A DNA stretch of 64,000 nt, taken from assembly GCA_030998015.1 (NCBI GenBank), contig JARWMV010000083.1, positions 1-64,000 on the forward strand. Direction: 5' to 3'. The translations under genes and the position numbers were made by a program. Each line of letters starts with the position of its first letter. The stretch's first letter is position 1. The notes beneath the pieces are model-generated. The model had not been told where the DNA came from. It worked only from the letters and a program-made list of their open reading frames with translations, and made no database searches. The DNA comes from Ceratorhiza oryzae-sativae. Taxonomy: Eukaryota > Basidiomycota > Agaricomycetes > Cantharellales > Ceratobasidiaceae. Below are positions 1 through 64,000 of this stretch, piece by piece.

Positions 1-3000
1 ACTCCGATATCAAGGGATTCTTCGAGAGTGGCCACGGAAAAAGCTTCACGATTTGCAATGTGTTTGAACACAACGCTTCCGACGATATCCGGGTGTATGT
101 CAAGCACGAGCTCGATCAAAAACCATCTCGATCAAAGCTACTACCAATAGACGCAGCTCAAAGCATTGTTGCAAAGTCCTCGGGGCTTTTCATTTGGGCC
201 CGCACTGCGTGCGAGCTGGTACTATACGATGACGACCCGCCCAAAGCCTTGGACGACGTCTTGAATAGCACGATGACTGGGCAGTCGTCCCAAGCGCTTG
301 ACGACTTATACACAATGGCTATCAAGGCAAGCAGAGATCGGAGACAAAGGGCGGATAAGGCAACGGAAGCCGTGCGAAAATGCTTGGGAGCTATCATTGT
401 ATGCTCGACTCGCACGCCCTGTCCATCAAGGCGTTGAGCAAGCTCTACGGGGACCAAATGAGCGAGAACGTCTTGCAGTCGGTAGTCGATCGTTTAGGCT
501 CCGTACTCTACGTCGACCACGGTTTAGGGGATGCCATTCGTGTGTATCATGCCTCTTTTGCAGATTATATGCTTGATCCGGCGAGATCCGGGGAGTATGC
601 TGTCGACCAAAGCGAGCAAAACTCGCACTTCGCGGCTCGCGGTTTGTCTATTATGATGAATGAGCTCAAGTTTAATATCTGCGGACTTGAAACATCGTAC
701 AAGCGCAATGATGAGGTGGAGGATCTGAAGCAACGCATAGATGAAAACATCCAACCTCACTTGAGATACTCCTGCACGTATTGGACAGACCACCTAGCTA
801 GTTGCGTGGAGGATCAGAACAGGAGGCTTCGTGAAGGAATAAAGAGATTCTTTTCTGGGGTTACCGTGCTGTACTGGATAGAGGTTCTGAGTTTGCTCAT
901 GCGGCTAAATGTCGTGTCACCAAGTATACAAGCCTTGCAATCCTACCTTACGGTGCGCGAACATACATGGAGCCTATAGAGGCCCCAGAGAATTGATATG
1001 ATACTGATGAGTTCATTCCTCTGTAGGAAGCAGATACGGAGATTTACAAGCTATTGAAGGATGTTGAGCGCTTCGTACGAGCATTCTCTATTCCTATAAG
1101 AGAAAGTACACCGCACTTGTACACATCAGCGCTGGCCTTTTTACCATCCGATTCCTTGCTCGGGGTTGTGAAAGAGAAGCAGTTCTCAAACACGATCCGG
1201 GTGATAAGAGGCATGTCACAGCGGTGGGCGCCATGGTCGCAACTTATACCTCATGAAAATTCGGTTTGGTGTGTCGCATACTCGCCTGATGGTCGTCACA
1301 TGGTCTCTGGCTCATACGACAAGACAGTGCGAGTGTGGGATGCGCATACAGGTGCTGCAGTTGGTCAACCACTTGCTGGTCACTCAGACTCGGTCAACTC
1401 TGTCGCATACTCGCCTGATGGTCGTCACATCGTCTCTGGCTCATCTGACAACACAGTGCAAGTGTGGGATGCGCATACAGGTGCTGCAGTTGGTCAACCA
1501 CTTGCTGGTCACTCAGACTCGGTCTGGTCTGTCGCATACTCGCCTGATGGTCGTCACATCGTCTCTGGCTCATCTGACAACACAGTGCGAGTGTGGGATG
1601 CGCATACAGGTGCTGCAGTTGGTCAACCACTTGCTGGTCACTCATACTCGGTCCTTTCTGTCGCATACTCGCCTGATGGTCGTCACATCGTCTCTGGCTC
1701 ATCTGACAAGACAGTGCGAGTGTGGGATGCGCATACAGGTGCTGCAGTTGGTCAACCACTTGCTGGTCACTCAAACTCGGTCAACTCTGTCGCATACTCG
1801 CCTGATGGTCGTCACATCGTCTCTGGCTCATCTGACAACACAGTGCAAGTGTGGGATGCGCATACAGGTGCTGCAGTTGGTCAACCACTTGCTGGTCACT
1901 CAGACTCGGTCTGGTCTGTCGCATACTCGCCTGATGGTCGTCACATCGTCTCTGGCTCATTACAACACAGTGCGAGTGTGGGATGCGCATACAGGTGCTG
2001 CAGTTGGTCAACCACTTGCTGGTCACTCAGACTCGGTCCTTTCTGTCGCATACTCGCCTGATGGTCGTCACATCGTCTCTGGCTCATCTGACAAGACAGT
2101 GCGAGTGTGGGATGCGCATACAGGTGCTGCAGTTGGTCAACCACTTGCTGGTCACTCACTCGGTCCTTCTGTCGCATACTCGCCTGATGGTCGTCACATC
2201 GTCTCTGGCTCAAGACAACACAGTGCGAGTGTGGGATGCGCATACAGGTGCTGCAGTTGGTCAACCACTTGCTGGTCACTCATACTCGGTCAACTCTGTC
2301 GCATACTCGCCTGATGGTCGTCACATCGTCTCTGGCTCATACGACAACACAGTGCGAGTGTGGGATGCGCATACAGGTGCTGCAGTTGGTCAACCACTTG
2401 CTGGTCACTCAGACTCGGTCCTTTCTGTCGCATACTCGCCTGATGGTCGTCACATCGTCTCTGGCTCATCGACAACACAGTGCGAGTGTGGGATGCGCAT
2501 ACAGGTGCTGCAGTTGGTCAACCACTTGCTGGTCACTCATCCTCGGTCCTTCTGTCGCATACTCGCCTGATGGTCGTCACATCGTCTCTGGCTCATCTGA
2601 CAAGACAGTGCGAGTGTGGGATGCGCATACAGGTGCTGCAGTTGGTCAACCACTTGCTGGTCACTCAGACTCGGTCCTTTCTGTCGCATACTCGCCTGAT
2701 GGTCGTCACATCGTCTCTGGCTCATACGACAAGACAGTGCGAGTGTGGGATGCGCATACAGGTGCTGCAGTTGGTCAACCACTTGCTGGTCACTCAGGAT
2801 GGGTCAACTCTGTCGCATACTCGCCTGATGGTCGTCACATCGTCTCTGGCTCATCTGACAACACAGTGCGAGTGTGGGATGCGCATACAGGTGCTGCAGT
2901 TGGTCAGCCACTTGCTGGTCACTCATTCTTGGTCCTTTCTGTCGCATACTCGCCTGATGGTCGTCACATCGTCTCTGGCTCATCTGACAAGACAGTGCGA

Positions 3001-3525
3001 GTGTGGGATGCGCATACAGGTGCTGCAGTTGGTCAACCACTTGCTGGTCACTCAGACTGGGTCAACTCCGTTGCACACTCGCCTGACGGTCGTCACATTG
3101 TCCCTGGTTCAGATGACAACACAATCCGAGTACAGGATAACAGTCTCTTACATGGTTCTCCTACCAGGCAACAGATTTATAATAGTCCTCCCACAGATGC
3201 TGTTTCGCCTGGACACAACATTACCCAAGGCATCTCAGCCCCTTTGACTACAATTTACCAAAATACACTCTCCATCATCCCCCTTCATCAAAATGTTTCT
3301 CACTTGAGTCAACTTTTCCAATCAGATGGATGGGTCTCCCTATCACCTGGCAAACTTCTCTTCTGGTTACCCCCCGAGTATCAACGACCGAGACATGATG
3401 ACTCAGCGCTTGTCATTTCTTCTAACGCTGCAGATCATCCAGTGTGGCTCGAAATGTCGTATTTCAAACATGGTATTGGATGGGGCAACGTGTACGTCAC
3501 TACTGAGGGAATTAGTGCACAATAG
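1..3525 (+). CDS. STAND/NACHT-type NLR-like protein with WD40 repeats, 5' partial, frameshifted
   Basis: The 3' part of a fungal NLR-like (NACHT/NWD) gene; such proteins are nucleotide-binding switches that sense ligands through C-terminal repeats. The frame is open to the left window edge, so the P-loop lies outside. Residues coded at 3-952 resemble the post-NACHT winged-helix/helical region ([17 protein letters not shown]). A 74-nt GT-AG intron at 953-1026 joins this region, in phase, to the WD40 domain. The first frame ends near 419 and the next begins there: one extra C in the CCC run at 417-419 would join STRTP to LSIKALSKL. Frame changes in the repeat array (about 1960, 2213, 2470, 2545) cancel, and the frame returns to read a 130-residue tail ending at 3525. 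The protein is either a pseudogene or, as I think more likely, an intact gene with assembly deletions. The sensing specificity is unknown. Confidence 0.8.
1249..3138 (+). repeat. Array of 15 near-identical 129-nt WD40 repeats
   Basis: Fifteen copies of a 43-residue WD40 unit (core [15 protein letters not shown] ... [20 protein letters not shown]) lie head to tail. Copies are almost identical in DNA except at a few codons: the two residues after GHS (DS, YS, NS, SS, GW, FL, DW), the residue before SV (N, W or L), Y/S and N/K around SGSxDx, and Q/R in V(Q/R)VWD. Copies 2-4 and 5-7 repeat the same N-W-L order, so a three-unit block of about 387 bp seems to have been duplicated. Only the first and last copies are diverged. 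The array probably forms one or two beta-propellers used for recognition. Confidence 0.92.
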
Positions 3526-3644
3526 GAAATCTTTCATTTCGCAAGCATCTTTTCCAATATTCTGCTGCTCATTTGTTTCCAATAGCTGGCCAAGTGCCCA
3601 TTGAAATCTAATCTACCGAAAGATCTCCGCACTTTACGCTATTG

Positions 3645-4027
3645 AGAATTATGCGATTAGGTAATAGTAGACCGATCGCCACTCAATGTAATATTGCTTC
3701 AAAGCGCTTAGGAAGGTAAGATGTAAGAGTAGATTATAGTAGTATAGGAGCGATACAAGAGCGGTTGCGTATAGACAACGAAGTACAGGCGTATTTATAC
3801 CAGCTGTACCCATGGTAGGAGAATACGTGAATGGCTAGAATACACACATTAGTGGAAGACAGTGTAGACGTATACACGGCGAAACGGGAGAGACAAGACG
3901 AGAAACGCGCTGATCGTACGCATCGACGAAGTGTTGATCCAATCGGCGACGCCACATCAACGAGTCTCAGATCGAAGCGATCAGTGCTTCGTGATGGTTC
4001 GGGCATCCTCAATCGACGTCTTCAACA
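3645..4027. repeat. Diverged direct repeat, copy 1
   Basis: This non-coding stretch is a diverged copy of 4208-4532. Shared blocks in the same order include CACTCAxTGTA, AGTACxGxGGTATTTATACCA, GCCACATCAACG, CGATCAGxxCTT and TCAATCGxCGTCTTCAACA. I see no gene in it. It could be an old solo LTR or another non-autonomous element, but I could not find termini. Confidence 0.55.
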
Positions 4028-4207
4028 TATACGATATCGAAGAACTCCGGTTATTGACTAGCAGCCCTAAGGAGCCTTCATCCACTACGACCAATTTCAA
4101 TCGTATTTCAGACATTCTGACAATTACTCGTATTTGAGGCGTCCAGTCAGATATTTGGAGCAGGTATATAACCGTCCGGCGAAATCGTGTTAGTTACTGC
4201 CAATCTT

Positions 4208-4532
4208 TGAATACTATGCGATAGGGTGACTAAGGGCCAATCAGCACTCAGTGTAGTAAACCTTGAAAGCCCTTAAGAAGTAAGATATGCGGGTGAATAG
4301 ATTTGAATTGCCTGGTGACGAACTAGAGACGAAGTACGGAGGTATTTATACCATCCATATATGTAGTATAGACATAAGCATCAGCTATACAAGAGAGAAT
4401 ACTCAGAGTAAAAGGGAAACCGAGTCACACAGGTTACTGTCATGAGCGGAACCACATCAACGCTTTGCTAATCCCTTCGATCAGCACTTTTCTACCGGTT
4501 CGGGAAATCTCAATCGGCGTCTTCAACAGGCG
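4208..4532. repeat. Diverged direct repeat, copy 2
   Basis: Second copy of the repeat at 3645-4027, with several indels between them. It ends just before the putative LTR that starts at 4564. It holds no supported coding region. Confidence 0.55.
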
Positions 4533-4563
4533 AGCCTCTCGCGCCAGTTACGGTCTATCGGTC

Positions 4564-5152
4564 TGTTGGATGTCACACGTGGCTCTACGCATTGAGTTAT
4601 GTGATTCGTTTTTTTAATACATATTTAACGAGCTACATCAACACGAGGTCAAACCGCTCGAAGACACACACAAAAAAAAAAGAGGGCGGGATGGGAGACT
4701 GAAGCGGAGGAAAAGGCGGGGAAGAGGCAGTCAAGACGGACTCAAGACCGAAAGGTACGCACGAGCCGCGAACGTAGAAGCCAGACAGGGAGCATTAGCC
4801 CGCATTAGAGAAGGCATTGGAGCGAGAAAGAAAATGGACAATAGCAGTAAGACCTTTCTTCGTACCGAAAAGACGATATTGAACGAGCTCCTTGCTCATA
4901 TCGATGTTATATCGATATTGTTCCTTTTCTCTCCGTCTGTCGTCCGATATTCATGTCTTAACTCCATATGTAAATACACTAGCTAGATACACCCGTTTAT
5001 TCTCTGTTGTCTCGTACATATAAATGAATGAACTTGTCGCCTAAATTCATCAGAGACTTTTACCTGTTTACTTGTGAACCTTATTCCTCGAGCTTAATCG
5101 TTTTTACACTTCGCTAAGTAGACTCGAAGCGTATCCTACTTTGTTCGCTTCA
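4564..5152 (+). repeat. Putative 5' LTR of the Copia element
   Basis: The stretch starts TGTTGGATG and ends TTCA, just ahead of the primer binding site, giving a plausible TG...CA LTR of 589 bp. No second copy exists in the window to confirm the limits, so both ends are inferred from the termini rule and the primer site. Confidence 0.45.
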
Positions 5153-6709
5153 ATAGGTTATGAGCCCCGAGCTTTATTGAGCTCGTCGTTGCCCAAACTG
5201 TCGAACCCACAGCTTTCTACACCCGACCAGTCGCCTCGCTCGTCTCCTACGTTGTCCAATCAACACATTCAGAATCTACTCAACGCTACAGGTGTCACTG
5301 ACGACTTCGCGGATTTTACGCTTAACCCGGCTGCCTTTGAGGTCCCATTACCTCCTACACCTTCCGACGCACCGTCCCCGGATACTGTCAAGCTTGAATT
5401 ACAAGATCAATTCCTCTTGCTCCAGTTAGGCTCTACCGAATACCATTTTGCAAGCCATCAGTTCGATCTCTACAAACAACTTCTAGAAGCGCATACACGC
5501 ACCGAGGTCCAACAATTACCCTACAAGGACCGTTTATATCTACTAGCCTTTACCCAGCTTGGCCTTCTGTCGCCTGCTGAAACTACTGTCGAGCCTTTTA
5601 CCTTTCCTGCCGTCGCTCTTCCTGCGCCTGTTATGTTGACCACTATTATTACCGACAAGAACTATTCCATTGCCAAGCTACATGGCCAAGACAACTATCA
5701 AGTCTGGCGCATACACATGGAGGACATGTTCCAAGACGTCGATGTCTGGGATATTGTCAATGGCACTACCACATGCCCCACCAAGACTAATGGCTCTGCA
5801 CAAGCCACTTGGGACAAGAAGAATAAGGCCGCACTTGGCGCCTTATGTCGTCGCATCAATACTGGACCTATGATCCATGTTTCCCAAGCTGAACGGGTTG
5901 CAGACGCCTGGAGTATACTCAAAAATCAATACCAATCTTTAGGCATTGCAGCTATGACTATGCTACAAAATTGTTTTACTTCCCTTCATATGAATGAGGG
6001 CGATGACCTTGAATCCCATATCAAGGAGCTACGAAAAATCTTCAATGACCTTAATATAGTGCTCCTTGCCAAATTGTTGGACTGATTGAGGGTGATCAAG
6101 TTTGTCTGACAGCTCCTTGTATTGCTGCCTGAATCATGGCAAATACTTGTATCCATCATTCCACAGCATCCCGAAACAGGTGACACTGATGGATCAAGAT
6201 TATCCATTGATATCCAGTCATGTCTACTTGCTGAATACCATTGCCAAAAATCCTCACAAAGTGAAAAATCTTTCTTTGCTTGTAACCGCCAAGTCCCAGG
6301 AAACCACTGTAATGCCCAACCACAGCATGTGTCTGCCATTATCAAAATCATTTGCCACAACTGTGGCATACCTGGCCACAAGAGACCTGAGTGTCGTAAG
6401 GCTGGAGGCGGTGCATATAGGGGCAGTAGAGGCGGCAGTACCCATCAAACATCCAACCATGGGTGTGGAACTGGTTGCAGAAATGCTGGAGGTCAGAATA
6501 ATCATCACAACAACAATAACGCTAACAACAGTGGTAATAATAATCAACGCCATGACAAACAGCAGAACAGAAACAATGACAAACATGCAAACTTTGCTTC
6601 GTCGTCCAAATTTGCATTTTCTTTTCAATTTACTTGCAGTCCTCCCAATTTGGCATCTGGCTTGATTCCTAGCTCATCTACAAATGCCCCAACTGTTTCT
6701 CCAACTTGA
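5153..6709 (+). pseudogene. Copia gag polyprotein remnant with CCHC zinc knuckle
   Basis: One reading frame runs from the primer site through a long Ser/Pro-rich leader to a Copia-type gag core (LHGQDNYQVWRIHMEDMF ... HVSQAERVADAW ... IKELRKIFNDLN). TGA at 6083-6085 and a second in-frame TGA shortly after break it, and the same frame resumes with LPESW, as in intact gag. A C-x2-C-x4-H-x4-C knuckle (CHNCGIPGHKRPEC) is coded at 6353-6394 and is followed by a Gly/Asn-rich linker. No ATG is seen near the LTR. The first good ATG in frame is at about 5632. Confidence 0.75.
5155..5167 (+). other. Primer binding site complementary to the initiator tRNA anticodon stem-loop
   Basis: The sequence AGGTTATGAGCCC is the complement of the anticodon stem-loop of eukaryotic initiator tRNA-Met (GGGCTCATAACC). 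Use of this internal half-tRNA site is known for Copia elements. It sits 2 nt after the inferred LTR end. Confidence 0.6.
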
Positions 6710-6802
6710 GAACTGATATCCACACCTGATCTGCCTCCACCTACTTTTGAAGATTCTCCCACCTGTGTCCAGCGCTACTTCGCCAACAACTTCTGACAAT
6801 TC

Positions 6803-8165
6803 TTGTTCAGTCTTCAGAATCTTACTCAATTTGGCATTGGCTTAGACAACTCTTGGATCATTGACTCTGGTGCTTCTTGCCATGTGACTAACCACCAAGA
6901 GCACTTAACAAATTTTATTCCAATGTCTGTGTCTATCCAAGGTGTTGGTGGTATGGCTGCTATTTCTGGTTTTGGTGAAATCACTCTTTTCACACATGCC
7001 TGAGTCCCTTGCATCATTGAAAATCAACCTGTCTATGGTTGCCCTGATGGTTGTGTCTTGTTTACAAATGTTGCTCTAGTTGAAAACTCCCCAGTCAACC
7101 TTCTATTGCTATCTGCTTGGACTGATGAGTATCCTAGGCACTGTATGCACATTACTAGGGATACTATGGCTTTCTTCGATGACTCTGGCTCTGGTTCTTC
7201 AACTCTATTTGCTCTAGCCAAGAAGATAGGCAAGCAACACACTGGGAACTCCTGGTATCTTATGACCACTACAGATCCTGGCCAGCATGCTTATTTAGCA
7301 TGTACTCTTCATGACTGGCATATCATTCTTGCACATACAGACCCCCAGAATATTCTTAGACTCAAAAATAGCAACCTTGCTTGTGGTCTAGAGATTACTA
7401 AGACTGATTCCATTTCTCTGAGCCTGGATTTTGACTGCCTTGGCTGCATACAGGGCAAGGCACATGTTCGCCCCTTTGGAAATGTCTCCATCAAAACCCC
7501 TTGCAACATTGCTGACCTGTTCTACTCTGATGTCTGGGGACCTGCTTCTGTTGATTCTATTCAAGGCAATTGCTACTACATTGTATTTGTTGATGCTGCC
7601 ACTTGATTTACTTTTGTACACTTTATGTGTCACAAGAACAAGGCTGTAGACTGCTATATTGCCCTTGCCAACTTCATCCACACTCAGAAGGGTCTAGAGA
7701 TCAAGTGCATTCATTTTAACAATGGCAAAGAGATGATTAATAAATGCTTACGCAAGTTCTGCAACAAGACTGGTACTGAAATCACTACCACTGCTCCCTA
7801 CTTGTCACAACAGAACAGCGCTGCTGAACATGCACATCATACTCTTGCCAAACACTCTAGGTCTATGATACATGGCCACTTGAATACTTGAGGCAAGCTC
7901 TTTCTATGGCAGGAAGCTGTGTCTTACACCAATATGATTGCCAATAACATGCCTCACAAGATCCATGGCAAATGGCATATTCCCCAAGTTGAAATGTTCA
8001 ACAAACCAATTGACATGTCCTATTTTCAACTTTTTGGCACTACTTGCCAGGTTCTTACACAATCGAAACCCCATTCAAAAATCAAGGCCAAAACACATTG
8101 CACCATCTTTACCAGCATTGATAGAACATCACACAGGGGGTCACAGGATTTCATACAATTGTAAG
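6803..8165 (+). pseudogene. Copia protease and integrase remnant
   Basis: The aspartic protease motif DSGAS lies near 6860-6880. It is followed by a gag-pre-integrase zinc-binding block (H...H near 7316-7335, CLGCIQGK near 7436) and the integrase core: first Asp in DVWGP, the FNNGKE segment (usually a DNG motif, here altered) and the final Glu in the QNSAAEHAHHT segment. Stops interrupt at about 7001, 7603 (in AAT*FTF, where Copia proteins normally have Arg) and 7889 (before GKLFLWQEAV). Coding similarity ends at 8165, before any reverse transcriptase. Confidence 0.75.
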
Positions 8166-8759
8166 ATCATATAATACTCACCCAACCCAGCAGACTAAAA
8201 TGTCTTACCTTTTCACTATAAGGCATTACAGCCCACTGGCAAAATCAGTAAGCTGGTCAGGTATTCTAAATCACATGACCATCTGACTCACTAATCCAGA
8301 CCTTCCAGCACTGCAAGGCAGAACTTTTAATTATCAGACATTACAATTCACTGGCGAAATTGGTAAGACAGCAAAGTGTTATCAATACATTAACTATCTT
8401 ACTAGTCTAGCCACCCATACGTCAATCATCAAGCATATATACTATTATAAGTCTATATCATGTTTGTATCTGTCCAGTAGAGTATGAATGAATTGTTTGA
8501 TTGGCCATAGCATACAAGTTAACTTCCAGGCTTACAGTTTTTGCCCAAAATGTGCAGACCACCAGTTCTTCTAATCTACCACCATTTGGATAACTCAGAT
8601 CAGTCCTGTTACCATATATGCCAGGGGTTGTGCATTTGAGAGGATATAGATCAAATATTTGCAGTGTGTATTAGGTGGTCTCAATACAAAACACATTTTA
8701 TTAAACACAGATAGAGAAATACATAAATACAGGTGGAACGGGGGAATGGACTGGGGCAA
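8166..8759. other. No gene seen; AT-rich spacer
   Basis: This spacer between the Copia fragment and the DUF6698-like gene contains a short diverged direct repeat (CATTACA...CACTGGC near 8222 and near 8338). I found no matching terminal repeat for the transposon nest here. Confidence 0.5.
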
Positions 8760-10179
8760 TCAAGAGTCTTCAGCTGTTTCCTTGCCTCCATCTTCATCCT
8801 CATTGTCCTCAACTTCAGCTTCGAGTAACAATAGCATACTGCCATTACCACCATCATCTGCTTGATCAGCTCCGTCTTGAATGACATCCGGGAAGAGCAT
8901 TCTGTGAAAACGTCAGTGCATGCAAACAAGAGAATTAACCAAGTAGAAACTTACTTGTTCCACCAGTCAATCAGCGCCTTGGCACAGCACTGGAATTTGG
9001 GGGCCTCCAGATAAGTACAAAGCTCATTGTAAAATGTTGCATAGCTGAATGTACCAGAGTCATCAAAAGTGGCTTTGGAGGAGAGTGCAAAGCGAGTCTG
9101 CAAAATTTGAGTGAGACCAGAAGTGGCAGTGTTAGGATGCACCCAGAACTTACCATCACAGCCACATAGGCAAGGAAAGCTGTCGTGACCTTAGTCAACT
9201 TATACTTCACCCCAATACCCTTTCAGCCACGCCACACAGTATTTGGCCAAACTTGAGCTGTTGGTATCACAGAAGAGGGAGATCGAATAATGATATTGGC
9301 AACCTAGAAAAGCATAAGTGGAAAGTTTGACTGAACTGCTCAACAAACTTACATCAACGAGTAGCCAGTTCTTGAGCATGTCCTTTGATGGTTTGTCTGG
9401 GTCACCCTTACCGTCAGGATATATGAATCAGCCCCAATGCTTGGCATCCATAGGTGGGTTTGAGCACTCAATAAACTGTCGCTTCTGCCTGTTATTGGAT
9501 TAGATGGGATTTGCTGCTATAATTCAAGACACTTACTCTTTGTTATCCCAGTCCACTGTAATAGGAGACAAGAGATATGCACACTCGGGATGCGCAAGGC
9601 CATGACTACTCTTTGGTTGGTCAACCAAGGACAGTACCCAACTCTTCAGGTGCAGCAATGCATGTTTGACCTTGTGGTTGTCCTCGGCCTTTGCACCGTT
9701 TCGCCCATCACTAAGCTGGGGAATATGGTTAATCCTTGTCGATTTTAGCAGCTGAGTCACTCTATCTCACCTTCTGACGAACATTCCACATAAAATGCCC
9801 ACCCTGCTCCTCTAGAAGATTGAAAAGATTGGGCTGTAAGCGGTGTAGTTCATTGTGAAGAGCAAAATAAAGCTTGTCTCTAACCTGGAAAGGTGTAAGT
9901 CATCCCGACCTGTTGAGCAGATTGCCACACTCACTCTTTTGATGTGCCATCTCAGATAGTTTGCTCCAAGTCATTCGCCATGGCTCTGCGCAATTTGACA
10001 GCAGTGTTCATAAGTGTTCGAGGCTTCCAGTGCATTGCCACCATGCAAGTAAGTTGGTGCACATCTGTTGGGAGAGGACTTTGCTCGCTATCTAACTCAT
10101 GGATATCATCAGAAGGAGAGGCTTCATGAGAGGGAGTAACAGATTGTCTCTCCAGTTTGGGTGGTGTGCTAAGGGACAT
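8760..10179 (-). pseudogene. DUF6698-like protein, degenerate
   Basis: Spliced on the minus strand, this gene gives a protein resembling the basidiomycete DUF6698 family. It has an N-terminal Ser/Pro-rich stretch (ATG at 10177-10179) and a helical block (VRDKLYFALHNELHRL, about 9790-9890). A HP-ECAYLLSPITVDWDNKE block corresponds to the family's H...LLCP..DW motif. The C-terminal part has QTRFALSSKATF ... LIDWWNK MLFP and an acidic tail ending at TGA 8760-8762. TGA codons at 9428-9430 (in HWG*FIYPDG) and 9952-9954 (in TI*DGTSK) both replace an expected Trp. The donor site after the second one looks damaged. The function of the family is unknown. It is divergently paired with the transposon gene that starts at 10723, which suggests it was a second gene of that element. 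Confidence 0.6.
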
Positions 10180-10722
10180 GGTGAGTACTGTGGCTATTGA
10201 CTGGAACAAATGGGTGGCTGACTCACTGACTGCACTGGCGTTGATGTTTGCTTTGTAGTGGCGCCATTATAGGTATGGAGCTTATTGTAATGGAGAAGGG
10301 AGTAGGAGGTGGGAGGGACCAAGGCAGGAGAGAGAGGAAAGACGACTAAGGTGCACTGCAAGGTTTCGTTGTCCTTTTTATAACTTGTTGTGTAGAATTT
10401 GCTAGATTTTTCTCAACAATTCTCAATGCGCCTCAGAGCAACTCTCCTGCCAGTTTATTTTAAATTGGACAAGGTAAGTTTCCATTTTTGGTATATATGC
10501 ACCCAACCCAGCAATAAAAGCCTGGCCCACCACTTATGCGTCCTTGCTTGACCACTTTGTCGAACTTTTGTCTGACTCAGTCACTCTTTCTCCACAGCAA
10601 CATTGCAGAGATGGGTAATGGTCTATTCCATTTTCTCTCACATTATTTCTCAACTTGCCCTCCACCTTGTCCCAATACTCCAACCTCTACTCGTCTATGT
10701 ATCCGCCACTCTCCTCTCTATT
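10180..10722. promoter_or_regulatory. Intergenic region between two divergent transposon genes
   Basis: About 540 bp separates the start codons of the DUF6698-like gene (minus) and the transposase-like gene (plus). It should hold both promoters. It contains no supported gene and no clear TATA box. Confidence 0.35.
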
Positions 10723-13700
10723 ATGGCACCAAGCCACCCTTACACCTGTATCTGCCTTAAACGACAATTCAGCTCTCCAAGGGCACTTACTATGCACAAA
10801 AATGCATGTCCTGTTGTGGCTGAGTGTGATCGCCACCTGTATTCTCCCTACCGGCAACAACCCCAACATAAGAAATTGTATCACCATACCCCAACCTCAC
10901 AAAAAATTGTAGCGTCAAATAAGACTCATAGTTATCCTTGTGAGGATACCCTCATAAGCTCAGCACTGGTGCAACTTATGTTATTTCATTAGCATCTAAG
11001 TTACTGAAACCGCCAGCTGCCAGGATACTAGCAGTGGTGACTGCGTTATCTCCAATGATCCAGGTGACATTGGGGTTCACCATGATGATCTTGGCATTGC
11101 CGCTGCAGTTACAATACCTACCTATCCCATCACTTGCTCTCGTACTCGACGTATGCTCAAAACTCATTGTGACATGTTCGATATCCTTCCCAAAGCTCCA
11201 CCTGTGCTCCTTGAGACCCTTGCACCTGAACCTAATCGGTCTGCTGCTCACACACACTTATGGTTCACTCCTTTCAAAACACTGGTTGACTCTTTTGGCT
11301 GATTTCATACCTATACATCAAGACCGCTAACAATTCCAGACAGTGATGCAGCGCTAGATGATTTCACTGACCTGGATCTTGCCTTCAATACCTCTAACAA
11401 CCCCCTGATAAGTACCTTGCTACGTGATGCAATAGCTCCATGTCCCAACTTGTCTACTTTCTACCTCTTGTGTTGGTTCTGCAAGCGATCAAAAAATTCT
11501 ATGGAGAGCCGGAAAGAGTTGGTGGATGAAGTCTTACTCCAACAATACTTCAATGCTTCCGACTTGGCCAATGTAGATTTGAAGGCTGTGGATAAGGAGC
11601 TTGCTGCGGCAGCATCACATGCTTCGCTGGGCGATGAAATGTTCACTCCAGCTGAGGGTTGCAAGGCAAGATCTGTGCTGGTCCAAGTGCCAACATTGCA
11701 AAAGGGGTTCAACCGAGGCTCGAGGATGGGTCACCGAGTAATGGTTCCAGGTGAGCTAACACAAAATCTCTTTAATTAATTAATTAATTAATTATCCTCT
11801 ATACTAGGTTTGCACTCACGCACAATTCTGAAAGGCATATGTAAGGGATTCACCCAAAACAACACTACCCATTTCCACTACAAACCGTTCACACTCTCAT
11901 GGATACCGCCCAACGAGCCCAAATCAAAAGCACAAACGCTGATGGGCGACATATATAATTCGCTGGCAATGATCGAGGCTCACAAGGAGATACAAAAACT
12001 TAAAATTTCAGACAAGGACTGTACCCTCCCTCAAGTAGTTGCTGTGGCTATGTTTGGATCGGACGCAGTGCAGCTTGGCGCATTCAGCACCAAAAAGGCA
12101 TGGATGATGTATATGTGGCTAGGTAATCTTAGCAAGTACGAGCGCTGCAAGCCAAACTCGGGCTTGTGCTTTGACCTTGCACATATTCCGTCTGTGAGTA
12201 CCAGAATATTTTATCTCTAGATTTATTACTTACATTCAATCCCAGCTACCTGATAGCGTCAAGGACAAGATCAAAAAGCTTAACGGACGCCCACCATCAC
12301 CCAGTCTCCTGACCCACCTTCAGCGCAAGCTTATGCACGCTGTTATGCAGGAACTTCTTGACGCCGATTTCTTGCAAGCTTGGCAGCATGGAATCGTCAT
12401 CAAATGTGCTGATGGGATAAAGCGACAAGTGTTTCCTCGCATATTTACTTATTCCGCTGACTATCCTGAGAGGCAAGTCAGCGATTTTAACTTCCAAAAT
12501 TTATGAATCATAGTCAAACTAATATATTCCTTTGTAGAGTTTTACTGGCTACAATACGAGACAAGGGTGCATGACCTTGTCCTCGGTGTTTAGTCCCTCT
12601 CAAGCTTGCGCACAAGATGGGTACTTGTTCCGACATGCAAATGAGGACAAAACGTGCAAGGCATGATAACCTCACATGACAGAAACTTGTTCGGTGTGCT
12701 CGAGAGGTTATATATAATCAAAACAAAGCTGTTGATAACACTGAGGTCGAACACCTATTACGTGCAACTTCGCTTGTACCAACTGAGGTATGTCTACATG
12801 CAAGTGCACAAAATTTAATTAATAATCCACCAACTGTCTATCTGTAGAACGCCTTCTTGTAGCAGCTCTTACTGTTTAAATTCGATTTTTTTGGCATGTT
12901 CGTTGTCGATCTTCTCCACGAAATTGAACTAGGGGTTTGGAAATTGCTCCTAATGCATCTCCTTCGAATCGTCTACGGCCGCGGGAGCAACACCGTAGCT
13001 GAGTTTAACCACAGGTATGTTCCAACAGCCCTTACACATGCGCAATTAACAATACATTCAGATTTCGGCAAGTTCCAACGTTTTCGAATTCAACCATCCA
13101 GAAGTTTAGTGAAGATGTTACCAGCCTAAAGCGCCTGGCTGCAAGAGATTTTGAGGATATCCTACAAGTGAGCTTAATATACTAATTCATGTTACTGTAT
13201 CCTAAATTTCTCTGGATCTTCTTTAGTGCTGCATGCCCGTCTTCAAAGGACTTTTACCCAACGCCATTGATTCTCAAGTTCAACGTCTCCTTTTCACGCT
13301 CTCTTATTGGCATGGTCTAGCTAAACTCCGCCAGCACACCACTGCAACGCTCAAAACCCTTTCCGAGGCGACTATCCGATTGGGGAATGAACTACGAGCC
13401 TTCCAGGAAGCTACAAACAATATGGAAGTGTTTGAAACACCTCGGGAATATAGTGCACGACAGCACAAGGCATCTGCAAAAGCACAACGCCAGCAAGCGT
13501 CAGCCAACATGCCAGCCCAAACAGCACGAAAACTCTGCAAACTAAACTTGAATACACCCAAGTTCCATATGGTTGGGCATTACGTGGCTGTAATTGCTCA
13601 TTTTGGAACAACTGATTCTTTTTCAACTCAAACAGTGAGCTATACTATTCAAATCCAGCCGCATTAGCGTTATCTAAACTCTCATAATTTCTAGACCAAG

Positions 13701-13799
13701 CTACAGCATCGGAAAATAAAAGCCCAATGGTTCCGAACAAATATGCGGGACGCCATATTCCAGATGACAAAGATTGGCGATATCGGTGATGCACTAGAC
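10723..13799 (+). pseudogene. Large transposase-like gene, segment 1 (interrupted by insertions)
   Basis: First part of a multi-exon gene of a family very common in Agaricomycete genomes and related in style to CACTA/Tnp2 transposases. ATG at 10723 opens an N-terminal Cys/His motif (CICLKRQF...LTMHKNAC). Later exons carry LFK...VDLLHEIELGVWK (about 12900-12960), the family's hallmark, and a CPCPRCLVP metal-binding-like block (about 12575). Stops lie at 11300-11302 (TGA), 12572-12574 (TGA) and 12860-12862 (TAG), so the gene is dead. Introns fit at 11752-11808 and 12195-12245 approximately. The frame reaches GDIGDALD at 13799 and continues at 19330, after the inserted element. Family naming is by recollection of conserved segments. 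Confidence 0.65.
13792..13799. other. 8-bp target site duplication, left copy
   Basis: CACTAGAC immediately precedes the left terminal inverted repeat and recurs exactly after the right one (19322-19329). Confidence 0.9.
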
Positions 13800-13975
13800 T
13801 AGACTCCTTCCCAGTCTTGTTCTTGCACGTCACGTGCTTTTCTTAAACTTATGTGAGCACGGCGTGCTCGAACGACTGGCACCACTCTTCGGCGCTTAGT
13901 TTTGTTTGGCCGATCTGAGCCCCTCTCCGTCACTCCTTCGTGATCCATCGAGTCACATTCGCACGCTTCACGTGA
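13800..13975 (+). repeat. Left 176-bp terminal inverted repeat
   Basis: Starts TAGACTCCTTCCCAG and ends CGCTTCACGTGA. The reverse complement is at 19146-19321, with one mismatch seen (TTCTTGC against TTCTCGC). It contains a perfect palindrome GAGCAC-GGC-GTGCTC and a CACGTCACGTG motif that could bind a protein. It lies directly upstream of the DUF6589 gene and probably supplies its promoter. Confidence 0.92.
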
Positions 13976-14007
13976 CGGGCCTCCTATCTCCTTTTCCGCC
14001 ACTTGTT

Positions 14008-16731
14008 ATGATCCTCAGAGAACAGCTAGACGTCTTTGCTAGAATACTTCAAAACGATGATATATCATTATTTGACTTGATACATGCATATATTGCTGAG
14101 CCCGAGCCAACCGAGGCGATTTTTGCACCACAACAACAAATTTGCAGCCCTCCGGCACTAAATGCACTTATATGTACCCTCCTGAACGCACCTCAAACCG
14201 CCCCCACCATTAATCGCATCGCTCACAACATCGCCCTTCGTACCTATGCATGCGAACTGGGCTCGCTACTTCTACCCGCTGCCGGGTTCCACTTCAATGT
14301 GGCGCATGCGAAGCCCTCGCAGTTCTCTGAATTTTCAAGCATGAAAATGGCAAGCACCTTTGAAGAGCGCTGCCCGTCTGTATGGAGACTATTTGGAACG
14401 CTTCTAAACGTTGTGGCGATTCAGAGGGAGGCCGCCTCAGCCAACGAACAGGGCGACTACTTGACGGAGATTACATACCGTCATCGGGCCGACAAACCCT
14501 CCCTCCCAATGCCGGAGCTGTCTGCTGCCGATGTAGCGTCGGATGTGGGTGCCGATATGCCAGATGAGGACTGGGGGATGCATATAGATGACGATCTACT
14601 CGAAGACGAGCTCGAGGCTTCGGAATCGAATGGAGTTGGCCAAGGGCAGTCTGGCGATGTTCAGAGTGTACAAACGGGCGCGCCTTGGCAGAAGAACAAG
14701 GGAAAGGCGTTACGGAAACAGATAGAGCGGACATATGTGGTGAGTCTTATTTAAAGAATATAATAAAATTTGTACTGACCAGTCTGAATACAGCGGCGCC
14801 TCGCTCTGTTCAGCATCTGCATGAACAATAGCAATGCGCGTTGTAATAGCCTACAGGCGATTATTGGCATGTTTGCTCACACCGAGAATACCTCCGAGAG
14901 AACAATCGAGTTCCTCTCACATGCAGGCTTGAGCGTGGCGCCAACGTCAATAAATCGGATGGTCGACCAAATGTCCAAAGAGGCACGCAAATCGCTGAAA
15001 AGCGAGCTGGCAGGTCTAGTTTCGGCGATTGGGCTAGATAACCTCGAGGCTCGATTTGATACAGAACAACCCACAGCCGAAAACCCAGGCCAACTGGTTA
15101 GCATGGCCTCAGCCGCATTCTTCCCGCTTCGGCCTGGGACGATGAAGGAGGACTTACGGGTGTGCGAAGAGTTATGGGCACGCTCGGAATTTAACCCGTA
15201 TCGCTCATTGCCACCCGTAGTATTCTCGCATGACCGATTGATGTCGATGATTGCAAAGACGTCGTTCGTGTCGGACGATGAGAAGAGCATCCACTCATTA
15301 TTTGCCTGGCATGTCCGCGATATTTTACTGAGCGAGGACCTGGAAACAATACCAGCGGACCTGAAAAAAATATTTCGCCAGGAATGTTTGGGCTTACCGG
15401 CTCAACGAAGCTGGATCCCTTGCACAAAAACGACGCAGAAGCCTATACCCACAATGGACATTAGCCTATCGACGACAGATGGCAACGCTAGGGCGATGAA
15501 CAAAATACTTGAGCGGGGAGGCGCAATTAAAGAACAACTGAAGGCCTACATTATACTTATGCATGCCGATTTGGGGACGGTCGAAAAATTCTTGAGCCTC
15601 CAAGAAAGTCGAGCAATCGAGGACGAAGCGTGGGACCGCCTCCAGTTTGTTGTTTCCCTACCCGGGTGGTTTCATATTCGTATGGCCCTGGCCGACGCCA
15701 TGCATCGACTATGGATCCATCCTGAGAGGTCTCGCGCCGGCCATCCAACTCACCCACACTCCCTATTCCACCTTTGTACACTCTTACGGCCTAGAGAGAT
15801 AGGGAAAATCAGTACCAATCCAGGGTTTCGACGAACTCACAGCCTAATACAGCACCTGGCACTTGCGACAATCGCTGACGGCTGGCGATTGACGGTCAGG
15901 AGGATATACGGCGTCGACCTAAAGGATTGGAGACCGACATGGGAGCAAGTGGTCCACGTTTCTCGTCAGGTAGTCAGCGAGCACGTTGCTGCTTTATCGT
16001 ATCGCCCTGCCCATTGCTCCGGAACCAGCGGCGATATGGTCCATGACCAAGTCCGACTGTTTAATCAAAATGCGCTACTCTACCTCAGCGTCACGCGAGC
16101 TGCTCGATACGGCGACGTCCGGCGAGTCCGAGACCTTCTCCCTATGTGGGTTTATATCTGGAGACAGACAGGCAAGCATAAGTACGCTCGACACATCACA
16201 CGATTCCTTACATACCTCGACGGCGGGTGGCCTGCCAAGCTATCCAATGTGGTCCAACAAAACTGGCTTGTTAACCCGACTGGAAAAATAGATGGCTTTC
16301 GAGGTGCCGACTGGGTCATCGAGCGCAACAATTACTTCCAAAAGCGCCAGTATTCTGGGTCTGGCTCAAACCGAACACCAGAACACTTGAGGAAAGAATC
16401 AGTATTGATCGAGGAGTATCAAACCGTGCACAGAATTATAGAGAAGAATTTTTATTTAACGCCACGGACTATACTACATCCGCCACCTGTGATGAAAACA
16501 AGTCTAGCAATTGTTAGGAGATATCTAGAGGGCGAAAAAATGGGCTCACATCAAGCAGGCCGAGTATTCTCTTCCCCTCCGGTCAATGCATTTGCAGCTG
16601 GTGTTGAAGAAGCGACCAAGGAGGCAGGGAGTCTATGGTGGGCAACGGAGGAGGAACCTAGGATGGAGGAGGAAGGGGTAGATGGTGATAATGAGGGGAT
16701 ACAACTTGGATATTTGGCAGTCGAGGAATAG
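14008..16731 (+). CDS. DUF6589 protein, putative transposase of the element
   Basis: Two exons (14008-14739 and 14794-16731, joined in phase by a 54-nt GT-AG intron) give 889 residues with no internal stop. The second exon matches the fungal DUF6589 family: an MDISLSTTDGN segment (Asp about residue 466), ILMHADLGTVEKF (Asp about 503), the PGWFHIRMALADAMHRLW block (about 535-550), RPREIGKI...PGFRRTH, and NWLVNPTGK near the C-terminus. The spaced conserved Asp residues after strand-like segments suggest an RNase H-like DDE nuclease, but that is my inference; the family has no proven activity that I know of. The ATG lies 33 bp inside the terminal repeat. It is the longest intact ORF of the element and so the best transposase candidate. 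The first exon (about 244 residues) is not recognised. Confidence 0.8.
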
Positions 16732-16867
16732 AGGTAGTTGGCGTGGTGATCAAAAATATCAGTGGCCGTCTATCGTAGCTGTTGCAGCGCTTTGATTGCG
16801 GCCAAGGGCGGCCTAATTAAAAATAAATAATTGATATTGTCTATTAAACAACCTCTTATTATACTTA
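16732..16867. other. Gap between convergent 3' ends
   Basis: Short AT-rich spacer between the two convergent genes of the element. Both transcripts probably end here. Confidence 0.4.
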
Positions 16868-19068
16868 CCTCCACCTCTTTCTTCTGCGGGCACTTTCGAA
16901 CTAGTAGGTATTAGCTAGATAATCGATCAGAATAGGTATGGAGACTCACATGTGTGACCTGATATCCCACACCCACTGCAGGTCATAACCTTCTTTGGTT
17001 CAGCGCGAGAGGCACGAGGAGTGCTTTGTGTGGTCGTTGAAGCAGCAAGGTGGGGTCGAGAGGCATCAGGAGGGGGGTAGGAGGTGTGGATGATCTTCAG
17101 CACATCTACAGCATATGGAGCAAAATATAACCACTTGAACTCGCGATCAAAGTCAGAAAGGGTTGGAATCAAGCCACGGCGGGCAAGAGACACAACTCGA
17201 TCGATTTGATTGTCGCCAATGAGGCCGATACCGCCTACAATATGATGTGGACCCCATTGAGCCTCAGCAGCTTTGTCGTGCCAAATACAAAGGGCCTCCT
17301 GAAGACCGTGGTTGACGTCGCTCCAGTTCCCAAAGTCTTTCTCCGGCATTTTTTTCTGTGGGCGGGCTCGAGGGGGAGGCTTGAACTCATCTACAGTAAG
17401 TATAGATTCTGCCAGCAACTTGTTGCATATGTCACAGCATCAGTCAGGCGAGGGCGGCGGAGGACAACATCGCTCGCAACAATACTCTTCATCACCCACT
17501 ATGAATAATGAATCAAGCATGAGATGAATAAAATATATTAAGACCATTGTACTCACCTTGAGGAATATCAGGGTTGTAAAAATGTTGATCGCCGGGCCTG
17601 CAACGACAGCCAGATCCTCGCACCTCAGCATTGATGAACGCATCCAGTACCAGCTCAATTTCAATCTTGTCGCCATCTTGACCCTCCGAGGGCTGAGTGG
17701 TGCAGGGCAGAGTGGTGGAGCCAGTCATGTCGGTAGTGGATGACTCTTCTTGTGCTGGGGCTGCGCCATGATCTTTAGCCTTGGTACGTTGCTTCTTTGA
17801 CAGCTGAGTGGAAGGTTTGGCCTCCTCCACTTTTCGCTTCTTTCCCTTCCCCGTCGATTGGTTCTGTGCTGATGTGGTAGTTTTGTCAAAGTACTTCGGT
17901 TCCACTATCACAATCACAATGCCAGTTCGGCCGTGACCTCGCGCTGCGCGACCAATCCGCTGAAACAAAATACAAAACCATCCCGGTACTTGAAATTGTA
18001 CCACAAGATCTATGTCCGGAATATCTATGCCCTAGAATATATTTGTTCCATTAAGGCTTGCTAAATACGTGAATTTTGCTCACCATTCCCGCCACATCTG
18101 TGCATACAACACCAAATAGTTCCCCCGTCTTAAGCTTTTCCATTGCACACTTGTTAAACCTGCTTGTCATATCTGCATGGACCCAAACTACTCGCTCTTG
18201 GAGCTCAGGGGGAAGTCGAGAGCAAAGAAATCGAGCAGCTCTCTCACAGAGCTTTTTACTGCGCATGAACAACATGAATTTTGGTGGTGGTGGGGAAGTT
18301 GGGGTGAGGCCTGATGGGATGAGGAATGCAATGTCATGGAGGGATTTGAGTGTATGCTTCATTTTTTGGACAACTAGAGCAATATTGCAACAAGTATTTG
18401 ACCACCGGATAACCTTGGCTTTGTGGAGCCCAAGCAACCGTTTGAGTTCAGAGATCATTAAGGGAGTGAGTGTTGCCGAGAGAGCAAGGAATGTGGCGCT
18501 GGATAGCATGGCAGGGAGAAAGCACAGTCGGTGGTAAACAGGCCGAAAATCGCCCCAGTCTAACACACAATGCGCCTCGTCAAACACAACTTGAGTGACA
18601 CAGTTTCGGAACGCCGGTGAGTTCCAAAGATATTTCCAAAAGCGCTCATCCTCATCAATGTATTCAGGGGAGGCAATGACTAGTTGGTATTCCCCACGTG
18701 CGATGTCCTAGCTACACTTGAATAATCACTCTAAACGCTTATACAAGGCGTACCTTGAACAGTTCATCTGAAGTTGTTTCCTTCGTCAAGTTGACAGCTC
18801 GAATTCCGAGTTTTTTTAATGCTGAATGCGATGCATGTTGACCACTGAGCAACTGAAGCAGGCTAATCAAGAGGCAAACACCAGTAGGGTCCCAGATAAA
18901 TGGCATTAAGAACGACAACAATTTCCCCGAGCCTGTAGGGGAAACAAGTACCGAGTGCTGCTGTTGAAGCTGTAGATCGCAGATGCGGATCTGGAATTTG
19001 CACGGTCGGACACCAAAGATAGACTCAGTCTTAATAGCAATTGCATGTGGTGAGACTGGTGCCAACAT
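16868..19068 (-). CDS. RecQ-like ATP-dependent DNA helicase with zinc knuckle (one in-frame TGA)
   Basis: Superfamily 2 helicase of RecQ type, expected to unwind DNA using ATP. Exons fit at 19068-18754, 18707-18084, 18031-17557 and 17498-16950, with a last exon from 16900. Motif I is SPTGSGK, motif II FDEAH, motif III LSATLT, motif V TDVAGM-GIDIPD (across an intron) and motif VI QRIGRAAR. Downstream is a Cys cluster (CRCRPGD ... CCERCC ... CCDIC) like the RecQ zinc-binding domain. At the C-terminus a CCHC knuckle, CSGCGISGHTFRKC, forms only after splicing 16950 to 16900. A TGA at 17440-17442 lies inside the Cys cluster with the same frame open on both sides, so this copy may be inactive or may use read-through or an unseen splice. 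The 3' end is uncertain. Confidence 0.8.
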
Positions 19069-19145
19069 ATTATTGAATAAAGATAAGAAACAAGATAAAT
19101 TAGTCTTTAGAAAAACAACGAAGTGGCGGGAGAGTGAGGATCGAA

Positions 19146-19321
19146 TCACGTGAAGCGTGCGAATGTGACTCGATGGATCACGAAGGAGTGACGGAGAGGG
19201 GCTCAGATCGGCCAAACAAAACTAAGCGCCGAAGAGTGGTGCCAGTCGTTCGAGCACGCCGTGCTCACATAAGTTTAAGAAAAGCACGTGACGTGCGAGA
19301 ACAAGACTGGGAAGGAGTCTA
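19146..19321 (-). repeat. Right 176-bp terminal inverted repeat
   Basis: Inverted copy of 13800-13975, same length with no indel. It lies directly upstream of the helicase gene (ATG at 19068), so the same promoter-like sequence serves both genes. Confidence 0.92.
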
Positions 19322-19329
19322 CACTAGAC
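19322..19329. other. 8-bp target site duplication, right copy
   Basis: CACTAGAC, identical to 13792-13799. Confidence 0.9.
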
Positions 19330-19728
19330 ACGATTCAACGCCGTCTTGACAAGCTGGAGAAATCAGTTTCGAGACCGAACAGCCCACAGATTAACGAGAA
19401 CCCTACGGAAAGCGATCAGCCATACCATATTGGGCAGAGCGATCGAGCAGAGGACGCTGTCAACATACCGCTGTGGGTACAGGCTCGAGGCCACGAGCCG
19501 CCGGTAAAGGTACGTCATTTAACCCACGATTGCAAAAAACCACGAACCCAACGAATCTTTTTTAGTTCTTCATACGATCGCTGAAGCGGCATTTGCTCGC
19601 TCGCATCACCGGAGATCCAGAATTCTCTGAGATCGGCAAACTGACTTTTTTGAACGATCGTATGTATGCGCATGCCACCCTCCGCATCAACTATACGTCA
19701 TATGACGTACGTCGGCAACACGACATAA
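19322..19728 (+). pseudogene. Large transposase-like gene, segment 2
   Basis: Continues segment 1 in frame after the DUF6589-RecQ element (LDTIQRRLDKLEKSV...). A 56-nt GT-AG intron at 19510-19565 joins VK to FFIRSLKRHLLARI. The exon ends in YTSYDVRRQHDI at 19728, where the CACTA-like element inserted. YTxYDxRR is a hallmark of this transposon protein family. Confidence 0.75.
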
Positions 19729-19741
19729 CACTGGAGGAAGC
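19729..19741 (+). repeat. Left terminal inverted repeat of the CACTA-like element
   Basis: CACTGGAGGAAGC, the exact reverse complement of 26590-26602. GC-rich subterminal DNA with short palindromes follows for about 250 bp, as is usual in CACTA elements. Confidence 0.8.
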
Positions 19742-20189
19742 CATCCGCCGGACCTAACCCGGAGCGCTTGCTCCAGCGAACGTTCCAGCAAATTCGGACG
19801 AAACCCCCCGACCGGTCCCGCGTCAAAGTGCCGCACCGGGGCTGGACGGGCAGCCTCGGCAAGGGAAGCCGGGCGGGAGGGCCACGTACCCCGGGCGGAC
19901 TCCATTCCCGGGCGCCTAGAGAAATTCGTTCTTGCTCCGTCCACTCATCCTCCACGGCTCTTCACAGGCCCAGACCAGACCGTCCGGCTCAGCTACGCGA
20001 AGCGATTCCTTACTAGACAGACATGTGTTTATTGTGTATATAGGTGCGATTTGAAATATATGACTTTTATTACACGCCACGACCGGGCTGCCACTTCGAA
20101 CCAACAATAATTGGTTGTGTATCGCTACTCGTTAGAAATAACATGCTCTACTAACACCGTAAAGACTATCTCAGCCTTGGCCATTGTAG
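19742..20189. other. Subterminal region, no gene seen
   Basis: GC-rich at first, with short palindromes such as GGAGC-GCTT-GCTCC near the terminus. It probably holds transposase-binding sites and the transposase promoter. ORFs on both strands here do not look like proteins. Confidence 0.45.
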
Positions 20190-23100
20190 ATGGCCACTGA
20201 ATCTCGCGCTTCGGTGAGCGTCCTTCTTTCGTGGCTCATCCCACTTACTAATTTTGTTGCACGTTTAGCGACGCTCCACGCCGGCTTTGAGTCGCACTAA
20301 ACGGCAGCGTGTACAGGAAAGCAGCTCTGACTCCAGTAGTGAGGTGAGTGATTTACAGCTTGACTACTGTGTGCGTTTGTACTTACCGGGTGATGCAAGG
20401 ACGATGTGCCACGATCGTGGGTAGCATGCCACTGTACTCGGCATGCCGGTCGGCGGATACAGGCACATTTATGACAGCGATGCGAGTTCGCCAGAAGCAT
20501 GGCATCCCTACGTAGGCAAACGCCGCACTCAATTCCGCGCTTTGATGCATCGTCCACCGTACATTCAATCTCGAGTAACCAAACTACCCCCATTCTTCCA
20601 CCCATAGCCCCCAGCTCAAGCCGAATCTCTACCGTTGATGAGAGCGTTCTCGACACTCTTCAGGCTGCTACGGCCCCATATCGCCTTAGCGGTGCATTAA
20701 TTGACTCAGGCCTTTCTTTGGATCTCGATGCAATCATGGCCGATATTCGCCTTGCAAATACCCCGGATGAGCTCGAGTCTGCTGTGACGCCTCTCCCTGA
20801 CAATTCATACGAAGACCCCACCCTACCTCAACTTCCCGTCTCAGTATATGGCGTTGAGCTAATTCCCGAAGAGCCCGTGTTAGAAGACGAGAGCGACGTA
20901 CCGGTGGTGTCTTCACCCAGATCGGAGTATAGTGGTGAGCACACAAACAAGGCGTGATATCTACGTACACTCACTAAAACGGTTATATTACCGCCAATTA
21001 GATTTTTCAGATATCTCGGGCTCGGAAGCCGAGTTTGAGGAGCCCTATGCAGATGCAGATTTACAGAACGCAGGAAACCCGACACCGGCTAGGGAGGGTA
21101 AGTATATGCATATGACCTATTAGATTGCACTAAAATATTCCATAGAGCTGCCCCAAGCCATCCCAGAAGCAATTTACGACTTATCATACACGCCTTCGGA
21201 CCCGCTACCACCAGAGCAGCGGGATGATTCAACACCTCCACTACCTCCGCACATCCGTTTCTACGAGTCGTTAGCGCTTGACCTACACGGCAGATTTGGC
21301 CTGACTCGAGCTGGTGTTGAGCACATGCTGGAATCAATAGACTGGAGCCTAGGGGACACTGGCGTTGTTGAACCAAGACTGAGAGATACACGAGAACGTA
21401 AGCACAGCACAAATCAGATGGTATTACACTAAACTCTGGGTAGCTACACCGCCGGGGCTATCGAAGACACTACCAGCGCTCCTCAAGCGAGCCCAAATCG
21501 AGTCGTTCGGCAACAAATATACGGTCTGCCCCAACGTCGACTATAACTGTATCATACTCGCATCAACGCTCCCTCGTGATGAGCAATCATATTGCGAGAA
21601 ATGCAACTCATCACTCATGAAGTTGCGTCGTCAGCATGTGGGTGTCCCGGCACAATATGCCCCAAAGCTGACGTACACGCATCACTCGCTAGTCACACAA
21701 CTTGGGCAGCTCCTTTCGCGTCCCGAAATCATCATAGCAATTAAAAACCACAAAGCTCACCTCAACCGCCCCGACCGAGATCGTGACCTGAAGGAGGATA
21801 TTCAGCATGGGCGGATATGGTCTGAAATGAAAGGACCAGATGGTAAACCGTTCTTTACCCCCGATGGAGATCAAATTGGGTTAATACTGGCACTCGACTG
21901 GTAAGTTACTATTTTGTGTATATTCTAGCATAGCTTACATTAATCCAGGTTCAATTCTACTACTATGGTTGGTTCTCGGTCGCATTCAACGGGTGTCATA
22001 TCAATGGCGGTGGCAAACCTGCCACCCGAGCTAAGGTGAGTCACAATCGTCCCACTACGGCTCCTATTAGCCAACTTTGAGATTATTAGATGGAATCCCG
22101 ACAATGTGATTCTGATTGGGACAATTCCCGGTCCCGTCGAGACAAAAACCGATCAGCTTGCAAACTTTTTGGATCCGCTAGTCAATGAATTGCTTGCACT
22201 TTGGAATACTCCACAGACAGTTTTGCCGACTGGTATGTCCTTTGTGCTGATTTCATTTTCTATCCAAACTCATAGTTGAGCAAAGTCTCTGGTGAACGCG
22301 TCCACTCTATCAAAGGCATGTTGGTCATATGCATATGTGACGCACCAGCAGCTCGAAAACTATCAGGAACTCAAGGGGTGACTGGTACGTATTTCTGCAT
22401 GCGCTGCTGGTGCCATAAGGATGAATTAGACAACTTGGAGAAAGGTCGGTCCATTCAAAAATCGAGGTATTGACTGAATCTGATGCATCTGATAGAACAT
22501 GATGCTCGCACCATAGAAGAACACCACAAGGCTGCTGCAACTTATCAAACGCTAGAAACCGAGACTGAGCGCACCGAGTTCATGAAGAGGCGCATCTACT
22601 TGGGCACAGCCGGAGGATATCGGCATACAGCACTCCTCAAGTTACCGTACTGGAATGGTGCGCAGATGGTTGTTGTTGATCCAATGCATTGTATGTTCCT
22701 CGGTAAGTCATTGCATTGCTCAATATGTATCTGTCATACTAAAAAATTGCGTCCTAAGGCATTGTTAAATGGCAATTGAAAAAGATTTGGGTCAAGTTTC
22801 AACACATGCGTGAAGGAGAGGGGTTCGAAATCAATATGTTACACAAAATTATCCAATCGGTAGGTACCCAGTGCATCAAGGCAGTCCCAAATGGTTGCTA
22901 AATGAGTTTGATTCTTACACAGGCTCAACTTCCAGATTTTCTTGGGCGACCGCCACCACATACAGGCACCACACAAGGTGGTTCACTGACTGCTGACCAA
23001 CTACGTACACTAGTTAGCATTATTTTCCCTATAGCAGTAAGTATCATTTCCCTTTTGGTGCTTGGTTCATCATAATAATTATCCAGATTCCTGTCATTTG

Positions 23101-24643
23101 GGACACGATTGACCAAGAGTCTGCTGATCAGAGGGCGCTTGAGGAATTTCGGTGTCAAAAGGCTGAGCACATTCGCCTTGTTGCGGAGCGGGAAGTAGTA
23201 AAAAAGGCAATGGGAGCAAATGCATCAGTGCTGCCACCACTCCCAAATGCTCCACGTGCTCCTCGACGTCCCAATAAAGGCAAAAGACGACAAGAAACTT
23301 GCAATACCCAACAGCTATACCCAGACGATCAATATCTACTTGAAGAAGATGAAAGCGATCCAGAAGCTCTTGTTCATACATCGTTTCGAAGAGCCGATGA
23401 CTCGTCCATCATCGATCTTGCTCTCGCTGTGCAAAATCTTACAAGGCATAACATTACCTCCAAGCAACAAGCAGATGGACGCATGTACCTCAGGCGATAT
23501 CTCACCACATTTGCTAAAGTACGTACCCAGTTCTGCTTAATTAATAATTAGATTAATCAATGCCACAGATACGTGGACTGGAAAACCTTGCACCAAACCA
23601 TCACCTGTCAACCCACATTCCTGATCAAATCACCGATTACGGCCCCTCTCCACAGACATGGGCGTATGGAAGCGAGAGGCTAAATCGGGAGCTCAAGAGT
23701 ATTCGTACAAATCGACACAAGGAAGGCGTAATTGAGGATACATATGCAAACACATTTTTCCGTCAACAGGCGTTTTCGGCAAAGGTACATAAATTATATA
23801 TATATGCTTATGATTAATCACCAGCGTTCCTAATAGATTCGTTCAATTGCTCAGAGCGATTTGGATCCCTTGCAGCCTTGGGCGGAGCTTTCTATGCAGC
23901 ACAACAAAGAATCTCGAGGCACAGCCGCTTCCGCACGACTAGGCTCAGGCATGATTATTTATTGCTTGCTAGGCGAACTGTTGACACTCTTGCTCAATTA
24001 CAGAACTTACTACAAGCAAAAGACGATCTCGGCGGCGCCTACAAGAAGCTGAACATGCTCAAGTCACTCGACATCTTCAGCAAGTGTTCCCTGACCTTGG
24101 TTTACGTCTCTCAGTCCGCACACTGGGTAATGGTGAAATTGTGGACGAATTGAAGATGGTATACGCACATGCAAGAGTGCAGGGCCGGGTTTTTCGCCCA
24201 AGTTCATCAAATGGCATTGTTCTGGCACGGGTAGCCTGGGAAGATGAACCAGCCGCTGAGCGTGTCGGAGAGATCGTCGAGATCTTTTCGCACACACATG
24301 GCGAAGGCAAGCTATCAAAAGAAGTGTTTTTTGCCAAAATTCGTTGGTATATTGACACCGCCGAGGGCTTTGCTCAGCACGCTGTGCGGCTGTGGCAGTA
24401 CGATGCGTAAGTATGAACGGTATCATATCTACGTTGCTGCTCACTCGCTTTTCTAGTGCCCCAATGAATATTCGACGTCACAAGCACAACCAGGTGACGC
24501 ACCAGCACGATATAGTGCCTTTGGATCATATTGTTTGTCACTGTGCTCGTCTAACTGTCAAAATTGAGGGAAAGCGAACTTGGGTTTCGCTCCCAATCTT
24601 GTTCTGTGAGTTCCTGGTATTTACTTTCAAGTCAGACACTTAG
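20190..24643 (+). CDS. Tnp2-type (CACTA) transposase, many introns
   Basis: ATG at 20190 opens a short exon. Many short exons follow, encoding a Ser-rich, Cys-containing N-terminal region (ACHCTRHAG...) and then the Tnp2 transposase core. Recognisable segments are HGRFGLTRAGVE, DGDQIGLILALDWFNSTT...GVISMAVANLPP, IGTIPGP, a CMRCWC zinc-like motif (about 22400), VVVDPMHCMFLG joined by an intron to VKWQLKKIW (about 22665-22790), and YGSERLNRELKSIRTNRH (about 23665-23725). The Asp in VDPMH and the flanking Trp/Lys segments fit the family's DDE core. One TGA at 20472-20474 interrupts the N-terminal Cys-rich part. Otherwise exons join well. The end at 24643 is tentative. Its expected role is cutting and moving this element. 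Confidence 0.75.
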
Positions 24644-24728
24644 AGTACTAATAGGAGTAATTATTATAGAATTATTGTATATACTCAAAGATTACTCATT
24701 CATCCATAGCATTCCCAACGCTCATGCC

Positions 24729-26020
24729 CTACCAGCCATCTGGATTTGCTCCTACCAGTGCTCTCTTATCCTCGTCCATCGTGTCAGTATAAACTTCGTC
24801 TTTGATCATGCATCGAGGGACGCCATCAGGTATGTTGTCTATTTCAAAACGCCGAGCACTTGAATGGTAATATCGGCTCCCTTGTGGTCGGTTGCCCTTC
24901 GACTTTCGATGCTCCTTTGTGAGCCAATGGAAAAGGTCGGTCATCTGGCAACATGGTGAGTGTTACACAATAGCATTTATCTACTATTTGGTACTCACCT
25001 CCTGGCTACGCCAACCCGGTGTTAGCATTTCATAGTCCGCGCCACCTCGTAACTCTTTGTAACGAGTTAGAGAGACTGGAGGATTTATGCCACTTAGGTC
25101 TGGAGCGGGATTGTTCTCGCTATCCGAATGGTATTCGGGGTTGAAGAAATCTGTCGGGATTGGTTTCCCATGCCAAGTTCCCAGCTTCTGTGCAATCTCG
25201 CCGCGTTGCAATGCAAGCTGAAATGACAATCAAGGTTAGTCTATCTCGACCTCTCATCTAATCTATCACATTCACCTCTCGTCGTCGTTCCTTGCGCTTG
25301 CTGCGCTCTTTCGACTCTTTTAGACGTCGAGCACGTCTTCCGGACTCGTCGTTGTTGATTTTGATGAATTTGCGCACAGTATCCCAAGTATGTGGCAATA
25401 AGCTCCGAATAAAATCACCGGTGAACTGATCATCCGTAATCTTCTGTTTCCGGTGGAGGCGAATCATCTGTGTACAAGGTAAGCTGATACTGCCACTAGT
25501 TAAGCAGAGTGACTTACCTCTTTGTCTCGCATAACCTCTTCTACCCAGCGGTCTACTATATCACGGTTTGATTGGTGGTCCGGACCAACGGTCCAATCAA
25601 TTAGCCAGGGCCCCTCATCGTCGCCGTCAATTTCAAGCGCGCCAGGCTGTCGGTCAGAGCCGATGTGCTCAAGCTTCAAAACACAAAGCCCTTTCTTTCC
25701 CAGGCGTGTGATGACGCCCTTCGAGGGTTACCGTGAGTACGTGCATAGTACGAAAGCAAGAATATATTGCTTACCTGTACGAGACGGCATCGTTCCCTCC
25801 TCCGTCGCTCCCTATTTTGCCGCATAGGGCCTCCTCCCGAGTTTGAAGCAAAATGGTTAGCAACTCCAGCAACAACCATATCGGCGACAGGACCCGCAAG
25901 ATTAGCCGAAAGTCTTTCGGTCATCAACGACGCAAAATGTTCGTAATCGAAATGGTCGGAGTGGGCAGGCAGGGGAGCGGGTGGGATGGGTTGGGCTGGG
26001 GGTTCAGGTGTGGCGGACAT
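24729..26020 (-). CDS. Second gene of the CACTA-like element, unknown function
   Basis: ATG at 26018-26020, stop TAG at 24729-24731, with about five exons: a Pro/Ala-rich start (MSATPEPPAQPIPPAP), an Arg-rich block (RQNRERRRRERC), GVITRLGKKGLCVLKLEHIG, a Lys/Arg-rich segment (RRARRLKESKERSKRKERRRE) and a C-terminal MTDLFHWLTKEH region. I do not recognise a domain. The strong basic blocks suggest nucleic-acid binding. It converges on the transposase gene with an 85-bp gap, so it is probably the accessory gene of the element, like TnpA-type second genes in other CACTA elements (inference). Confidence 0.55.
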
Positions 26021-26589
26021 GATCAACAATGCGGTCACAGCGTTGGTCGAAGAGAGGATGGAGGAAGCGTATGGCACGAGCTAGGGTTTGTGGAGGGCTT
26101 TATATATGCGTTCTTGTTTTACCCGTTCTTCCGTGGCTCATGCTCTATGCAAGCCATGTATTTCGTATTAGTGTATTATCAGACCACAATCTAAGCCATA
26201 ACTAGTAAAAAATCGAATATTCGAGAGCAAATAATGACCGACGCTAGCGCATGCCCGCCCTCCAGGCACCTCACCGAACACCGCCGCAGACCCAGTACAA
26301 CCGGTCCAGCTCCTCCTCCGAGGGCGAGACGATTCTAGGCCGCGCCGTCCTCAGCCCGGCTTGCTTACCAAGTCTCACCGGGACAGAAAATCCCCCGGCA
26401 CCGCCTCGATCTCCAAGGATATTTTTTCCAGAACATTCTCGTACTGGCCCAGCTGCTCAGGAAGCATCCCAGAACGATGGGTCTAGGACCGCCCAGGTCA
26501 CCTATTCGGGCCTAGAAATTCACGGCCTTGGCTGTCGTCGCTTATACGCGCGGCGCTTGGCTGGTCCGGAGACCTCCGCGTAGCTGGGC
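26021..26589. other. Right subterminal region, no gene seen
   Basis: About 570 bp between the start of the minus gene and the right terminus. The outer half is GC-rich. It should hold the promoter of the minus gene and subterminal binding sites. Confidence 0.4.
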
Positions 26590-26602
26590 GCTTCCTCCAG
26601 TG
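26590..26602 (-). repeat. Right terminal inverted repeat of the CACTA-like element
   Basis: GCTTCCTCCAGTG, inverted copy of 19729-19741, followed by the TAA duplication. Confidence 0.8.
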
Positions 26603-27465
26603 TAATCAACTCTAAATCCTCGTGCTCATCCATCCTTCTACCAAACGACACTACCGACAACCTGTCCGAACATCCATTTCTCTACGCCAAGGTGCTGGGC
26701 ATATACCACGCCAAGGTTCGATTTTGCGACCGTCCGCCCAAGCGGATGGACTTTGTTTGGGTACGCTGGCTAGACTACGATGACGAAAACCCAGGCGGAT
26801 GGGAAGAGGGCCGTTTAGATCGTGTACGCTACGGAAAATGTCGAAACGACACCGAACTACTCGATGCATATGGTTTTATCGACCCTCGTCACATCATTCG
26901 TGCATGCCATTTGATCCCGGACTTTGGACCTGGCCATGTCAAGAACTCGGTTACTCTGACATGCGACGACGAGGAGGGCGACTGGAAATATCATATTGTC
27001 AACCGGTAAGTGCCATTTGTACATATTTTGTCTATACCATTCGCTCAACCAACTTCCGATCTCTAGCTTTGTGGACCGAGATATGCTTATGCGATACTTA
27101 GGCGGAGGCATAGGCCATTTCAGCCATCGTTCTCTCACCGGGTTACAGACAAGCTATGGTATTTATACATCCAACCAGTTAGTTAGATACCCAGCTTACA
27201 TAGGCATCTATCTCCAGATATGGAAGATGTTGAATCAGACAACGCTGAGACCAAGCAGCGCGAATATCAAGACACTTTCAACAAGTTTGACGAGGGCCAT
27301 ATCGCAACTGAAGCAGACCAAGAGATGGATCCACTAAGTGATTGGGGGGATATCGAAGACGATATCGAGGATGAGGTTGCAGAAGATGACGAAATCGCAG
27401 GAAGCGACGATGGGATTGGAGATGCAGACGACGAGGAATTTGATCAAGCGTTTTATGAACTGTAG
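26603..27465 (+). pseudogene. Large transposase-like gene, segment 3 (C-terminus)
   Basis: Resumes segment 2 in frame after the CACTA-like element: ...VRRQHDI joins INSKSSCSSILL. It contains the family's C-terminal chromo/Tudor-like stretch HPFLYAKVLGIYHAKV ... DFVWVRWLDYDD ... YGFIDPRHIIRACHLIP, then NRFVDRDMLMRY across a 61-nt intron (27006-27066), a second intron (27159-27217), and an acidic tail ending at TAG 27463-27465. The segment itself is open, and the dead codons lie in segment 1. Confidence 0.7.
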
Positions 27466-27714
27466 CTTACGCTCTATACATATTGTTAGAAACTGAAAGT
27501 TTGCGTGTTCGTTACCATCCATAGATCTTGAATCCAAGAGCGGTATTGCAGGAGCCAGAGTGCTATGGAATATTGGAAGATACCAACAGGTTTCTAGTGA
27601 CACACCATGATTTTTGGTGTCTTGGATTTTCTAGGAATCCGGGTCTTTACCTGCAGAAATGGTAATATCCGAGGCAAGTCTTCTATCTCCCTTTCAGCCT
27701 GTTCGTGGCTTACA

Positions 27715-28480
27715 TTATTTGATAATCACTAAAAAGCCTTCTATATCTTTGAATCCTTGTAATATCCAAACAGCCTGTGACCTTCCCCGTGATGCCAGGC
27801 TGTCATTTGTGTCCCAGTTTGAGGGGAGTCGTTTAGCGACCTGGGAGGTGGACGGAAGTGTGCGGAGACGGTGGGCAGCGTTCTCGGAGAGTCGTCTAAG
27901 AGTGGGGGGATGGGGAGGGGATGCCGCATGCTGCATGGTGGGGACTGGAGAAGTGCGAAAAGCACCGAGTAGCTAACGAAGGCCGACATTTTGAGCCTGG
28001 ACAAGCGGTTGGACGAGGCGCTGTTGCTTGATGCCCATATACCAAATAGGTGAACCATATGTGAGAACCGGGAGCACACAGGTTTTGTACAAATGTCGAG
28101 CGTGAAGCACAGAGATGCCTCGAACTTAGTTGGCAAGGATTCGAAGGCTGGCTATGACTGAAAGACCTTTTGCGGCCATCTTCTTGACATGGTTTGAGAA
28201 GGAAAGGGGCGGTCCAAATGGAATCCAAGCCAGCGTATAGATGGGAGAGCGCGAACAATGTGTGATCCATTGTCCGGCCGGTTCAGAGAGAGATCGGGGT
28301 TCATGTGATTCATATCAGTGTATTTAGGCGTCGTAGTAGAAAATGTTACAAGAGAGAGAGATTTCACCCAACCACCATGTAGCCTGCCCGCTACCTCGAG
28401 TTTGACACGGTCGGGTCCATCTAGCAAGTTCGGACGACATGTACCCGCGTGGCCAGATCGCCGACCGCGACTGCGAATCG
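27715..28480 (-). pseudogene. Non-LTR (LINE) reverse transcriptase C-terminal fragment
   Basis: Read on the minus strand, the segments SIRWLGFHLDRP, NHVKKMAAKGLSVIASLRIL, LYKTCVLPVLTYGSPIWYMG and QNVGLR*LLGAFRTSPVPTMQHAA follow the order seen downstream of LINE reverse transcriptase catalytic motifs. A frameshift near 28195 and stops (TAA near 28130, TAG near 27970) break the frame. No catalytic YADD region or endonuclease is present, so this is a fossil fragment. Confidence 0.6.
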
Positions 28481-28933
28481 CAGGCCTTGTTGAAGCGCGT
28501 AAAGTTGGAGGCGCCCCAAAGGTACTTAGCGGAGCGCTAGGGGCGATTGAGCCTGCTGTGGAGCACACCTGGAGGAGAGTGGGGAAAACTTCGCTATAGT
28601 TTGAGCGGCTGGTCTATTGGTGTAAATGTAACAAAACATACGAAGTACAGAAGTAATATCGGCGTGTATGTGAGAGAAACATCTATAAGAGGAGATCTGA
28701 CACGCATATCGGAGCACAAGCGGAGAGAGACGGTATGACATCGATATTAGATTTATATGAGAGCGGGTTCGTTCAACAGGTCCGGTGCAAATCAATTAAC
28801 CTGTTGAAGCAAATATAATAGCAGACGCTCCAGGTGTAAATAACACAGTGAATAGTTAGAGATTGAGCTTGATTGCAATAAGTGGAAAGTAGAATGGATA
28901 AGTCGCTGAATATTCAGGCGACGATGTATTTGC

Positions 28934-29976
28934 TTATTGCGGTTTCAGAAACGGTTTTCCGCGTGACCAAACCTTTTTCGAAAAGTGGCCGCAGGATCAA
29001 ATCGAGCCTGGAAAGACTCAGTCGTATATAATCAGCTAGCAACTTTCATACAAAGGTAAGTACATTGTTGGAACCATGGGCTTGGGGCGCATGTAACAGG
29101 ATACAGTGTTTATGATAATATACAAGAATGAGAATGGACCCACCTGGCAGTGCATTGGTGGTTTCGGCTGCAGGAGGGAAAAAGAGAGCAGAGGAATGAT
29201 GCGAGCGTACTATTAGAGCGCTGCACAATGCGTGTGTAAAAAGAATGAAGGCAAACGAAGCTGAATTGACCGAGATATTGTCCAACAAAAACAGGGGCTG
29301 GCCCCCTGAAAAGCGATAGCCTACTTTGGGTGTTTTACCCTATATGCTGCTTTGAAAGCTTGATAAATTGGCCATTTCAATGGTCTGGGCTATGGAATAA
29401 CTTTTTGCTGATGTTATTCATGTAAACGTTAGGTTGAAAATCTGCCTGTGGCCCCGTATTACTGTTTTTCTCATGCTCATTAATTCTGCTTGAAGTGAGC
29501 ACTGATATACTGCCACAAGCTTTCTCATGAGCTACTGAAATATTTGACTAAGTCTGAGGCTGCCAGCTCTGGTAAAAGATCTGAAATAGGCTGTTGCTTT
29601 TCAGGGGGCCAGCCCCTGTTTTCATTGGACAATATCTTGGTCAATTCAGCTTTGTTTGCCTTCATTCTTCTTACACACACATTGTGTGGCACTCTAATAG
29701 TATGCTTGCATCATTCCTCCACTCCCTTTTTCCCTCCTGCAGCCAAAACCACCAATGCACTGCCAGGTGGGTCCATTCTCATTCTTGTATATTATCATAA
29801 ACGCTGTATCCTGTTACATGCGCCCCAAGCCCATGGTTCCGACGATGTACTTACCTTTGTATGAAAGTTGCTAGCTGATTATATACGACTGAGTCTTTCC
29901 AGGCTCGATTTGATCCTGCGGCCACTTTTCGAAAAAGGTTTGGTCACGCGGAAAACCGTTTCTGAAACCGCAATAA
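28934..29976. repeat. Large palindrome: two 392-bp inverted arms around a 259-bp loop
   Basis: The left arm 28934-29325 and right arm 29585-29976 are inverted copies, about 90% alike by eye, with matching ends (TTATTGCGGTTTCAG). The arms share an 80-codon open frame ending in VLTFV that reads on the minus strand in the left arm and the plus strand in the right one. It may be a foldback/MITE-type element or an inverted duplication. No flanking duplication was found. Confidence 0.75.
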
Positions 29977-30379
29977 ATACTATACTACGGGACAATCGGA
30001 CCGTGCACAGCGACTGCGTCGCTTGTGCAAGCGACACCACATTGATACGCGAGAGAGAGAAGGGTGAACATACAGGAAGAGAATGGAATACAAGGTGCGA
30101 ACTCGGTAAGATACCGAGGCTAGAATGCGCATACATGGTATCGTCCAACGTAATCGCACTTTACGGGGGGACCGGGGGGCTGTCATCGCCCAAGTTCACG
30201 TCTCCACCGCCCACAGTTGCCTCTCTCACTCACAATAGACTTCTGTACCCTCGAACGATATAGCGTCTCGCTTGCACGACAGATATCTTCGTTATATAAG
30301 ATTGATTAGTTCCATAGTGCACACACATGATACATCCCTAATGAACGAATAGGAGCATAAGTAGAAATATTTTGCACAA
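29977..30379. other. No gene seen
   Basis: Spacer between the palindrome and the 3' end of the DUF1275 gene. I see nothing coding on either strand. Confidence 0.4.
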
Positions 30380-31719
30380 TTATGATGGTCGAGGAACAGC
30401 GAGCCAACTGAATGCGACCAGCAAACGCACCCCAGCGCCAATCCCTAAGGCCCAGTGGGACCCCACTTTGTCGACTATTGCCCGGCCAGCCATAGCTACC
30501 AATATTCGAGTGATCAGCGAAATACTTGCCAGCTCTCAGCCAGGACTTACCGCCTATCGTCAACGACAAAATGGCAATAGCTCGATGGTCGCGAGATGGC
30601 ACATGACGTGGCTTGAAAAGCTTGGGGTCACAGATGAGCTGTATCCACAGCAGCGTGAACACTATTGTACTGATGCGGTATGTCACACTTGGATGCCGCA
30701 AGGAGTTATGGATCAACTCACGAGTTGAACGCATTTCCGATCCTCATGCCGGTGAATGCTTGTATACCCATTGCACAGCTTGCGAAACCAATCGTCAAGA
30801 ACCCAAGCGGCGTACTCCAGTTCGTGAACCCGCTGCCTCGTACATCCACAAAAGAGCTTTCATCTTTGCGTTCGACATGTGAGAAGATGTGCTGGACACT
30901 CGACGACGAGACCTACGATTTGCCCAAGCGCACAATGCCGCCGCCAACGTCAACAAGACGCTCATCAACGTGCCCGAGAACAGCCATATGCGCCTCTTGG
31001 TGCCGATCCGATCGCCGATTCGTCCGCTCAAGGCACCGATCAGAAAGCATGCCAACGAGACAAGCGCCTGTGCGTCGCTCCAGCTGAGCGAGTGGTCACG
31101 GTGCCACGACCACTGCGAAGCCGCGCTCGGATCCCAGCTCGTGTGTTCCGGTATTGTTGTGGGGACCGCAGTCAGAGCGTGTGGATAGCCGGTGACCTGT
31201 TTTGCCATCGCCATCCCGGCCATGATCGTGTTTCCTGTCTGAAACGCGCTCGACACAGATGCGGCAATATATGTGATTGAATCAATCTGTATCACAGCTG
31301 CTTATTTAATGATTGTGACCACGCAAGTGGGTACGTACGTAGCCTGTCAGGAAGCAAAACGCCGCGAGCGGGATGCTGGACAAATGTGGGTCGATCTCCG
31401 CCATCATATGGGCTTTGACCCTATCCCATCTTGAGTTGCTAGATGTAGAGCCTATCTCTGCCGCCTCCAGCTTTGAGGGTGACTGCTCTGCCTTGGCATC
31501 CTGCGCGGAACTGATTGGTTTTGAAATGGCACCGCCCAAGTGTATCACACTGTTCACCGCCGTGGTCTCGCCAGAGCGCTGGTACGAGCCGGAATGCGAA
31601 GCGGAATAAGGGTCGAACGTGCGAGGAGGGCTGGAAGGCTCGCTTGGAGGATTGGGATCGACTGAATCGCAAGCCTGAGGGAATCCGGCAGGGACACAGC
31701 ACGATGGTGGGTGGTGCAT
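30380..31719 (-). CDS. DUF1275 (YoaK-like) family membrane protein
   Basis: Five exons on the minus strand (31719-31339, 31286-30917, 30863-30722, 30669-30551, 30495-30380) sum to 1,128 nt, or 375 residues, with GT-AG junctions and no stops. After an N-terminal hydrophilic region of about 100 residues come the family signatures: PLAAFCFLTGY-IDSITYIAASVSSAFQTGN, SLACFLIGALSGRIGDRIG, GFLTIGFASCAMGIQAF and a last Gly-rich helix GIGAGVRLLVAF. The family consists of multi-pass membrane proteins of unknown, possibly transport, function. The start is the ATG at the beginning of an exon behind a good acceptor (GGACAG). A 5' untranslated exon upstream is likely. Confidence 0.75.
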
Positions 31720-33964
31720 CTGTCCAGGAGTCAATTCATTGACAGGTGGCGAGCATATGATACGCAAGCTTACCTTGAAAACACGAAAAATACAATCGAG
31801 CTCGGAAGTCGGATTTCGGACCAGATCGGTGGGGATATGATTTCCTACTATTGGAAAAGAAATAAGATGCGCTTGGGGGGCACCAGAAGGACGGGATGCA
31901 AGTTAAGGCCCTTTGACCGCTCGCTTATATGCTTTCTCTTAGGCCAAGTCACTTCAAGCTTTGAAACGAGCAAGACAAGCAACAGGCAGCAGCCTCTTCA
32001 GCCACAGTCATACTCTCAACAAACTGGGCAGGCGCCTTTGAGTAACCTACGCTGACACTTGCCAAGGCGCTCGGTACTTATCAGCACGACATCGACCGAC
32101 GAGTTTCATATAATCCCCGTATGGGGCTTGTCCGCGTGTGTCTCTCGAACAGGGTCAACCCATGAAGCCCGAGGTAGTCGAGAACTTGTCGGGACAAGGA
32201 CGAATGATCGAGAGCGGGGTATCGCCGATGCGAAGCCAGGGTTGTCGCTGCAAACGCAAACAAGCCGCTTCGCGTGTGGCCCAGGGAGCATCGGCTATGT
32301 ATCGATTGTAACAGAACTGCGGATCGGTGTCAGGGGTTTAATCGAACTCGAGATCGACAGAGCGTACGTCATGAAGCGGGAAGGTCCACGCGATACGCAC
32401 CCGAGTAGGACGTATGTCCAGGACGTGACAGACCTGGACGGATCAAGTTACGGGAACGATAGGCTTGATGATGCACGCTCCTTGCCGCGAGAGCAGTTGG
32501 GTGGATCGCCCTACCCTACCGGCGTCCGGCAAGTAGTGGAAAGCCAAGTGTGCATCCATGCGTCAAAACTAGAATGAACCAGCGGGAGGTTGACATGGAT
32601 TCCTCCTGACGATGCTAGCCGATACTCGAATTTCCATACATTTCTCACGATCCGTCACTCCAAAACATCTTGTCAGAGACATAGACAGTTTATACCAGGA
32701 TAATATATCTTCCAGGGAGATTTCAGATCGAAGGGTGATGGGCAAACATGCTAAGGATAGTACCGGGCAGATGGGCTTGAGTGCTGACCGTCCAAAGAAC
32801 TCGCGTTTTTCCCGCCGTTTCGATCGATGAGACAATGCCAAAGTATCAAGTTTACGTAGAGGCACGTTTGTCCTGGATACGTCAAGTGAATGGCGACTTC
32901 TCGCTGGGTGGTTGCCAATGATGGTGATCGCAGAGACGGGTCAGGCAGAAGTCATGTGACTCTTGGTTTACGGGACGCGCAAGAGTGAGTCGTCGATTAT
33001 GGTCCGAAGTCAAATTGACGCGAGGTTCAGCATTTCTAATGCCCCACGGTTGAGCGAGCTACGAGGTGGTGGGATAGTACTTTCCTGACATAGAAATATG
33101 TAATTCAACGAAAAGATATTACAGAAATATGGAAAACAAGCAAATTGATTCTAATATGATGCCCAGTCGGCACGCGAGTGTGGGGCTGGAGCTCATATGA
33201 ATCTGCGCATGTGGCCAATTCACAGTGTGCGACAATCTCTCCAGACGCAGGATCAGATACTTTGAGATACTGGCACAACCACCGATGTAGCCTGTACACC
33301 TCGAGTAAATCCAAACAGGCTGAAGCGTCCGTCGTCTTTGCGTCAGCAATGTCCGGGTCTTGCACCTGCAGTATCGAGACGCATCCTCAGCCAGCACGCT
33401 CGGAGGTAGTTGGGTCCTGATTAAAGGAGTGTGTCGGTAACACATATAAACAATTTTTAAAACCAAAAAGCGAGAAATGATTGACTGTACGGTTGTCGTA
33501 AATTGTTAGTGCCAGTATGTTCGGATGTTATTGTGCTGGCTAGTCGTGAGGGCAAGACGGGAGCAATATCATTTAGTCAAAAAAGTTACATATGCAGGCT
33601 CTGAGTAGCTGAGATCAACATGAGCAGTAACCTCTGCGTTTTGGTGGAAATTGGTTGAGGCACCCGAGCTAAAAAAACGGCTATTAGCGTTACTGGTTGT
33701 CTCCAAGTTGCGTGATCTCAAAGATAAGTAGGGTTTTGGGGCAGCAAATTTAGAGATACTGATTCGACCAACAAATTTTTGAATACAGAACTTCCCCATA
33801 TCACAGGATTGTGTATTCTGGCTGTTGAATGGTGATTGAAATGAGCGCATGAAGCGTATACCAACTAGCAGCCCGGGGCGGGGTCACCCTTGCCCTCAGG
33901 AATGGAGAATCGGATGGGAATCGCTTTCGGAATGTAGCTATGGCACGCCAGCAACGAAATTCAG
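31720..33964. other. No supported gene
   Basis: About 2.2 kb with scattered short ORFs on both strands. The longest (32059-32577, plus) shows no recognisable motif and has an unremarkable composition. Nothing here can be called. Confidence 0.4.
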
Positions 33965-34617
33965 TCAGGAGACTCGTATTTTTCTCCAGGTTTGAAGAAC
34001 GCGTAATGGATCAAAAGCGAGTGATGTCAAGGTAGTAGGTTCGTCGCACGGCAGGATAATAGGCACAACAACCAAGGTAATGCTACGCTCGCAGCAGGCT
34101 TTGTTCTGTTCACTTGTCTCTGGAATAACCGTATCCAGCCAAAAAGCGTGAATTTCGCCAGAGTGAGGATGGAATGCTAGAACCACCGCTCGGTCAATGT
34201 CAGATTGAGCACTCGACTCATCTCGCTTTCCTAGATACGCAATCATTGGTCCTACGTCCGGCTGACTTGTTATTGTTAGTAGCACAGATACGCGCATCAA
34301 ACAATGAGGTATATCATACGAGTATTTGAGGCCTTTCAGGAACAGACGATGGGGCGCACATGCAGAGCGTTGCACTTGAGTGTTTCCTGACGAATCATGT
34401 GAAAATGCGTGGCTGTGCACATGCTCTCTCCGGTTCGGCCGCAACCGGCTTTCCGACAGTGGTGACGAGGGGCATTGCGCCTGACCTTGTCCACGACACT
34501 CGTTCCCTCGCCCCCGCCGTGAGACTCGCCACCGAGTCTGCCAACCCACCCGTCGTCGCTGGGAAATCGTTGGACAACCCTGAAAAGTGTACATTTAGGG
34601 CGTTTGTCGTGTGACAT
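33965..34617 (-). CDS. Hypothetical ORF region, uncertain
   Basis: A 209-codon open frame on the minus strand (33965-34594), and a second frame starting at the ATG at 34615-34617, overlap upstream of PEX13. I recognise no domain. The C-terminal half (MIAYLGKRDESSAQSDIDRA, LAFHPHSGEIHAFWLD) looks more protein-like than the Arg-rich start, so a spliced gene is possible, divergent from PEX13 with a gap of about 90 bp. The open frame could also be chance. Confidence 0.25.
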
Positions 34618-34705
34618 CTGAGCTCACTCGGGACTCTGACTGAAGTGAGTGCGGTTTGTGTGTCGCCGAGTCAGGGGCTCATAGTCTCGCACTAGCTAGC
34701 ACACG

Positions 34706-35749
34706 ATGGGCTCCCCGCCAAAACCTTGGGAACGCGCTGGCAACATCATCGATCCGATGTCTTCCGCACCCACCCTCCCCGCCTCCACCGCCGCGCCCTC
34801 CGCCACGTCCGCCTCATCTGGCGCGCCCGCCGTTCCCACCCGGCCCGAGAGCATTGCTGTACCCCAGCAGCCCCTCTCCTCGCTCTCGCCCTACTCGGCA
34901 GCCTCGTATGGCTCCTACTCCTCCCCCTACAACCGGCTCGGATCATACGGCGGCTATGGCGGGGGCTACGGCGGATACGGCGGAGGCATGTACGGCTCCT
35001 ACGGCGGAATGTACGGTCAACCCCCCATGGGTATGAGCATGGGCATGGGCATGAACGGCATGGACCCCAGCTTGACCCAGTCGGTCGCCGCGTCGACCCA
35101 GCAGGCGTTCGGCCTTCTCGGCAACGTGGTCGGCACGTTTACGTCGTTTGCCCAAATGCTCGACTCGTCGTTTATGGCCACCCAGAGCTCGATCTTTGCC
35201 ATACTAGGCGTGGCGGACCAGTTGAGCCAGTTGCGCGCGTTGTTGGGACAGGTCGCGGGCGTGTTTGGTCTCGTCGGGTGGCTGAGAGGCTGGTGGAGGG
35301 GTGATCGCAAGACGACCATGGCTGACGATTTTAGGAGGTTCATGCGAGGCGACAACGGAGGAGGCAACAACGGCGCGCCGCGACCGAGCAAGAAACCGTT
35401 TATCGTCATCTTGCTGGCGATCTTTGGGCTGCCGTACCTCATGCACAAGTTGGTCCGAGCTCTGTCTGCGCGCCTGCCTCCTCCGCCTGGAGCTGTGGAG
35501 CAGATTGACATGTCCAAGGTCCAGTTTGCGACTGCGCTGTACGACTTTGTCACCACAGATCCGGTCGAGCTCGGGCTGAAAAAGGGAGACCTGGTCGCGA
35601 TCATTGGCAGGACAGAGGGTGGCGACTGGCTCCGGGGTCGCACGAGGGAGGGCAAACAGGGATGGCTGCCTGCGAACCACGTTCAGATTCTTCAAAACCC
35701 GTCGAAAAAGGTGGACGAACCCGCCGCGCCGAAAAATGTAGATGTGTGA
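34706..35749 (+). CDS. PEX13: Peroxin 13, peroxisomal import docking protein
   Basis: One exon, 347 residues. PEX13 docks the cargo receptors PEX5 and PEX7 at the peroxisomal membrane together with PEX14. The order of parts is that of the family: an N-terminal PPKPWERAG motif, a Ser/Ala/Pro-rich segment, a Gly/Tyr-rich region (YGGYGGGYGG..., residues about 75-120) with a Met/Gly run, an amphipathic region (STQQAFGLLGNVVGTF...), a membrane segment (PFIVILLAIFGLPYLM) near residue 240, and a C-terminal SH3 domain (ATALYDF...GLKKGDLVAIIG...GWLPANHVQIL, about 270-335). The ATG at 34706 is the first in frame and matches the start expected for fungal PEX13. Confidence 0.93.
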   Translation: MGSPPKPWERAGNIIDPMSSAPTLPASTAAPSATSASSGAPAVPTRPESIAVPQQPLSSLSPYSAASYGSYSSPYNRLGSYGGYGGGYGGYGGGMYGSYGGMYGQPPMGMSMGMGMNGMDPSLTQSVAASTQQAFGLLGNVVGTFTSFAQMLDSSFMATQSSIFAILGVADQLSQLRALLGQVAGVFGLVGWLRGWWRGDRKTTMADDFRRFMRGDNGGGNNGAPRPSKKPFIVILLAIFGLPYLMHKLVRALSARLPPPPGAVEQIDMSKVQFATALYDFVTTDPVELGLKKGDLVAIIGRTEGGDWLRGRTREGKQGWLPANHVQILQNPSKKVDEPAAPKNVDV

Positions 35750-36569
35750 TGTGTGTGGTTTGTCCTCGTGTGTATTGACCTCTGCTGTCCGATGTAACAT
35801 TCTTAGCCCAGATTGTTGTACCATAGCGATCATAATGGAGTTTTATGGTTTCGCTAAATTTGGCATCACTGCCAAAGCCTGGGGAGGAGCATGTGCGATC
35901 TGGGTCGTGTGCACGCATGCCTTAAACCAAGGCCTTTCGCTGCTCTTCTGAATCCCTATTTTGTCCACGCCAAGCCGAAATCAGACTTCTGCCCTGTTGA
36001 TTCAAGCCTAGTCCATGTCGCGCGCGCCCGTTATGGACGATGGAGACTGACTCGCTTTCGTTTCGTCAGGCGGGGCACTTATTGGAACTGAGGGCCGCAC
36101 AAATCCCCCAGGAATCCCAGCCTCCGACTAGCTCCCGACGGTTTAAATGTCGAGTTTTGCTCGGAATCAGCGTTCGCAATTTGGATTTGTCCGACCCTAT
36201 TGCCTAATGAACTAGACGTAGGCGCCTGCCCACGCATCCGCACCGTACCTACTCTGGTTTGTGGCTCGCCTTTGCACAGAATCGCTTAGTCTTGAACCAA
36301 TGCTAAAGGATCTGTAAACTTCTGGAATACCACTTGCTGCTGAAACCACCCCCTTTCGTGAGGTGTTGCCTCTCTTCTCACTCTTGATCTCCTCTTGCTT
36401 TCTACTTGTGTCTGCGGATTACACCTAGCCAAATCCTGCCTGGGATGAGCTCGAGAGTTTCACTCACTTTCAGGTGTGTGTTGAATGATTTGTCTCATTC
36501 CCGTTTCATCCATACGTAGAGCGGCCGTTTCGGACCTGGTTTAGTCGGTAGCGTCACTCCAGGCAAACA
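35750..36569. other. No gene seen
   Basis: Spacer between PEX13 and the peroxidase pseudogene. A possible short coding exon at about 36445 (MSSRVSLTF, with a GT donor) leads nowhere. Confidence 0.4.
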
Positions 36570-37530
36570 AACTATTGATGGCTCTAATAATTATCCTAGT
36601 TAACCATCGACCCAATGGCTTCGCGCGGATTTTGCCGACGCCATCTCGCACCAGAGGCATGGACACCTCGCTCACCTTTGAGACGGATCGCGCACGAGGA
36701 GGGACATCGCTTAGCAACACGATCGTCCTCTTGCAAATTTATTACGGCCCGAGGGCCAGTATGGAGTCACAAATGCGGTGACCCAGAGCTCATTATGAAA
36801 GCCGGGCGGATCGACGCGAGTGGGCCAGCTCCAGGAGGACGAGTGCCCCAGGTGGAGGACAACATTGAAACACAATTGCAGAAATTTGTCAGGGCTGGGT
36901 TCCATCAACAGGAAGTGATTCAGGTGAGTAGGAAGGTGCCCATGAAATCGGGTTTCTGCTGATGTCCGCGCTCTTGTAGATGGTCGTGTGTGGTCGCAGT
37001 GAGCTGTGTTCTCATGGGTCATTTTTAGCGTGCTTACTCAATGCATAGCCATGGACAGAGTGCACGGGCAATCCTTTCCCCGTGTAACGGGAAATTCGAG
37101 CGGATGAAATTGCCCTCGCTTTGATAGTACCCCCGCTAGATTCGACAACATGGTCGTAACCGAATACCTTGATGGGACAACGAAGGCCCCACTCGTTACC
37201 GCCAAGCTCGAAGCAATTCCGATTTTGTCCTGTTCAGTTGTACATCTCCTTTCACCCGTCTTTTCTAAGGCACAGAGTAATATCTATTGACATTCGTAGC
37301 CGATAGCAACTCGGCTATGCGTAGCTGTCAAACCCCCAAACGTTCAAATCCACTCGCGGCTCCAGATTGCAGCGAACGATCGATGCTGTGCCTTCGTGAG
37401 TCACACTTAGTCTCCCACTCACACCCCTCGCAATCAAACCGCATCTACCTCAACCTCGGGTACTCAATGATGACAACATCCACTTCTCAGAGTACGTTCG
37501 TGTCAAAGACGACGGAGAAGGCGAGCTGAA
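36570..37530 (+). pseudogene. Fungal heme peroxidase remnant
   Basis: Several blocks in different frames follow the order of fungal class II-like peroxidases. TRGMDTSLTFETDRARGGTSLSN (about 36640-36720) resembles the G-D-x-S active-site region. It is followed by YGPRASM, then CGDPELIMKAGRIDA and GRVPQVEDNIETQLQKFVRAGF (36780-36920), and an intron of about 55 nt. After the intron, MVVCGRSEL stands where the family has the proximal heme His (CGHT), so the His is lost. FDNMVVTEYLDGTT (about 37140-37180) and FVADSNSAM (about 37290) follow. Frame breaks, a loss of about 16 residues before CGDPEL and the lost His show a dead gene. Confidence 0.6.
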
Positions 37531-39089
37531 TGTAGAAATCACATGTACTTACTCAAATGTACTAGAATGAACCGAGTCATGTAACCGAGTCAAGTGTGTA
37601 TGCGCAGTATATGCGCAGTAAGGAGAACGCCTGACTCATAGGCATTCATAGGGTATAAATAAGGACGCTCGCGCACCCTCTCGTGCTCCATCTTTACTTT
37701 ACACCCACACTCTTTCCTATACGAAAGTTTTATTCCTATAAATATATACATTTGATTTCAACACCGAAGAGTACTGAGCTGCTGTAGAAAGGTCGGCATG
37801 GCAAAATGGGCAATCGGCCGATCCCACTGAAATTAGCAAAGGACCAAGGTGGAATCGGAAAGCGATTCGAAGGGTCTTTTAGGATAAGATTCGGTTGCTC
37901 GCTGTAGCACTGGACCTATCCTCACACGCATCTAGTTTTATGAGGTTTCTGACACCCTTTCTTACGGTATTTCGGGCTTCGATGTTAGTGTTACATCCGC
38001 ATCAGTTATCAAGACTGCTTATTTCAACAGCTGTGTTGGATACCGATGCAAGACAGCGTCGTGTATCACAAACCCAAATATTGCTTGCACCCACCTGGGG
38101 ACCCAAATGTATACCAGAACGCAAGTGTTACAGCCGCCGTGAGTGTCTAGATATTTCATAATGAAGACAGTCCAATGACACTTTTAAAGAACACCTCTAC
38201 GAGATGTGATCTCTATAGAGGTCAGCTTCAGTTTATACCCTTTATGGCAGGGGTTTGACGAGGGAACCCAAAATCACTTGCGCTTCCCCGACCCCGTTAT
38301 GGACTAGGTTCTATTTGAGGGCCCAAGGGTCAAATGGGGATAAGATTGAGGATGAATTCAAGGGCAAGTTCTCAATGTCTGCATCCTGCGTAAGTAGAGC
38401 CCGCATTCAAGAACGTTCGGTACACTAAGCTTGTTACTCAGTATGATTTCCAGTCGCACGGATTGATTCATATCGGTGACCAGTCCGGGCTACATGTGCA
38501 GTATTAATGACCCTGTCTTTTCTATATTTTGGTCAAATTGAGCTAGCAGTACTCTTTGATCATTCAAAGGATCTGTCTACCACTGTTCAACAATACTAGG
38601 ACATTTATGTTCAGGCCAGTATGCTATCCTCATGTCTGAGGGTGTGAACAAACTTGCGTTATTTCGGAACTCTGGCCACATGGGGGTAAACTTGGGTTCA
38701 ACGTCACGACTCGCTGGGGTTCACCCAAGAGGAGGTCGCTCAGTACCTACTAATCATGACCTTGGGAGCTATTCGACTACTGAACCTAGATCCCGGAACC
38801 GCCATTCAACTCATGTGGCGGGCCATTTACCTGACTTGCCTAGATAGAGGCGCGCAAATTTTGTGGTAAATGCTCTACAAAAGCCCCAAACTCTAGGTAG
38901 GCCGCCGTAGCGTCCAACTATGGATCACTCACCAGATCACGGTAGCGTTGGTAGCCCGCGCTACTTTGGATCTAGTGGGCGCTCCACCGCTTACTTAGAC
39001 CTGTGGAGGTGCTTTGTATTAGCTAGACTTTTGGTTTTAGCAGAGATTCATGAAACCAATCCCCGTGATTTTTCGCGTCCTATGCCCGC
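37531..39089. other. No supported gene; possible LTR-like promoter stretch
   Basis: A TATAAATA box near 37657, followed by a CT-rich leader, looks like a promoter or solo LTR, but no ORF follows it. The rest is featureless by eye. Confidence 0.3.
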
Positions 39090-39190
39090 CCGAACCGCTG
39101 AGTATATATTTCATCGAATAATATGGTCCATACACGGCTTTCAGCCTTTAGAGCTAATTCTCGATCGAGGCGACCGTTTGACCAGCATAT
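39090..39190 (+). pseudogene. Possible Gypsy-type integrase remnant
   Basis: AEYIFHRIIWSIHGFQPLELILDRGDRLTSIFRIG resembles the segment before and around the second Asp of Gypsy integrases (HGLP...SDRGP.F.S.F). It is only about 35 residues and stands alone, so the call is weak. Confidence 0.3.
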
Positions 39191-39300
39191 TTCGAATCGG
39201 ATAGCCCCAGAACGCTGCTACACCATATAAAATACATTGCGGAGAAATACTCTGTAGTGCTAAACGGCGATGAGCACCCAGAACTACTTTCAGAAGGAGA

Positions 39301-40301
39301 TTATGACCGATTACGATGTGGTCGTAAAATCGCAATTGCCAGGGTGGATATGACGAACCCAGAAATCCAAACTAAGATGAACCGTCGAAGAGTCCGAAGC
39401 AAATGAGGTTGGTGGCTCGGCTCAGGCCCGAATTTTTTTTCTTCATAGTACTCGGCTTTGACCATGACTGAGCGATGCGCAGCATATGAAGACGCCAAAA
39501 ATGTACTCACAATAATCGTGCATTGCGCTTGCCACAAGATATACCCTCAAACGTTTATCTGGAAGGTCTTGCGTTCGGGCGCCAATTGGTGGTTGTCGCT
39601 GGGACGAGTTTATGCAAGGGCTTACCCCGAACTGCAGAAATCATTTCAATCCACAAAGCGGCTTGCTGCCTCGGGATGAATACTGGGCTATTCCATCCAA
39701 ATAGCCCCATATCTCGTGCACGTCTGATCAGCAACCGAAATAGACCGAAAGGATGTATAACTAGCTTACTATAACTTGTTCCAAGTTGTTCAAGGGCCTC
39801 CTCGACGGTTTCGTCTGGGACGTCTCGATGGTTGGTGTAACTACGGAGGTAATCCCAGTACGCCCGCTCCAGCTTCATCCTGTTCCCTATATCAATACGG
39901 ACGGTTGAAGTTAGAGCCCAAGTGCTGGATCAAGACCTACGCTTGTCGGCCGTCGGACTATATTGAGACTCCCAATCATTCCAACCCTCGATTTGTAATA
40001 TAAAATCGTCCAGAGATTGGTCTATCGTGCTGATTATCTTGACGGCGTGGTTCACGTACATGCAGGTTGCACCCAAGAAATATATCTCCCAGTCTTGCCT
40101 ATCGTCCCGCTTACTGAATTGGACAATGCCGTCAAGGACGCGCTGGATGGCGGACGGGTATCGAGTCTGTACATCTGCGAACTGCGCTGGAAATAGTGAG
40201 ACCACAGTGATTGAGTGGAACGAATGTGTCCAGTAACTAGGCCCAAGTAACGGCCGGTGCCATTCCCATTCTTGCTCGCGCAAATGCAGCACCGAGCCCA
40301 T
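39301..40301 (-). CDS. Small membrane-anchored protein of unknown function
   Basis: Four exons on the minus strand (40301-39941, 39886-39626, 39567-39511, 39467-39301) sum to 846 nt, or 281 residues, with GT-AG introns of 43-58 nt and no stops. All three reading-frame changes are explained by the introns. The N-terminal two thirds are soluble-looking (MGSVLHLREQEWEWHRPLLG ... LERAYWDYLRSY). The C-terminus has one membrane helix (FILVWISGFVISTLAIAILR) followed by a basic end (RPHRNRS), which suggests a tail anchor. I recognise no domain. Confidence 0.65.
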
Positions 40302-41264
40302 AGATTCTGAACAATTATATTCAAATAGATTTCAGAATGGGAGAGAAAATTTATGTGAATTGAGCGAGCAAAGTCTCAAAAACACACTGCCTGCGTACGG
40401 TTGGAGAGTGTGATGCCTCGCGGGTGCCGTGCCCTGGGTCACGTGGCGCACGCACAGCATCCTCACCGCATAATTGTGGTTTGTTCTTCGCGAAGCTGCA
40501 AGTGCAAAGTCCCCGGGGACTACTCGAAATTTGGCTAGGTGAAATAAATGCGGCGTACTATTATCGGCTGTAAGGCTGCACGGTCGCCTAGACGAATCAT
40601 GATAACCCAAATAGGAACTTGTGCAGAGGGAGGGTTGGTCGCCCACCCAGGACTACTTTGTGCTATCACTCGGCGGGAGCTGGTTTAGCGCTTTCCGCTC
40701 GCATCTCTTGAGACATCCACAGAGCTTCGCAAGCCTTGCATCGCTCATTGAGCCAGTCGGTGATCTACCGTCCCGCCCTTCCCTCAGGAATTCGACTGTG
40801 GCCGGCTCGTGATCTACGTGACGTGGTGAGCACATATATATCAATTAGGACCTTTTGGGGGATACAGCCCGTAGAGCCAGATCAAGAACGGGGCTCTGAG
40901 GGCCGGCGGGCCGAAGCTACAAACTTCTTTGGCTTCCAATGGACAGCCGCGCCGCGTAATTTGGCCTCGTGATGGGCTGATAGTGTTGGAATACTTTGGC
41001 GGCCACCCTGACACTGCAGAAATCGATTAATATCCCGCTTATGGATGGTCCAATAATAGCTCTAAGACATCCAAATTCCGAGGGAACAACACCACTTGGG
41101 GCCAAGACGTTGGTCGGCTGATTGGCTGGTTACGAGAAGCCCCTGGAAGAATCTACTTCATATATGCGGAACGAGAGGTATATTACTCGCCAGCCTTGAA
41201 TATAAAGAGCCGCGTGCACGAGGCATCTCGGACAGCTACATTGCCCTCACCGTTATTTGCTCAA
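40302..41264. promoter_or_regulatory. Intergenic region upstream of the acetylesterase gene
   Basis: About 960 bp between divergent genes, with no supported ORF. A TATA-like stretch (TATTTGC) is weak. Promoters of both neighbours must lie here. Confidence 0.3.
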
Positions 41265-42374
41265 ATGCTCCTCCGGATCTCTCTAATTGTATCATTTGTG
41301 TCTGCCATTTTGGCTGCACCAAGCTTGTACTTGGTAGGAGACTCGACCATGGCGCTTCACGCCGCGTCGGAAGGAATTCAGGGGTAAGCCCACTGACTGC
41401 TTGTCTTTGAGAGACATATTAATATTGACTTCCCAGCTGGGGGGTCGAAATTCCCCAATATCTGACTGGCATAACTGTTGTGAACAAGGCGGTTAGTGGC
41501 AGAAGTGCCCGGAGTTACTGGCGTGAGGGAAAATGGGCGGCGGTACAGGCGTTGCTAAATTCGGGGGATTGTGAGTAATGCCCTAGGGAGAATCAAAGAA
41601 ATGTGTTGAGCCTTGCATCTGGGATTAGATGTTGTGATTGAATTTGGTAAGTTGGTCATATAGCATGCCTTTACGCACCTATGTTTAAATTTAGTTCTAT
41701 CTTAATCGATAGGCCATAACGATGGTGGCTCCCCTGACACCAGTGACCGTGCCAGCGTGTACGGCGAAGGAACGAATACTCAAACCGTTACACTTTCGGA
41801 TGGGACAGTCGAAGTTGTGCAGACCTGGCCTACGTGAGTTTTCAGCGGAGTGAACACACCGTTTCGAAAACTTACTTGGCTATAATCAAACAGTTATGTC
41901 AAATGGATGATTGACGGAGCCAAGTCCAGGGGCGCCACCCCAATCATTTCGGCGCAAACGCCCAATAACCCCTATGAAAATAGCACCACCATTGTCAACT
42001 CGCCTCCACGGGTATGTTTACATGGGGGGAATATATTCATTTTTCGCTCATTATATGCTAGTTTGTTGGCTATGCGAAGAACGCTGCCGCTGCAAAGGGA
42101 GTTCCATACGTTGATCACTTTGCTGATGCAATCAGCCTGTATACTCAACTCGGCAAAACAACCACCGAGTCGTACTTTCCCTTTGATCATACCCACACTA
42201 ATGAGGTTCGTTCCAAATACCGAGTTTCAAAAGCGTTCTGACGAATGTTTATCGTAGGCTGGCGCAACTCAAGTCGCTTTGGCATTTCTGTCTGGCCTAA
42301 AATGTCCGGCCGCAGTAGGGGTTTTGTCTACATACGTAAATTCTGCGGGTCAAGGTGTTGCGGCAAGGTGTTAA
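41265..42374 (+). CDS. Rhamnogalacturonan acetylesterase (SGNH hydrolase), secreted
   Basis: Seven exons (41265-41383, 41437-41570, 41629-41646, 41713-41833, 41894-42011, 42062-42205, 42258-42374) sum to 771 nt, or 256 residues, with all GT-AG junctions in frame. The protein begins with a signal peptide (MLLRISLIVSFVSAILAAPS). Catalytic blocks of the GDSL/SGNH family are present: YLVGDSTM (nucleophile Ser), SGRSARSY (oxyanion Gly), GHNDGG (Asn), and FDHTH (Asp and His). The order and spacing match carbohydrate esterase family 12 rhamnogalacturonan acetylesterase, which removes acetyl groups from pectin hairy regions outside the cell. Exon 3 is only 18 nt. The gene looks intact. Confidence 0.9.
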
Positions 42375-42934
42375 GTCGGTACTTGTCGAATGCGATATGT
42401 TGGCGTTTTATTAGTGTGCTATAACGCAGTCATTTTCCTGTCCGATCGTCCTTTGGAACAACTCGATGCAGCATACTATGAACTAAAATATTACCCCATT
42501 GCTCTGCGTACGACCCTGTGACGGCGGGACGCCTGGAGCCATCCGAGGCATAAGTTCTGTCCAATTGGTTTTGTTAAGAAACTGGGCAGCGTCAGTTACG
42601 CCCTTGGATTTCGATTTTACCCAAAATGGCTTTGAAGTTTGATTTGAGGATAACTATGAACGTTATTTCTATGCGCGAATATGCTAGGGCGGGCTTGACT
42701 CCTGTGACTCGGCTAATAATTGCCCAAACTTGAGACGCTTGGTCCTCGGACCGAGCTCTCCGGAATACCTGGACTTTTTCAAGGTGCTTCAAAGCGTTTC
42801 TGCTTTTAGAGTAGTGATCGGAAGATAAAACTCGTGTAAGCTGTGTATAGTTTCACATCGTGGACATCGCTCATTGATTCCCATTGACTGATACACAATC
42901 CAATTGATTCTAACACGCACTTCTACCCATACCA
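42375..42934. other. No gene seen between convergent genes
   Basis: Shared 3' region of the acetylesterase and coatomer genes. No convincing ORF on either strand. Confidence 0.4.
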
Positions 42935-45900
42935 TTATGAAAGCGGCGCGACGTCTTTTTGCGCTGGACGTAAAACATAAGCATAGGCCTAGACCTTCAT
43001 TACCGACTCGACTCACCCAGCGTGATTTTGTCTCCGAGGGATAGCGCGATACCCTGAGTCTTGCTCCGAATCCGCACATGCCCTTGGATCTGACCCGTGC
43101 CCTCGATCTTTTCGATGCTCAAGTTGGCCAGAGCGTCTTCCCCTGCAAAACGAATCAGGAGAGGCCATAAACCAGGAAATAGGATGTGCATCTACCGAAT
43201 AACGATCGAGCATACATGTTGGCGGACAAAAAGTCGCAGTCGCCAGAGAGTGCGGCTTCGGGGGTCAAGCATGACATGTTGGTCGATTTCATGATGTGGC
43301 TCAGGTATACGCGTAGATCCCTGTATGGAATATGAGTAAGCAACGGGACAAGATCCGAGTTGCAATAGACATACGTGATTGAAGTGTTCACGTTTACCCT
43401 GTTCTCCCACTCGAACTCGGTCCACATGCTCCTAAACTATACGACACAGCCCCATATTAGCGTTGACCAATCAGCCAGAGAGGACCAGGCGCACCTGAGC
43501 CTCGTTGCAATAGGCAGGCTTGATGTAATCCATAATATCAATATGGATGTCGTTCAAGACGACACAGGTCTCGTTGGTTCCGCTCTCCCAGATAATATTG
43601 CCAAAGATGACGCCGGTCTCGGTCGACGAGACTTTGATGGTAGCCTTGATACTGTGGAAGCTAAGCGGGCCAAGAGTATGCGTCGTCGGACGTTCGACAA
43701 GTTTGACGTCGCCGAGGGTGGCGAATTCAATGCAGAGGTTTTGGAGTGTGTTGTTGGTCTGATTCACAATAAGGACATCTGCGAAAATTTGTGAACAAGT
43801 AAAATGAGGAGAAATTGCTCGCGTACCGAGCAGGATATCGAAGCCTTGAATCTTGACATACGCCTCGGCATACACCGGATCCGAGAATCCAGTAAGCTGG
43901 ACGACCCGGCTGAGGTTCGAGAGCACACTGCTGCCAACCTCTGCGGCGCCCGTCGCGCGACTGACTTCGAGCTCGTACTATGCAAACACCATTAGTCCTC
44001 GAGTCAACTCGACGCCGAGCGCAGGACCTACGTCATCAATCCCCTCGTTGGCCGTCTTTTTCGCAAACTGCCTAAACGAGATGAGATCATCCGCCTGGAC
44101 AGCACTCTTCTTGGTATCCTTGGCCTTTTTCTCCTCTGCCTTCTTCTACTCGAGAATGACATTAGCCCTCGTTCGGTTCGTCAAACCAAAAGAGTGCAAC
44201 GGACCTCTTCGTGCGCGACCATCTTGGCATACGCCGCCTTGGTATCCTTCAAGAACATATCCTTCACCCTCGTGTCCTTTGCGAGCTCGGCCGACGCCAA
44301 AGTCTGGACGCAGCTCATGATCCGTTCCTGGCTGTCCTCGTCGATCGGGACCGTCACAAACTGAGATTGTCCGACACGAATGACCGAGGTCATGATGAGC
44401 ATGGCCTGGTCGCATGTGTTGGCGAATGCATCAATCGGGCGACGAACAAAACGGGACGTACCTCGGCTTTCAACGCGTTGACTCGCTTGATATCGACGCC
44501 TTCTGAATCTCCATATCGCAATACCAACTTGGTCAATGTCGATGCGAGCACAGATCCAGTGTAGAAATCTCCGCCCAAGATCAAGGCTGCAAACAGAATG
44601 AGTTCAAATACCAACACATGTTCCAAAAAACGCACCCCTCAGAGGCGGTTTCGCAGCTCCCCGAACCGCCTCTAACCTCGCTTGACCAGCAGCCGAAAAA
44701 GCAGTCTCGGTCGCGTACGTTCCGTCTGCGAGAATCTTGGGCTTGTGAGAGGGCTCTTTCTTTTCTTTGTCTTCTTCGGGTTCTACCGAGGCGTTTGCAG
44801 CATCGAGAAGGCGCTAAAAGACAGAGTTTGATGAATGGGATGGAAATGAGGATGCGGAAGAGAGGCGTACTTGCTCGGCCGCCAAGATTGGAATTTCTCC
44901 AATCACTCTTCGGACCTCTTCAAACACGGCTTCGATCTCTGTCCGACTGTTGATTGACATTCGCAGTGACGAGATCATGCAACGTACCAGATGCATCTGC
45001 ACAATACTCTCCCACAATCCAGAGCGCGCCTCTAAACACCTTTCCAGACTTGATCTCTGAAAAGGTGTGGAGTAGTCGAGACGTGATCGTGCTCCGCAGG
45101 TTCGGGAACTTTTCGACGACCTCGCTGTGTGTCCATGGGTCAGCTGTGGCTCGAGGACGCACCATGGTGTACGTACCGAACAAATGCGATGACGTCGACA
45201 GCCGCGGGGTTGTTTGTGTCGCCCAAGAACTCCATGAGGGCCTGGACGACGCTCGCTGCGACTTCGGAAAACTTGATTGCACAGACGTGGATCGATTGAA
45301 TGAGTAGTTGGCGGTACTCGGTTGTTCCCGGGGTCTGGGATGATATGAGCATACAGTTGGGCAAATGAAAAGTCGACATGGGAAACCGAGGGTAAAAAGA
45401 ACAAGGAAGAACACGAAACGGAATCCAGATGTGCTCACCTTTTCCGCCTCGGCCTCGACCGTCCTCGCCAGGGCCTTTTTCAACAATCCTACCACCTCTT
45501 CGACATTGCGACTTCCCACCATGCCGAGCGCGACACTCAGGCACTTGCGTCGTACGTCCAGATCACTGCTCTGCAAACCCCTCAACAGATCCATGACGAG
45601 GGGATCTAAGACATGACCGTGCTTCTTGTGCAAGGCCTCGAGCCGATCGAGGACGATGAGCTTGACGTTGTTGTCCGACTCGCGCGCGACAAGGTCAATG
45701 TACGTTTGTGCGCTCGCTTTGACGGCGGCGGGGTTTTGGGTGAGCGAGGTGAGGGTGGTCGCTGCGTCGTATTTGACCGAGTGGGAGGTGGATGTGAGGA
45801 GGGAAAAGATGATGCGGATATATTTCGGCTGGAATGGGACCAGTTGAGAGATGAAACTAGGAATCGATTGATCGACTCACCCGCATAGACGCATCAGCGC

Positions 45901-46718
45901 CCGGCCTGGCAGAATCCTTCCGGATGAGCTCGATGACCGCGAGCTGCAGCAGCTCGTCCAGACTCTCGACGCTATCGGCATTCTTGCCGAGCCACTCGAC
46001 GGCACGCTCCGTCGCGCACTGGCTGAGGAACACAAACGCGTTGCGCTTGCACGTTGCGTCGCTCTCGGCGGTCAAAAATGTCTCGATGAGCTCGGGCGCG
46101 TCTGGGATGAGGTGCTCGTGCTGGCGATAGGTGGTGTAGACGGCGAACACGGCGTTTTTGCGGACGTACGAGTGTCGGTGGTCGAGGCATGAGCGCAGGG
46201 TGGGGATCAGGGGCTCGAGCAGCTCAGGTCGGTCAGCTTCTGGAGCGAGCGGAGGGTTGCGCCGCGGATGTATTCGTTGGGGTGTTGCTAGCCGGGCAGC
46301 GCGTGAGTCGCGGCGAGGAGCGTCGTCAGGGCAGCTCACCAGGTCGTTGCGGATCGCGTTGCAGACGAGAATCATCTCCTGCTTGAGCTTGCCGTTTTCG
46401 TCGTGCTTGGGGCATATCTCCCAGTAAAAGTGCAGCATCTTCTTGAGTGCCTTGCTCTTGGACGGGAGCACATATTGGATGATGGGCATCAGCAGCGTCG
46501 GCTGCGCGGGCGTGTCAGCTGCGGGCGGCGACGGCGGCGAGCAGACTCACATGCGGGTTGCCGTTGAGGGTGGCGACGATGATGGTGCGGAGCGTGTCGA
46601 GCTTGCTCTCATCGGTGCCCTTCTGGAGCGCAGTCCGCAGCTCCTGGCTGCTCGGGCCCTCGCTCGTGTCTTCGCGCACGACGGTGTAGCATGTCTGTTC
46701 CGCGATTGTCGCTGCCAT
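42935..46718 (-). CDS. SEC26: Coatomer subunit beta (beta-COP)
   Basis: Beta-COP is a core subunit of the COPI coat, which carries retrograde Golgi-to-ER traffic. The gene starts at ATG 46716-46718 ([14 protein letters not shown]) and has many short introns. Exons give the family's adaptin-like HEAT-repeat trunk: [116 protein letters not shown] and [12 protein letters not shown] charged linker ([13 protein letters not shown]) follows, and then the appendage domain (LVNQTNN..., [22 protein letters not shown]). The last exon, after an acceptor at about 42965, gives [12 protein letters not shown] and a stop at 42935. One base seems to be missing near 46226-46232: LQKLTD must shift frame to reach [10 protein letters not shown]. 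In an essential gene this is most likely a sequence error. Confidence 0.92.
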
Positions 46719-47709
46719 CGGTCGCGGTGCGCTAGGGGACGTGTCCTCGGCGCTTGGCTCAGGGTCCTTGTCTCCAAGATTCATCCCCCACGCTGACGCG
46801 CAAGCATGACTCCACCCGAGTCGACATGCAAGAGAAAAATCCAAGCAAGAGGAACACGGAACACAAGCAATTGGGCAAACCATACCAGAGTTTCCCCCTC
46901 GATCTGAGCCCAGTAAGATACATAACCAACGACATGGTGAGAACTCGGCGGCCACTCGCCTGGGTGCGATATACAACACATGGGCTGAAATTTAACATGA
47001 ATCAGAAGCCTTATTCCGTTCAAGACCTACTGAGGATCTCCGCATGACATACCAAAAACTGCCATGATGCGTTGAATGGCTTCAAGGCAACCTTGAACAC
47101 TCGGAAAGTGCGTGCATTAGTCACATGCAATAGCAAGATGGCTCAGCTGTTGAATCGAGATGGGAGCACCTTGCCGACACCAACAAATGCTGGTCAAAGC
47201 CAAATCATGCCTACGGACAACCATCTCAAGGACGATTCCACAGGGAACCTTTGGCACGTAGCCCACTGGGTTAATGCACAGCGCTATCTCTTATCGGTAT
47301 ACAGAACACGTTCCGCCCGGCAATGCAAGTAATTGATTGGGCCCATGATTGCAATCACTAGTGAACTATATCCTGCGTTTCCATACCACCAGCAGTCTGA
47401 TTGTAGCTAATTATTCACCAATCAAGCATTGAAGGGGGCTATGCGTTCTGGTTACTGCTCGGGACCGGGCTAACCGTGCGGCTACCGCCTGATTCGATAC
47501 GAAGGAATCTCAATGCCGGGGTCAATTTGGTATGAAAAACGGCATTCAAACGGCCCGCCATGGCTAATGCGACAGCGGCCCGCGTATTTTCTCTGAACCT
47601 GGCATCACCAGACACGCTTATATCGGCCAAGGCTTCCAGGAGCGGCTATCGTACCCGAGGTTTCGTGGGCGGATTTTGGCCGCACGGGGCCGTATTCCTC
47701 GTACCCTAG
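46719..47709. other. No supported gene
   Basis: About 1 kb upstream of the coatomer gene (minus) and of paralog A (plus). It holds the promoters of both. Short ORFs here show no motifs. Confidence 0.4.
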
Positions 47710-47717
47710 TATAAAAG
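47710..47717 (+). promoter_or_regulatory. TATA box of paralog A
   Basis: TATAAAAG, 93 bp before the ATG, followed by a pyrimidine-rich leader. Confidence 0.65.
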
Positions 47718-47802
47718 CAGACCTGCCCTGCCCTGTTCTTCAAACATCTAGCCTATCGGATTTACATTCCTTGTTTCATTGCCAGCGTCTTCACATATCA
47801 CA

Positions 47803-48825
47803 ATGGATTCCAAGTCCTTACATTTCTACGCGTGTGGTCTCGAAAAGTACGTAACGGCCTCTCCGCCGTTGTAAAAAAGATAGGTACTAAAGTTACTTTC
47901 AGAGACATTCATATGGTATTAGTATTTAAACCAGACCTCGAGGAAGAGTCGGACCCAAACCTGGTTCGCATCGTTTGGAGTACGGCTTGACGCTTTCTCC
48001 TCGTGAATATCTTCTTATAGTTTTCCACTGCATAGAACGTATCAAATTTCTAGCTGGCCCACATGCCAAGGCTGATGTGCGATTTTTGCCTCGCATGGCA
48101 TTCGGCATTCCTCAAATCGTAATCTTTAATTTACGTCTTCATATCATTGTAGCATGGAGCTAACCACACTGTAGGACGATTCAAACAGTGTTACGACCGC
48201 TGTATGGACCGAAGTAGTAGTGAGTTGGTATTATAGTCCAATAATGGAAATATACTGATAGGAGCAGCCTGGAGACCTAGTCGATGTCATGACCGCCGAC
48301 GGCGAAAAACGGTTTGGAGGTATTACCAAATCTCCTGAAGAAGGGACTGTGGCGGTATGCCACAATGCTTCCTCCGGTCAAACGAGCTTAGCACTAGGTA
48401 AAAAGAAATCTCAAGCAAGAGTCAAGCCCATGATTTGACGATCTGGTTAGGCCTCGTTAAGAACGAGGGAATCAACCAACGCTTTGAGCCTATTCATATG
48501 TGGAAAAACTTCAAGTATGTACCAGTTCGGTATTGTTTATTCTCTCAATGCTCAAGCCATCACGAATAGGCCAGAAGCCTCTCACACGGCCGATTTTTCA
48601 CCCATCCTAGAAGCATACATAACCCAAGGTTATAATGGTATGTCGTTTGATTCTGCATTTATGCATCAATTCACCGGCATCAAAGGTTCGGATATCTTTA
48701 AGCCAGAAGGCATGACCCCTGTGTGGATCATGGATCTCAACGACCTCGATCCTTCAACTGGTTGGAACTTTATGAAACACGAGGAGTCTGGAGACTTTTT
48801 CATTGAGCCCGCATATAGCCCATAA
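47803..48825 (+). CDS. Small-protein family, paralog A (unknown function)
   Basis: Eight or nine short exons, with junctions shared by the other paralogs: 47803-47846, 47903-47979, 48036-48118 and 48175 onward, ending at TAA 48823-48825. The protein (about 200 residues) has no signal peptide or membrane helix. Conserved positions in the family include the end of exon 1 (FYACGLEK), an IVW/VVW block at the end of exon 2, FGIPQI at the end of exon 3, FGGITK, INQRFEPIHMWKNF, FSPILEAYITQGY, and a C-terminal W(I/D)xDLNxLDxSxxWNF ... FFIEP. Short alternating hydrophobic stretches suggest a beta-rich fold. I do not recognise the family. Its neighbours are four paralogs and two hemopexin-like genes on the same strand. 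Confidence 0.7.
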
Positions 48826-49088
48826 ATACGGACCTAGTCTCCACTGTTTCCAGTACACTCTTAATACCATATATCTCGTTAGTTCCGCATTCCATTCGGC
48901 ACCCTCACATTCATGCCGAGGGCATTGATGTTTAGTGGCATGGTCACGGTGTCATATCGGAGCCGAGAGCGGCTACTTACATAACCGTCCGGCATGGTGA
49001 CTGCCTTGCTCGGATAGCCTCCTCCGGCGAACGGTCATGTTCGCCGCCAGGAAACGCATAACCGCAATCGGTAAGTACCGAGGTCCCA

Positions 49089-49096
49089 TATAAATA
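49089..49096 (+). promoter_or_regulatory. TATA box of paralog B
   Basis: TATAAATA, about 104 bp before the remnant start codon at 49193. Confidence 0.5.
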
Positions 49097-49192
49097 AGGT
49101 CTCAGTTCTGCGACTTTGGATAACGCCCCTCCATCAACCACTCTGACGCCTTTCTTGTTCAATGACTGCCAGGACGCTCCACTTTTATTCAC

Positions 49193-50357
49193 ATGGACTT
49201 CCAAAGTAGACGCGTGCACCTATAGTCATTTGAACTAATTCTGATCAAAATGAACTTATAGAAATACCGTGTTAACTTTCGCATTCGATCCGCCACAGCC
49301 ATCTGATATCTGCAGAAGCCCAGTCCCCGTCGTATGGAGTACGTCATGATTTAAATATCTAATTTTTTTACTTGCATTGAGTTAGACTTCAACTTGAGAG
49401 CACCTCGAGTTTGTTCATGATAGCCGAGGACACTCACAGGCTAGCCTTGGTTATAGCGACCGCCTCGGACTTGGTCTCGTTCAGATCGTGAGTGCATACT
49501 ACGTGCAGCATCAACCGACATAATTTAATTGGTATGATGAAAAGGATGACGATAACCTGGTTGATTCATCTGGGTGGCAAGAACTAAAAGTAAGATGCGA
49601 TTTGATAAATAAAACGCATACAGACCGATTTCTTCAGAGGGGAGAGATGGCTGAAATAATCCGTGGGGGCAACGACACGCGTTTTGGCGGAAAGCGGATA
49701 ATTGATGATCCGCATCTTATCGCATGTGAAAACAATTCGAATAGTCCGACCAAGCTCAACCTAGGTATGTATTTTGTGGTGAAGGAATGAAATGCCCTCA
49801 TCAGTTTTTCAGGACTAGTCGTGGGAGACGGCATCAACCAACGCTTCGAGCCAGTGTATTTATGGAACAACTTCACGTACGTAACTATAGATTCATTTGC
49901 ATAATGTACTAATTGGATGTGCATTCGGTACAGACGTGGGTCGACCATCATTACAGAGTTTACACCCATTGTAAAAGCCTATGTGACTAGAAAATACGAA
50001 GGTGTGTTGATTTGCTGGTCCAAAATTTTGCTAATTACGCATTCGGGTTCAGAGGGTACTCCAATAACCGAACATATGCGAACCGAGTGGATATGGTCCC
50101 AGGACCTCAGTAGAATTGAGGATGGAGCAGGTTGGGTGGTCACTTGGAATAAACGATCCGGAAAGTACCGCATAGAGTCGAAAGAATTCAACTCGGCTTC
50201 CACTGAATGCACTTTCATCCGTATTCTGAAAGCCGTTGTTCAGTGGTCGATATTTGGCCTAGCAGCACTCATTCTCCCTCCTGTTCGCTACCTCTCAGAC
50301 TTGTCGGCCATACCTGCCCGTTTTTCTCGGCGTGTGGCAGGCCCCGGAGAAGTGTAG
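49193..50357 (+). pseudogene. Small-protein family, paralog B (degenerate)
   Basis: The exon order of the family can be followed: exon 2 (NTVLTFAFDPPQPSDI ... VVW, about 49263-49338), exon 3 end (GHSQASLGYSDRLGLGLVQI), exon 4 (DDNLVDSSGWQELK), exon 5 (FGGKRI...ACENNSNSP), exon 6 (GINQRFEPVYLWNNF), exon 7 (ITEFTPIVKAYVTRKY) and exon 8 (WIWSQDLSRIEDGAGW). Exon 1 is out of frame (ATG at 49193, then an early stop), and exon 3 needs a frame change with stops in its first half, so it is probably dead. The last exon runs on past the family's end through a hydrophobic stretch (VVQWSIFGLAALILPPV) to 50357. Confidence 0.6.
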
Positions 50358-50780
50358 AACGTAATGGATTTTTGTTAATTGAGTCATAGACCCGTCATTA
50401 CTTTGCCATCTCGCGGAACCTAAGAAGAGGTCAGGTGTCTTGCACAGAGCATATGACCCAGGTGCTACGGTCAAGCCGATTCCACGACTGACCACGAGGT
50501 CGCAATTGGACCAAGGAAGATCCATAGAGTAATCCACAGCATCATTCGTTTGGTGAGTCGTAATTCCTTCCCCAATGATGAGTGGAATTGTTGCGTAGCT
50601 TTACGGTCGGCAGCCCATTTCCTTCGACTGGCGTCCACGGCGGTCAGGTAAAGCTCATGTGGACGAGCACCGTGTTAAAGTTGGGCGTATTCACTCGGAA
50701 CAAGGAGCTTCTGTGATATGCCTTGCGCCCTGCGCCTTTTCGCCGCTCTGCTAATTTGGCAACAGCGAGCCCAGTTTAGG

Positions 50781-50788
50781 TATAAAAG
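50781..50788 (+). promoter_or_regulatory. TATA box of hemopexin-like gene 1
   Basis: TATAAAAG, 241 bp before the ATG. A GTAAGT...TAG intron in the leader (about 50960-51014) would bring it nearer in the mRNA. Confidence 0.6.
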
Positions 50789-51021
50789 GCGCTCGGTGGA
50801 CAATGAGCCTACCATCAGTCGACTCTTCAGCCCCAGCTGTGAGCAATGGTTCTCCACTCCTTCTGGATTTTGTTATTAACCCCCCACCTTTTTATTTATA
50901 GCTTCAAGTCGCTTCTTTCATTGCCCAAAATTCTCTCATATCTTCTTCAAAGCATCTTTCGTAAGTGCTTCACAAAATAAGGACAACATATTTGACATAC
51001 CTGCCACCGGTAGCTACAACC

Positions 51022-51690
51022 ATGGTCGGAAACGGTCGCGCTGCACTCAACATCCAAGGCACCAACGAGTCCTACTTTTTCCAAAACTCCAAATTCTGCC
51101 AAATCCAATGGCACCCAGGCCAGACCGAAGGCGAAAAGCTCATGTATGGCCCGGCCCAGATCGAGAAGGAGTGGCCGGCTCTGCAAAAGGCCGGGTTCAA
51201 GCAGGTCGACGCTGCACTCGAGATTGGGAATAACGTGGCCTACATTTTCTGCGGTAAAAAATACTGTCGCGTGCGCGGCAAGGACGAAATCGTCGGGGAC
51301 GTACAGGACATCACGACTGGCTGGCCATCGCTCAAGAAGGCCAAGTTTGAAACGATCGATGCGGCACTTCGGACCCCAGGCCATGTGAACCAGGCGTATT
51401 TCTTCTCTGGCGACAAATATGTTCGTGTCGAATACGAGGTCGGGCAAGCGAACGACAAGATTATCGACGGGCCCAAGTCAATTCGCGAGGGATGGCCAAA
51501 CTTGACGTTCGAGCGGATCGATATAGCGCTCCCGCGACCGGACAATGACCAGCAGGGCGTTTATTTATTCTCGGAGGACAAGTATATGCAGGTCAAGGTT
51601 GATGTGGGTGGAACAAAGGATGAGATTGTGAGCAATGAGCGTGAGGTGGCCAAGTACTGGCCCGCTCTGAAGCAGGCTGGGTTCTACTAG
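51022..51690 (+). CDS. Hemopexin-like beta-propeller protein 1
   Basis: One exon, 222 residues, no signal peptide. The sequence consists of four hemopexin-like repeats of about 50-55 residues, each with an (A/D)ALxxxGxxxxxYFF(S/C)GxKYxR(V/I) strand pair and a GP..I...WP.L...F helix: AALNIQGTNESYFFQ, AALEIGNNVAYIFCGKKYCRV, AALRTPGHVNQAYFFSGDKYVRV, and IALPRPDNDQQGVYLFSEDKY. This is the four-bladed propeller fold of hemopexin, PA2 albumins and similar plant and fungal proteins, which bind heme, polyamines or other small ligands. The ligand here is unknown. A close paralog lies at 53218-53889. It is expected to be cytosolic. Confidence 0.88.
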   Translation: MVGNGRAALNIQGTNESYFFQNSKFCQIQWHPGQTEGEKLMYGPAQIEKEWPALQKAGFKQVDAALEIGNNVAYIFCGKKYCRVRGKDEIVGDVQDITTGWPSLKKAKFETIDAALRTPGHVNQAYFFSGDKYVRVEYEVGQANDKIIDGPKSIREGWPNLTFERIDIALPRPDNDQQGVYLFSEDKYMQVKVDVGGTKDEIVSNEREVAKYWPALKQAGFY

Positions 51691-52976
51691 TCGATGCACT
51701 TGAAGTCTGACAGTGTGCTGGCAAGACGCTTGTTCCATGTCTGTGGCCACTTGTAATTCCATCAAGTATGATGCGCCAGTAATGAAATGAAATATACTTG
51801 TTGGAAATGTACAATTTGGGGAGGCTTTAGTACGCGATAGGTTGCTGAAAGACCCCGGTAAATGACTAATGCACGAGCCGGGCGAATGAATGGCTCAATT
51901 TGTATGAACAAAGCTACAAGTGATGGACAGAGTTCGTTGCACAGCATCCGTTGACTGCTTTGCGTACCGAACTAAAACGAGACGAAATAATTCGCATGTA
52001 TGGCTCCCTTTACATCAGAGCAATCAGATATCACTAAAAAGACCCTCCCCCATTCAATGGATGGCAGATGTAGGCTGCTTACGGCGTTTACGTCCAAGGT
52101 TGCGGCTTGAATGATGCGTGCGAATCTAGAACATGGCAAATCAATATATTGAAGCATGGCTAAGATGACAAAAAAAAGGAAACGGCACCCCAATACACCC
52201 GTATGACGTCTGGAACGGCCTCAGCCTATTCAAAAGGCAACACATGCATACACACACCCTGTGTCGCACGCCTAGCCTCAACAAGAATCGGCATTAACGT
52301 TACGGTTGTGCCTCGGAACTGGATCGAACAGCAACCCCCAAGATCCGGCGAGCTTTGAATGAATGCAGCCCAAGCTTCTTTGAGGGGAGGCTGCTTCGAT
52401 CAGGGGAGCCACGCTGATCGTCAGATTCAGACGTCAAGCCGCAAGTTGTTTTGCTGTTTACTGCAAGACCATGGGCAGAATCAATCAGACCTGTTCAGAA
52501 CGCGAACGGGAGCAACGTATGAGGCTGTATACTCTTGAGGGTAGGACGTAGGTTGAATTCCCAAACAATCTCCAGAACTAGGAGACTGGTGCGCCTTCAA
52601 GTCGACAATATGGATAGCCATAGCCAGTATTTCCCTCTTTCGCCGCGCCTCGATTCTTCTAGAGCCTGCAGGGATAGGGAAATAAACGTAACGATGCTTA
52701 TTTCGATTTGCTTTGCCGTAGACGATTGGATGTTTCGACTCACCCTCGATTCCACGCCACCAATGGATGTATCAAAAATACTTTACGGCCGGGGGTGCAT
52801 TTACTCCAAAAAGTATCTTCGAGGGCCAATTAAAGTTCCGTTGAACACCTGACGCAGTCTTGCTCATTGCGAAGACGTGAAAAGTCCAGCTTCTATGGTG
52901 CACCTTGCGCCTCTTCCGGTGCGCCGTGCGCCGTGCGGTCACCGTTGTGCATGAGGCGCTATAGGTCGTCTCCGGG
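51691..52976. other. No gene seen
   Basis: Spacer of about 1.3 kb between the two hemopexin-like genes. Short ORFs carry no motif. Confidence 0.4.
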
Positions 52977-52983
52977 TATAAAG
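52977..52983 (+). promoter_or_regulatory. TATA box of hemopexin-like gene 2
   Basis: TATAAAG, 241 bp before the ATG, the same distance as in gene 1. A GTAAGT donor near 53151 fits a leader intron. Confidence 0.6.
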
Positions 52984-53217
52984 CGTGGACTGGAACAATC
53001 CCAAGACATCAGCACTTGAGCGTCTACCTCTGGTAGAGCCCTTCCTACCTGATCTAGTTCGTCAACTGACAATCACTTGATTTCATTGCCGTGCAGAGCG
53101 ACTCCACTCAACACTCGCAAAACTGGCAAGCATCTTTCACTACTTTTTTCGTAAGTCAATCCACACCCCCCCCAAAAAATATCCGACTCAACCGACTCAC
53201 CAATCTACCCAGCAACC

Positions 53218-53889
53218 ATGTCCAGCAACAGCCGCGCAGCACTCAACATCGAAGGCACCAACGAGACCTACTTTTTCCAGGGCACCAAATACTGCGTGGT
53301 CAACTGGACTCCGGGTCACCCCAAGGAACAAAAGCTCGTCCACGGGCCAAACATGATCGAGAAAGATTGGCGCTCGCTCCGCGAGGCCGGGTTCAAACAA
53401 GTCGAAGCCGTGCTGCCGATCGGGAACCGCATGTCGTACATATTCTGCGGCAAGAAATACTGCCGCGTTCGCGACAAGGAGGAACTCGTCGGCAAGGTCC
53501 AGAACATCTCCGATGGCTGGCCGTCGCTCAAAAAGGCCAACTTTGAGACCGTCGACGTTGCGCTCCGCGTTCCGGGCCACCCTCGCCAGGCCTACTTTTT
53601 CTCCGGTTCCAAGTTTGTTCGTGTCGAGTTTGAGGAAGGCCAGCTCGACGACAAGATCGTCGACGGGCCCCACCCGATTCACGAGCGCTGGCCAAAGTTG
53701 CCGTTCAGCGAGGTCGAAATGGCGCTGCCCCGCCCGGACAACGATCAAAAGGGAGTCTACATGTTCTCGGGATCCAACTGCGTGCAGCTCATCATTGATG
53801 TGGGTGGACCAGACGACGAGATTGTGGGCGATGAGGAATCGATTGCCAAGTTGTGGCCAGCGTTGAAAGAGGCAGGGTTTTATCACTAA
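53218..53889 (+). CDS. Hemopexin-like beta-propeller protein 2
   Basis: One exon, 223 residues, aligned along its whole length with the protein at 51022-51690 (the same four repeats and same ends, WPALK(E/Q)AGFY). Repeat starts are AALNIEGTNETYFFQGTKYC, EAVLPIGNRMSYIFCGKKYCRV, VALRVPGHPRQAYFFSGSKFVRV and MALPRPDNDQKGVYMFSGSN. There is no signal peptide and no intron in the coding part. The pair is a recent tandem duplication, and the matching leader layout (TATA at -241, leader intron) suggests common regulation. Confidence 0.88.
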   Translation: MSSNSRAALNIEGTNETYFFQGTKYCVVNWTPGHPKEQKLVHGPNMIEKDWRSLREAGFKQVEAVLPIGNRMSYIFCGKKYCRVRDKEELVGKVQNISDGWPSLKKANFETVDVALRVPGHPRQAYFFSGSKFVRVEFEEGQLDDKIVDGPHPIHERWPKLPFSEVEMALPRPDNDQKGVYMFSGSNCVQLIIDVGGPDDEIVGDEESIAKLWPALKEAGFYH

Positions 53890-54089
53890 ACGTGTGCCTT
53901 GACAATCTTGTTTGATATGCAATCATTTGAGCGAGTTGAATGTACCTGTAGCCAATTGAAAACTTGTTTGCTCGAAACGTATGATGGCAGGAGTGTGATT
54001 CAAGGTGGGGAGAGATCGAGTTGGGTGTCACGAGTGAAACGAAATGAATAAATATACTCTGAAAAACTACACATCTCAGGACAGTCAAG

Positions 54090-55154
54090 TCTATTGACCC
54101 AGACATTCATGTAGTTTAGTAGACCTATACTCGGGGCAAATTGTGAGCCAGTCCTCGTTTCGTTCGTTTCTAGGACCTCACCTCATCAAACGGTCGCGTA
54201 TCCTTGAAACAGCTCTCCCACACCTCGTTGACCGCCCGCTCGGCCTCTTCAGGACTTTTACACGCCGGATTGGCAATAACGGAGAGGATCGCGCGTCGTC
54301 GAGCGCAGGCCTAGGATTTCCAGATGAATGCCGGACCAATATGAAATCGACCATCACTCGCACCTGGTGCTGTTTCGAAAAAGTCACAAACCCCCGCTGC
54401 GTCTCGCGAGTCCAGCGGCAATCACCACTCAGGCTAGCAGCACGAATCTAGGTCATGCTAACATTACCACGACGAAAGCGCGACCAATAAAAAAAAGTCA
54501 AAGCCCACCTCGCTACACGCATGATGTCTGAGATTGTTCCAGTCGACTTTGAACTTGGCGTGGTCGTACATGTGAACGAGTTCATGGACGAGCGTGTCTT
54601 TCATGTGCGATTTGGATAAAAACCGGTCTTGGCATAACAAAACGCCGGCCTCGGGGCTGAACCCGCCCGCGCGCGTCGGGTCGCATGGACTGCAGTGGAT
54701 GTGGTCTGGGCTCACGTTGGCGCCTTCGAGCGCGAGGTGCTTCATCATGAAAACCACGACGGGGCCTGAAGATTCCTAGTCAGTGTGAAGAGAAATAAAT
54801 TGACTAAACTGACTGGTCTTCATGAGATCCAATTTCCACGCCTGGCATCTCCTCCATTGCGACTCTTCCAATTCGAGCCCCTTGAGTTGATCTCGTTTTG
54901 CTTTTTCCTCTTCGGTCAAGCCAAGTCCCGTAATATGAGACAAACTAGTCCTCCATCGTTCAAACGCGTTGGCTTCTTTGGTCGAACGGAACGAAGAGCC
55001 AAAAGCCGAGGTTGGGGTCGACATTTCGACGGTGAGACTGGTAGCTGACTCATCAGGGCGCTTGGGATGAGAGTGGCTTGCGGGATGGACAGTCCCATCG
55101 TCGGCTACCGACATTTGATCCCGCTCGCTTTCTCGTCCATCACTCCAACTCATC

Positions 55155-55156
<2 letters not shown>
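54090..55156 (-). CDS. ATP23: Mitochondrial inner membrane protease ATP23 (M76 metallopeptidase)
   Basis: ATP23 sits in the mitochondrial intermembrane space, processes the ATP synthase subunit 6 precursor and helps assemble the enzyme. Exons on the minus strand give an N-terminal region, then [10 protein letters not shown] joined to [39 protein letters not shown], and the zinc site HELVHMYDH (HExxH) near 54560-54590. [24 protein letters not shown] residues and KQHQVRV follow. A 45-nt intron lies near 54333-54290, and then [41 protein letters not shown], with family Cys residues conserved. The start is uncertain: ATGs at 55156, about 55111 and about 55024 are all in frame. If 55156 is used, it overlaps the start of the divergent eS30 gene. 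Confidence 0.88.
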
Positions 55157-55771
<615 letters not shown>

Positions 55772-56388
55772 ACTCGGAGTGGGAGCTCTCGCCGTCGGCT
55801 CGAGCGCCAACCAGGATAGCGCATCCTCCGCACGCTCGTCCGGTCGATGGGCGCCGTTTGTCTTGGCTCGCTGTTGTATTCATCGTCGTGTATTTTGCCT
55901 ATGCATATTTGATTTCGGTGAATGTCGGTGTGCGATTCAGGATTCGAAGGGGTTCGTCAGCGTGATTGGTCATCGAGTGTGTGTGAGAGAAGCGCCGGCG
56001 TCTGCTCGCCGATCCGGTTGGACCAGGCCCGCTGTGTTGAGAACCGCTGTGCCTAGCGCCCACGTCGAGGCGATGTGAGAGGTCCAGCGGTCGAGTGACG
56101 AGGGCATGGAGCAGCGCGCGACTATCGCTGGGCTCGTCCACCGACGCGGGATTGGGCGAACAGCCGCACGTACGAGCACAATTCCGGATCGGCAGACCGC
56201 CGCCGAACACCCACAGACAAGCGCCCAGCTGATCGCCCTCGCGTTGAGGCTCGCGAGCGATGCGCCGACAGATCGTGCCTGGCGGCAATCCTCCTCCGGG
56301 CCCGGCACCCGTGTCCCGCTGCGGCTCCATCGTCTCCGCCATGGATGTTGGCCGCGAAGCATGTCAGCGGTGTTGGATGCGCTAGCGC
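55772..56388. other. No gene seen; upstream region of paralog C
   Basis: GC-rich spacer with overlapping ORFs on both strands that show no motifs. Confidence 0.4.
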
Positions 56389-56396
56389 TATAAAAC
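56389..56396 (+). promoter_or_regulatory. TATA box of paralog C
   Basis: TATAAAAC, 104 bp before the ATG, followed by a CT-rich leader. Confidence 0.65.
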
Positions 56397-56492
56397 GCGC
56401 TGTCGTGGCCGCTTCATCCTCACCAGCAGCTTTCTACAGCTCTTTCACACCTCTTTGCATCCAACGCAACTCTTTGCTATCTATCCTTCGCA

Positions 56493-57524
56493 ATGGCCAC
56501 CAAGACTCTCAACTTTTACACCTACAACCTCCAGAAGTGAGCAACAGGCAGGCGCCATATCGTATAGTTGGAGCTAACGGCGACTACTCGCCTAGGGACA
56601 CCACCGTCATGCTCATGTTCGACCCTCCCAACAGCGGCAAGCTCTTCAAGGACCAGTTCCCAGTCGTCTGGAGTAGGTGGAGCCCCAGGTCCCTTGCGGC
56701 GAATTCTGACAACAGCCGTGTGCTCTGTAGAGGTCATCACCTTCCGCGCAGGTGGTCACGCCAAGGCCGTCGTTCGCTACAGCTCCCGCCTCGCCTTTGG
56801 ATACGCTCAAATCGTACGTCGCCTCAATCAAGGCTAATTTCTCGATTCTAAATTTGAGAACAGGACGACAGCAATGCGGTTGACGCTGCTGCATGGGTCG
56901 AGGTCAAGGTGCGCACTGATCCTATGTCCCCTCGTCGACATGGTTTTTTTGACCGGAATTCGCAGAGCGGAGACATGACTTCGATCAAGGGCGATTCTGG
57001 CCTCAAGCGCTTTGGCGGCGTGACCAAGCGCGAGGACACTCGCCTCCTCGTTTGCAAGAACAACACCAACCAGCGTGCCAACTTGAGCATTGGTAAGTGA
57101 GCATGTATGCGCGTCAGTCCTCGGGGTCTTATCGCCATATAGGATTTGTCAAGGGCGACGGATTGACCAGCGCTTCGACCCTGTTCTCCTCTGGACTGGT
57201 GTTGGGTATGTAGAACATGTACAAGTTCAACTGGCCACAGCTGATCGATCCTCAGTGCCAAGTCGAACATCACCGCCCAGTTCACTCCCAGGCTCACCGC
57301 CTATGTCACCCGCGAATACCAAGGTACGCTTCCATACCCCTCGAATACACCCATCAAACTCACATAGATTCGCAAAAAAAGAGTCCCAGTACCTCCGCGG
57401 CGAAGTCGAGACCGAAGCCATCTGGCAACAAGACCTCAACTTGCTCGACGACGTCTCGAGCTGGAACTTTAGGGAGGACAGCGAGACCGGCTCGTTCTTT
57501 ATCGAAAAGTCGAGCTCGATCTAA
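56493..57524 (+). CDS. Small-protein family, paralog C (one apparent frameshift)
   Basis: Exons: 56493-56536 (MATKTLNFYTYNLQK), 56596-56672 (DTTVMLMFDPPNSGKLFKDQ), 56731-56813, 56863-56908, 56966-57092, then about 57145-57205, about 57257-57321 and about 57374-57524. Introns sit at the same places as in paralogs A and D. In exon 6 the frame GFVKGDG must shift by one base to read IDQRFDPVLLWTGV, which the other paralogs and the next exon require; one more G at about 57160-57163 (GACGGG) would repair it. Without that base the gene is truncated. Function unknown; about 205 residues, no signal peptide or membrane helix. Confidence 0.7.
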
Positions 57525-58238
57525 GTCCGAGGCGTTGAGGTTGTTGTGCTACTCGGCTGGATTGGGGACGTTTTCTGCAGTATGCGCCTGGTTTGATGTA
57601 CTCCTCTCTTTTCTGGTAATATGATATGCAGCTTTTTTCTGTTCATGTTGGGATTTACATGAGGATCGGATTGCGTGCCGGATCCAAGGCGGAGGACTGG
57701 CCCCCGTTTGGGGCCGGTTTGTAGGATTGAGTGTTTTGCTCGTCGAAGATTCGCACACTGGTGTGGGACCCACGGTTCTGGCGCGGCTGTCGAGCTATCG
57801 AACGTTGCGGAAAGTGGTGGCTTTGTTTAACGCAGGTGTCTGGAGTGTGCGACCAGAGAGAGAGATGTACTACGCAAGAATTCTTTGGACTGGTCGAAGC
57901 CATTAGTACTCTATTCATAAAGAAGAGTTGGACCAAGATCTTGTTTCTAGACTGAGAGCACGCTATCGTCTAGTCAGTAGCTGGCAGAAGAATAGCCAGG
58001 CCAGCTGATTCAACGAGTGAAATGTGGCTGTATGAGCCCTGATCCCCATTTACTCGATGCGAATCGCCGCGGCGTCGTGTGCCTCGGAGACGCTCTCCCG
58101 GCCCGGAAAATCGACCCCAGGCATCGATTGGAACTCTGGTTTTCGGCGCTTGAATGAGACGACAGTCGTGTAAATATGGCTCGTTTCTGTGCCCTCCTCG
58201 CTGCACCTCGCTTGCCATCAAGTTATTGTTAGCACGCT
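57525..58238. other. No gene seen
   Basis: Spacer between paralogs C and D. Unlike the other copies, no TATA box is visible ahead of paralog D. Confidence 0.4.
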
Positions 58239-59275
58239 GTGGCATTCAGAAGGCTTGACTTTCAATCGTTCCATTTATCGCAGTAAGTGGCGCAAAGGCA
58301 GCGCCCTATCCGAATCCAATGCTCTCGCTCTGGACAGGGAAACGACTCTGATCCTAACACTGGAGCCTCCTGAATCCTCAGAGCTTTATAGCAGCATGTT
58401 TCCCGTCGTATGGAGTAAGCAATCTCATATCGTCGTGGCGCTCATTCGATTGAGTCAAGCAGAGACGATTCAGCTGTCGGGAACAAGCAAGGCGCATTCC
58501 CCTGCCTCGGTCAAATATTCGGGCCGCCTCGGGTTTGGAATACCCCAAAAGGTATTTATGGCGTTGGGCCATGATTCTCGGTCTTATTGCTTGTCCAGGA
58601 TAACGACAACGTTGTTGAAGCTGGAATCTGGGTAGAAGTAGAGGTAAGCATTCATCCAGCCAAGCATGTTTAGGCCAACGCTCAGAGTCACTCTATCAGC
58701 CGGGAGATATCGTCAGACTGGACGGACAAGACGATTTTCGACCGGTCAAACATCGCAGAGACACCCAACTGGTGACCTGCAGAAACGAGTCTCTGGGGCT
58801 CGCGTGGACATATAGCTTGGTAAGGATTCACCCCAGCATTCAGCATCACTCGGAGTCCTGCGCTGCAGATTTTGTGACGGGAGAAAGTGTGTACCAGCGA
58901 TTCGAACCGTTTGTACTCTGGAAACTTGTCGGGTGCGTTTCTCGATGTGATAGCTTTGATCGAAAGCCGACGGTCACTCTCCAGGGATGGATCCGAGGTC
59001 GAGGCCAAGTTCAACCCGATTGTATCGGCAGATGCAACATCAGAGTACAAGGGTGAGCTCACCGCCAATCTGGAAACCGTATTTAAACTCTCTTTTTATC
59101 ATCCAGAATCCTAGGTCATCAGCGGAGAGATCAACTCTGAGTGTATCTGGCGACAGAACCTTGACCCGTTGGATTTTTTCAGTGCCTGGCGTTTCTCGGA
59201 GCATCAAGAGACGGGAGTTTTTTCAATCGAGCCTCAGAGACGAACGGGTCGAAGTGCTAGGCGCTTTCCGAACTG
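58239..59275 (+). CDS. Small-protein family, paralog D (start codon GTG)
   Basis: Exon 1 aligns with paralogs A, C and E (x-A-x-(K/R)-x-L-x-F...HL), but the position of their ATG is GTG at 58239-58241, preceded by an in-frame TAG. Later exons are sound: ETTLILTLEPPESSELYSSM...VVW, ASVKYSGRLGFGIPQK, DNDNVVEAGIWVEVE, SLYQPGDIVRLDGQDDF, YQRFEPFVLWKLVG, EVEAKFNPIVSADATSEYK and CIWRQNLDPLDFFSAWRFSE, ending at TGA 59273-59275. With no start codon and no TATA box it may be silent. A non-AUG start or a missed upstream exon cannot be excluded. Confidence 0.6.
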
Positions 59276-59637
59276 AATAGAGTTCTCTGCACAAGTTGAG
59301 GTCGAATATGAACATCCAGGTCATGAGGGCTTGGATACCATTCCAGTTGTAATTATGTAGATTCCGAACCACTGGATGCTACCACTTTGTATGAGGAAAG
59401 CCACTCGAGTCAGTCCCGAGCTTGCTATTTTTAGCCTAGGGCTAGTTAAACACAACATCCGATTCCTATACAAAATTTGATACAAATAGGTCACCAAAGT
59501 GATAAAACAAGTTCAGACATCCATAAGTATCAAGAAGAACGAAACAAGAACGAAAATAAGTCAGATTCAAGCGATGACGCAGTACTGGCCGCCACTGCCG
59601 CTGTCACCGCCGTCGCAGTTGACGGGCTCGGTGTAGG
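59276..59637. other. No gene seen
   Basis: Short spacer up to the Tc1-like element. Confidence 0.4.
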
Positions 59638-59639
59638 TA

Positions 59640-59800
59640 CAGTTCGGGACAAAACCGCTCGCAGCGATCGAAGTTCTGACTTCGAACGCTAATAACTTGA
59701 GACCCAGCACATGCGACCACATGTATTTAGCACCGTTTGATAGCCTTATATCTCAGCTACAAAATAAATATACATGAAGCATACTTGATTGCGAAACTGC
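59640..59800 (+). repeat. Left terminal inverted repeat of the Tc1-like element
   Basis: Begins CAGTTCGGGACAAAACCGCT. The right arm, read inverted, begins CAGTTCAGGACAAAACTGCT. Similarity continues with scattered changes for about 160 bp. Confidence 0.75.
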
Positions 59801-59879
59801 ATACATCTGTGCAAAACAATACAAGATGTGCATACAAGCAGTTTTGTCCCCAAAAATCCAGATATCTGTCCAGAGATAT

Positions 59880-60899
59880 TTAATATGGAATCACCTTTCC
59901 TTTCCTTTTCAAAACCATAGCCATGCACCTAGGCATGCTTTCTATAAGTTTTTGACAGTAGTTTTCACCAAATTGGTTCCAGACATCCTGGACATGATCC
60001 CATAACTCCAGGATCCCTGCAGGTGGGGCTTTGTACTTGCCTAGGCGCCGTTTAAGCTCTGCCCAAAGGTTTTTGATTGGGTTGAGGTCTGGAGAGTTGG
60101 CTGGCCACTCCATTACCTCAATTTCGTGATCATTGAACCAGTTAAGGCAAACATTTGCCTTATGGGAGCTGGTGTTGTCTTGCTGAAAAATCACCTCTCC
60201 AGGCTCCAATCCCAAGAACTCAAGGCTTCATGAAAGCTCATCACCTAAAATCTCCAGGTATAACTCCTTGTTCAAAGTGCACTCCAAACAACACCCAAAG
60301 CCAGTTCCTGACCATCCCATACACCCCCAAAACATGAGTGATCCTCCACCAAAATTTGCAGTTGGAACAATCTGCTGATCTGTGAGTGTTTCCCCTTGGC
60401 AAGCCCATGTCCAGTGAATCCCATCTGACCCTAACTGATTGATTTTTGTCTCATCTGACCATAATACCCACTTCCAGTCCTCCATTGTCCAGTCTTTGTG
60501 TGCCTCAGCAAATGCAATCCAATCACAGATCTGCTGTGGGGTATGCCTTGGTTTTTTAGTGCCCTTAACTGGCCTTAAACCTGCCCCCTTCAGTGTGCAA
60601 CAGATGGTTTTACAATGTATGGACTGCCCTGTAAGATTGCAGAGCAATTGGGTGGCCTCACAGGTGGAGACTGAGTTATGGTTGGTTACAAGTCAAACAG
60701 CATGGCAAATCGCTGTTGGATTCAGCTTGCAAGGACGCCCACCCTTTGATTTGCAGAGGTCTGGGCAATACCTAGCACATATTTTTGTAATAGATGCAGA
60801 TGAAATTGTCAGTCTAGCTTGAATTTGAGAATGTTTATGCCCAGAATCAAGTAGTGAAAGCACAGAGTCGATTTGATCCTGAGTAAGTGGAGGGGGCAT
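59880..60899 (-). pseudogene. Tc1/mariner transposase with two nonsense codons
   Basis: One frame from ATG 60897-60899 to the stop at 59880 (340 codons) holds a helix-turn-helix N-terminus (MPPPLTQDQIDSVLSLLDSG, then ISSASITKICARY), a second DNA-binding segment, and the catalytic triad. The triad is WSDETKINQLGSDG (first Asp), FQQDNTSSHKA (second Asp) and WPANSPDLNPIKNLWAELKRR (final Glu or Asp region). TGA at 60693-60695 (CHAV*LVTN) and 60228-60230 (DELS*SLEF) both fit CGA-to-TGA changes. Otherwise complete, so the loss is recent. Confidence 0.88.
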
Positions 60900-61085
60900 G
60901 CCTAGATGACTGGTTTGTTATTGATCTCAAGGCTATATGCGCTATATATGCTATACATAGGCTGCCAAAAACACTGCAGATCACAAGACTGAGTAGTTTC
61001 AAACATGTAGGGAAAACATGCAGATTATGAAACTGGAGACAAAACTGCTTGCATGTACCTTCTGTTTTGTCTTAAGGTTATCTCT

Positions 61086-61246
61086 GAGACCACATGATGA
61101 AACATGTTACATATATATTCATTTTGTAGCTCAGATGTATAGCTATTGAACGGTACTAAATACACACGGTCACGTGTGCTGAGTCTCAAGCTATTAGCGT
61201 TCAAATTCAGAACTTCAATCGCTGCAAGCAGTTTTGTCCTGAACTG
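61086..61246 (-). repeat. Right terminal inverted repeat of the Tc1-like element
   Basis: Inverted, diverged copy of 59640-59800, ending GAACTG just before the TA duplication. Confidence 0.75.
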
Positions 61247-63606
61247 TATAAGTGGTTGTGGAGTCCATGAGGGTGGTTAAGATTGTGAGAGTGGGCTAGA
61301 GGCTATGATTGGAGAGTAGATGGTACTGGGGAGACAGCTACCAAATCGTGCTTGTTTATATATGCGTTGGGTTCGCATTGTTCAATCCATTGAAGGATCA
61401 TGTGTATCGTGGAACAATCGAGCAGTCTCACTCCTGAATGCGGCATTGAGTGAACCAGGACGATAGCCGCAGTTGCAGATGTTCGGTTTTCGTTTTGTCC
61501 ACTAGTCTAGAAATGATGCACTTGCAATAGTCACATTATGTTTAGTCGGCCTAACTGCATATGTTGCACCTTGCCCCCTCTCTGTTCCCTTTCTTGTGAT
61601 GAACCCGGATTTCATACTCCTTCGATAGACGCTACTTTGTTTTACAAAAGGCATCATCCACCAGCTAACATGGATGGTTTTTGAACGTGACATTCTTGCT
61701 GCCACAGTTGCCATTAGTTAGCAGTTTAGAATCACCAACGGACAGACTATGCACTCACCCTTGAGTAATCTGATATCCCACGAGTTTCTGTGTGATGCGA
61801 GATGTCTCGATCAGGGGTCGCCTTGTAGCGCCCGACCCAAGTGAGTGACACGCACTTCCTATTATTTACAAATGCGGATGGGCGCAGTGATGAGCTATGG
61901 TCGAAGAGTGACTAGGAAAAGTCACTTATTTGCGCTAAATTTGACTGAACTAGTCCTCGGGTTGTTTGGAAAGTGAGAGCCCGGATGTAGCCATTAGCTA
62001 TAGACATAGACTCGACAGTTTTAGCTTTGCTGGACATTACGTTGGCCACTTGCTGCTCATTGTAGCGCTGGGGTTGGATCGCGAGTATCAAGGTCATCGG
62101 CTCGAGAACCAGACCGAAGTGCAGAGTAACGAGGGTGGGGAACTCACCCTGCTGTCGATCGGTCAGCGTTTGGCTATGGCTTTAGCTGCTTAGCCTGGAG
62201 TTGCTAAACCGGGCCCAGGCAACGCCGAACAGAACCTCTCATTCGTTCTTGTAACCAAAAAAAACACTGGGATACTCTTCCGGTTTCATTTACCATTAAA
62301 ATCTTCGGCATACTTGCATGTTCAATGAATGCCATCTCGATTGGGCAGTTTCCGGGTTGCCCGATATTTTCCAAATCGGTCAACGACCCTAGAATCGGAC
62401 GAACGAAGTGAAACCAGGTTCATAATTCCTATCTGTTCAGAGCATGCACTATTTTATTGGTGCCCACTCCGCTCGGAGTCTTTCTAGAGGCTTCCCAAGC
62501 AAGACTGGGTACGCGCTGACGAAACCACCGTGAGATCAAACAAACGTGATGTGTGGGGCTGAACTAGAGTCCAACGCGGGTCATCCGGATTTGCGCCACT
62601 GGTATAGGTAGTCTGCGAGTGGTATTGGTCATTCATCCACCGGGTCAAAATCGACCGAGATCCATCTGCGTTGCTTACAAATGTTAGGAGTAATACAAGT
62701 ATACTCCTTCTATCATACAAACTACACTGTTGTTTGAATAGTAACAGTCGGATACCGTCAAGAAAGAGCGTTTTCCATGACCGTTTTGCGAGTAGCCCAA
62801 ACATGAGTGTAGATGCGAGCGAGAACTAGATACACGAAAAATTTACCGACGCATATATGCGATTGGCACCGTACAGTCGAGCCCCTAAAAGCGCCGAGTA
62901 AGCGCACAACTAAGCGAAATCTAACAGACCGCAGTGCCGTTTGTGAGACGGAAAGTGTGTTCAGGTCTTTGATTCTGTGAATGTTCTGTCGTTGATCGCC
63001 GTCAAGAAATGCGTGGCAGAGACATACGGGTAAGAGAGTCTCTGCTGCCATGAAAGGCTCCCAGATCGACCCGGGCACAAGGCATAGAGGGCAGAGAGTA
63101 CTTTGTGCAAAATTAGTCGTTGGAACGCTAGTATTACTGAGCTGACCATCAAGTGCCGACTGCCAAGTTGAGAGTCAAGAACTGCTGCACCAAGCTATTC
63201 CTTATACGTAGATCAATTAAAGTCCGATGAACATCATAGCACTCCCAAAAGCGACATTTGCTCGGCAAGCCCCCAATGTCTCAGTCACTGCGGTGGGTCG
63301 ATCCGGCACTCCCAAACACCTGTGGCCGCAATTTCAAATTTAACCGGGCTACCCCGACTTCTTGCCCGGTTCACACCCGCGGATAATGGCCCGGCGAAGC
63401 TGTCCCATGTTAGACTCTGGGCTGAACTACTACTCGACCCCTATCCATCAGGAACGAGTTTGTAGAGATTGAGGCACTGCTTTCGTGCCCAGCCCATTCC
63501 TTATGTGGTTTGCTCATGGTTTCGGTCACCTATTTCCCGTCGCGGGACCGCTAGCTCCGGCGCCGCCAGCGCTTGGGTCGAGCGCCGGGTGGGGTGACGC
63601 GCAATG
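61247..63606. other. No supported gene
   Basis: About 2.4 kb with short ORFs on both strands. A minus-strand stretch near 62484-62700 (RWMNDQYHSQTTYTSG) looks slightly protein-like but cannot be linked to exons or a family. Confidence 0.4.
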
Positions 63607-63613
63607 TATAAAG
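63607..63613 (+). promoter_or_regulatory. TATA box of paralog E
   Basis: TATAAAG, 74 bp before the ATG. Confidence 0.6.
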
Positions 63614-63680
63614 GTATATCAGTCCTCGAGAGCCACACTGCAAAGTCTGCGGATCCTCATCTAGCAATAGTACCCACATC

Positions 63681-64000
63681 ATGGCCACTAAGAAGATCAC
63701 TTTTCATGCATGGCATCTCACAGAGTGAATTGCACCGCCAATCACCTCGCTGTAATTGATGGCTGACTGCAATATCATTTAGAGAAACATTTTTAATGCT
63801 CACCTTTGAGCCTCCAGTATCGACTCACCTGTACCGCGACCAGTTCCCCGTAGTGTGGAGTAAGCGATTTCGTGCACAAAAGCATTCTAACAAGTCTGAC
63901 CCCGGATCGATGCGTAGAGGTGATCAGATTCCCGGGGACAGGTGAAGAGCATTGTTCGGTTTCGATTACGTATTCGAGTCGTCTAGCATTTGGCCTCTCA
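63681..64000 (+). CDS. Small-protein family, paralog E (cut by window end)
   Basis: Exon 1 (MATKKITFHAWHLTE), exon 2 (ETFLMLTFEPPVSTHLYRDQ...VVW) and the start of exon 3 (VIRFPGTGEEHCSVSITYSS, RLAFGL) have the same splice sites as paralogs A, C and D. The reading frame is open to the window end. The gene probably continues for about 700 bp beyond it. Confidence 0.75.

Follow-up and report, generated by a model that had tools for sequence, protein, structure and literature searches.

Which of its two genes, if either, moves a 5,522-bp element in the genome of the fungus Ceratorhiza oryzae-sativae, and does the element belong to a described kind? The element occupies positions 13800-19321 of the window, that is, of the whole stretch of 64,000 nucleotides that was analysed. 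One gene encodes a protein of DUF6589, a Pfam family of unknown function (PF20231), and the other encodes a RecQ-like helicase; this pair of cargo genes had been named in the initial annotation and is present. We consider the element, with a probability of roughly 0.87, to be a recently inserted DNA transposon with DUF6589 as its transposase and the RecQ helicase as an accessory. Its features are as follows.

13792 to 13799, no strand: left copy of the target duplication, CACTAGAC, read from the sequence and found once at the empty site
13800 to 13975, plus strand: left terminal inverted repeat, 176 bp, starting TAGACTCCTTCCCA, with identical or similar ends elsewhere in the genome
14008 to 14739, plus strand: predicted exon 1 of the DUF6589 gene, with a modelled ATG, like the N-terminal part of homologues
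14794 to 16731, plus strand: exon 2 of the DUF6589 gene, predicted DDE transposase core (PF20231, E=1.6e-88; fold and residues)
16927 to 17498, minus strand: last predicted exon of the helicase gene, its start at about 17498 computed from the modelled intron
17557 to 19068, minus strand: RecQ-family helicase, predicted exons 19068-18754, 18707-18084 and 18031-17557, SF2 core (TIGR00614; solved RecQ helicases)
19146 to 19321, minus strand: right terminal inverted repeat, 176 bp, read from the sequence
19322 to 19329, no strand: right copy of the target duplication, CACTAGAC, read from the sequence

The boundaries had been called to the base, and they were found again at the same positions. The two 176-bp terminal inverted repeats (TIRs; 13800-13975 and 19146-19321) differ by a single mismatch at 13824, and an exact 8-bp CACTAGAC target site duplication (TSD) lies on either side. 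With as many as three mismatches allowed, a terminus pattern of 20 bases matches the window twice, at the two ends of the element; two matches occurred in 0 of 100 shuffles. The joined flanks with one CACTAGAC are found at an empty site in the same genome (C89:22057-22354). Because this related empty site is identical to the joined flanks at 298 of 298 bases and holds a single CACTAGAC, the insertion is real and, judged from sequence, probably recent. The alignment of the C89 site with the window flanks is gap-free over 793 bp at 99.5%, and C89 may be either a paralogue or an allele of the window flank. The joined flanks are also found at C39 (93%) and at three more places (70-72% over 263 bases). 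The claim that a host reading frame is restored on removal stands in part: the frame is open across the joined flanks, and what it adjoins is the degenerate coding sequence of a Plavaka transposase, within a repeat of many copies, and no nameable gene. Degenerate Plavaka transposase fragments lie at 11792-12506 of the window, in the repeat that took the element. A Plavaka identity for the element itself was rejected, as PF18759 matches the flanking host repeat only and no family besides DUF6589 is convincing in the candidate transposase. A Helitron or rolling-circle origin is ruled out by the long TIRs and the target duplications. Chance was also rejected as the origin of the ends: terminus-plus-duplication matches arose at 0.125 per shuffle (C43 locus, 40 mononucleotide shuffles), and the window boundary is fixed by the empty site. 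Among 12 copies compared, three have CACGTG near both TIR position ~32 and position ~170, one more has it near ~32 alone, and it is absent near the ends of the other eight; this sequence evidence is too weak to call it a binding site.

Other copies with flanking duplications, and empty sites, had been anticipated in the initial annotation, and both were found in the same genome. A search with the TIR gave 11 places, which amount to five two-ended copies plus a lone end. The terminus pattern matched 27 places in the genome versus 5 for a reversed-pattern control. Target duplications were read at 17 insertions; 16 are exact and that of C241 matches at 7 of 8 bases. The exact duplications are 8 bp long at six insertions (window, C240, C232, C43, C232:2.94 Mb and one C235 copy) and 9 bp long at ten (C3, C244, C7, C243, the other C235 copy, C10, C79, C9, the short C233 element and the outer C240 element). 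None of the 17 has a 10-bp TSD or a TTAA TSD, and the element ends read YAGNCTC in all 17. A second element type of 6.7 kb has short repeats and three copies that are 99.8-99.9% identical, with TSDs of 9, 8 and 9 bp; since these copies are nearly identical, one element yields both lengths. The search for empty sites covered 3 of the 17 insertions and succeeded for 2. The C240 copy has an empty relative at C233 (97% over 300 bases), which is itself part of a 1.6-kb short element with related ends, and the joined-flank search for the C243 copy gave single flanks and partial matches and no empty site. Two short elements (C233:1117124-1118747 and C240:277529-285999) have CAGACTCCTACCCA ends and exact 9-bp TSDs and are presumably non-autonomous; the C240 one has a DUF6589 element nested inside it. 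The terminus-plus-duplication scan gave no end pair in C237:112000-119800 or in C51. Six further end pairs (C43, the second C235 copy, C240, C241, C232 and C7), matching at 8-11 of 12 end bases, were taken as chance or TIR-internal. Four single ends without a partner (C51, C55, C234 and C252) came from the terminus-pattern search.

The DUF6589 gene was modelled with one GT..AG intron (14740-14793, 54 bp), and the modelled product has 889 residues with no internal stops. A structure model and fold comparison predict a DDE transposase whose RNase H fold holds a helical insertion; the nearest folds are Hermes, the P element, ISCth4 and RAG1. The D, D and E stand in RNase H order and are conserved (D84 in 154 of 159 alignment rows, D261 in 160 of 160 and E512 in 127 of 129). 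Residues are numbered in the frame starting at 14788, and the alignment holds 163 of 173 proteins of 450-1000 aa together with the window protein. In the model, D84 is placed in strand 79-90, D261 after strand 256-260 and E512 in helix 507-522. H296 is conserved as well; at position -3 to it, 151 of 158 rows have G and none has C or D, which gives GxxH. Alignment A1 left out 2 of 30 matches (P0010 and P0011). A DNA-binding domain is left unnamed because the N-terminal part of the full-length homologue model has low confidence. A Pfam scan of 11 DUF6589 members (E up to 5) found DUF6589 in all 11 and seven other families in one member each; among these 11 there was no match to hAT or to other transposase families. 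The suggestion that DUF6589 is the transposase thus gains from the predicted nuclease core, an RNase H fold with its DDE triad conserved, and on this model DUF6589 very probably is the transposase.

The helicase gene lies on the opposite strand, so that the two genes are convergent, and it was modelled with three short introns. It carries DEAD/Helicase_C domains, and its core matches TIGR00614 at E=1.9e-36, yet under the curated cut-off of that model. The best solved relatives are RecQ1, RecQ, WRN, RECQ5 and BLM. An in-frame TGA follows codon 490 of the gene model; it lies in the last exon and splits the first stretch from a C-terminal Cys-rich part. The C232 and C79 copies are stop-free in the matching frames, and C240 carries its own stops in that part. 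Hence, the description of the element as complete holds for the TIRs, the TSD and the presence of both genes, and fails for the helicase gene with its in-frame stop. Because of this stop, the window copy may have moved with help from other copies.

In the mechanism that we propose, DUF6589, as modelled, would bind the inverted-repeat ends at YAGNCTC. It would cut there through its predicted RNase H-fold DDE active site and so excise the element. The ends would then be joined to the target at two points separated by 8 or 9 bp, which would leave TSDs of 8-9 bp. The RecQ-family helicase, which travels with the element, would act after cleavage. By analogy, its simplest role would be to aid strand-displacement repair of the donor gap, or it might unwind intermediates. 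In Drosophila, the BLM helicase supports strand-displacement repair of P-element gaps. BLM is encoded by the host, whereas the helicase here is encoded by the element. An element-borne RecQ may aid gap repair, since the enzymes with the nearest folds work by cut and paste and leave breaks in the donor, and since BLM and the P element set a precedent; through gap repair from a sister copy it may also raise copy number.

The AcademH lineage of the Academ superfamily is said to have been described by Kojima in 2020. The statement that no described superfamily holds such a pair is not supported as it stands, as the available text of two sources describes helicase-bearing fungal DDE transposons, AcademH (PMC10045372) and KolobokH (PMC9587614). 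A helicase-bearing transposon is not new as a kind, and the window element probably lies near a group that is already in the literature. In the available excerpts, AcademH elements are DNA transposons with a helicase, found in animals and fungi with TSDs of 9 or 10 bp (PMC10045372), and they occur at low copy number in Basidiomycota, Ascomycota and Mucoromycota, in association with DEAD and Helicase_C domains (PMC10799480). The window element likewise is a fungal DNA transposon with a gene for a DEAD/Helicase_C helicase, and its kind has TSDs of two neighbouring lengths, with 9 bp common (10 of 17 insertions). Unlike AcademH, the insertions here have 8 bp in 7 of 17, one of them with a mismatch, and 10 bp in none; the likeness is one of descriptions. 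On balance we lean towards placing the element in the AcademH lineage, with DUF6589 as the Pfam name for the fungal AcademH transposase. This would be a matter of naming only, and the mechanism is compatible with it. It is the likeliest filing, unproven, with an overlap in TSD length at 9 bp only, as compared by description. No mention of DUF6589 by name was found in the literature searched, and RecQ with a transposase and TIRs in Basidiomycota gave Helitron work only, neither of which implies absence from print.

A tentative and rather doubtful reading makes the DUF6589 elements a separate eukaryotic transposase superfamily outside Academ. It would be marked by a Hermes/RAG-like DDE core, GxxH, YAGNCTC ends, 8-9 bp TSDs and a standing RecQ partner that would drive amplification through repair of the element's own donor gaps. 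Like hAT (Hermes), DUF6589 is predicted to have an RNase H DDE core with a helical insertion. Unlike hAT, it has GxxH in place of the C/DxxH motif that the available part of one source gives between the second D and the E of Kolobok and hAT (PMC9587614); it has no hAT Pfam match, and its elements have long TIRs (in the window type) and a helicase partner. The P element, ISCth4, RAG1 and Transib differ from DUF6589 in that its 11 scanned members match none of the other transposase families of Pfam in sequence.

It is unlikely that the RecQ gene was merely captured, from a host or subtelomeric helicase gene, and plays no part in transposition. The available text of one source reports subtelomeric RecQ families in several fungi (PMC7473861), and these, like the helicases here, are multi-copy RecQ core helicases. 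The in-frame stop in the window gene would fit capture, as would the 6 of 28 helicase places that have no DUF6589. Unlike the subtelomeric genes, the helicase here lies within TIRs and TSDs and is paired with DUF6589. The genome holds 26 DUF6589 loci (51 matches) and 28 helicase places (31 matches), counts that are lower bounds from matches that were manually merged and paired. Such a helicase accompanies 22 of the 26 loci, in two gene orders (10 convergent, as in the window, and 12 divergent). Twenty-one of these pairs lie within 6 kb, and the C9 pair is 17 kb apart inside one pair of ends. The loci without a helicase are C237:77412, C55 (near the contig end), C51 and C3:185150. Protein distances of DUF6589 and the helicase correlate at 0.98 over 14 of the paired copies (0 of 2000 permutations), at 0.96 over the 9 convergent copies among these (0 of 2000) and at 0.995 over the 5 divergent ones (4 of 120). 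Sequence comparison indicates that both genes are under purifying selection where this is measurable: dN/dS is 0.05, 0.08 and 0.14 in the 3 of 10 comparisons that are unsaturated, with dS saturated in the other 7. The pairing, the correlated divergence and the low dN/dS of the unsaturated comparisons argue against capture, since a chance passenger would be lost. The RecQ helicase is very probably an accessory factor, and the help with excision or replication that had been suggested for it is plausible.

Still less probable, and by a wide measure improbable, is that DUF6589 is a passenger or a regulator and that the element is moved in trans by a different enzyme. There are elements of ~1.6 kb with related ends and TSDs (C233:1117124-1118747) that we presume to be non-autonomous, so some movement in trans probably takes place in this genome. 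Against a passenger role, DUF6589 models as a DDE transposase with a conserved triad, and no second transposase domain was found in the 6 scanned ORFs of the window element. DUF6589 is also present in 15 of 15 delimited long elements, a weak point since most were chosen for having it. In the available text, KolobokH, with its RecQ helicase, is found only in fungi (PMC9587614), and Kolobok elements have TTAA TSDs and 5'-RR termini. That this is a KolobokH element, with a Kolobok transposase, is hardly credible: the RecQ helicase and the fungal host agree, and a rhodophyte Kolobok reportedly has RecQ on the complementary strand as in the window (PMC9587614, available part), but it is contradicted by three tested features, namely varied 8-9 bp TSDs against TTAA, 5'-YA termini against 5'-RR, and GxxH against C/DxxH.

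The closest homologues of DUF6589 are Ceratobasidium proteins at 82% identity. A wider search gave 297 relatives, and 120 matches listed carry PF20231; these 120 come from mushroom-forming and related fungi or are unnamed. We take the named genera among the listed relatives to be Agaricomycetes. The homology searches scored ~8,000 candidates sharing most words and returned 30, 25 and 297 proteins; because only these ~8,000 were scored, the lack of animal members is uninformative. In viral contigs 51 stretches fit the pattern and none was confirmed as a relative, and viral structures gave no match with E below 0.001. If DUF6589 is a DDE transposase, many fungal genes labelled 'hypothetical' would become mobile DNA, and a large mushroom protein family would gain a role. 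The element would then also be a tractable system of a transposon with its own RecQ helicase, in which it becomes testable why some transposons need a helicase.

Some copies bear signs of decay. Of the 378 substitutions between C241:1057735-1063253 and the window copy (13800-19321), C-to-T and G-to-A changes make up 328, and 292 of these fall at CpG. No such bias is seen between C232 and the window copy (120 of 474 C-to-T or G-to-A changes at CpG). Observed/expected CpG is 0.06 in C241 and 0.02 in C43 versus 0.91 in the window copy and 0.96 in C232; the C240 copy, which was not re-oriented, is outside this comparison. This pattern suggests CpG-directed decay of some copies, which may be RIP-like or driven by methylation. 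Elsewhere in the window, a tandem array at 1272-3131 (14.5 units of 129 bp, 94% matches) codes for WD40 repeats. A fold-back at 28934-29976 has 406-bp inverted arms that are 94% complementary, with 231 bp between them, and two neighbouring ORFs at 50965-51690 and 53155-53889 have hemopexin matches.
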